This document shows, one piece after another, positions 1-48,175 of a DNA stretch of 48,175 nt. Numbering within the stretch: the first letter of the stretch is position 1; every line of letters begins with the position of its first letter. Source of the stretch: Flammeovirgaceae bacterium (lineage in GTDB: Bacteria; Bacteroidota; Bacteroidia; Cytophagales; Cyclobacteriaceae). The stretch is from assembly GCA_002691385.1 (NCBI GenBank), contig NZHT01000033.1, forward strand, positions 1 to 48,175. Reading direction: 5' to 3'. Both the position numbers and the translations under genes were made by a program. Under the pieces are notes generated by a model, which was not told where the DNA came from, ran no database searches, and was given only the letters and a program-made list of their open reading frames with translations.

Positions 1-558
1 GAGGGGCCATTGGCTTACGGGTTTCTAAAGTCTGAAAATGGAGTACATCGCCTGGTTCGGATTTCTCCGTTCGATAGTGGTGGTCGAAGACATACCTCAT
101 TTGCCTCTGTTTATGTCTACCCTGTGGTGGATGACAGCATTCAAATTGAAATCAATCCCAATGATGTGGAAATGCATACTTCTAGATCAGGAGGCGCTGG
201 AGGACAAAACGTTAACAAAGTAGAGACCAAGGTTCAATTAACACACAAGCCCTCTGGAATTGTGGTAGTCTGTCAAGTAGATCGATCACAGCTAGCCAAT
301 AAAGAGCGTGCGATGAACATGCTTAAATCTCAACTTTATCAAATCGAAGTAGAAAAGAAAAATGCAGAACGTGATAAAGTAGAAGCGGGAAAAATGAAAA
401 TAGATTTTGGATCTCAAATAAGAAATTATGTCTTGCACCCTTATAAATTGATTAAAGATGCACGAACAGGACATGAACGAACAGACGTACAAAATGTTTT
501 AGATGGTGATCTTAATGACTACATCAAAGCCTTTCTTTTAAGAGAAAATAATGATTAA
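1..558 (+). CDS. prfB: peptide chain release factor 2, 3' part (5' end outside window)
   Basis: Open frame runs off the left edge ([34 protein letters not shown]); GGQ motif in [14 protein letters not shown] and C-terminal [22 protein letters not shown] are typical of RF2. Confidence 0.95.
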
Positions 559-1735
559 TAATCATTTGAATACTCCAAAGATAATTGCAAAAACAAAAAT
601 TTATACCTTGAGCTTCTGGTTGTTATGTACCAGTTCTTTTTTGTTCTTTGGTTCATTCTCCATGATTTTACCTGAGCTACCAGATTACCTTGCTAGCCTA
701 CAAGGCCATGAATATTTGGGTTTGATAGTATCATTATTCACCCTTAGTGCCGCAATATCTCGCCCATTTAGCGGTAAATTAACCGATAAATGGGGGAGAA
801 TTCCCGTAATGTTGATTGGGGCTTGCATCAGTGGTCTGGCCGCATTGATTTACCCTTTAACGACCACTGTTTTTGGATTCCTGAGCGTCCGATTATTGCA
901 TGGTTTCAGCGCTGGTTTCAAGCCGACAGGTACCTCGGCTTATGTTGCTGATATCATTCCTGCTGAGCGCCGAGCAGAGGCCCTAGGCATCCTTAGTATG
1001 TTTAGTACAATTGGCATGGCATCCGCTCCCATTCTAGGTTCATGGATTTTTTTAACTTATGATATCAATACGCTATTTTATTGCAGCTCATTCTTTTCCA
1101 TTGGTTCGGTACTGATTTTGTTCGGTATGAAGGAAACCCTCAAAGCCAAAGAGTCTTTCAAGCTTACCCTTCTAAAAATAGGAAGAACAGATTTGTATGA
1201 ACCTTCAGTGATTCCTCCTTCATTGATTATGGTGCTAACAACTTTTTCCTTTGGAACTGTGATCACCTTATCTCCAGATTTTAGCGGCTTTTTAGGTATT
1301 CAAAATAAAGGATTATTTTTTTCCTTCTTTACAGGATCCTCTCTTTTGGTTAGATTCATTGGCGGTAAGCTATCTGATCATTTTGGACGCATATTGATTT
1401 TAAGATACAGTACTTTGTGTTTATGTCTAAGTATGATCATTATAGGGTTTGCTAGTGATGCGATAATTTATTTTGCTGGAGCCTTCCTTTTTGGCGTAGG
1501 TTACGGGCTCAATTCTCCTACCTTATTTGCTTGGGCGATAGACCTATCGCCTAAAAAAAGCATAGGTAGAGGTATTTCAACTTTGTTTATTTTTTTAGAA
1601 CTAGGTATTGGAATGGGATCTCTTATATCTGGTAGCCTCTATCAAGGTTTTAATGAACGTTTCCCTTGGTTATTTATGATTTCGGCATTTTTCTCACTCC
1701 TAGCATTTATTTTTGTATTGAATAAAAAAAGATGA
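551..1735 (+). CDS. MFS transporter
   Basis: 394 aa hydrophobic protein with about 12 TM segments and the MFS loop motif [13 protein letters not shown] / [14 protein letters not shown]. Confidence 0.9.
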
Positions 1736-2385
1736 TTCCTAAATCATTAAAATGGCTTTATTACTCGGTAGGTCTGCTTCATTTGTGGGCTATTGTATTT
1801 CATAATCAAGAAGTATTAAATGCAACGAAGCCTTTTTTAATGCCTATTTTGCTCTGTTATGTCTATAAATCTGAGATTGAGCGGGTAAACCTTAAAACCA
1901 TCCTACTCTGGATTTCATTAGTGTTTGCTTGGTTGGGTGATTTGGCTTTAATGCAATCTGATACTTATTTTTTGTTGGGATTAGGCCTATTTTTCATAGC
2001 TCAGATATGCTACATTTTGTTGTTTTTCAAAGCGGTAGAAAAACCTATTGAATTTAAGACCTTTCCTTTACTCCCTTATCTCCTCGCTGGAATTTTATTG
2101 TTTTACATCCTTCTACCAGATGTAAATGAACTTCTAGTTCCAATTGTCATTTATGGAATAATTCTCTTGACTATGGCAGGGGTAGCTAGACTAAGACAGG
2201 GAAGAACCAACTCTAAAAGTTACTATTACACCTTATTGGGAACTCTGCTCTTTGTTATCTCTGACTCTTTATTGGCTCTTAATAAATTTGTTTGGAATAT
2301 TCCCTATGCCGAGATAGGCATCATGAGCACTTATATGGCTGCACAACTTTTAATCACTGAAGGCATTCTGAAAAATGAGAAATGA
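1732..2385 (+). CDS. YhhN-like (lysoplasmalogenase/TMEM86 family) membrane protein
   Basis: Polytopic protein with YhhN-like motifs (WLGDLALM, FFIAQICYI, GTLLFVISDSLLALNKF); 4 bp overlap with upstream MFS gene. Confidence 0.75.
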   Translation: MIPKSLKWLYYSVGLLHLWAIVFHNQEVLNATKPFLMPILLCYVYKSEIERVNLKTILLWISLVFAWLGDLALMQSDTYFLLGLGLFFIAQICYILLFFKAVEKPIEFKTFPLLPYLLAGILLFYILLPDVNELLVPIVIYGIILLTMAGVARLRQGRTNSKSYYYTLLGTLLFVISDSLLALNKFVWNIPYAEIGIMSTYMAAQLLITEGILKNEK

Positions 2386-2415
2386 TTCAAAATAGCCCCT
2401 AAATGCAACATTATA

Positions 2416-3534
2416 TTATTCAAAAAAATCTTTCATTTTTTCATAAAAGCCTTTGTCATTCTTTGAAGGTGCCGGTACAAAGTTTTTTGAACCTTTGAGG
2501 TTTTCTAAAATACTCCTCTCTTCTTTTGAAAGTGTTTTTGGCGTCCAAACATTGAGGTGTATCAATTGGTCTCCTCTACGGTAACCCTCAATATCTTTAA
2601 TTCCTTTTCCTTTCAATCTTAAAATTTTGCCACTTTGTGTCCCAGAATCAATCTTGATTTTCACTTTACCATCTATGGTTGGCACTTCCATAGATGAACC
2701 CAAAGTAGCGTCCAAGAATGATAGATAAAGATCATAAATCACATTATTTCCATCTCTTTTTAGGTTATCATCTTCAATTTCTTCAATTACAATCAATAAA
2801 TCTCCAGCAATACCTCCTGCCACTTCATTTCCCTTACCTGACATTGATAACTGAATCCCATCGGTAACCCCCGCTGGGATCTTTATGGCAATGACTTCTT
2901 CTGTTCGGTTCATCCCTGAATTATCGGCTCCAGATCCCTTGCTTTCCACCAATTCACCTGCACCTCCACACGAAGGACAAGTAGTGCTAGACATCATTTG
3001 ACCAAGCATCGTATTCATTACTTTGCGTACTTGTCCGGTTCCTTGGCAGGAAGGACAAGACTTGAAAGTGGTCGATGGATCTACCATGAGCCTATTCACT
3101 TTGATCTTTTTTTCTACTCCCTCAGCAATTTCTTGAAGGGTCAATTTAATCTTAATTCTTAAATTAGTCCCCTTCCTGCGGCGCCCGCCTCTTGATCCAC
3201 CACCACCAAAAATACTTTCAAAAGGACTGCCGCCGCCACCAAACACATCACCAAACTGTGAGAAAATATCTTCCATATTCATAGATCCTCCCGAAAATCC
3301 TCCAGCACCACGCATTCCTTGATGACCATACTGATCATAACGCCTTCTTTTTTCATCATTGCCTAAGACCTCATAAGCTTCTGCCGCTTCTTTGAACCTA
3401 TCCTCAGCAGACTTATCATCCGGATTTTTATCTGGATGATATTTTATGGCAATTTTCCGATAAGCCTTTTTAATCTCATCTGTAGTTGCGCTTCGGCTCA
3501 CTTCCAATACTTCGTAATAATCTCGTTTGCTCAT
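2416..3534 (-). CDS. dnaJ: molecular chaperone DnaJ (only two CxxCxGxG motifs)
   Basis: J domain with HPD (KYHPDKNP), G/F region, two zinc-finger motifs ([16 protein letters not shown]) and C-terminal peptide-binding domain. Confidence 0.95.
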
Positions 3535-3535
3535 C

Positions 3536-4108
3536 TTAATCTTTTGATCCAGTTACAACTTTTGCAAAACGAATAACTTTCTCTCCAAGAAAGTAACCAG
3601 ATTCAACGACATCTACAATTTTACCGGCTAGACTCTTGTCGGGAGCAGGAATCTGAGTGATTGCCTCATGAAAATCCTCATCAAAATCATCTCCTGAAGC
3701 AGTTTCCATTTTTTTCAATCCCCTACCTTCAAGCGTATTTTTAAATTTATTAAAAATCAATTCAACCCCTTCAACGGCACCTTGAGTTCCTGCTTTTAAT
3801 GCTCGCTCAAAATCATCAGCAATAGGGATTAAAGCTTCCATTAGTCCACTGTTAGCAGTACTGATCAATTCAAGACGCTCTTTGGAAGTTCTTCTCCTGT
3901 AATTTTCAAACTCAGAATATAACCTTAAATATTTTTCTTTGTATTCAGCTACCTCTGTAACTAGATCGATCTCTTCTGGAGCAACAGCCAATCTCTCCTT
4001 TGAGTTCTCCAAATCTATTGTGGGTTCAGCAACTTCGTTTACATTTTTAGGTGGCTTTTTATTCGCAGTTTTTACTTTTTTGTCTGCGCCCTTTTTCTTT
4101 TTTGTCAT
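3536..4108 (-). CDS. grpE: nucleotide exchange factor GrpE
   Basis: [22 protein letters not shown] and C-terminal ...[18 protein letters not shown]; start chosen at [11 protein letters not shown] rather than the longer ORF start at 4207, which would overlap obg. Confidence 0.93.
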
Positions 4109-4188
4109 GAATCTATTAGTGAATGTATTCCGTTCTACTAAGACAATTTTATTGCCAAAATGTAATATTATGACAATATGACAGATGT

Positions 4189-5172
4189 CTAATTTAGATA
4201 TCGCCAAATGACATCTTTTAACGCCACCAAACCTTGATCAGTCCAACTTGAAATATATAAATGTGCCACCTTTGTCAGAGTTTCCGAGATTTCGGTTTTT
4301 AATTCATCATCAAGCAAATCTGCCTTTGAAATTACTAGAACTCTTTCCTTATCTAAAAGTTCTGGATTATGATTTTCTAATTCTTTGAGCAATATTGAAT
4401 ATTCTTTGGAAATATCATCTGCATCTGCGGACACCAAAAAAAGCAAAATACTATTGCGTTCAATGTGTCTCAAAAACCGAGTCCCTAATCCTTTACCCTT
4501 CGCAGCTCCCTCAATGATTCCTGGGATATCTGCCATAACAAAAGATCGATCCTCACGATAGGCAACTACGCCCAAATTAGGAGTTAATGTCGTAAAAGGA
4601 TAATCTGCTATTTCTGGCTTCGCCGCAGAAATAGTCGCGAGTAAAGTAGATTTACCCGCATTTGGAAATCCTACCAATCCCACGTCAGCCAAAAGCTTTA
4701 ATTCAAGAATTATTACCTTTTCAATTGCCCCTTCTCCTGGCTGCGCATGCGCTGGTGCCTGATTTGTAGCGGTCTTATAATGTGAGTTTCCTTGCCCTCC
4801 TCTTCCTCCATTAAGCAAAATTTTTGTTTCGCCATGGACCAATATCTCTAATAATTTTTCCCCCGTCTCGGCATCTCGTGCAATCGTACCGATTGGCACA
4901 TCCAAAATAATGTCCCTACCATTTGCCCCAAAGCTATTTTGAGCACCTCCATTTCCACCACTTTCTGCTCTTACATGTTTCCTGTATTTTAAATGTAAAA
5001 GGGTCCACTGTTGACCGTTTCCTTTTAAAATAATATGACCTCCGCGCCCACCATCTCCACCGTCAGGACCACCTAAAGGCACATGTTTTTCACGTCTAAA
5101 ATGAACAGAACCTGCACCTCCAGCACCTGATTTGCCAAAAAATTTTACATAATCTATGAAATTTGAACCCAA
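4189..5172 (-). CDS. obg: GTPase ObgE/CgtA
   Basis: Glycine-rich Obg fold ([14 protein letters not shown]) and G motifs [18 protein letters not shown]. Confidence 0.97.
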
Positions 5173-5178
5173 GATTTT

Positions 5179-5754
5179 TTATTTAAATGCGTCCAATTCA
5201 TCCATAATCAATTGAAATATAGATACAATTGAACCCATTCCTTTTATACTTACATATTTATCTTGATGCTTATAATAATCGGCTACTGGCTTAGTTTCTT
5301 GATTGTATACTTTTATCCGATTTTCAATTTTAATATCATCTTGATCATCTTTTCGTCCAGAAGTCTTACCTCTTTCTCTTAAACGGATGCGAAGTTCTGA
5401 AAATTCTACCTCAAGCGACAACATACTTGTAATCGACAAATCATGTTTTAACAACATTTGATCCAATGCTAGGGCCTGTTTGACCGTTCTTGGGAATCCA
5501 TCAAAAATAAACCCTTTAGCTGTAGATGCTGTAGCTATTCGATCTTCAACCATTTTAATGACCACAGAATCTGGAACTAAATTACCCTGGTCCATATATC
5601 CTTGAGCTAATTTCCCCAAGTCCGTTCCTTCTCCAAGATGTTTTCTAAAAAGATCTCCTGTAGATAAATGTAAAAGTCCGTATTGCTTTACAATCAACTC
5701 ACTTTGAGTTCCTTTACCAGCTCCCGGAGGTCCGAAAAGTACAATGTTTAACAT
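5179..5754 (-). CDS. adk: adenylate kinase
   Basis: GPPGAGKGTQ P-loop, HLSTGDLFR, FDGFPRTVKQA. Confidence 0.97.
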   Translation of the reverse strand: MLNIVLFGPPGAGKGTQSELIVKQYGLLHLSTGDLFRKHLGEGTDLGKLAQGYMDQGNLVPDSVVIKMVEDRIATASTAKGFIFDGFPRTVKQALALDQMLLKHDLSITSMLSLEVEFSELRIRLRERGKTSGRKDDQDDIKIENRIKVYNQETKPVADYYKHQDKYVSIKGMGSIVSIFQLIMDELDAFK

Positions 5755-5791
5755 CTTAATTAAATTTTAATTAAATTATCTATAAGTCAAG

Positions 5792-6733
5792 TTAAAGATT
5801 TTTCATGAGGTAATTATACATCTCAATCATAGCATCGATATCTTTGAGGTGCACACGTTCATCGGGTGAGTGAACATAATCTTCTGCTGCACCAATAAAA
5901 CACCAGTCTATAGGAAAAGGAGACATTTGAATTTCCCTACCATCACTGGAACCGCCACCTTCTACTTCAAGTTGATAACTTATGCCACTTTTTGTAGCCA
6001 ATTTTAATAATTTATCAAGAAACACCTTTCTCGGAATATTACGGTCTCGTAACGATATAGCAACACCTTTACCCGGGAGAACTCCCTCACTCACCCAAGT
6101 AATGTCGCTCACCAATGCATTTCTAATTTGAAAACGTGCTTCTAAATATCTTAGAACAAAAGGAACACTTCCACCACCATGCTCCTCATATGTAGTAAAA
6201 ACAATGACCCCATCTTCTAATTTCTCAGCAACTTTTAAGGCATTATAGACGCCCAATCGATTATCTAAATAAGGACTCTGAACATGTTCCTGTGTTAACC
6301 TAAAATTTGACTTAAAGACCAATGAAGTTCCTCTATCAATACCTCTTGGAAAATCATGAAAAAGCTGGCTTTCTTGTGGAAGAAGCTTACAATGAATCGG
6401 GCCTCTGGTGTCTTCTCCGGTAAGATCAAATCCTTCTTCAACCTCTGGCCCCCCAATCGGAACCAGTTGATTGGCATATCGAACACTAAATCCTGTTGTA
6501 TCTACATGAGCGAAAATAGCCGTTCTTGGTTTCCCAAAAACTAACATAACTGTATCTTGAAATTCAGACCCAAAAACCACCTCGGGCATTACCTTCCAAC
6601 GATGCTTTTGTGTAGAAACATAATTCAACAAAAATTCTTTCATCCGAAATTCTTCTCCGGATGGTGCATGAACATTTATTAAATTTTTAAGTAATTCCAA
6701 TTTTCTTAAGATACTTTTGATGACAAAGATCAA
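5792..6733 (-). CDS. M42/M20-like metallo-aminopeptidase
   Basis: Metal-ligand motifs AHVDTTGF, YLDNRLGVYNA, TYEEHGGGS, HSPDERVHLKD; no ATG start evident, TTG start likely. Confidence 0.75.
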   Translation of the reverse strand: MIFVIKSILRKLELLKNLINVHAPSGEEFRMKEFLLNYVSTQKHRWKVMPEVVFGSEFQDTVMLVFGKPRTAIFAHVDTTGFSVRYANQLVPIGGPEVEEGFDLTGEDTRGPIHCKLLPQESQLFHDFPRGIDRGTSLVFKSNFRLTQEHVQSPYLDNRLGVYNALKVAEKLEDGVIVFTTYEEHGGGSVPFVLRYLEARFQIRNALVSDITWVSEGVLPGKGVAISLRDRNIPRKVFLDKLLKLATKSGISYQLEVEGGGSSDGREIQMSPFPIDWCFIGAAEDYVHSPDERVHLKDIDAMIEMYNYLMKNL

Positions 6734-6785
6734 CTAGCCTAATCAAAAAACAAATAAATAATCAAAACAGTTTGATGTTCCAAAA

Positions 6786-7244
6786 ATGACAGAGATCATT
6801 CCCTATTTCACCGTTTATGCTTCAAGTGCCATTCGTTTCTTTTTAGGGCCTGCATTGGGTATTGGATATGGTATCGGTATAGGGTTCACTGTCCTCTTAA
6901 CTACTGCTGGAATGATGTCAACCGTATTTTCCATCACCTTCTTTAATCATATTATTCAAATTTTTCTTCAACGTTTTTTTAGTCTAAGAAAGAAAAAAAA
7001 ATTTACACCACGAACCAGAAAATTCATAAAAATTTGGAAATATTCAGGCGTCAAAGGGGTAGCCTTTATCACCCCCATTGTACTCAGTCCGATTATTGGA
7101 GTAATACTTCTTAATGCCATCGGAGCTAAGAAAAAAGAAATCATCAAATGGATGCTAATCAGTGCACTTCTTTGGTCCTTTATAGAAAGTACTCTATTTT
7201 ATTTTTTGGGCAACTCATTGGACATAATCCCGCTCAATTATTGA
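6786..7244 (+). CDS. small polytopic membrane protein of unknown function
   Basis: 152 aa ORF with about 4 predicted TM segments and a basic central loop (RKKKKFTPRTRK). Confidence 0.65.
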   Translation: MTEIIPYFTVYASSAIRFFLGPALGIGYGIGIGFTVLLTTAGMMSTVFSITFFNHIIQIFLQRFFSLRKKKKFTPRTRKFIKIWKYSGVKGVAFITPIVLSPIIGVILLNAIGAKKKEIIKWMLISALLWSFIESTLFYFLGNSLDIIPLNY

Positions 7245-7326
7245 ATAGTTTAAGTCATCATTTCAAATAAAAGATGAAACCAATTCATTATTACATATTA
7301 ATTACTAAAACATCAAGTCAAATTCA

Positions 7327-7356
7327 TTGAGTTAAAATCTTACCCAATTATCTTTA
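7327..7356 (+). promoter_or_regulatory. putative Bacteroidota-type promoter of hemE (TTG-N19-TAnnTTT)
   Basis: TTG at 7327 and TATCTTTA at 7349-7356 separated by 19 nt; ATG follows at 7361. Confidence 0.4.
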
Positions 7357-7360
7357 CAAT

Positions 7361-8383
7361 ATGCAATTAAAGAATGATCTGCTTATTAGGGCAGCAAAAG
7401 GTGAACCAACAGAAAGAACGCCTGTTTGGCTTATGAGACAGGCAGGCAGAATTTTACCAGAATATAGAAGTTTAAGATCTAAATTAAGTGGATTTAAAGA
7501 GTTAGTTGAAACTCCTGAATTGGCAGCAGAGGTGACCTTACAACCTGTAAATTTGTTAGGGGTAGATGCTGCTATTATTTTTTCAGATATTCTCGTCATT
7601 CCCGAAGCAATGGGATTAAGTTATGAGATGATTGAAAAAAAAGGCCCACATTTCCCCAAAAAATTAACCTCTGAAGCAGACATCAAATCATTACGTAAGA
7701 TTGAAGGTGGGGAACTTAACTATGTTTATGAAGCCATTAATCTGGTCAAAAAAGAACTCAATGGCCGTGTTCCCCTTATTGGTTTTGCCGGGGCACCCTG
7801 GACAATTCTATGTTACATGATAGAAGGTGGGGGAAGTAAAACATTCTCCAACGCACGAAAATTTCTTATACAAGAGCCGAAATTAGCACATACCGTCTTG
7901 AATATGATTACTGATAGTACGATTAAATACTTACATCATCAAGTACTCGCAGGAGTTAATTTAATACAAATTTTCGATTCTTGGGCAGGTATCCTCTCTC
8001 CATATCAATACAGGGAATTCTCGATACCTTATATAGAAAAGATCTCAAAATCTATTCTTGAAGTCCCGGTCACTGTATTTGCTAAAGGGGCCTATTTTGC
8101 ATTGAAAGAAATGAATGATCTCTCTTGCAATACTATCGGCTTAGATTGGAATATGGACGTTAATGAAGCGAGGACATTGCTCAAAAGCAAGACATTGCAG
8201 GGCAATTTAGATCCCTGCGTATTATACGGAGATCAGCGGTCCATTGAATTTGAAACAAAGAAAATGCTCGAGCAGTTTAAAGGACATTCCCATATCGCCA
8301 ATTTAGGTCATGGCGTTTATCCAGATACCAATCCAGATCATGTTAAAATTTTCATTGAAGTTGTAAAAACTTTTAAGGCTTAA
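7361..8383 (+). CDS. hemE: uroporphyrinogen decarboxylase
   Basis: [18 protein letters not shown] signature and [20 protein letters not shown]. Confidence 0.97.
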
Positions 8384-9383
8384 AAAAAGATTCGAATAGC
8401 GGATGAGCAGCCGCTTCCTGAAAAAGCTGTTCGGATTCTATGGGAATCACACCTGCGTACTCACAGACGATGCCTCCTCCCAGATTGGCTAGCTCAGACC
8501 AAAAAGCCAAGGGCAAGTCAAGGGCAAGTCCCAATGTCGCAATAGAAATGACCGTATCTCCAGCACCAGAGACGTCAGCAATCGATCTCAAATGGGCTGA
8601 ATGGCCAACAAATTCCTTTCCTTTACTAGCGAAAACTCCATACTCTGATAGAGTTATTAAATAATTTTCACAGCCAAGCTGCTTGTCTAATAGAACAATA
8701 GCTTCATGTATGGCCCTTTGCTGACTAGGGTTGATTTGCACTTTAAGACCTTCATTTAATTCCTTTAGATTCGGCTTAAATAAGCTTGCACCCTTGAAAT
8801 GTAAAAAGTTTCTTTTTTTAGGATCCACTGCCACAGGAATTTTAAGTCTTTGAGCCTCATCTATTATTTCAGCGATAAGCATTGGATCAAGACAGCCCTT
8901 GTCATAATCTTCCATGATGATGGCATCACAATCTTTTATAACCCCTAAAACACTTATTTTGAGCAACTTGAGATCCTCTTCATTTAAGGGGATATCCTCT
9001 TCCTCATCAATTCTAAGTAGATGGTGGCCACCCGAAATAACTCTGTTTTTCCGAGTAGTCTGTCTATGAGTACTACTTATAATTCCTTCGATCAGTAGCC
9101 CAGAAGATGTCATTAAATCTAACAATTCATTTCCTGATGAATCTTCCCCTATAACCGAACACAAAATAGGAATAGCGCCCAAAGATTGAATATTTAATGC
9201 GACATTAGCTGCTCCTCCCAATCTTTGATTTCGAGATTTCACATTCAAAACAGGTACTGGAGCTTCAGGAGAAATTCTATCAACATCTCCATAAATATAA
9301 GAATCCAACATTACATCGCCAATCACCAAAACTTTGAGTTTTTTAAAAGCAGTAAAAACATCTACTAACGTCTTGTGAAGCAT
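8373..9383 (-). CDS. D-glycero-beta-D-manno-heptose-7-phosphate kinase-type PfkB carbohydrate kinase (kinase domain only)
   Basis: [39 protein letters not shown] and [11 protein letters not shown] are typical of the HldE/RfaE kinase domain; no nucleotidyltransferase domain. Confidence 0.85.
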
Positions 9384-9386
9384 GGG

Positions 9387-10571
9387 TCAGATCAATTTTT
9401 TTAGTGCCTTAGCCATTCTGGTCAAAGCTATTCTTAAATTTTCTTCAGAAGCAGCATAGGATAATCTTAGACAATTCGGCTCACCAAAACCCTCACCTGA
9501 AACTAGAGAAACATGTGCTTCTTCCAATATATAAATAGAAAGGTCAGTCGCATTTTGAATCCCTTTCTTACCAAAATAACTACTCACATCTGGGAAAAAA
9601 TAAAATGCTCCTTGCGGCATGTTCACTTTGATCCCCGGAATTTTTCCCAATAAATCATAGACCAATTGACGTCTTAGGTAATAAGCATTTGCCATCGCCT
9701 TAGATGCCTCTTTTGGAGAAGTTAATGCTGCTAAAGCAGCCCTTTGTGCAATGGAACAATTGGCAGAAGTAATTTGCCCTTGAATCTTATTCGCTGCCTT
9801 TGCCAACCAAGTGGGTGCGCCTATATAGCCTACTCTCCATCCCGTCATAGCAAAGCCTTTGGCAAATCCATTTACCGTAACGGTACGTTCCTGCATACCT
9901 GGCAACGATCCAATACTCACGTGGGCACCCGCAAAATTAATCAGTTCATAGATCTCATCAGCAATGACAATGATTTCTGGATGGGCACTTAACACTTGGG
10001 ACATTGCTTCAAAGTCGTCTTTGGTGAAAACCGAACCCGTTGGGTTACAAGGCGATGAAAAAATCACTGCTTTCGTTTTATCTGTAATAGCTGCTTTCAA
10101 TTGATCCGCATTGGCTTTGAAATCATCTTTGATATCCCCTTTAATTAGTACACATTTCCCCTCAGCCAAATTGACGAGGGCCGAATAACTCACCCAATAA
10201 GGCGCGTATATAATTACTTCATCACCTGGATCCAATAATGCCAAAAACAAATTAGCTAGAGATTGTTTGGCCCCATTTGAAACAACAACCTGATCAGGTG
10301 CATAATTAAGGTTATTTTCTTTTTTAAATTTTTCACTGATCGCTTCTCTTAAATCCAAATAACCATTGACAGGTGGATATGAGAAATATTTTCCATCATC
10401 TATAGCCTTTTTTGCACCTTCTCGAATATGTTTCGGTGTTTTAAAATCTGGTTCCCCAAGACTCAAGCTAATTACATCGAAGCCCTTCTGCTTCATCTCT
10501 CTGGCCTTAGCTGCCATGGCAAGTGTAGATGACTCTACCATACCTTTAATTCTTTCTGAAATTAAATCCAT
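9387..10571 (-). CDS. PLP-dependent aspartate aminotransferase (class I/II)
   Basis: SLGEPDFKTPKHI, PCNPTGSVF, PLP lysine region NGFAKGFAMTGWRVGY. Confidence 0.92.
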   Translation of the reverse strand: MDLISERIKGMVESSTLAMAAKAREMKQKGFDVISLSLGEPDFKTPKHIREGAKKAIDDGKYFSYPPVNGYLDLREAISEKFKKENNLNYAPDQVVVSNGAKQSLANLFLALLDPGDEVIIYAPYWVSYSALVNLAEGKCVLIKGDIKDDFKANADQLKAAITDKTKAVIFSSPCNPTGSVFTKDDFEAMSQVLSAHPEIIVIADEIYELINFAGAHVSIGSLPGMQERTVTVNGFAKGFAMTGWRVGYIGAPTWLAKAANKIQGQITSANCSIAQRAALAALTSPKEASKAMANAYYLRRQLVYDLLGKIPGIKVNMPQGAFYFFPDVSSYFGKKGIQNATDLSIYILEEAHVSLVSGEGFGEPNCLRLSYAASEENLRIALTRMAKALKKLI

Positions 10572-10690
10572 TTAATATTAATAGTAAGTCACAAAAATAA
10601 GCTGAATCAATTTGAGGATAGTTAATAATCTTTTTTTTTTCCAAAATCTTAGATCATGATTCATATGATATGGGTAATACTAAGATCTGA

Positions 10691-10733
10691 AAACACAAAA
10701 AAGGCCCCATTTAAACGGAGCCTTTTTTGTGTT
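10691..10733 (-). terminator. intrinsic terminator downstream of the sigma factor gene
   Basis: Near-perfect inverted repeat ACACAAAAAAGGCCCC-atttaaa-CGGAGCCTTTTTTGTGT with T/A tracts on both sides. Confidence 0.8.
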
Positions 10734-10749
10734 CATTTAACTTAAATAT

Positions 10750-11622
10750 TTATATCGCACAAAATTCTTTCAACCTTCTGTTTTTACCAGGTTCTCTCAA
10801 TTTCTGGAGAGCTTTTTCACGAATTTGCCTCACTCTCTCTCTCGTTAAACCCATAGCATCACCTATTTCCTCTAAGGTAAAAGGATTATCTAGGGCAATA
10901 CCAAAACTCATCATGATGACCTCTCTCTCCCTTGCTGTAAGAGTCGATAATGCCCGGAGCGTTTCGACCTTAAGTGAGTCATTAAAAACCATTTGACCAT
11001 CGGTCGGCCCCGTTGTCTGATTTTCCAATACATCTAATAATGAACCTGACTCTTCCTCTCCAAAAGGAGCATCCATAGAGGTCTGCTTAACCTCAGCACC
11101 CAATGTGTTTCTTATTTCATTAGGCTTCATATCTAAAATGTCTGCTAATTCTTCTTCCGTCGGCTCGCGTTCATATTTTTGTTCGAGCTCAGCATAAGCC
11201 CTTCTGATTTGATTGATGGCGCCTGATTTGTTCATTGGAAGTCTTACAATTCTAGACTGCTCTGCTAATGCCTGCATAATGGATTGCCTGATCCACCAAA
11301 CTGCATAGGAAATAAATTTGAAACCCTTTGTCTCATCAAATTTTTTCGCTGCCTTAATCAATCCCAAATTGCCCTCATTGATCAAGTCATTAAGAGGTAA
11401 GCTCCTGTTCTGATATTGTTTGGCAACAGAAACAACAAACCTTAAATTAGATTTTACCAATTTCTCTAACGCCAACTGATCTCCTTCTCTGATTCTTTGA
11501 GCCAAATTAACCTCTTCGTCTGGGGTAATCATGGAAACATTACTCACCTCCGTGAAATATTTTTCAAGGGTATGACTTTCTCTTCGGTTGGTTATTGATT
11601 GGGTTATTTTTAGCTGTCGCAT
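10750..11622 (-). CDS. rpoD: primary RNA polymerase sigma factor, short Bacteroidota type
   Basis: MRQLKITQSITNRRESHTLEKYF N-terminus, KFISYAVWWIRQSIMQAL, LTLEEIG/LTRERVRQIREKAL-type region 4.2. Confidence 0.93.
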   Translation of the reverse strand: MRQLKITQSITNRRESHTLEKYFTEVSNVSMITPDEEVNLAQRIREGDQLALEKLVKSNLRFVVSVAKQYQNRSLPLNDLINEGNLGLIKAAKKFDETKGFKFISYAVWWIRQSIMQALAEQSRIVRLPMNKSGAINQIRRAYAELEQKYEREPTEEELADILDMKPNEIRNTLGAEVKQTSMDAPFGEEESGSLLDVLENQTTGPTDGQMVFNDSLKVETLRALSTLTAREREVIMMSFGIALDNPFTLEEIGDAMGLTRERVRQIREKALQKLREPGKNRRLKEFCAI

Positions 11623-12078
11623 TAATAATCAATTAAATGAAATTTTAATCTTATTTTTTTTAAAATTTTGTTAAAGAGCTGTTAGCTACCAAAATAATAA
11701 TCTCAAATTGGAAACAAAGTTGCGAATTTAATCATAATTAATGATCTTTTCAACTTTTTCATGCTGCTAATTCAATCCAATACAGATAAAAAAATAATTA
11801 AAATGTAAAATTCAATAATTAAAGCAAAAGGATTTAGGCATCAGTCATTTTTATTTTGAATGAGCTGGTAATAAAAATGAATAGAATTTTGAAAAAAAAT
11901 TACAATTACATATTTATTACTGCCATGGAAACCTACCTTTTTTTATATTATGATTTACGCAACAGTAAAAGGGCAACAGTAATCCGGAATCTCAACAAAA
12001 TGCTCTGAATCTTTTACTCTAGTTAATAAAAAAGGATTTTAACAAAAATAAAGCCTCGCGCATCCTTTTGATATTTCA

Positions 12079-13386
12079 TTAAAAATGAATCCGTCTCGTG
12101 AGATAAATAAATCTAAAAATATGTAAAGAGGCCGCCAACGTCAAGGCACCTGATAAAGCGTACCAAATCCCCGCCAGGCCCATATCAAAATGAAATGCCA
12201 AGAGATAACTTCCGGGAATGGCACATATCCAGTAAACAAAAAAAGTAATAAAAGCGGGTATTTTTACATCTGTTAAACCTCTTAAGATCCCTAGACCCAC
12301 CGCTTGTAAACCATCCGATATTTGAAACCCCGCAGCTATTAATAACAGACCTAAGGCAATTTTTTGTACCGCTTCATCTTCGATATATAACTGAATCAAC
12401 AAATGCCTTGCCATAATGATAGATATGGCTGCTAAGAACATAAAACCTGCAACCAATGCCAAACTTGAAAATCCTGCTAATTTTAAATTTTTTAAATCCT
12501 TTTTACCCATTTGATTAGCAATTCTAATGGATGCGGCTGCCCCAAGTCCCGACGCGGCCATATAAGTCACTGCAACCATATTCAAAGCAATTTGATGTGC
12601 CGCCAAAGTAGCTGCACTGATCCAACCTGCCATAATTCCCGCCATTGAAAATGCTGCAATTTCAAATACATACTGTAAACCAGAAGGCACCCCAATTCTC
12701 AGTAAACGCATGATTACCTTCAAATCAAAATGTCCACTGAAACCACGCCACATTTCTCGGGTCAATACCATCATTAAAATCACCATAACAAATCGAGAAA
12801 TTAAAGTAGCATACCCTGCTCCAATGAGACCCATTTTAGGAAATCCCCAATGGCCATAGATAAAGACATAATTCAGTAAAACATTTAATAAATTAGCCAA
12901 AACAGAAACTATCATCGGACTTAATGTATTGGATTGACCTTCCGAAAATTGTCTGAATGTTTGGAATATCATCAAAGGAATCAATGATGTTGAAATAATT
13001 TTTAAATAGGGAGAAGCCGCCAAAGTCACCGACGACTGCTGGCCAAAAAAAGATAAATAAGGTATCAAAATCAAAGTAATGAAGAACATTATCAAAGCTA
13101 AGAGGATATTGAGAAGCATACCATTTTGTAGAAATATCAAACGTCCCTCTTTATCTGACTGGCTTGTAGCAGCAACCAAAGGTGTAATGGCATAACTGAC
13201 ACCTAACCCGAACAATAAAAAAACATGATAAATCGCCGTTGCGAAAGTAGCTCCCGCCAAAGGAATTACACCTATCTGACCTACCATAATCGTATCGGCA
13301 ACTGAAACCATAATATGACCTAGTTGTCCAATGATAACTGGAATAGCCAAAATTATATTTTCCTTAAAATGATCCTTAATTGTCAT
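12079..13386 (-). CDS. MATE family efflux transporter
   Basis: 435 aa, 12 TM; VADTIMVGQIGVIPLAGA and YVFIYGHWGFPKMGLIGAGYAT. Confidence 0.93.
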   Translation of the reverse strand: MTIKDHFKENIILAIPVIIGQLGHIMVSVADTIMVGQIGVIPLAGATFATAIYHVFLLFGLGVSYAITPLVAATSQSDKEGRLIFLQNGMLLNILLALIMFFITLILIPYLSFFGQQSSVTLAASPYLKIISTSLIPLMIFQTFRQFSEGQSNTLSPMIVSVLANLLNVLLNYVFIYGHWGFPKMGLIGAGYATLISRFVMVILMMVLTREMWRGFSGHFDLKVIMRLLRIGVPSGLQYVFEIAAFSMAGIMAGWISAATLAAHQIALNMVAVTYMAASGLGAAASIRIANQMGKKDLKNLKLAGFSSLALVAGFMFLAAISIIMARHLLIQLYIEDEAVQKIALGLLLIAAGFQISDGLQAVGLGILRGLTDVKIPAFITFFVYWICAIPGSYLLAFHFDMGLAGIWYALSGALTLAASLHIFRFIYLTRRIHF

Positions 13387-13748
13387 GTAGTACGATAGAA
13401 GAATTTTTAAATACTACTAAAAATTTTTTGTAATCCAAAGACACACGTCCTAGATTAATTTTATGTTCTAAATATAATCTAAAAATAAATCCTCTAATTT
13501 TAACTAAATAAGGTACCTTCTCAAGAAATCAAGCATAAAAATCGACGAAAATAGCTAATCTTTAAGCTAATAGACCTAAGTAGAAAATTATATTGATTTT
13601 GCTATTTATTTTGACAACAGCACATGTCAAAACTCATTTATTCAATTGTTATTAATTTAAATGAAACTTCAATGTTTTTTTTTTAGTTGATAATAAAAGT
13701 GAATACATTAACTTTCACTCATGTAAACTAAATGTTACAATAAGTCCA

Positions 13749-16700
13749 ATGAAAAAATATTTTCTCAATTTAAGCCTAATCTTGATCAGTGCTTTGTTTT
13801 TGTTCAGTGTTTTGTTTCTTAAACAATTTGAAAAAAGTACTAAAACGAGTACTATTAAGGATCATTTTAAATCGTACAATAATGTCCAAGAATTTATAAA
13901 AAAGGAGAAAAATGAAAAAAAGGAACGCATGCGAATGGGCTATCCAGATAAGCATGCAGAAATTCAAAGAAAAATTAGAACGGCATATGGACAAGAAGCT
14001 CCAACTTATGAAGAAGGTTACCAACTGAAAGAATTCAAAAAACTGCAAGCGAAAAATCAAAATGCACGACAAGAAATAGAGTATACCTTTATTGAACGGG
14101 GGCCAGGAAACATTTCAGGTAGAACCAGAGCTTTTTTCGTTGATATTTCGGATCCTACCCAAAATACTTGGTTTGCAGGTGCTGCATCTGGAGGGATTTG
14201 GAAAACAACTAATGGTGGAGCCTCTTGGAAAACTTCCTCCGTTGGACTTCCTAATCTTGGAACCAATGCTTTAGCTCAGTCAAGGTCAAATCCGGATATC
14301 ATTTATGCCGGTACAGGGGAGCATTATGCAGGAGGTGACCTAAATGGAGCAGGGCTATTTAAATCAACTGATCATGGGAAAAATTGGTTTCAAATTGTAA
14401 AGCCTGATGATATACCCGCACTCCAACTAATAGGCCGGATAATTGTTAATCCGAAAGATGAAAATGACATTGTCGTTGTAGGTGTAAGTAGTAATTGGTC
14501 ACCAGGTTCACCAAAATCAGGCATTTATAAATCCATTGACGGTGGAATCTCATGGTCAAAATCATTGTTTTTTGAAAATGGCTATGTTGCGGATATGATA
14601 TTGAGTGATCCAGTGAACTGGAGCACTCAATATGCCTCAATTAATGGAAAAGGGGTATTTAAATCCATTGATGGTGGACAGACCTGGGCATTTAAAAGTT
14701 CAGGTATATCAAGCCCTGGTAGAATTGAAATTGGAATTTCTTCTATAGACCCTAAAATCATATGGGCTTCAGAAGAGACAGGCCAATTATATCTTTCTAG
14801 GGATGGAGCGGAGACTTGGGCATTTATGAGTGAAGCCGACGATTTAAACAACTTTGATTTTCTAATCCAAGGTAGTTACGATAACGCCGTCATGGCTCAT
14901 CCATTTGATACCAATAAAGTATATGTCGGGGGTGTAAACATATGGGAATTTACAGCCACTGATACTGAAACAGTTAATAAGGTCTTTGATCTAGAAGACA
15001 GCGGTACAGGGGAATTCATGAATTTTATTAATTTTTCAGCAGACTATCTCGGAGGTATTTTAGAAATAGGAGAGGTTGGTTACTTGAATACTGTTAAAAT
15101 AGAAATCCGCTTTGGACAAGGTACTCAAAGCGCGCATAGGTTCAGCGTCGCAGGCGCAGGTTCAGGTGTACCTGATGCCAACTACAAATATGAAGATTAT
15201 GTAGAGGTCCCCTTTCAAGTTTGGGATTTAGAAAATAATAGACAACTTATGGTCTCTTTTAGAGATCAGCAAGAGGATGGTATGTGGAATTTAATTCCTA
15301 GAAATATCAATGGGGCCACTGACGAGCATTCACGGGAGTACTTATATATTCATCTTTTGGATTATAGTGAAACGGCTGATGAAAATATTGCTTCCGACGG
15401 AGGGCAAGTCTATGAACAAATGTATTCTATGTGGCCCGTAGGTGCTGATGGATATGATTTTGATCCTGGAACGCTCCCCAATTCTAAAATTAGTATTGGA
15501 CTTTTTGAAAGAGAAACCATTATTAGGGAAACGTTCAACATATCTGATGCCTACAATAATTATGATGGAAACAATTCCTTAATATCGGGTACCCCTGCTA
15601 ATTCACAAAATGCTGTTCATCCCGATCATCACAGTTTACGTGCACTCAATATCAATTTGGATGATGAGACTTTCAATATTTTAAGCACCAATGATGGAGG
15701 AATTTATTTATCGGAATTATCGCAACAGCCTGGACACATGGATATGGGGTTTGAATTCGTGAGTACAGGATTTAACACGACACAATTTTACTCTGCAGAC
15801 AAAATGCCTGGTGAAGAGAGGTATATAGGAGGTATGCAAGACCAAGGCACCTATCTTTCACAGGAAGGATCTTCCGCTAATACGAGCTCAGCATATCGAT
15901 ATGTAATTCCCGGTGATGGATTTGAAGCCTTATGGAATAATCGTGATCCTCAAAAAGTTATCGGATCAGCTTATTATAACAGATTTGCATCTTCTGATGA
16001 CGGTGGAGCAACTTGGGCATGGTCAGTAAATGGCATCACAGAAGGAGATGGGCCTTTCTTATCTAGATTAGCGAGTTCAAGATTTTATCCGGATCGCATC
16101 TATGCTGTGAGTGATTATGGTATTTATAAATCTAATAATTTTGGAAAAACATGGAATCTTTCACCCATTCAATCAGATTATTGGACTGCAAGTAACTTTA
16201 CTGATATCGAAGTTTCTAAGGCTGATGCAAACATTGTTTGGGTTGGAAATTACATGAGCGAGGGTAACAGAATTTTTGTGTCTACTGATGGAGGTTTAAC
16301 CTTCACGCCAACAGAAACCTATCTAGAGTATCCCAATTTGGGCCCAGTAATAGCTATAAGCACTCATCCTACTGAACCTAATACCGCTTTTGCCCAATTT
16401 GGAGTTGATGGATTACCAAAAGTTTTAAAAACTGAAGATCTTGGAAAAACCTGGAGAGATATTACAGGATTTGATTTAACAACAGGATCAAGCACCAGAG
16501 GATTCCCCAATTTAGTGACCCATAAATTATTATGTTTTACCAATGATCCTGATCATATTTGGGTAGGTACTGAAATCGGAATCATTGAAACATTAGATGG
16601 AGGGGAGTCTTGGGCGCTTCTTAATTCAAATATGCCTATGGTTAAAATATCGGACATGAAAGTCCAGGATGATCAAGTCATCATAGCGACCTATGGAAGA

Positions 16701-17798
16701 GGTATTTGGTCGGTAACCATTCCAGAAATTCAACAAGAAATTGTTTTTGCTCCTCTTGTAGAACAGCTGAGTATACATCCTAAGGGGACTATGACTATTG
16801 CCTTATACTATTCAGATCTGTTCGATTCAACTCAAATCATTATAAATGGCAATCTCATTCATTCTTTAGGAACCCAAGATCTTGGGACGGTCAAGATCGA
16901 CCTAGATAACTTAAACTTAACGGGCACAGAAACCGTTAAAACTTTTGCATACAAAGATGGCAAGTCTTATGAATCTCTAGAATCAGAATTTTTACTGCAC
17001 GAAGTTTTCGATGTTGAAACCAGCTATAGCACTAATTTTTCAGGTGCATTTAACCAACTAGCCTCCTCTGGTTTTGTAACCGGTTTCGAAAGTGGATTCC
17101 CAACTCCAGCTCTACACACTACTCACCCATACCCGTCATCAAAGGAACTAATCTCCATCTTAAAAACACCTATTAAAATTAATGAAACAAATACAATTCT
17201 TAAATTCGAAGAAATTGTTATTGTAGAGACAGGTGAAGAAGGGTCCAGTTTTGGCGATCAAGAATTTTGGGATTATGTCATTGTGGAGGGTTCAACTGAT
17301 GGCTTAAATTGGATTCCTTTTCTCGATGGCTATGATTCCGATACTTATCCAGAATGGACTTCAACGTACAGCAGTGGCAGTGATGGAAATCCCAGCTTAT
17401 TTAAAACAAGAACCATTGACATGCTCAAAACTTTCAAATCCAATGACATAGTATTAATCCGTTTTCGTCTCTTCGCCGATGCAAACCTTGAAGGTTGGGG
17501 ATGGGCCATCGATGATTTGGCCATTCAAGAAGAGCCCTTAGCGGTTAATCAAGATCAAAAAAATGGATTCAGTATCTATCCAAATCCAATATTATCTTCT
17601 GCGCAAATTGAATTTAGATTAGATAAAAAATCATATGTAAAAATTTTGGACCTACAAGGTAAACTCCTACGGTCTTACCATGTAGCTGCTGGAACACCTC
17701 GAATCTCATTTGAAAGAGGTAATTTAAAGTCTGGCATTTATTTAGTCTCTATCGAAGCGCAAGGCTTTAATCAAATGAAGAAAATACTAATTCAATAA
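13749..17798 (+). CDS. large secreted protein with multiple Asp-box/BNR (VPS10-sortilin-like) repeats and type A T9SS C-terminal sorting domain
   Basis: N-terminal hydrophobic segment; repeats such as TTNGGASWKTS, STDHGKNWF, SIDGGISWS, SIDGGQTWAF, SNNFGKTWN, TEDLGKTWRD, TLDGGESWAL; C-terminus FSIYPNPILSSAQIEF...GIYLVSIEAQGFNQMKKILIQ. Confidence 0.9.
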   Translation: MKKYFLNLSLILISALFLFSVLFLKQFEKSTKTSTIKDHFKSYNNVQEFIKKEKNEKKERMRMGYPDKHAEIQRKIRTAYGQEAPTYEEGYQLKEFKKLQAKNQNARQEIEYTFIERGPGNISGRTRAFFVDISDPTQNTWFAGAASGGIWKTTNGGASWKTSSVGLPNLGTNALAQSRSNPDIIYAGTGEHYAGGDLNGAGLFKSTDHGKNWFQIVKPDDIPALQLIGRIIVNPKDENDIVVVGVSSNWSPGSPKSGIYKSIDGGISWSKSLFFENGYVADMILSDPVNWSTQYASINGKGVFKSIDGGQTWAFKSSGISSPGRIEIGISSIDPKIIWASEETGQLYLSRDGAETWAFMSEADDLNNFDFLIQGSYDNAVMAHPFDTNKVYVGGVNIWEFTATDTETVNKVFDLEDSGTGEFMNFINFSADYLGGILEIGEVGYLNTVKIEIRFGQGTQSAHRFSVAGAGSGVPDANYKYEDYVEVPFQVWDLENNRQLMVSFRDQQEDGMWNLIPRNINGATDEHSREYLYIHLLDYSETADENIASDGGQVYEQMYSMWPVGADGYDFDPGTLPNSKISIGLFERETIIRETFNISDAYNNYDGNNSLISGTPANSQNAVHPDHHSLRALNINLDDETFNILSTNDGGIYLSELSQQPGHMDMGFEFVSTGFNTTQFYSADKMPGEERYIGGMQDQGTYLSQEGSSANTSSAYRYVIPGDGFEALWNNRDPQKVIGSAYYNRFASSDDGGATWAWSVNGITEGDGPFLSRLASSRFYPDRIYAVSDYGIYKSNNFGKTWNLSPIQSDYWTASNFTDIEVSKADANIVWVGNYMSEGNRIFVSTDGGLTFTPTETYLEYPNLGPVIAISTHPTEPNTAFAQFGVDGLPKVLKTEDLGKTWRDITGFDLTTGSSTRGFPNLVTHKLLCFTNDPDHIWVGTEIGIIETLDGGESWALLNSNMPMVKISDMKVQDDQVIIATYGRGIWSVTIPEIQQEIVFAPLVEQLSIHPKGTMTIALYYSDLFDSTQIIINGNLIHSLGTQDLGTVKIDLDNLNLTGTETVKTFAYKDGKSYESLESEFLLHEVFDVETSYSTNFSGAFNQLASSGFVTGFESGFPTPALHTTHPYPSSKELISILKTPIKINETNTILKFEEIVIVETGEEGSSFGDQEFWDYVIVEGSTDGLNWIPFLDGYDSDTYPEWTSTYSSGSDGNPSLFKTRTIDMLKTFKSNDIVLIRFRLFADANLEGWGWAIDDLAIQEEPLAVNQDQKNGFSIYPNPILSSAQIEFRLDKKSYVKILDLQGKLLRSYHVAAGTPRISFERGNLKSGIYLVSIEAQGFNQMKKILIQ

Positions 17799-17814
17799 TG
17801 AATAGCTTATTAAA

Positions 17815-18396
17815 ATGCTCAATTCATATTTTGATGTAAACAAAACTGAAGCAGGCTGTGACGAAGTAGGAAGAGGTTGTTTGGCAGGTCCAGTTGTAGC
17901 GGCAGCGGTCATCTTACCTAAATATTTCAAACATGATGTCCTAACTGATTCTAAAAAACTCCATTTTTCCGAGCGTGAATTACTCAAAATAGAAATAGAA
18001 AATGTAGCATTAGATTATGCTATTGGGGAGACTTCTGCCCAAGAAATTGATGAAATGAATATTCTCAATGCTTCATTTTTAGCCATGCATAGGGCCATTG
18101 ATAAGTTGAAAATTAAACCTGAACTTCTTCTCATTGATGGCAATAGGTATATTTCTCACAATTCTATCCCTTATCAATGTATCGTAAAAGGTGATTTAAA
18201 ATTCTTCTCGATTGCCGCTGCTTCAATAATCGCTAAAACGTATCGCGATCAACTCATGCGAGAGCTAGGGAAAGAATACCCTCATTACGGTTGGGAAACA
18301 AACGTGGGCTATCCTACCACTCCCCATCGGCAAGGTATCCGTAAACAAGGTATCACACCCCACCATAGAAAAACATTTCAACTTCTACCTAAATAA
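17815..18396 (+). CDS. rnhB: ribonuclease HII
   Basis: EAGCDEVGRGCLAGPVVAAAVILP, DSKKL, ASIIAKTYRD. Confidence 0.96.
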   Translation: MLNSYFDVNKTEAGCDEVGRGCLAGPVVAAAVILPKYFKHDVLTDSKKLHFSERELLKIEIENVALDYAIGETSAQEIDEMNILNASFLAMHRAIDKLKIKPELLLIDGNRYISHNSIPYQCIVKGDLKFFSIAAASIIAKTYRDQLMRELGKEYPHYGWETNVGYPTTPHRQGIRKQGITPHHRKTFQLLPK

Positions 18397-18423
18397 TCAT
18401 GAGGTCTATTTAATTTAGCCTTT

Positions 18424-19200
18424 ATGTCAATTATCCATCTTGTTTCCTGGAACGTTAATGGCATTCGTGCTATTATGAAGAAAGATTTTCTCAAAGATTT
18501 TAAAACACTAAACCCAGATGTGCTGTGCCTTCAAGAAATTAAGGCACAACCTGAGGATGCTCAAAAAGCATTTTCTGCAATTGAGGGCTACCATATATAT
18601 ACCAACTCATCTAAGTCAAGAAAGGGATATTCCGGAACAGCCATTTTGTCGAAAAAAGAGCCATTAAAAGTGGTTTTTGATATTGGGATTGAAGCACATG
18701 ATCAAGAGGGTCGTGTTATCACTGCAGAGTTTGTTTCCTATTTTTTAGTCACAGTTTATACTCCCAATTCAGGTGAGGGTTTAAAAAGATTAGATTACAG
18801 AACGGAATGGGACAGAGCATTTAAAGAATACATTTTAAGTTTGGAACAAACCAAACCCGTAGTTATTTGCGGAGATCTGAATGTAGCCAACAAGGAAATT
18901 GACATTGCGAGACCTAAAGCCAATTACAATGTGTCAAGTGGTTACACACAAAAAGAAATTGATGGTTTTGAAAGCTTAATAAGTGCGGGATATTTAGATA
19001 CTTTCAGAAAATATTATCCCGAGAAGGTTAAATACAGCTGGTGGAATTACAGATTTCAATCAAGAACAAGGAACGTGGGTTGGAGAATAGACTATTTCCT
19101 AGCCTCTGCAGCCCTTGAAGGGCAACTTAATGATGCTTTAATTTACTCTGAAGTAATGGGCTCAGATCACTGCCCAGTAGGACTTAAAATCACTATCTAA
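18424..19200 (+). CDS. xth: exodeoxyribonuclease III
   Basis: [59 protein letters not shown]. Confidence 0.96.
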
Positions 19201-19209
19201 AATAGACCC

Positions 19210-20292
19210 ATGGAAAACATTCGTATCCCATTGCATGAAGTCCACAAAGCACTTGGAGCTAGAATCATTCCCTTTGGAGGTTTTGAAATGCCGGTAAGAT
19301 ATAGCTCAGATAAAGAAGAGCATTTAGCAGTAAGAAATGGCGTTGGCGTCTTTGATGTGTCGCATATGGGGGAATTTCTTGTTGAAGGGCCTAATGCCCT
19401 GGAGCTAATTCAAAAAATAACGAGTAACGACGCAGCTAAACTCATAGATGGTCAAGCGCAGTATTCGTGTCTACCTAATAATGAGGGGGGTATCGTAGAT
19501 GATTTGATTGTTTATAAGTTTAGTTTAGAAAAATATATGTTGGTCGTTAACGCTTCCAATATTGAAAAAGATTGGCTTTGGATTTCAGAAAACAATGACA
19601 TGAGGGCCTCTTTAACCAATATTTCAAAGGATTATTGCCTCTTTGCGGTTCAGGGACCCAAAGCTTTGGATCTATTACAATCCATTACAGAAGTTGATTT
19701 AGCAAAGATCAAATTTTATCACTTTTATGAGGGTAAACTGGGTGGAATAGACGAAGTTATAATCTCAGCTACAGGTTATACAGGGGCAGGGGGATTTGAA
19801 TTGTATGTGAGAAATGAACAAGCAGAAGCGTTATGGAATAAAATATTCCATGCAGGTGCTCAATATGATATCAAACCTATAGGTTTGGGTGCACGAGATA
19901 CCTTAAGACTAGAGATGGGATATTGCTTATATGGCAATGAAATTGATGATAAAACCTCTCCCCTTGAAGCAGGTCTAGGATGGATTACAAAATTTTCAAA
20001 ATCCTTTATTAATTCCAAAGCACTCGCCTTGCAGAAAGAAAATGGAATTCAGAAAAAATTAATTGCATTTGAAATTGATGGAAAGGGTATCCCAAGACAT
20101 GATTACCCAATTATGAATTTAGAAGGTGTCATAATTGGCAAGGTCACTTCGGGAACCATGAGCCCATCCTTAAATAAAGGTATTGGAATGGGTTATATAC
20201 CCGTGGGTGACCATCAAATAGGGAGGAGCATTTTCATCGAAATTCGACATAAAAAAGTGCCTGCCATCATCTGCAAAACCCCTTTTTTATAA
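19210..20292 (+). CDS. gcvT: glycine cleavage system T protein (aminomethyltransferase)
   Basis: [43 protein letters not shown]. Confidence 0.96.
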
Positions 20293-20296
20293 ACTT

Positions 20297-21007
20297 ATGT
20301 CCTTAACAATCGAGGTGTGCCTCACTCCTAAGTTAATCAATCAACATACTCTCGAGGGAAAAATTGCTGTTGTGGCAGACATATTTCGGGCAACTTCCTG
20401 TATAGTTACGGCTTTGTCAGAAAATGCAACTGCTATATATCCTGTAAGTACCATGGACGAATGCTTAAAGTTAGGAACTCAGGGCATGCTAACTGCGGGA
20501 GAACGTGGAGGTATCAAAATCAAAGAATTTAACTTAGGAAATTCACCTTTTGAATACATGGGTAAAGTCTCTGGAAAAGAGGTTGCCATATCAACGACTA
20601 ACGGTACAATCGCTCTAGAAAAGTCAAAAAATGCCGAACAAGTTATTATCGGCTCATTTTTGAATATTACAGCCACAATAAACTATTTAATCGATCAAAA
20701 ATTACCTGTAATCATTCATTGCGCAGGTTGGAAGGGAGCTCCTAATATAGAGGATACTTTGTACGCCGGGGCCTTGGTTCATCAACTGATCGGTCATGAT
20801 TATCTAGCCAAAAGTGATTCTGCTAAAATGGCCCTAGATTTATATCGCCGAAATAAGAATTCCTTACTGAAAATAGCATTAGAATCTGACCATGCAAAAC
20901 GACTTAAAAAATTTGGAATAACGAAAGATCTTGATTTTTGTCTTCAAGTAGACAAATATCCAAACCTTAATGGTAGATTGATGGGTTCAAAAATTATTAA
21001 AATCTAA
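20297..21007 (+). CDS. comB: ComB-type 2-phosphosulfolactate phosphatase family protein
   Basis: VVADIFRATSCIVTAL, LTAGERGG, ISTTNGTIAL, CAGWKGAPNIEDTLYAGALV are ComB-family motifs. Confidence 0.85.
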   Translation: MSLTIEVCLTPKLINQHTLEGKIAVVADIFRATSCIVTALSENATAIYPVSTMDECLKLGTQGMLTAGERGGIKIKEFNLGNSPFEYMGKVSGKEVAISTTNGTIALEKSKNAEQVIIGSFLNITATINYLIDQKLPVIIHCAGWKGAPNIEDTLYAGALVHQLIGHDYLAKSDSAKMALDLYRRNKNSLLKIALESDHAKRLKKFGITKDLDFCLQVDKYPNLNGRLMGSKIIKI

Positions 21008-21390
21008 TTAGCCTATCCAATTCCATTTTGGACAATTCAAGATCTGAAGCTTTGGTAGAAATTTGTAACTCACGTAAGGAACAAATCAAAGAAACTTACA
21101 AAAAAATTAAATAGAAGCCTAATAAATAGCTGCCTGCAAAAAATAAAAATCATGCTTTAAACACAAAAGAAAAGCTAAGCATCCCAATAATCTGCATGTC
21201 TCGAATCAAAGTCAATCTTATCCTTAAATTTTAAATATGACCTTTAATTAGAACTTTATCATCATGCTCCAAATATTTTTATACAATTTTCACATGATCC
21301 GGGCAATTACCAAAAATTGATTGATATAGGTCAACAGCAACAAAGAAATCGATGGAAAAGTAAAGTCGGTATATTTATTGAAGTGCCCAT

Positions 21391-21717
21391 TTATTTTAAT
21401 TTCGGATTCTTCTTATGACGGAGGTGATCCCTTAAGTCCTTCTTTTTGAAATTGTTTTCTAATGCCGCAGTCAAATCAATCCCTGTTTGATTGGCCAAGC
21501 ACATCAAAACCCATAAAATATCTGCCATTTCATCTGCCATATCATAGCGCTCATCAGATTTTTTAAACGACTGATCACCATATTTCCTCGCTATAATACG
21601 TGCCAATTCCCCAATCTCTTCTGACAATATGGCCATATTTGTAAGTTCACTAAAATAGCGTACACCAGTAGTATTGATCCATGCATCGACTTTTTCCTGG
21701 GCCTCTTTAATTTCCAT
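21391..21717 (-). CDS. MazG-like nucleotide pyrophosphohydrolase
   Basis: MAILSEEIGELARIIARKYG ... DEMADILWVLMCLANQTGIDL (ExxE...ExxD metal motifs). Confidence 0.9.
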   Translation of the reverse strand: MEIKEAQEKVDAWINTTGVRYFSELTNMAILSEEIGELARIIARKYGDQSFKKSDERYDMADEMADILWVLMCLANQTGIDLTAALENNFKKKDLRDHLRHKKNPKLK

Positions 21718-21738
21718 TAGTTCAAGGTCATTTAATGT

Positions 21739-22620
21739 TTACAAAATATTAAGAATTTGCTCTTTAATTTTCTCTAGTTCCTCCTTCATCCCCACCACCA
21801 ATCTTTGAATGTCTGCATGATTCGCTTTAGATCCGATAGTATTAATTTCTCGACCCAATTCTTGACATAAAAACCCCAATTTTTTCCCGCTTGTACCTTG
21901 ATCATTACTGATTAAATCAATAAAATAATCCAAATGACTACCCAATCTTATTTTTTCTTCTGTCAGATCCAATTTTTCAATATAGTAAATCAATTCTTGT
22001 TCAAACCTATTTTGATCTATCTTGACCCGCCGCTTAATCTCTTCAAGCGAATGATAAATTCGACTTTTTAGATTTTCGATCCTACCAGGATCTAATCGCT
22101 CTATCTCACTGAGCCCATTTCTTATTTTTTGATAAGAAGCGACCAACGCTTTTTGTAGATTTATTCCTTCCTGCTGTCTGAATTGATTACAATCCGCTAC
22201 TCCCTCCAAAAGTACTTCTTTGAATACTTCAAAAGAAATGTTTCCTTCTAGATTCTCTTCATGTAAAACAACATTGGGCATGTTCATGGTCATCTTAAAT
22301 AAAGCTACTTTCCCTTCCGAACCCAGATCTCCAGACAATTGCTCTAGACGTTTGTAATAAGCATCAAATAATTCTTGATCAATCTGAATCAGTGGTTGAT
22401 CACAATTATTAAGCTCGAAATGAACACCCAAATTGATTTTACCACGACTCAACCCTTTTTCCAGTAGCGCCTTTACTTCCATTTCCCATTTTAAAAATGC
22501 TCGAGGTAACCGAAAGGAGGGATCGAAAAACTTGCTGTTGAGTGTCTTTATCTCAACTTTTAAAGAATATTTCTCGGTAATTTTTTCAGCGGAACCAAAA
22601 CCCGTCATGGATGTAATCAT
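21739..22620 (-). CDS. yicC: YicC family endoribonuclease-like protein
   Basis: MITSMTGFGSAE N-terminus, SRGKINLGVHFE, KKLGFLCQELGREINTIGSKANHADIQRLVVGMKEELEKIKEQILNI C-terminus. Confidence 0.94.
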   Translation of the reverse strand: MITSMTGFGSAEKITEKYSLKVEIKTLNSKFFDPSFRLPRAFLKWEMEVKALLEKGLSRGKINLGVHFELNNCDQPLIQIDQELFDAYYKRLEQLSGDLGSEGKVALFKMTMNMPNVVLHEENLEGNISFEVFKEVLLEGVADCNQFRQQEGINLQKALVASYQKIRNGLSEIERLDPGRIENLKSRIYHSLEEIKRRVKIDQNRFEQELIYYIEKLDLTEEKIRLGSHLDYFIDLISNDQGTSGKKLGFLCQELGREINTIGSKANHADIQRLVVGMKEELEKIKEQILNIL

Positions 22621-22629
22621 ATTGCAATG

Positions 22630-25600
22630 TTAAAAGTCTAAGCCTAATGAAAGGGTTAATTTTGCGGATTTTATCTGAAAATTCTCCACGGGTCTTGCAT
22701 AATCAAGTTTGAGATAATAACCCAATAGAGCCGTTCTGAGTCCAAAGCCATAGCTAGCCAGCCACGGACTAGCATAATTTGCCACTTTAGCTTTAAAAGG
22801 AGCTTCTACGTAATCAACAAATATAATACTACTTTCTCGAGTAATAGGAATCTTCCCATCCCAAGCAGAGCCAATATCGGTAAAAGCTATCAACATGAAA
22901 TTTCTCAAAAAAATAGATTTTACAGGAAACCTTGATAAATATTGAAATACTGGGAATTTCAATTCTATGTTAATCAACATAGCAGCCGTACCGTATTTCT
23001 CATTTAAATCATAGCCTCGCATATGATTTACGAATTCTGTAAAAAGCAAATTACTATTATCGATATCGTTAGCTACGGTCAAGGGATCTCCTCCAGAATG
23101 CTCTTTTGTTTGGGCCAATACCCAATTAGGTACTCCGCCTAAAAGAAATTTTTGTGGATTAAGCCCAAATGATTTCCCAAAGTAAACACGGGTAGCCAAT
23201 GTCAACTCATTATGGATTTTTTGATAATGCCTAAAATCAAACTTAAATACATTAAAAGATTTATTATTAGAAAATGATTGATTGTAATGAAATTCAACCA
23301 GAGCTCTGGTTCCTTGCAAAATGTTGAACCCTCTCTCCTCTGTATTGTCAAAAACGCCTTTTAAATTGAATCCTGTATACCAAAAACGGCTGTCCTCAGC
23401 ATTTTCAACAGTAGTATTGGCATTTACACTTTCATATTGCAGGTTATTGAAACTCGTTTGCTGAAAAAAGGGATTCAACTCAAGTCTAAATTTATTGGTA
23501 AAGGGGACAGCTGCTCCTACTATCAATCCATTTAATTTATAAGATTGCCTCAAAAAATTTTCTGCATCATTTTCAAGGTATATGGATTGTCTAATCAAAC
23601 GTAATTTAAAGTCCATCCAGTATTTCAAATACTTGTACTCTGCAAAAAAATCGCCTTGATCAAAACTATTTGTCACCATACCTCCTGCGTTGATTATATG
23701 ATTCCCCAAAATGTCTGAAACCTGAATTTCTGCCAAAAAACCAAACCCTCTGAGTGGATCTAATACAAAATCATTGATAAGGTTATTTGAACTAAACCTA
23801 GGCTCATATTTCCGAGGACCACGTACCTCGTTTTCAATAGTTAACCGTTGATAATTTTTAAAAAAAGAATCTATTTTTAACCCACTATTTGGTTTCGCTT
23901 TGACTTCTCTTTCTTCAAAGTTATAGTCTTCTGTATCTATATAATCGGAATCTCTAGATGGGTTAGATTCACCAAAAACAAACACATCAGGGTCTACATC
24001 TGGTACGACTACTTCCTGAAGTGTACTGTCAAAATTTAATGACTCTTCTTCGCCTTGATTAAATAGACTTTCTGCCTTTGCATTGACTAACGCATTTTCT
24101 TTTTTTAGTTTTTCAATCTTTCTTCTATTAAGTTCCTCAGATATATATAAGCCTTGTCTGATTTTTTGACGTGTCGTTTCAGTGGTAAATTTTGAAGACT
24201 CAATATCTATATTGGGATAATAATAAATACGATCCTCCCCCTGGTCGAAAGCTATAAAAATCATCCCATTATCATTACCAAAATGTAAGTCGAAATCCTT
24301 GAGGCTACTGTTAAAATTGGTTACTTGAGTTTTAATACCCTCCGGCATTTCATACTTGAATACATTAGTAATACCCCTTTGATCACTCAAAAAATATAAT
24401 TCCAATTGATTTTTAAATATGGGTTTCGTATCTCTAGTATTAGTATTAGTCATTCTAAAATATTGTTGGGTCGTTGTATCAATATCGAATAAAAATAAAT
24501 TGAAATGGTTATTTAAATGTTTGATGCTTGTATCTGAAATATTTAAAGCATCCGAGGGGCGATTAGAGCTAAAAACAATAGCTGCGGTTCCGGGTATGAA
24601 GGTTGGGTCAATATCATCAAAAATATCAGAAGTAATTCGACGAACTGAATTTCTCAATACGCTGACAAGAAAAAGATCACTTTGTCCATCCGTGTCTCCA
24701 CTTAAGATGGCTAATCTTCCATTTTTATTTAAAGAAAAGCTTTTAACTTGGTTGAACCTTGTGAGGGGTTTTTCATTAAGAAGACCCGTTTCAAGATGAT
24801 AAGTAGCTAGGTATAAAAAACCTCGTTTAAAATAAATAACTCCCAAAAGATTATCTCCGGCAAAATCTAATAGGGGAAGATCTTTATCTATATGATCTGC
24901 TTCCACTTGATAGCCTCCTTGGAGAATGCGAGTTTTTTTTCCAGTATCCATATCTCTCAAATAAATGGAAACCTTACCATGGGCATTCCCAGTATAGGCA
25001 ATGTATTTTCCTGATTCACTAACTGCTACATCATTAAAATATAGATTTTCTTTTTTATTGGTTGCAATGATTCTGTCCTTAACAAAAGGCTTATAATTCT
25101 CATCAATTTGATCATCCCCAAAGGCATAGTAATTTTTCCAATTTTTAGAAAACTGCTTATAGCTAATTCCTAGCGTATTACTTATACTTACATCCTCTTT
25201 ATGCATAATTCTAGTCAAATTAAGGATATTAGATATATTAGAGACTCCATATTTGATGGCGATATAATTCCATATAGCTTGTCCTAAGACACCCGCTTGG
25301 TCACCTTGAATCTTTTTTTCTTTCTTGATGTACTTGGCATCAAGATAATCTCTTATAAAATCATCCATTTTCAGATCCCAACCATAGGCCAAATACCTTG
25401 CTGCACCATCTATGAACCATTCGGGAAGCTTTAGAAGATGTGAACTTTGAAAGACCTCTTTAAGACTACCACCGAAAAGCATATCATTAATTAAAACACG
25501 AGATAAAAGATAAATAAGTTCTTCTTTAAACACCTGTACCGTTCCTGGATTTGCAATTTCAAGCTGTAGCTTGACAAACTTCATTTCTCCTCCAATAGTG

Positions 25601-25926
25601 AAAACGGAACCATCAATACCTATATTACTTTGCTGAAGATCATTGTAGGAGTTATAAATGATAATCTTAGTTTTGGCACTGGGCGCATAACCTAATACAT
25701 CTGTCAATCTATTAAATTCATCTTCTAAATAATCAATAGCCTCTTTGGCATACTTACCTCCTTCATCATAATAATAAACATCAAAATGACTGGTAGAATA
25801 GTACAGCCAATTAAACTTTTTGTATTGAATCCTATTTTGACCAAATTCTGTATCGTAATATTGGCCAAACGAGATTGAAATCGACAGTGAACAAATAAAT
25901 AATAATATGATTTTTTTAAAATTCAT
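22630..25926 (-). CDS. outer-membrane protein: degenerate peptidase-MA-like N-terminus, TolB-like beta-propeller, BamA/Omp85-like C-terminal barrel
   Basis: Signal peptide, LPEWFIDGAARYLAYGW, propeller-like segments (IAYTGNAHGKVSIYLRDMDTGK, TAAIVFSSNRPSDALN), C-terminal aromatic strands ending LSLGLDF. Confidence 0.75.
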   Translation of the reverse strand: MNFKKIILLFICSLSISISFGQYYDTEFGQNRIQYKKFNWLYYSTSHFDVYYYDEGGKYAKEAIDYLEDEFNRLTDVLGYAPSAKTKIIIYNSYNDLQQSNIGIDGSVFTIGGEMKFVKLQLEIANPGTVQVFKEELIYLLSRVLINDMLFGGSLKEVFQSSHLLKLPEWFIDGAARYLAYGWDLKMDDFIRDYLDAKYIKKEKKIQGDQAGVLGQAIWNYIAIKYGVSNISNILNLTRIMHKEDVSISNTLGISYKQFSKNWKNYYAFGDDQIDENYKPFVKDRIIATNKKENLYFNDVAVSESGKYIAYTGNAHGKVSIYLRDMDTGKKTRILQGGYQVEADHIDKDLPLLDFAGDNLLGVIYFKRGFLYLATYHLETGLLNEKPLTRFNQVKSFSLNKNGRLAILSGDTDGQSDLFLVSVLRNSVRRITSDIFDDIDPTFIPGTAAIVFSSNRPSDALNISDTSIKHLNNHFNLFLFDIDTTTQQYFRMTNTNTRDTKPIFKNQLELYFLSDQRGITNVFKYEMPEGIKTQVTNFNSSLKDFDLHFGNDNGMIFIAFDQGEDRIYYYPNIDIESSKFTTETTRQKIRQGLYISEELNRRKIEKLKKENALVNAKAESLFNQGEEESLNFDSTLQEVVVPDVDPDVFVFGESNPSRDSDYIDTEDYNFEEREVKAKPNSGLKIDSFFKNYQRLTIENEVRGPRKYEPRFSSNNLINDFVLDPLRGFGFLAEIQVSDILGNHIINAGGMVTNSFDQGDFFAEYKYLKYWMDFKLRLIRQSIYLENDAENFLRQSYKLNGLIVGAAVPFTNKFRLELNPFFQQTSFNNLQYESVNANTTVENAEDSRFWYTGFNLKGVFDNTEERGFNILQGTRALVEFHYNQSFSNNKSFNVFKFDFRHYQKIHNELTLATRVYFGKSFGLNPQKFLLGGVPNWVLAQTKEHSGGDPLTVANDIDNSNLLFTEFVNHMRGYDLNEKYGTAAMLINIELKFPVFQYLSRFPVKSIFLRNFMLIAFTDIGSAWDGKIPITRESSIIFVDYVEAPFKAKVANYASPWLASYGFGLRTALLGYYLKLDYARPVENFQIKSAKLTLSLGLDF

Positions 25927-25929
25927 TTT

Positions 25930-26967
25930 TCAGCGAATGGGATTTACCTCCAACGTCATTTTTTTACCAAAGCAAATATGATCTGCCAAACTCATTGCAA
26001 AATAAGGAATCAATGAGACGCCCTTACTTCCAAAACCATTAAATATAGCCACATTCTTATACTTATGATGAAATCCTACAAATGGCTTTCTGTCGAAAGT
26101 AGCAGGTCTCAGTCCTGCCTTATGTTTCAAGACCTTCAAATTTCCAATATATAACTTACTTAATCTATTCAAGAGTTCCCGCCTTCCTTTTTCGGTTGGA
26201 TCCTCATCTTGATATTGAATGTCATAGGTAGAACCCACTCTTATATGATTTTTGTAAGGCAGCATAAAAATACCTTTACTTATGACATGATCTATCTTTA
26301 AACGACATGAAATGTCTAAAATTTCTCCCTTAACTATTTTAAATTTTAAATTAGACCACAACGGATTATTTACAGCCATCGGTCCTTCACAAAAAATAAT
26401 TTGATCCGCCTCAAAGGATCCTAGTTTTATTTGTGTTTCCTCCACTTCTAATGCTTCAAAATGCACTCTTCCTTCAGTGTACAAATCTTTGGTTTTGAAA
26501 TATTTTTTACATTCACTTATCAACATTGATACATCAACCATACCAGAATTGTTTAAAAAGAACCCTCCCAAGGGATCTACTAATTGATCAATTCCTATTG
26601 AATAATTCACAGTTAATTTGGTATAGGGAGTGTAACCTAACTCCACAGTTCTCAAAGACCAATCATTTTGTTCTTCTATATTATTGAATGGCCGATAAAT
26701 AGTTTTTCCAAAATGAAACCTCGCATTCATTTTTTTTTCTAAATCTTGATAATAATTAGATAGATCTGGAAACAACTCATCTGCAAACCATGTTTTTACC
26801 ATTTTACGTCCAGTGATAGGATTATACAAACCGGCAGCCACTTTTGATGAGCTTACAATCGGATTGTTATCCAATACCATGATATTTTTTCCTCTTTTCT
26901 CGAGCTCTAAAGCCAATAAACTTCCAGCTAATCCCTGCCCAATAATCAAAATATCTAGCTTTTGCAT
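25930..26967 (-). CDS. FAD-dependent oxidoreductase (DAO family)
   Basis: N-terminal ILIIGQGLAGSLLALELEKRG and C-terminal NVAIFNGFGSKGVSLIPYFA. Confidence 0.88.
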   Translation of the reverse strand: MQKLDILIIGQGLAGSLLALELEKRGKNIMVLDNNPIVSSSKVAAGLYNPITGRKMVKTWFADELFPDLSNYYQDLEKKMNARFHFGKTIYRPFNNIEEQNDWSLRTVELGYTPYTKLTVNYSIGIDQLVDPLGGFFLNNSGMVDVSMLISECKKYFKTKDLYTEGRVHFEALEVEETQIKLGSFEADQIIFCEGPMAVNNPLWSNLKFKIVKGEILDISCRLKIDHVISKGIFMLPYKNHIRVGSTYDIQYQDEDPTEKGRRELLNRLSKLYIGNLKVLKHKAGLRPATFDRKPFVGFHHKYKNVAIFNGFGSKGVSLIPYFAMSLADHICFGKKMTLEVNPIR

Positions 26968-27013
26968 CGTCTTACCGACTTTTTAAGCAAATTTGCAGTA
27001 AAATGTATTATTT

Positions 27014-27652
27014 ATGAACATAAAATCCTTTGTATTCAACGCTTTTTACGAAAACACTTATTTATTATCCAGTTCTAACCTTGAAACACTCATTTTAGAT
27101 CCTGGCTGCTACGAAGATTTTGAAAAAAAAGAACTTTCAAACTTCATAAAAATTAATAAATTGAAGCCTATTGCCATCATCAATACTCATTGCCACATCG
27201 ATCATGTGCTAGGTAACGATTATTTGAAAAAATTATATGATATCCCCTTATGGATTCCGGCTACAGAGAAAAATTTACTAAAATCTGTCGCGACCTATGC
27301 ACCCACCATGGGCATTCAGGATTATCAGGAAGCACACCCAGATAAACTACTCGGTGAAAAGGATGTGATTACCTTTGGATCTGAAAAATTAGAAATTTTA
27401 TTCGCACCTGGTCATTCTGAGGGACATCTAATGTTCTACCACGCCGCTAAAAAATTATTGATGGCTGGGGACGTAATTTTCCGTGAAAGTATTGGTCGGA
27501 CGGATCTTCCTGGTGGTAATTTTAAAACCTTAGAAGAAAGCATTAAAAATCAGGTATTTACACTCCCTGAAGGAGTTGTAATTTATCCAGGCCATGGCCC
27601 TTGTACCACAGTAAGTCATGAAAAAAAGAACAATCCCTTTGTAAAACCTTGA
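27014..27652 (+). CDS. MBL-fold metallo-hydrolase (glyoxalase II-like)
   Basis: THCHIDHVLG, APGHSEGHLMFY, GDVIFRESIGRTDLPGG, YPGHGP. Confidence 0.93.
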   Translation: MNIKSFVFNAFYENTYLLSSSNLETLILDPGCYEDFEKKELSNFIKINKLKPIAIINTHCHIDHVLGNDYLKKLYDIPLWIPATEKNLLKSVATYAPTMGIQDYQEAHPDKLLGEKDVITFGSEKLEILFAPGHSEGHLMFYHAAKKLLMAGDVIFRESIGRTDLPGGNFKTLEESIKNQVFTLPEGVVIYPGHGPCTTVSHEKKNNPFVKP

Positions 27653-28338
27653 ATATATTTAAACACATGCCCAACTTCCTCACCGCTCTCAATCTATTGA
27701 TGGGAGTACTGGGCATCATAAATATTTTTGAGGGTAACTACCAACACACCATTTATTTTATAATGGCCGCTGGGATTTTTGACTTTTTAGATGGTTTCAC
27801 AGCAAAATTACTTCATGTAACCAGCTCATTTGGCAAAGAATTGGACTCTTTGGCTGATATGGTCACTTTTGGTATACTTCCTACGTTGTTCCTGTTCAAG
27901 TGGACTTCCATTATACATGATAATTCCTATTGGTTGGCTTACAGCACTACGATAATCCCCGTTTTTGCTGCCTTCAGACTAGCCAAATTCAATTTAAATC
28001 CAACACAATCTGATGGGTTTATTGGATTACCTACCCCCGCCGCAGCCCTGCTATCAGTAACCATAGTCGAGACCTCCTTTTTGGTTTCCTGGATTTATTT
28101 TATCCCCATTTATAGTCTTATCGTAAGTCTCCTTATGATCGCACCCATTAAAATGCTCAGTTTCAAATTTAAATCCATGATTTTGAGTGGTAATGAGCTG
28201 AGGTACATAACCCTGTTCGTGATGCTCATTGGATTAACTCTGTTTCAACTAAATTTTTTACCCTACATAATACCTATTTACATTATTCTATCCTTGCTCG
28301 CAAATTTGCCTGCAATGCTCAAAATTTTCAGTAAATAA
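27649..28338 (+). CDS. pssA: CDP-diacylglycerol--serine O-phosphatidyltransferase
   Basis: CDP-alcohol phosphotransferase motif DFLDGFTAKLLHVTSSFGKELDSLADMV. Confidence 0.93.
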   Translation: MNIFKHMPNFLTALNLLMGVLGIINIFEGNYQHTIYFIMAAGIFDFLDGFTAKLLHVTSSFGKELDSLADMVTFGILPTLFLFKWTSIIHDNSYWLAYSTTIIPVFAAFRLAKFNLNPTQSDGFIGLPTPAAALLSVTIVETSFLVSWIYFIPIYSLIVSLLMIAPIKMLSFKFKSMILSGNELRYITLFVMLIGLTLFQLNFLPYIIPIYIILSLLANLPAMLKIFSK

Positions 28339-28373
28339 ATAATTTTAGAGATTTAAAATCGTTAAATAAAGCT

Positions 28374-31300
28374 GTGAAATTACTTTATGCCTTGCTTTTT
28401 TTTATCCCCTTTGTATCGATTGGTCAAACCGCTTTGTTCGATCAGGGCTATTGGTACAAAATTGGTGTCACCGAAGAGGGAATCTATAAAATCGATAAGA
28501 ACTTTCTTGATGAAATAGGGATTGATTATAGCGAACCTCATACACTCAAAGTATTTGGTAACGGGATAGGTATGCTTCCACAAGCCAATAATGAGAAAAG
28601 GCCACAAGGACTGATTGAAAATAGCCTCAAAGGTTATGGTCTTGCAGATGGCATTTTCGATGACAACGACTTTCTACTCTTTTATGCAAATGGACCCAAT
28701 GATTGGACTTGGGAAGATGATCTTTGGCAATTTGAAAAAAATATTTTTTCTGATACTGCCTATTACTTCATCACCTCAGAGGGTGCAGCAGGAGCTAGGG
28801 TAACAGAAGCACCTACTTACAATCTAAGAAATAGCTTTAATACTTCCTATGTATCACGTCATGTGCATGAATTAGATGAGGTAAATCTATTAAGCAATTC
28901 AGGTAGAGACTGGTTTGAGAATTATTTTAGGGCAGGAGAAAGTAGAAGCTACAATTTTCGGACCGAAGGTGCATTAGACACCATCAAGGCCTTTATTAAA
29001 GTCGTGGGCCGGAGCGATTTAGCAGGTGTCTTTGAAATTTATGAAAATGAAACCTTATTAGGACCCATCAACTATGATGGTATTAACACTGAATCAGGTT
29101 CCAATTATGATCTGAAAGGAGATGTGCAAAATAAAATTTTCAAATTTCTCGTCAATGATGATGTCACCGCACTAACTCTAAAACTCCCTGTGGTTTCAGG
29201 TTATGATGTACTTATTGGCTATTTAGATCAAATAGTCCTGACATATGCCAGCGATTTAGTCCTTCACAATGACTTTATGCTATTTTCAAATCCCTTGTTG
29301 GAAGAGGACACGATCACCTACGAAGTCATCAGCGATAAGGAAATAGAAGTCTGGGACATCACGAGCCATTTGGTGGAAAGTTTGCCCCTTCAATCAGTGG
29401 GGAGTAGCCATAAGTATACGACCTTAAATCGTGATCAGCAACGCTTTGTAGCATTTTCAAATCAAAATTTACCTCAACCCATCGCCTTTCATCCAATTCT
29501 AAACCAATACGTCTCAAGGCTAAATCCAAGGGATGGCCTCATCATTACCCATCCTGAATTTATAGCATCTGCTGATCGACTTGCTCGTTTTCACTCAACC
29601 CATGATCAGTTAGATGTTGCGGTTATCACAACTAATCAGATTTATAATGAATTTTCATCGGGGATGCAAGACCTAACAGCCCTCAGGGATGCAATTAAGT
29701 TTTATCGGAGTCTTAATAATAGTTTTCGCTATGTGTTGCTCATGGGGGATTGTTCTTTTGACTACAAAGATCGAATACCCAATAACACCAACTTTGTCCC
29801 TGTTTACGAATCCCGAAATTCCATCAATCCAATCAATAGTTATTCTTCAGATGATTATTTTGGTTTTTTAGAAGATGATGAGGGACTTTGGATTGAAAAT
29901 AACGAAGGAAATCATAGCTTAGAAATTGGAATTGGAAGACTTCCAGTCAAAACCCAAGAAGAAGCGAAAAATATGACTGATAAAATCATCCGCTACGCTT
30001 CTAGCAAAAGAATGTATGGATCTTGGAAAAATAGCATCACATATGTAGTTGATGATGGAGATGCCAATTTACATCAAAGGGCTGCTGAAAATCTTGCCGA
30101 TTATTTTAATGATTTTCAACCACAAACCCAGCTGAACAAATTGTACATAGATGCATTGCCCCAAGAAGTACTGGCTAGTCGGCAATCTGCTCTCCTCACT
30201 CGAGAGGCACTTATAAACGTACTTGAAGAAGGCACCTTTATGGTGGATTATTTGGGTCATGGAAATGAAAGACAATGGGCTATTGAAAATATCCTAGATG
30301 CGACACTAATTAATGATTTAACCAATCGTTTTCATTTACCTCTGTTCTTAACGGCAACCTGTGAATTTGGACGGTATGATGACCCATCAATTAATACCTC
30401 AGGTGCCGAAAAGCTCTTACTCAACGAAAATGGGGGAGCCATTGCCCTGCTAACTACCACCCGACCCGTTTATGCTTCTTCCAATGAATTAGTCAATAGG
30501 GAATTTCATAAAAATTTGTTCAAAACTGAAAATGGATCTTTCTTAAGATTAGGAGATATAATTAGACTCACAAAAAACGAAAGTATTTCTGGTGTGAATA
30601 ATCGAAATTTTTCACTGCTAGGAGACCCCATGCTACGACTTCAGTATCCAGAAAATAAAATCATCATTGATAGTATCAACGGATTAAATGTTATAGATCT
30701 AGGTACCGATACATTAAGTGCACTTGAAAAAATAAGGTTGAATGGATCTATAAGATCGATCGACAGCTTGTTTCTTACAGACTTTAATGGAAGTGTAAAT
30801 ATTTCCGTTTTTGATCGAATCACGGAAAAAGAAACGTTAGGTCAAGAAAATCCTACATTTACTTATACTGTAAGAGAAAATAAAATTTTTGAGGGTCAAG
30901 CCACGGTTTCCAATGGCCATTTTTCGATTGAATTTATAGTCCCAAAAAATATCAGTTACCAATTCGAGTTTGGAAAAATAATTATGTATGGCCAAAACAA
31001 TGAGCTTACAAGTGATGCTACAGGTTTTTTTGAAGATTTTGTTATGGGTAATACAGTAGAAAATCCTGCTGCAGACAATGATCGCCCGGAAACAATCCTT
31101 TATATCAATGATGACTCTTTCAGTGAAGGAGATATAGTAGGGGAAAATGTACTTTTCATTGCAAAAATAACAGATAAAAGTGGTATCAATACAACAGGCA
31201 TCGGCATCAATCAAGACATTACCTTAACCATGGAAGATGGAAGCCTCTATGTTTTAAATAATTATTATGTGGCCGATCTAAATACTTTTCAGTCAGGAAC

Positions 31301-31724
31301 TATCACTTTCCCCTTAAGAAACCTGTCTTTTGGAAATCATACAGCAACTCTAAAAATATCTGACATATACAATAACACCACCACTCGATCCGTTAACTTT
31401 GTAGTTTCTACCGAGCCTAAATTATCGCTTTATAATGTGATGAATTATCCTAACCCAGCTATAGATGGTACCACTTTTACATTTGAACATGACCGAATAG
31501 GAGAAGCTTTAGACATTAAACTAGTAATATATGATACCCGAGGAAATATCATCAGTAAAGAATTATTTGAAATTGATGACAGCCCGAAAAAAATTGATGA
31601 GCTCTATTTATCTTTTCCGCCGGGCAAATTCAGAAAAGGAATTTATTTGTATCGAATAGAAGTTACAAGTTCGAAAGATCAAGCAAAAGGATCGGCTATT
31701 GAACGTTTACTTATAAATAATTGA
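28374..31724 (+). CDS. porU: type IX secretion system C25-like sortase PorU
   Basis: GTG start with signal peptide; catalytic-region motifs DYLGHGNERQWA and LTATCEFGRYDD; C-terminal T9SS-like domain MNYPNPAIDGTTF; directly upstream of porV. Confidence 0.92.
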   Translation: MKLLYALLFFIPFVSIGQTALFDQGYWYKIGVTEEGIYKIDKNFLDEIGIDYSEPHTLKVFGNGIGMLPQANNEKRPQGLIENSLKGYGLADGIFDDNDFLLFYANGPNDWTWEDDLWQFEKNIFSDTAYYFITSEGAAGARVTEAPTYNLRNSFNTSYVSRHVHELDEVNLLSNSGRDWFENYFRAGESRSYNFRTEGALDTIKAFIKVVGRSDLAGVFEIYENETLLGPINYDGINTESGSNYDLKGDVQNKIFKFLVNDDVTALTLKLPVVSGYDVLIGYLDQIVLTYASDLVLHNDFMLFSNPLLEEDTITYEVISDKEIEVWDITSHLVESLPLQSVGSSHKYTTLNRDQQRFVAFSNQNLPQPIAFHPILNQYVSRLNPRDGLIITHPEFIASADRLARFHSTHDQLDVAVITTNQIYNEFSSGMQDLTALRDAIKFYRSLNNSFRYVLLMGDCSFDYKDRIPNNTNFVPVYESRNSINPINSYSSDDYFGFLEDDEGLWIENNEGNHSLEIGIGRLPVKTQEEAKNMTDKIIRYASSKRMYGSWKNSITYVVDDGDANLHQRAAENLADYFNDFQPQTQLNKLYIDALPQEVLASRQSALLTREALINVLEEGTFMVDYLGHGNERQWAIENILDATLINDLTNRFHLPLFLTATCEFGRYDDPSINTSGAEKLLLNENGGAIALLTTTRPVYASSNELVNREFHKNLFKTENGSFLRLGDIIRLTKNESISGVNNRNFSLLGDPMLRLQYPENKIIIDSINGLNVIDLGTDTLSALEKIRLNGSIRSIDSLFLTDFNGSVNISVFDRITEKETLGQENPTFTYTVRENKIFEGQATVSNGHFSIEFIVPKNISYQFEFGKIIMYGQNNELTSDATGFFEDFVMGNTVENPAADNDRPETILYINDDSFSEGDIVGENVLFIAKITDKSGINTTGIGINQDITLTMEDGSLYVLNNYYVADLNTFQSGTITFPLRNLSFGNHTATLKISDIYNNTTTRSVNFVVSTEPKLSLYNVMNYPNPAIDGTTFTFEHDRIGEALDIKLVIYDTRGNIISKELFEIDDSPKKIDELYLSFPPGKFRKGIYLYRIEVTSSKDQAKGSAIERLLINN

Positions 31725-31743
31725 ACTAACTTTACCTCACAAA

Positions 31744-32952
31744 ATGCGAATAATTAAAGCCTTTTTATATTTCATCCCCATTATTTGGATCCCTTTTTTT
31801 ACCAAAGGACAAGTACGTGTTACTGGCCAAGAAGGAGATAATCCCATTTCAGTGGCAGTTCCATTTGTAAGCTTTGCCCCTGACAGTAGGGGATCTGCGC
31901 TAGGTGATGCCGGTGCCGCTACAAGCCCTGATGCCCAGAGTATTCATTGGAACAATGCAAAACTCGCTTTTATTGATTTTAGCTCAGGTTTGTCTTTTTC
32001 GTATTCACCATGGTTAGGGAATATCGTCGACGATATGTCTCTCAATTATCTCACTTACTATAAAAAAATAGATCAAATTCAGACATTTGGCATCAGTATG
32101 AGATATTTTGATTTGGGAGAAATTCAACTCACCGATGTCACTGGATTACCCATTGGCATTGAAAATCCTCGTGAGCTGTCCTTTGATGCAACTTACTCTA
32201 GAAAATTAACCGAAAATCTAAGTGGGGGACTTAGCATCAGGTACATTTGGTCTAATTTATTGGGAAACAGTACTGGCGCTCCCAGTGCAAATGCAGGAAA
32301 AAGCCTTGCTTTTGATTTAGGTTTTTATTACATTAAACCACTAACTATAAGTGGCTTAGATACGGACTTATCATTAGGTGCTCACATCTCTAATTTAGGC
32401 CAGAAGATAAGTTATACAAGTGAAGAATTCGAAGATTTTATCCCAGCTAATCTCAGGATTGGGACTGCACTAAAAATAAATTTAGATCAATACAACTCTT
32501 TCACTTTTATCTTCGATGTAAACAAATTATTGGTGCCTTCGCCGCCTATTTATGAACGGGATACCGATGGAAATTTGATATTAGACAATGATGACAATCC
32601 TACCATTTCATCAGGTAAAGATCCCAACCGTGCATTCATCAGTGGTACATTCGGTTCTTTCAATGATGCCCCCAATGGCTTTAGTGAGGAAATACAAGAA
32701 CTCACTTTTTCCGTAGGTACAGAATACTGGTATGGAAAAATGGTAGCTGCCAGAGTAGGGTATTTTCATGAACATGAAAATAAAGGAGCCAGAAAATATT
32801 TTACTGTAGGCTTTGGGGTACGATATTCTACTTTTGGCCTCGACTTATCTTATTTAATTCCTCAAGAGCAAAACAATCCATTAGGAGATACCCTCAGATT
32901 ATCTTTCTTATTTAATTTCAATAATAAGGAACCCCTCGACATCTCCTCATGA
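31744..32952 (+). CDS. porV: type IX secretion system outer-membrane protein PorV
   Basis: Signal peptide; SVAVPFVSFAPDSRGSALGDAGAATSPDAQSIHWNNAKLAF; adjacency to porU. Confidence 0.93.
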   Translation: MRIIKAFLYFIPIIWIPFFTKGQVRVTGQEGDNPISVAVPFVSFAPDSRGSALGDAGAATSPDAQSIHWNNAKLAFIDFSSGLSFSYSPWLGNIVDDMSLNYLTYYKKIDQIQTFGISMRYFDLGEIQLTDVTGLPIGIENPRELSFDATYSRKLTENLSGGLSIRYIWSNLLGNSTGAPSANAGKSLAFDLGFYYIKPLTISGLDTDLSLGAHISNLGQKISYTSEEFEDFIPANLRIGTALKINLDQYNSFTFIFDVNKLLVPSPPIYERDTDGNLILDNDDNPTISSGKDPNRAFISGTFGSFNDAPNGFSEEIQELTFSVGTEYWYGKMVAARVGYFHEHENKGARKYFTVGFGVRYSTFGLDLSYLIPQEQNNPLGDTLRLSFLFNFNNKEPLDISS

Positions 32953-34208
32953 TGGATCGGACTCTTGCACCGGCGTCTTTTCCCGTAAAGAATTTTAATT
33001 TCAGAAACTCCCGTAAAATCAAATTGAATGGTGATATTGATGGCCTTATCATTCCAGACAAACAACATTCTATTTGTTCAATAGAAATTATTTTCCAAAG
33101 TGGTAGCTGGTTTGAAAAAAATCCAGGTATTTCTTTTTTAACAGGTAAGATGCTCCTTGAGGGAACCAAGACCAAAAATGGAGAAGAATTAGTGTCGGCT
33201 TTTGAGTATATGGGTGCTCACATAGAAATTCAAACCACAGTTGATGATTCTCGTATACGTCTCTTCGCCACACAAAAGCATATTCACTCAAGTCTGTCCT
33301 TACTTCAAGAAATACTTTTTACACCCAGCTTCCCTACACAAGAGTTTAAAGTCATTAAGAATTTAAAAGCTGAGCAAATAAAGATGCAGCTTGCAAAAAA
33401 TACCTATTTTGCTTCTTCATCTTTTCATGAATTATTATTCGGTGCGGACCATCCCTATGGCCGTTGTATAAATAAAAAAGAGATCGAAGAGAGATCTCTT
33501 TTTGAAATCAAAGATTTTTTTCGCCTAAAATTTCAGAATCGTCCCAAAGTGGTAATTTGCGGTGATATTGATGAAAATATTATCGAAAAAATAGCTCTTC
33601 TTTTAGTTAATATAAATAAAAATGACCAGCATATGCCTCATTTCTCAATACGTCCAAATCACCATCACCAAACGATCGAACGCTCAGATAGTGTGCAGGC
33701 TTCACTTAGGATAGGCGCTCAAACAATTAATAGAGGACATCCAGAAATTCATAAATTAACGGTGGCCAATAAACTTTTAGGTGGTTTTTTTGGATCCCGG
33801 CTCATGAAAAAATTAAGAGAAGAAAAAGGATTAACATATGGAGTTTATTCATCCATAACCCATGCTAAAAATGCCTCTTATTGGACAATTTCAACAGAAA
33901 TGAAAATAGATAATGCCGAACATTCACTAGAAGCCATTCACGAAATTATAACTGAACTTGCTCAAAATTATCCTTCTCTTTCAGAAGTTATCATGCTCAA
34001 AAATTTCCTAAGAGGAAAATTTCTTAGCTCTATGAATTCCATCTTAGATGTTGCCTCTATGTACAGCCTCCTTTTTGTGAATGGCATCCCTCAACATTTT
34101 TTAAAAACCTCTTTAGAAACCATAGATACCATTCGTCCTAAAGACATATCGGAGATGATACATAAATATTATCTAAATGCAGACAAATCATCCTTGTCTG
34201 TCCGATAA
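32949..34208 (+). CDS. M16 (insulinase-like) family protein lacking a canonical HxxEH
   Basis: M16 C-terminal-domain features (NKLLGGFFGSRLMKKLREEKGLTYGVYSSI); position of HxxEH reads PGISFLTGKMLLEGT. Confidence 0.85.
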   Translation: MMDRTLAPASFPVKNFNFRNSRKIKLNGDIDGLIIPDKQHSICSIEIIFQSGSWFEKNPGISFLTGKMLLEGTKTKNGEELVSAFEYMGAHIEIQTTVDDSRIRLFATQKHIHSSLSLLQEILFTPSFPTQEFKVIKNLKAEQIKMQLAKNTYFASSSFHELLFGADHPYGRCINKKEIEERSLFEIKDFFRLKFQNRPKVVICGDIDENIIEKIALLLVNINKNDQHMPHFSIRPNHHHQTIERSDSVQASLRIGAQTINRGHPEIHKLTVANKLLGGFFGSRLMKKLREEKGLTYGVYSSITHAKNASYWTISTEMKIDNAEHSLEAIHEIITELAQNYPSLSEVIMLKNFLRGKFLSSMNSILDVASMYSLLFVNGIPQHFLKTSLETIDTIRPKDISEMIHKYYLNADKSSLSVR

Positions 34209-36373
34209 ATGCCTTATAATTAAATATTGATTTTCCTCCTTAATTGAAGCATATTTTAGAGCCAGTTTTATGTAACCCCTATAATTCATCAATCCGACCC
34301 TATCGTCTTGGATGACCACCAACAAATCCCCTCTAATAGGGATGATGTCATCATAATCGGTCCGCAACATGATATCTCCAGACGAATTCGCAATCCCTAT
34401 AGCTCCATTGAGACCTTCAAGTAAATAGTTGCCTAGCGACTGATCAATACTTACATATCTTAAAGAAAGGATGAGCTTACCTGAGAGATCTATGAGACCA
34501 AATTTCCCTTTCTGCCCTATCACCGCCACACCTTCCCTATAAGGAAATACCTGGTCATATATTGGTTGAACAATCAATCTCTCCTCGGTATCTATAAATC
34601 CCCATTTATTACCCAATTTATAACCAAATCGCTCATCGGAAAAGCAAAGCAAACTATCATAACGATTAGCTATTCTCAAATTCCCCTTTTCATTAATAAA
34701 ACCATACTTTCCATCTTTCTTTATCATGTAGAGGCCAGTGCAATAATTAAGCACTTCACTGATACCATCCTCCGATCTGATCAAATACTTCCCTGATTCA
34801 TCTAAAAGCACCGTACCAAGACTGTCTTTTCCCCAGAACAGATGACCTACTTTGCCAACCTGGTCATAAAATGGATCTAAAATAACATCTCCTTGCGGAG
34901 ATAAGATGCCTCTTTGACTAGAAGTATTTCTTATTTCCAAATATGAACCATGATCAAAAATATCTCCGATAATCTCATAAATGACATCACCTTCGAAGCT
35001 AAGAAGTGAAGCCGTTTTTTCGCTTTGAACAATTATACCATAGGAACCAATAGCTAATTCATCAAATATTGGAGCTACTATCCAATGTTCAAAAAGATCG
35101 ATCACTCCCCATTTACCCAAATAATTAATGGCTATTTTATAGTTATAACCTGCACCTATCGAATCATATTTTAAAGAAATTATTTCATCCCCTTTAAAAT
35201 CTAGAAAGCCCCAAAACTGATTATTTTTAACTGGAATCATCGAAAATAAATGATTAGAAATATGCTGATAGGCTTTGTCTGAAACCTTCAAACCAAATTT
35301 ATTATAAACCTCCCATTTACCTTTCAAAAATGCATAAAAAAAGGGAGCATCATAATGAATTGAATCTCTTCTCAGAATAATAGGTTTTCCCTCAGTATCC
35401 ATAACCGACCAAGTATCAGATTTCTCATAATGATTCAACATAAAACCATCGTTTTGAGCACTGAGCTTTTCATTACTCCTAATAAACTGATTTGATGACG
35501 GATTCACCAAACGTTCTTGGCTCCCATTACAATAAGCTACAAGAATATCAGCATCGAATGCAAGTGAATCTGCTCTGACTGTGATGACATGTTTTAAATC
35601 TAGATTTCGAACTTCCCATAAGGGAAAACGGATAACCTCATTTTTTCCATATACCCGTTTATATTCTGTTTCAAGCAGCGCAACCCTTCCCTCGAAATCT
35701 AATAACCCGTATTTGCCTCCTTTTTCCACACAGATCCCCTCAGGAACAACTGCAAATTGATCAAACTCTTGGAATGGACTGTCTATTCCGTCTATTCGAA
35801 ATAAAGACCATTTATTTAAAAAATTTTGAGCCATTACAACCTGTTCATTAACAACCTTAATTTCTCTATATTTAGGAGATAAAATTAAGTTGAAATCCTT
35901 ATCGTAAAACCCCTTTTTTATAACTCCGTAGTCGTAAGTTGAAGTTACATAACCCGCGTATCCGGACTCAATTGAAAAATAATTACAACTGATCTTGATG
36001 TCCCCTTTTGAATCAATAATGCCATAAAACAATTGATTACTTAAATTACCCTTAATTGAAGCAAGAATATAGCTCCGTTCAATCACCGATAATTTATAAT
36101 AGATGGCCGGTGATGTTTTTTTAGTTTTAATATTTAATAACCCCCAATTACCACGATGAGAATAACCAATCAGGTTATCCAACCACTCAAAATTTCCACT
36201 TGACCATCCAATTTGATCATATACTGGTGCAATAACAACATCTCCATCTTGATCTTGAAGTCCATAGTAGGACTCTTTTTTTATTAGACTATATTGTTCC
36301 TGGGCAAATCCAATATGAAAAAAAATGCAGAAAAAAGAGTGAGAGTGGAACGAATGCCGTATCTGACAATCAA
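34188..36373 (-). pseudogene. WG-repeat secreted protein gene with an apparent -1 frame break at a T8 tract in the signal-peptide region
   Basis: Repeated GKWGVI/GKYGLLD/GKFGLIDLSG-type WG repeats. The WG frame is open upstream of the listed 36182 TTG (FFHIGFAQEQYSLIKKESYYGLQDQDGDVVIAPVYDQIGWSSGNFEW) but has no ATG/GTG/TTG there; the alternate frame from TTG 36373 gives MIVRYGIRSTLTLFSAFFF. Functional status unresolved. Confidence 0.7.
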
Positions 36374-36376
36374 ATG

Positions 36377-37636
36377 CTATCTTTTAGACGTTAATTCATC
36401 TTTTTCAAGATTAAAGAGGTCATTGAGCACCTCAACCAATGTTTCGGCTTCTCCCCTTTTACAGGCGGCTTTTAACTGAAGTACAGGAAGTTTGATTACT
36501 TTCTGAACAATGCTCTTGGTCACTCTATCCATCAGTTCTTGCTCAACCTCTGTCATCTTTCCTAAATATCGAGCAATTTCTTCCTTTCTTATTTCCTCTA
36601 AAGCTTTTTTTAGTTTTTTAATGGTAGGAGATACTTCCATTTCCAAAGACCAATTTTTTAATTCCTTAATCATTTCTTCCAAGATTTGCTCAACTTCTGT
36701 TATAGCTGTTCTTCTGCGCTCGATGATGCCAGAGGTATGTTGTTCTATTTGATCTACATTATACAAGATAATCCCATCTATGGTATCTAGTGAGGGGTCC
36801 ATGCTTCTAGGAACTGCTAGGTCAATAAATAATTTTTGTGACAACAATTGATCAGGAATATGATCCTTCATAATTATCAGCTCTGACACTTGGACTGATG
36901 AAACAATAACATCAAATTTAGCAATATTTTTGATCAGTTCTTCATAAGGAAGCACCTCATAATCATACTGTTTAGCCAGCATTTGAGTGGTGTGGGCACT
37001 TCGGTTAGTCAGGGTAATTGATGCATTTAACTCCCCCATATTATCGGCAACATCTCGCCCTATTTCTCCTAACCCCAAAATTAAAATTTTAGGATCTGAA
37101 AAATTTTGAATGAATTGCTGTACTAACCCTACACAAGCATAAGATACCGAAGCGGCACCGTCCCGAAAAACAGTCTCCTGAACTACTCTTTTATTTGTAT
37201 AGAAAATCGTATGCATCAACCGGTGAAAAAAAGGTCCGGAAAGATGTTGGTCAGCAGAACATTGATAAGCCTTTTTTACTTGATTAGAAATTTGAATATC
37301 ACCCAGAACCTTGGCTTCAAGTCCTAAGGCTACTCTAAATAAATGCCGTAAAGCCAATAACTTCTCTTTCCCCCAGAAATAAGTATCAATGCTATCATCA
37401 AGCCCTTTTTCAACTTTTATTAAATTTAGAATAGCATTAGACAAATCTAAATCTGAGATATAATAAATTTCAGTTCGATTACAAGTTGAAAGAATCAAAG
37501 CTTCTTCAACACCCAAAATTTCTCGCATTCTATCTAAAAAGTTTCTATTTTCATTTTCAGAAAAAGCTACTGATTCTCTGATCGCAATGGGCGATGAGTC
37601 ATAAGAAAAACCAATAACTTTTAAACTCTCGTACAT
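36377..37636 (-). CDS. hemA: glutamyl-tRNA reductase
   Basis: STCNRTEIY, GLGEIGRDVADNMGEL, FIDLAVPRSMDP; internal start MYESLKVIGFSYDSSPI preferred over the 37672 ORF start. Confidence 0.95.
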   Translation of the reverse strand: MYESLKVIGFSYDSSPIAIRESVAFSENENRNFLDRMREILGVEEALILSTCNRTEIYYISDLDLSNAILNLIKVEKGLDDSIDTYFWGKEKLLALRHLFRVALGLEAKVLGDIQISNQVKKAYQCSADQHLSGPFFHRLMHTIFYTNKRVVQETVFRDGAASVSYACVGLVQQFIQNFSDPKILILGLGEIGRDVADNMGELNASITLTNRSAHTTQMLAKQYDYEVLPYEELIKNIAKFDVIVSSVQVSELIIMKDHIPDQLLSQKLFIDLAVPRSMDPSLDTIDGIILYNVDQIEQHTSGIIERRRTAITEVEQILEEMIKELKNWSLEMEVSPTIKKLKKALEEIRKEEIARYLGKMTEVEQELMDRVTKSIVQKVIKLPVLQLKAACKRGEAETLVEVLNDLFNLEKDELTSKR

Positions 37637-37802
37637 AGAAAAGAAATAATTGGATAACAAAAATAGCCTCAATGTTTTTTATATTGAACTTTAAAGAGAA
37701 AATTCTTATAAAAAGGCATATTTTAAGTTAAAAATTATTGATGAAAAAATTAGTGCATTTAGAATTAATCAACTGATTTTTTCAAGAACAGAGACCAATA
37801 GA

Positions 37803-38274
37803 GTGATTTTTTCAATCATTCTAATTTTTTTAACCTTTTTTTCGAAGTGGAACTCGCCTAAAAATAGCGCTCCTAAAATAAATCCAAATATACAGATTGG
37901 CTCGGGAAATTGGAGTCAGAAAGTTATAAACTCAAAAGAATTAAAGGATTTTTCAAGTTTAGACAAAGAAATTGAGCTTATTGCAATTAATCTCAACTCC
38001 ATCTCAGTATAGGACTTGAAAAACTAGGGATCAATGATTTCATAATAAACAAAACAGAAAATATCCCAAAAGAGGATTATTTCAATGAGGCAGATGACTT
38101 AAAAAAACATGTGGCATAGATACCTCATTCTATTCATTCTCCCCAACATTAAAATTTCACAAAAAAGGATCCAAATGCACGATGATGAAAAACGTAAGTC
38201 TGATCTCCATATATAATAAAAAATCAAACAATGTGTCTCTCGAATTATGGCTGAGTAACAGCCGCTATCCTTAA
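37803..38274 (+). pseudogene. decayed small secreted/membrane protein gene in three frames
   Basis: Consecutive coding-like segments in successive frames: VIFSIILIFLTFFSKWNSP...KEIELIAINLNSISV*, IGLEKLGINDFIINKTENIPKEDYFNEADDLKK, TCGIDTSFYSFSPTLKFHKKGSKCTMMKNVSLISIYNKKSNNVSLELWLSNSRYP*. Confidence 0.5.
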
Positions 38275-38706
38275 GCCAATTTGATCAATATCCTTTAGTG
38301 TATCTATTCGCATGAATTGTGTCAACTTCATCCTATAATATCCAGAAGTTTCAAAAGAATACGATTTGATAAAATCAAAATTAAGATCAAAGCTACTCCC
38401 CATTCCTGTACCCAAAGGCTTCCCTGTTTTAGGTTCAAACAAAATAACCTCAGTTAAATCTGTTTTGATCAAACTATCCTCATGAAATAGCTCATATTTA
38501 ATATACAAATTATTAAATGCATAGCTGTTTTTATTTCGTACCATTCCTGTAATCTGATAAGGAGTATCAAAATCTATAATATGAAACTCAAATAGCTGAC
38601 TTGATTTTTGAGGCCAAAAACCTTTTAAATCATAATGCTTTTCAAAAATACGATTTCGGTCACACCCCATCAGGGAAAACAAAATACATAAACAAAATAT
38701 TCTCAT
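38245..38706 (-). CDS. gldH: gliding motility lipoprotein GldH
   Basis: Lipobox LFSLMGC and GldH-like body (YDLKGFWP, YELFHEDSLIKT, PKTGKPLGTGMGSSFDL). Confidence 0.85.
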   Translation of the reverse strand: MRIFCLCILFSLMGCDRNRIFEKHYDLKGFWPQKSSQLFEFHIIDFDTPYQITGMVRNKNSYAFNNLYIKYELFHEDSLIKTDLTEVILFEPKTGKPLGTGMGSSFDLNFDFIKSYSFETSGYYRMKLTQFMRIDTLKDIDQIGLRIAAVTQP

Positions 38707-38814
38707 CTATTTTTTAATTTCAAATTCTCAAAAAAAAATCAATCACTGCTCAAAATTTAGACCATTCGAGAATAATTTTCTTAAATCAAAAAGAAACCTT
38801 ATTCTATCTTAAAT

Positions 38815-40092
38815 TTATTTAGCTAAATCAAACCCTATGTCTGTTCTATAGTTTATACCCTTACATTTTACAAAATCAACACCCCGGTAACTGTTGGCCA
38901 AAGCTTCCGTTAAGTGATTTCCCAATCCAGTAATGGCTAATACACGTCCACCTTTAGTGAGTAAATTATGACCTTCTTGAGCAGTCCCCGCATGAAATGG
39001 GATAATGCTTTGGTCATTATTGGAAGCTATTTTGATACTTTCCCCAGTTTCATAAGACCCTGGATACCCATTCGAGACTAATACAACCGTAGCCGCTGCA
39101 TTTTCCTCAAAAGTCACAGAAACATCAGATAGCTCCCCTCGAGCAGTTGCCACCAATAATGGTACAATATCTGATTTAATCCTTGGCATAACTACTTCAG
39201 TTTCAGGATCACCCATTCGAACATTATATTCAATTACCATGGGTTCTTCACCTACTTTAATTAAACCAAAAAACACGAATCCATGATAATCAAATCCTTC
39301 GGATTTTATCCCTTTGATCGTTGGAGCAACGATTTTATCTTCTACTTTTTTCATAAAATGTGCATCGGCAAAAGAAACTGGTGATACGGCCCCCATACCT
39401 CCCGTATTTGGGCCTGTGTCCCCTTCACCTATCCGTTTATAATCCTTAGCCTCAGGTAAGATGACATAACTATCTCCATCTGTTAAAACGAACACAGACA
39501 ACTCAATACCATCCAAAAATTCTTCGATCAAAACATTTTCGCTCGACGGCCCAAACTGACCCCTTAACAATTTTTCCAAACTTTCTTCAGCTTCCTGACG
39601 ATCTTTGGTGATGATTACCCCTTTTCCTCCTGCCAAACCATCTGCCTTAAGTACATAGGGTGGGGTGAGTCCTGCTAAAAACTGTTTACCGGCCACTAAA
39701 TCTGCCTTGGTGAATATTTCTGCATCAGCAGTAGGAATCCCATACTTCAACATAAACTTTTTGGCAAAATCTTTACTACCCTCTAGCAATGCTCCTGCAG
39801 CACTTGGTCCAACAACTAACAGATCCTTTAATTTGGACTCCTTTTTTAAAAAATCTACCACACCATTTACCAAAGGATCTTCTGGTCCAATCACTAATAG
39901 GTCAATGCCTAGACGCACAACCGTATCTAATATTCCTGGTTTATCGTTTACCTCTAAAGATAAGTTAATTGCTATTTCCGCGGTTCCTCCATTCCCCGGT
40001 GCCACAAAAAGTCCTTCACATAAGTCACTTTGACTTATTTTCCACGCCAAGGCGTGCTCTCTACCTCCTGAACCTAGTATCAGTATTTTCAT
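38815..40092 (-). CDS. purD: phosphoribosylamine--glycine ligase
   Basis: MKILILGSGGREHALAWKI, GPEDPLVNGVVD, KADGLAGGKGVII, NVRMGDPETEVVMPR. Confidence 0.97.
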   Translation of the reverse strand: MKILILGSGGREHALAWKISQSDLCEGLFVAPGNGGTAEIAINLSLEVNDKPGILDTVVRLGIDLLVIGPEDPLVNGVVDFLKKESKLKDLLVVGPSAAGALLEGSKDFAKKFMLKYGIPTADAEIFTKADLVAGKQFLAGLTPPYVLKADGLAGGKGVIITKDRQEAEESLEKLLRGQFGPSSENVLIEEFLDGIELSVFVLTDGDSYVILPEAKDYKRIGEGDTGPNTGGMGAVSPVSFADAHFMKKVEDKIVAPTIKGIKSEGFDYHGFVFFGLIKVGEEPMVIEYNVRMGDPETEVVMPRIKSDIVPLLVATARGELSDVSVTFEENAAATVVLVSNGYPGSYETGESIKIASNNDQSIIPFHAGTAQEGHNLLTKGGRVLAITGLGNHLTEALANSYRGVDFVKCKGINYRTDIGFDLAK

Positions 40093-40134
40093 TCTTAATT
40101 TGTTTGTAATCTGTTCTGCACCCTAAATCTTCAT

Positions 40135-42300
40135 TCAATGTGCGTATTCGGACATGAATTTGATACGCATCAAACGTACCTCATCTTCAGAATACTCCTC
40201 CTCGAGATCAATGATGGCTTCACTCAAATCCCCAGACTCCGAAATCAGAAAATAATCAATTATATCGTCTTGGCGTTCATCATCCAAAAGATGATCTAGA
40301 TAATAGTTGAGATTTAATTTGGTTCCTGATTCGCAAATATTCTCAATTTCTGTTATGAGCTCTTCGTAGGTAATTCCTAAGCTGGATGCAATGTCCTCCA
40401 AATCATACTTTTTATCAATTTGATTGATGATGCTGATCTTATTTCTGGACTTAATTCCTGAAGATTTTATCAAAACATCTGAAGCCGTCATGATATCATT
40501 ATCATTCACATATTGATTAATCAAATCTAAAAAAGGCTTCCCAAATTTTCGAGCCTTACTCTCTCCTACACCGATGATCATTCTTAAATTCTCAATAGTA
40601 GAAGGAAAAAAAGTGGCCATTTCTTCTAATGCAGGCTCCTGAAAAATTACATAAGGTGGCAAGGATTTTTGTTTGGCTACAGTTTTTCGTAATCCCTTTA
40701 ATAGATTAAATAATACGATATCATAAGATTGAAGGTTAGGTTTTAATTTCTCTATTTCCTCCTCTTCACCATCCGTCTGATATTCATGATCTTTGGTTAA
40801 TTTAATAGAATAACTTTTTTCAAGATATTCTTTACCTTTTGAAGTTACCTTAAATATACCTGGTGTATCAATATCTTTCAATAATAATTCATTGAATAAG
40901 GCTTGCCTTAGAACGGATTTCCAGAAGAAATCCTGTTCTTCGGCCCCTAATCCAAATCCTGGCAATTGATCATGGCCATAACTTTTGATATGCTGATTTC
41001 TTTTCCCCAAGATGAAGTTAACGATGTGATTAATTTCAAATCGCTCTTGGGTATTGAGTACTGCGTTGATAACGGTAATTAAATATTCTGCCCCTTCAAA
41101 TTGCTCTTTTGGATGCTGGCAATTATCACACATCCCACAATTATCTTGATCATATTCTTCCCCAAAATAATGTAGAAGCTGCGTTCTTCTACATACTGAA
41201 GACTCTGCATAATAAGCAATCTCCTCTAATAATAATTTTGAATTTTCACGTTCATTAACCGGCTTATCTTTGTTGAATTTCTCAAGCTTAAGGACATCAT
41301 TATAACTATACAGCATCAGACATATACCTTCAAGACCATCTCTACCGGCCCTTCCTGTTTCCTGATAATATCCTTCAATAGACTTAGGTGCATCATAATG
41401 AATGACAAAGCGAACATCTGGTTTATCTATGCCCATTCCAAAAGCAATGGTAGCTACGATTACATCTATTTCTTCATTAAGGAAGCCATCTTGATTAGCA
41501 ATGCGCTGATGACTTTCCAGTCCGGCATGATATGGAGCGGCATTTACGCCATTTACTTCTAATAATTCCGCAATTTCTTGAACCTTTTTTCTACTCAGAC
41601 AATATATAATCCCTGACTTACCATTCTGTTCCTTAACAAACTTAATCAGTATTTTCTTTGCTTGCTGCTTGGGCTTAACTAAATAGTGAAGATTGGGTCT
41701 ATTGAAAGAGGACTTAAAAAGGTTTGCACCTTCCATATCTAAATTTTTCATTACGTCCAATTGAACCTTAGGAGTAGCCGTCGCGGTCAACGCCATGATA
41801 GGCATTTCTCCTATTTGAGAGACAATAGCCCGAATTCTCCTGTACTCGGGTCTAAAGTCATGCCCCCATTCAGAAATACAATGGACCTCATCAATGGCGA
41901 CAAAAGCAATATTAGCCTGATTTAAAAAATCAATATTATCCTGTTTTATTAAAGATTCAGGAGCCACATAGAGTAATTTAACTTCTCCAGAAATAACCTC
42001 TTTCTTTACTTTTTTTATCTCCGTCTTGGTAAGTGTAGAGTTAAGAAACTTAGCATTGACTCCTAAAGCAGCCATTTGGTCTACCTGATTTTTCATTAAG
42101 GCAATCAAAGGCGATATTACGATCGTTGTTCCTTCACTGATAATGGCAGGCAATTGATAACACAAAGACTTACCTGCTCCAGTCGGCATAATCACAAAAG
42201 TATTTTTACCTGCTAAAATATTATGAATAATTTTTTCTTGATCGCCTCTAAATTCGTCATATCCAAAAATCCTTTTTAAATCGGTTTTTAAAATTGACAT
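40135..42300 (-). CDS. recQ: ATP-dependent DNA helicase RecQ
   Basis: FRGDQEKIIHNILAGKNTFVIMPTGAGKSLCYQLPA, DEVHCISEWGHDFRPEYR, QETGRAGRDG, zinc-binding CGMCDNC, HRDC domain. Confidence 0.96.
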   Translation of the reverse strand: MSILKTDLKRIFGYDEFRGDQEKIIHNILAGKNTFVIMPTGAGKSLCYQLPAIISEGTTIVISPLIALMKNQVDQMAALGVNAKFLNSTLTKTEIKKVKKEVISGEVKLLYVAPESLIKQDNIDFLNQANIAFVAIDEVHCISEWGHDFRPEYRRIRAIVSQIGEMPIMALTATATPKVQLDVMKNLDMEGANLFKSSFNRPNLHYLVKPKQQAKKILIKFVKEQNGKSGIIYCLSRKKVQEIAELLEVNGVNAAPYHAGLESHQRIANQDGFLNEEIDVIVATIAFGMGIDKPDVRFVIHYDAPKSIEGYYQETGRAGRDGLEGICLMLYSYNDVLKLEKFNKDKPVNERENSKLLLEEIAYYAESSVCRRTQLLHYFGEEYDQDNCGMCDNCQHPKEQFEGAEYLITVINAVLNTQERFEINHIVNFILGKRNQHIKSYGHDQLPGFGLGAEEQDFFWKSVLRQALFNELLLKDIDTPGIFKVTSKGKEYLEKSYSIKLTKDHEYQTDGEEEEIEKLKPNLQSYDIVLFNLLKGLRKTVAKQKSLPPYVIFQEPALEEMATFFPSTIENLRMIIGVGESKARKFGKPFLDLINQYVNDNDIMTASDVLIKSSGIKSRNKISIINQIDKKYDLEDIASSLGITYEELITEIENICESGTKLNLNYYLDHLLDDERQDDIIDYFLISESGDLSEAIIDLEEEYSEDEVRLMRIKFMSEYAH

Positions 42301-42500
42301 ATTTGCTATTTCTATCATTTTTTAATCTTTTGGCTGGTTGACCAACACAAAAAGTATTAGAATACTTAATTTACACTCGAAATATTATAATCTCAAATAA
42401 ACAAGAAATATCAACTGAAAGTTTGGGCAGTTATTGCTTTCAACCCACAAAAACTTTTCAAATTTAGTGAAAAGAGAATTGATCGAAAAGAATAATTAAC

Positions 42501-43574
42501 ATGGATAAAAAAATAAATATTGTGATCATGGCTGGGGGAACGGGAACTCGCTTTTGGCCCTATAGTCGCAACAAAAATCCAAAGCAATTTTTAGATGTTT
42601 TGAATACAGGCAGGTCCTTATTGCAAATGACATATGATCGATTTTTAAAGTATGTCCCTAAAGATCAAATTTGGATTGTTTCAAATTTGATGTACCAGAA
42701 ACTTATTTCAACACAAATACCTGACTTACCATCGGATCAAATATTATTGGAACCGAGTAAACGAAATACCGGCCCTTGTATCGCTTATGCAGCATATAAA
42801 ATTCGAAAAAAAGATCCTGATGGCCTGTTGGTTATCACCCCTTCTGACCACGCCATATTTAAACTCGAAGCATTTCTTGAAGCAATTAAAAGCGCAGTAG
42901 CCTGTGCTAAGGATAATACAAAACTTTTAACCCTTGGCATCAAGCCCCATCGACCAGAAATCGGTTATGGCTATATTCAATATTCTCCTTCAAATACAAT
43001 TGATAAAAAAGTAAAGACCTTTACTGAAAAACCAGACATTAATCTTGCAAAAAAATTCATTGAAACAGGTGAATTTGTTTGGAATGCAGGCATTTTTGTT
43101 TGGTCTATTGCAGCCATAATTGAAGCCTTTGAAAAATACCAAAAAGAATTAGCAGCTTTGTTTTCCGCTGGCCATGCATATTATGGTACTGAAAAAGAAG
43201 CCTCATTTATTGAAACAGTCTACTACCAGTGTAAATCCATATCTATTGATTATGCCATCATGGAAAAAGCCGATAACGTATTCACCATTTTAGGAGATTT
43301 TGGCTGGTCTGACCTAGGTTCATGGGATGTATTACACGATTTGGCAGAAAAAGATGCTGATTACAATGTAATTGAGCAAACAGCCTTGCTCTATAACTCA
43401 CACTCGAATTACATCAAAAGTAAAAAAGAAAAGCTATTGGTGATCAGTGATCTAGAAGGTTATTTAGTGGCTGACTTCGACGATGTCCTACTCATTTGCA
43501 AAAAAGACGATGCCTCCAAATTCAAGTCTTTTGTCAATGACGTTAAAGCAACGAAAGGAGATAATTTTATTTAA
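42501..43574 (+). CDS. manC: mannose-1-phosphate guanylyltransferase
   Basis: VIMAGGTGTRFWPYSRNKNPKQFLD, EPSKRNTGPCIAYAA, ITPSDHAIF, FGWSDLGSWD. Confidence 0.94.
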   Translation: MDKKINIVIMAGGTGTRFWPYSRNKNPKQFLDVLNTGRSLLQMTYDRFLKYVPKDQIWIVSNLMYQKLISTQIPDLPSDQILLEPSKRNTGPCIAYAAYKIRKKDPDGLLVITPSDHAIFKLEAFLEAIKSAVACAKDNTKLLTLGIKPHRPEIGYGYIQYSPSNTIDKKVKTFTEKPDINLAKKFIETGEFVWNAGIFVWSIAAIIEAFEKYQKELAALFSAGHAYYGTEKEASFIETVYYQCKSISIDYAIMEKADNVFTILGDFGWSDLGSWDVLHDLAEKDADYNVIEQTALLYNSHSNYIKSKKEKLLVISDLEGYLVADFDDVLLICKKDDASKFKSFVNDVKATKGDNFI

Positions 43575-44353
43575 TATCGCTGTCTATTTACCTCATAGAG
43601 GCATATTGAAGTGGCCACTGATACATTTAATGAAGATATTTTTCCAAACATGGGTATGGTGATATGGTAATCTACAAGTTTTAAAATAGAGCCATCAATA
43701 CCATCATCCTCAGAACCAAAAACCAAAGCCAAAGGGTCTCTGAGGTCAATCTTATTTATTTTTTGAGTTCCCTTTTCCGTACAAGCCATTACTTTGCACC
43801 CCGATGATTGCAAATAAGTAATTCCTTCTGTAAAATTTGTCATTCGAACGACAGGAATTTGAGTCAAAGCACCCGCTGAAGTTTTAATAGAATCAGCATT
43901 TATTTGAGCTGCATTTTTTGTAGGAATTAAAATTCCATTAACCCCCATGGCTACAGCAGAACGAGCAATAGCTCCAAAATTTCTAACATCTGTAATCCGG
44001 TCTAAAACCAAAAATAAAGGTACTTTCCCCTCTTCATAAGTAGTGACTAACAAGTTGGACAGGTCATGATATTTTACTGGAGAAATGAATGCAACCGTTC
44101 CTTGATGATTCTTTCGAGTAAGCCCATTAAGCTTTTCTCTGGGCACCACCGATACCGGTGCGGAAGTCTTATTTGCTAGTTCCATCAGCTCATCAATGAG
44201 GTCTCCCTTTAAGCCTTTTTGAACAAACATTTTCTCTAAATCATGGCCAAATTTGATCGCTTCTATGATAGGCCGAATGCCGTAAATCATAGCAGCATCA
44301 TTGACCCGTTTATTCACAGGGCGCTGCGTAAATCGGTAATCTTTTTTACCCAT
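43571..44353 (-). CDS. rlmB: 23S rRNA (guanosine-2'-O-)-methyltransferase RlmB (SpoU/TrmH family)
   Basis: YGIRPIIEAI, LDRITDVRNFGAIARSAVAMGV, LVFGSEDDGI, SLNVSVATSICLYE. Confidence 0.94.
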   Translation of the reverse strand: MGKKDYRFTQRPVNKRVNDAAMIYGIRPIIEAIKFGHDLEKMFVQKGLKGDLIDELMELANKTSAPVSVVPREKLNGLTRKNHQGTVAFISPVKYHDLSNLLVTTYEEGKVPLFLVLDRITDVRNFGAIARSAVAMGVNGILIPTKNAAQINADSIKTSAGALTQIPVVRMTNFTEGITYLQSSGCKVMACTEKGTQKINKIDLRDPLALVFGSEDDGIDGSILKLVDYHITIPMFGKISSLNVSVATSICLYEVNRQRY

Positions 44354-45459
44354 ATTTTTTCATATCCTTTATTTCTAAGCAGTACGTACATTTGAGGTGC
44401 AAATAGATTAGATATTATTTTAAATTCAAATCGAATATCTCCGTAAAGCCAGATTTCTCTTCTATTTGCTCTAAAAACCTTATCTGGATTTCCAAAAATA
44501 ACATAAATCATGCCCCTATCTGTTTTCCATCCTTCTTTGTAGGTAGTAAATAGTTCATTTGCTTTTTTAATGGCCCGATAATAACTCCGAATGGCAGCGG
44601 CAGCGGCTTTAGAGGATATATAAACATTAAGCCAAAAATTTTCAAATGCTATTTTTGAGTCTTTGGAATTTCTTATTTCAGCTAATTCTGAACGTGAAGT
44701 AATATAGGTCATAGGTGAAATAAGCTCATCTATTAGTTTCATATTAGGATAATACTTCTGCCCAGCAAATAAGGTCAATCCTTCCAAAGACATCGTATCA
44801 GATTGAATGAAATAAAAATAATTTGGAAACAATGACACCTCCTGGGTACTGATATAAACAGAATCCATCAATAAATCGGAATCTACAGACTGTACGATAC
44901 CCATAGGTGGGTCTGCAGGTTGAAAATTAGCTTTATACTGGAAAAAATAAAGAGTATCCTGAACATTAGTCCGCTTAAATTTGAGTGAGGATGAGGTTGA
45001 AAAAGATGAAAAAAGGGGCATCTCATTTGCCTGTAAAGGATAAAAATCAGGGTAGTTCAACTTACCCCTTCTCAGATTTATCGGATAGAAATAATAAGCA
45101 TCCGAAAGCTCAAATTCAAGGATCAACAAATTTTCATATATATCGTCCAAGGTGAGCTGGAGAAGGACATAATCAGAGCTATTCTCTAAAGTATCCATCC
45201 GATATACTTGTAATAATCGATCACTCACATCCAAATAAGTGGTCTGTAATAATAATCTTGTATTTATCGTATCAGAGGGATTATATGTTATGGATAAAAA
45301 AATATGAATGGTGTCTGACAACTGTGCTACACGAGATCTTATGGTCAAAGGGGCAGCAGGATCATACCAATAGGAAGTGTTTAATTTAGATAAATCAATT
45401 CCTGAAACTGAGCTCAAAAAAAGAATTAAACAAAGTAGAATGAAGGTACTTTTCATCAA
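44314..45459 (-). CDS. GWxTD domain-containing protein
   Basis: YKEGWKTDRGMIYVIFGNPDKVFRANRREIWLYGD (GWxTD motif); signal peptide. Confidence 0.88.
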   Translation of the reverse strand: MMKSTFILLCLILFLSSVSGIDLSKLNTSYWYDPAAPLTIRSRVAQLSDTIHIFLSITYNPSDTINTRLLLQTTYLDVSDRLLQVYRMDTLENSSDYVLLQLTLDDIYENLLILEFELSDAYYFYPINLRRGKLNYPDFYPLQANEMPLFSSFSTSSSLKFKRTNVQDTLYFFQYKANFQPADPPMGIVQSVDSDLLMDSVYISTQEVSLFPNYFYFIQSDTMSLEGLTLFAGQKYYPNMKLIDELISPMTYITSRSELAEIRNSKDSKIAFENFWLNVYISSKAAAAAIRSYYRAIKKANELFTTYKEGWKTDRGMIYVIFGNPDKVFRANRREIWLYGDIRFEFKIISNLFAPQMYVLLRNKGYEKIWVKKITDLRSAL

Positions 45460-45577
45460 TATTCTTAATAATTTTGAAGATAATATAAATTTTGGGTCTG
45501 AGTATAGAAAATAATGATAAATTCCAATATTTTTAATAAATCATTAGTGCCCCATTTTAGTTTATTTTAAATAAGTT

Positions 45578-46348
45578 ATGAGTGTTTTCACCACAGAAAT
45601 TACATCTGATAAAATTCCTTCAGACAACCCGATACACCAAAGACTTCTGAAGGCCTATTTACTTGGTAAAAGTTATGCCAAAGGAAATCTGCTTGAATTA
45701 GGATGCGGCGAAGGTCGCGGAATTTCCGAACTAGGCGACCTAGTAGACCATTATACGGCTATAGACAAAATTGACTCGATCATTGAAAAGCTTAAGCTAA
45801 AATATCCCTCCTTTCATTTTGAGAGTGGCCTCTTTCCACCTATCCCCTTTCCTGACAATATTTTTGATAGTATTGTAAGTTTTCAAGTCATTGAACACCT
45901 TGAAGATGATGCCCTCTTTATAAAAGAAATTCATCGAATATTAAAGCCCGGTGGATGCGCAATCCTCACTACCCCTAATAGAAAAATGACTTTAAGTCGA
46001 AATCCTTGGCATACCAGAGAATATTCTGCCACAGAATTGAGTAGTCTTTGTTTAAAGTATTTTGAAAAAGTAGAAATGAAAGGAATCAAAGGAAATGAAA
46101 AGGTGATGAAATATTATAGACGCAACAAAATCTCTGTAGACCGCATTATGCGATTTGATTTTCTAGATCTCCAGCACCGTTTGCCCGCGCCTCTTCTAAG
46201 AATGCCTTATGATTTGCTCAATCGAATAAATCGAAATAAACTCAAATCAGCAGAGGACACTTTAGTAAAATCCATAAATCATGAAGATTATTTACTGGCC
46301 CCACAGGCTGAAGACAATTTGGATTTATTTTGTATTTTAGTAAAATAA
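45578..46348 (+). CDS. class I SAM-dependent methyltransferase
   Basis: NLLELGCGEGRGISEL, SIVSFQVIEHLEDDALFIKEIHRILKPGGCAILTTPN. Confidence 0.92.
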   Translation: MSVFTTEITSDKIPSDNPIHQRLLKAYLLGKSYAKGNLLELGCGEGRGISELGDLVDHYTAIDKIDSIIEKLKLKYPSFHFESGLFPPIPFPDNIFDSIVSFQVIEHLEDDALFIKEIHRILKPGGCAILTTPNRKMTLSRNPWHTREYSATELSSLCLKYFEKVEMKGIKGNEKVMKYYRRNKISVDRIMRFDFLDLQHRLPAPLLRMPYDLLNRINRNKLKSAEDTLVKSINHEDYLLAPQAEDNLDLFCILVK

Positions 46349-46360
46349 GTTTTTTCACCA

Positions 46361-46840
46361 ATGAATCGAAATACACTCATCATCATTACTTTAATAACAT
46401 TCTCGATGGCCATAGTTTCCCGCTATCAAGTACTAGGACAAAATAGAAAAAAACAAAAGAAGATAACTCTTGCCACCAACCATGCTAAATCTTTTATTGG
46501 TACGCCCTACCGATATGGAGGGAACTCCAAAAATGGCATCGATTGTTCTAGTTTGATTCAACAATCTTATGCAATAATCGGCATTAAGATGCCTAGAACG
46601 GCGCAAGAGCAAGCTAAAATGGGCAATAAAAAAGGAGAAGGCGGTGTAAGACCAGGCGATATTGTTTATTTCAAATTCAAACAAAAACGAGAAAAATGGT
46701 GGCATACAGGTATGGTCACCTATGTAGACAAAGGTAAAATCAAATTTGTTCATGCTTCTTCAAGCAGAGGTGTCGTTGAAGATACTTACAACGATTACTA
46801 TAAAAAACATACAAAATACTTCCGAAGGGTTATCAACTAA
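46361..46840 (+). CDS. C40 (NlpC/P60) family peptidase
   Basis: Catalytic region YRYGGNSKNGIDCSSLIQQSYAIIGIKMPRTAQEQA, PGDIVYFK, WWHTGMVTYVD. Confidence 0.93.
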   Translation: MNRNTLIIITLITFSMAIVSRYQVLGQNRKKQKKITLATNHAKSFIGTPYRYGGNSKNGIDCSSLIQQSYAIIGIKMPRTAQEQAKMGNKKGEGGVRPGDIVYFKFKQKREKWWHTGMVTYVDKGKIKFVHASSSRGVVEDTYNDYYKKHTKYFRRVIN

Positions 46841-46873
46841 AAATCTTAATGTATTTTAGCCACTTTAAATAAT

Positions 46874-46947
46874 GGGGATGTAGCTCAGTTGGCTAGAGCG
46901 CTTGACTGGCAGTCAATAGGTCATGAGTTCGAATCTCATCTTCTCCA
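46874..46947 (+). tRNA. tRNA-Ala (anticodon GGC)
   Basis: GGGGATG-TA-GCTC...GAGC-G-CTTGA-CTGGCAG-TCAAT-AGGTC-ATGAG-TTCGAAT-CTCAT-CTTCTCC-A cloverleaf; T33 followed by GGC anticodon; no encoded CCA. Confidence 0.88.
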
Positions 46948-46991
46948 CTTAACTGTGCCTCTAGCTCGGCTATCTTTTCTTCGTTTGTCAT
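46893..46991 (-). other. short ORF MTNEEKIAELEAQLSGEDEIRTHDLLTASQAL* running antisense into the tRNA
   Basis: ATG at 46991, stop TAG inside the tRNA; first ~16 codons coding-like and similar to the fragment at 47786-47980; the remainder is tRNA antisense. Confidence 0.45.
46942..46970. repeat. left copy of imperfect direct repeat overlapping the tRNA-Ala 3' end
   Basis: TCTCCACTTAACTGTGCCTCTAGCTCGGC; 22 of 29 bases match 47946-47974 by hand alignment. Confidence 0.5.
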
Positions 46992-47092
46992 TTCTTAGTT
47001 TTAAACAATCTTAATTTATAATTGAATCCAATCACTTTGTCTAGTGGTGTCTCAGGAGTCTTTTTTATATTACCATGACAAACTTTTATCAA
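46988..47092 (-). pseudogene. 3'-end remnant of an unidentified gene
   Basis: Minus-strand frame ...KVCHGNIKKTPETPLDKVIGFNYKLRLFKTKK* whose TGA overlaps the ATG of the MTNEEK ORF; no upstream gene body. Confidence 0.35.
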
Positions 47093-47108
47093 AAAAAAGA
47101 ATAAAAAA

Positions 47109-47804
47109 ATGAAAAATTTAACGTTTATAATACTTATGTTTTATTGCAGTATTAGTTACGCCCAAACTATAGCTACTGATAGACCAAGCGCACTCACTGA
47201 AAATGCCTCAACCTTGTTTAATAATGGATTACAGTTAGAAACAGGAATCCAAATTAATAGTGATTATAATGAACTTACAACCAGTTCTATTCCAAATTTT
47301 TTGATAAGATATGGAATTACAAACAAAATAGAAGTTAGGATAATGAACGATTTACTTTATAATGAAATAGGTCAAATAAACTTAGGAAATTGGACACTTG
47401 GGAGTAAAATCCAACTTATTGAAAATGATCAATACACTATTTCACTATTACCATCCATTCAATTTGATGGATTTTCAGGAGAATTCAGTACAATCATAGA
47501 CCAACCTGTTAATACAAAAATTGTCGGAAATTGGGTTTTAAGTTCTTCTATGATTTTAGGATATACTCTTGGTTATACCTTAAACGATAAAATCTTAGGA
47601 TACTCTATATTAATTAGTAAATCTCTAAATGATAAGTTTACCACATTCATAGAATTATATGGTTTTAACAATGAAATAAATATTGACTCAGGAATAGCTT
47701 ATCTAATAAATGATAAACTTCAATTTGATACTTATTTTGGAACTGGCTTAAATACTAAAATGATATTTGGTTCCATTGGTTTAAGCTATCTATATTTAAA
47801 ATAA
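47109..47804 (+). CDS. putative outer-membrane transporter-like protein (MetA-pathway/phenol-degradation family-like)
   Basis: Signal peptide MKNLTFIILMFYCSISYAQ; TIATDRPSALTENASTLFNNGLQLETG motif and beta-barrel-like body. Confidence 0.65.
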   Translation: MKNLTFIILMFYCSISYAQTIATDRPSALTENASTLFNNGLQLETGIQINSDYNELTTSSIPNFLIRYGITNKIEVRIMNDLLYNEIGQINLGNWTLGSKIQLIENDQYTISLLPSIQFDGFSGEFSTIIDQPVNTKIVGNWVLSSSMILGYTLGYTLNDKILGYSILISKSLNDKFTTFIELYGFNNEINIDSGIAYLINDKLQFDTYFGTGLNTKMIFGSIGLSYLYLK

Positions 47805-47980
47805 CAAATGAGATACAAAAATAAGTTCATTATATCATTAGTTATCTTTATAAAAGCTTCACACTCAGGATCATCAATGTCACAGATTCCTCTGGATTCC
47901 TTCAGCTTGTGTATTTGACCCCTAATTTTCATATTATTCCACATATCTCCAGTTAATTTTGCTTCGAGGTCAGCAGTCAA
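47786..47980 (-). pseudogene. fragment of a small coiled/cysteine-containing protein
   Basis: LTADLEAKLTGDMWNNMKIRGQIHKLKESRGICDIDDPECEA followed by non-homologous tail; no proper start (in-frame TGA just upstream). Confidence 0.45.
47946..47974. repeat. right copy of imperfect direct repeat
   Basis: TCTCCAGTTAATTTTGCTTCGAGGTCAGC; matches the tRNA-Ala 3' flank. Confidence 0.5.
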
Positions 47981-48111
47981 TCGTCAGATAACCCATAGTC
48001 TTGACGCTACAGATTTTAGTTTTTCAAGTTGTACCAAAAATCGAAGCTGTATAATATTAAGAAAAAATTATTTACTTATATTAGAGTCTAATTAACCATA
48101 AATCAATTCAA

Positions 48112-48175
48112 ATGAACATCTTAATTAAAGGGAAATGTACTTCCAGCTATGATGCAGTACATGAAGATTTTCTAA
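48112..48175 (+). CDS. 5' end of an ORF truncated by window edge
   Basis: ATG at 48112, open to the end: MNILIKGKCTSSYDAVHEDFL. Confidence 0.3.
   Translation, partial: MNILIKGKCTSSYDAVHEDFL

Follow-up and report, generated by a model that had tools for sequence, protein, structure and literature searches.

The tRNA-Ala locus and the segment behind it

We analysed a window that comprises the whole of contig C98 (48,175 bases) of genome G000, an assembly of 129 contigs that is 90% complete. At its right end an NlpC/P60-family gene precedes an intact tRNA-Ala(GGC), which is followed by a segment with one outer-membrane-type open reading frame (ORF) set among gene fragments and recurrent repeats (Table 1). 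The comparison set consisted of nine same-genus genomes (G001-G009), mostly draft assemblies. One of these congeners is a Cyclobacteriaceae metagenome genome. The NlpC/P60-family gene was found in eight of the nine. In an Rfam scan of the window and two array loci, the tRNA was the sole match. Contig C98 stops at 48175, inside the insert. This end lies only ~200 bases past the right arm of the repeat discussed below, leaving the right-hand portion of any insert out of view.

Table 1. Features at the right end of the window, with the evidence for each.
Feature	Position	Strand	Evidence and remarks
NlpC/P60-family gene	46361..46840	+	Pfam NLPC_P60 E 6e-22; conserved backbone, upstream of the tRNA in congeners
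tRNA-Ala(GGC), intact; hotspot	46874..46948	+	ARAGORN; Rfam 64.7 bits; displaced 3' halves in G001, G006, G007 and G008
Left junction TCTCCACTTAA	46942..46952	.	11-bp overlap of tRNA end/old flank and small gene; 11/11 with G009, 10/11 with G005
Small-gene copy 1, truncated at the tRNA	46942..47043	-	First ~16 codons (start at 46991) and upstream region; G005 alignment
Repeat B, terminator-like (GGTGTCTCAGGAGTCTTTT)	47046..47064	+	Recurs in 9/10 genomes of the genus
Exchanged gene block	47085..47807	+	93.5% over 725 bp to G002:C2:787019-787743
Outer-membrane-type ORF, 231 aa, signal peptide	47109-47804	+	Weak Pfam Phenol_MetA_deg match, E 7e-4, below curated cut-off
Small-gene copy 2, decayed at both ends	47855..47968	-	G005 alignment; 3' end = repeat A
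Module D, third recurrent repeat	47961..48029	+	nhmmer E 1.5e-20; further copies in arrays and at three recombinase loci
Beginning of another ORF (MNILIKGKCTSSYDAVHEDFL), truncated where the contig stops	48112..48175	+	Sequence; no clear relative in the loci compared

A sequence-only reading of this DNA had described the segment as accessory, holding one outer-membrane-type gene and gene remnants, and we found this to be so. Its G+C content is 0.285, against 0.360 for the window, and none of 230 backbone windows of the same size is as low. The match of the outer-membrane-type gene to G002 runs from 24 bp before the gene start to 3 bp after the stop, and at 93.5% it contrasts with only 84% identity between the NlpC-tRNA backbones of the two genomes. 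The G002 copy is out of synteny, and its direction with respect to the repeats that flank it is reversed. A relative with 83% DNA identity is present in a Crocinitomicaceae metagenome genome, and none was found in viral contigs and plasmids. Because of this composition and gene relationship, the segment is foreign accessory DNA.

States of the site in the genus

The region downstream of tRNA-Ala is polymorphic among the congeners. Neither a conserved, syntenic arrangement nor a lack of size polymorphism was seen, the two outcomes named beforehand as speaking against an integration footprint. Three congeners have the usual genes directly 3' of the tRNA, four have displaced fragments and two have another insertion. 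The uninterrupted site, one mark of a tRNA island, is present in G002, G003 and G005; the order NlpC, tRNA-Ala, Kazal-like ORF, esterase, glycosyltransferase is common to G002 and G003, and G005 matches it over the roughly 700 bp seen. Displaced tRNA-Ala 3' fragments, which are classic tRNA att scars, are held by G001, G006, G007 and G008. The ~7.6 kb inserted behind the G007 tRNA comprise two tandem islets, as shown by a pair of displaced tRNA 3' halves, and G001 carries the first of these islets (1.5 kb). A ~170 bp remnant separates the tRNA of G008 from a displaced 3' half with the older T-arm; in G006 a contig end interrupts the tRNA, and the displaced half, itself decayed, lies on another contig. 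In congeners the duplication takes in the tRNA from the anticodon arm (ACTGGCAGTCAAGAGGTCG, intact or decayed) onwards, including the 3' end, and reaches into the old terminator. G004 and G009 show the other insertion type, with an intact tRNA-Ala behind the insertion. At the G004 locus (L186, G004:C9:10000-22900), a full-length but decayed copy of tRNA-Ala lies next to NlpC and the intact tRNA-Ala ~3.5 kb on; the insert between the two contains modules of the gene arrays described below.

Given these uninterrupted, occupied and scarred states, tRNA-Ala(GGC) is a genuine insertion hotspot of the genus. It is probably used by tyrosine integrases, in common with the target sites of tRNA-targeted islands at large (PMC4383910). 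The locus resembles Islander-type islands and islets (PMC4383910) in having an intact tRNA at the edge with accessory DNA beyond it, in having relatives that are either occupied or uninterrupted, and in the regenerated tRNA plus displaced fragment of congeners. It differs from them in that no displaced fragment was found in G000, where the contig ends within the insert, and in that a fragment of a small gene, fused across 11 bp of overlap, forms the edge. For an integrase gene, the window part of the insert, whose right part is unassembled, showed none, and the only recombinase detected in G000 is a XerD-like one.

The main rival to the reading that we favour is an ordinary integrase-made tRNA islet. 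It would have its attR, a displaced tRNA-Ala 3' half, past 48175 in the unassembled gap that precedes contig C88, with the repeat as incidental cargo. The intact, regenerated tRNA-Ala at one end of the G000 insert is as seen in tRNA islands, exactly such displaced halves exist in four congeners, and the old downstream genes restart on C88, 35-193 bases from its start by the relative compared. The right boundary is past the contig end, where an attR may lie. We nevertheless consider this explanation unlikely. The intact tRNA provides the one tRNA-Ala 3' end in the whole G000 assembly, in which C98 ends inside the insert, and no displaced half was detected anywhere in it; moreover, the flank is lost at the 11-bp small-gene overlap, whereas G001, G007 and G008 have an element-specific flank. 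Searches of G000 for the Kazal-like ORF and the MAKAYVLGSL ORF found neither.

We also considered the T-arm differences of the G000 tRNA as a sign of integrase swapping. This was rejected because most of them are shared with G004 and G009, and G004 is the nearest congener here. The T-arms of the tRNA and the displaced copy in G008 differ, which fits a true swap in that genome.

Repeat arms and junctions

The sequence-only reading had proposed that a repeat of the tRNA 3' end and flank (46942-46970 and 47946-47974) could be the attL/attR pair left by an element that had integrated there and has since largely disappeared. The 22/29 match is present at these positions. As a bare DNA repeat it is weak, since 22 is the best 29-mer self-match within 46874-48175 and one of 30 shuffles reaches 22. 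Each arm has its counterpart in one and the same G005 small gene, to which the left arm region (46942-47043) aligns at 80% over 102 bp (E 1e-17) and the right arm region (47856-47968) at 77% over 119 bp (E 8e-20). This gene encodes ~50 residues (MNEEKIAQLEAQLTGDMFADMDIKDQIHKLKLEAAGGSCDIDDPECEACGS in G005) and is recurrent in the genus; a single-copy relative ending in CxGCGS is found in many other genera of the family. Most of the gene is kept in the second copy, from which the first codons and the CGS end are gone. Integration at the tRNA would account for the position at the tRNA 3' end and the 22/29 match, and is in keeping with the foreign segment and the congener hotspot. As an account of the repeat it is extremely improbable, however: the match barely exceeds that of shuffles, the small gene accounts for the sequence of both arms, neither T-arm nor old flank is found at 47946, true att repeats at this site begin in the anticodon arm, and the G005 small gene carries the 29 bases while intact and away from any tRNA. 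The earlier proposal was thus borne out in part, by the polymorphic tRNA site and the foreign segment; its att pair was not supported, and its own caveat, that the repeat could reflect two copies of one small gene, proved correct.

The tail of the small protein (SCDIDDPECEACGS in congeners; window 47855-47900; L249, L260, L275) is very similar to the redox tail at the C-terminus of class I ribonucleotide reductase. For comparison, the host NrdA ends in CSLDDPEGCEMCGS and an NrdA-like ORF on a viral contig in CAIDDPECEACQ. Viral contigs also encode a small stand-alone protein that has this tail (L249). A role as substitute for a missing ribonucleotide reductase tail was rejected, as the host NrdA has its own.

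At the left junction, the window tracks the G009 tRNA and flank through TCTCCACTTAA, and from TCTCCA on it tracks the small gene (TCTCCAGTTAA in G005), which places the join within 46942-46952. This junction is known from a single genome, and its 11-bp overlap is suggestive of short-homology joining rather than proof of it. The right arm is chimeric as well: the small-gene alignment continues to about 47967-47968 and module D begins at 47963 (TCGAGGTCAGC), giving a 5-bp overlap. Such composite ends could be an assembly chimera, with array DNA that does not adjoin the tRNA end in the actual chromosome, and a 129-contig draft together with array repeats that often lie close to contig ends in the compared genomes would favour one. 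Assemblers usually join on words longer than 11 bp. The junction overlaps of 11 and 5 bp fall below such word lengths, and an end-overlap search for contig linkage found no match between the last 200 bases of C98 and other contig ends, which makes a chimera very improbable.

In G002:C5, module D immediately follows a tyrosine recombinase gene at its stop codon; in G002:C2 and G009:C15 it is found ~1.1 kb away from recombinase matches. Copies occur within arrays and near three different tyrosine recombinase genes or remnants (L173 292-360; L180 1387-1458; L169 302-372). Module D could be a recombination site.

Accessory gene arrays and the origin of the islet

Repeat A, the 3' end of the small gene, is carried by every one of the ten genomes (G000-G009). 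Repeats A and B cluster amid small accessory genes, often close to contig ends, and 86 of 88 repeat copies in the loci scanned are on the majority strand of their own locus (20/20 in G002:C4 and 9/9 in G007:C40). The ends of shared blocks lie within 40 bp of a repeat in 31 of 124 cases, against 5.5 expected and a maximum of 15 in 300 shifts; some of this excess would arise in any case, since an alignment breaks off at the end of a conserved repeat. Shared array blocks (L132, L133, L136, L137, L134) are up to 99% identical between species, an example being 3267 bp at 99.4% between G001:C86 and G002:C10. A recurrent gene for a 158-aa protein with no Pfam match (L144 1764-2240) precedes repeat B in its long form in several arrays.

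These arrays resemble integron cassette arrays and CALINs (clusters of attC sites lacking integrase) in that small accessory genes are separated by repeats in a single orientation and the same gene occurs in arrays of different species. They differ in that their repeats are remnants of coding sequence that lack attC cores and arms, no integrase of the integron type adjoins them, and the exchanged gene is inverted relative to the repeats in G002. When 284 kb of arrays were scanned for attC sites, 14 core pairs were counted, where shuffles gave 2-10; none of the 14 had paired arms, and 46801-48175 contained no attC site. Folding of the A-B repeat was not significant. One integron-integrase-like protein was detected, below the TIGR02249 cut-off and without array repeats alongside; it occurs in G007 only, apart from a broken form in G003. 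On the attC scan, the folding and the lack of an adjoining integrase, we rejected the arrays as integrons or CALINs. Among the titles and abstracts of literature on integrons in Bacteroidetes and on CALINs, none concerned such arrays. Exchange of gene cassettes by a non-integron system, with gene-sized blocks swapped between species at directional repeats A, B and D and the islet as one cassette at the tRNA, is a decidedly doubtful extension of these observations.

We favour, with a probability of about two in three, an islet of array DNA at the tRNA-Ala hotspot whose fusion to the tRNA came about through recombination at short homology. Beside the identity of the repeat arms, the two junctions, the exchanged gene, the low G+C and the congener states of the site, this reading is supported by the recurrence of repeats A and B in arrays of uniform orientation and by the array modules in the G004 insert at this same tRNA. 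The islet would have replaced or displaced the usual DNA after tRNA-Ala(GGC). Array-type DNA most likely reached the hotspot, perhaps first through an integrase-made islet, and a later recombination across TCTCCA[C/G]TTAA would have fused the tRNA end to the left small-gene copy, deleting the old terminator of the tRNA and the 3' part of that copy. The islet is a mosaic of truncated small-gene copies, repeat B, repeat D and a horizontally exchanged outer-membrane-type gene, and is DNA of the array type.

In conclusion, the att-site reading of this locus is replaced by a better supported one. For uncultured marine Bacteroidota, the comparison establishes a tRNA-Ala hotspot that is uninterrupted, occupied or scarred among members of one genus, and it points to repeat-separated accessory gene arrays without integron hallmarks.
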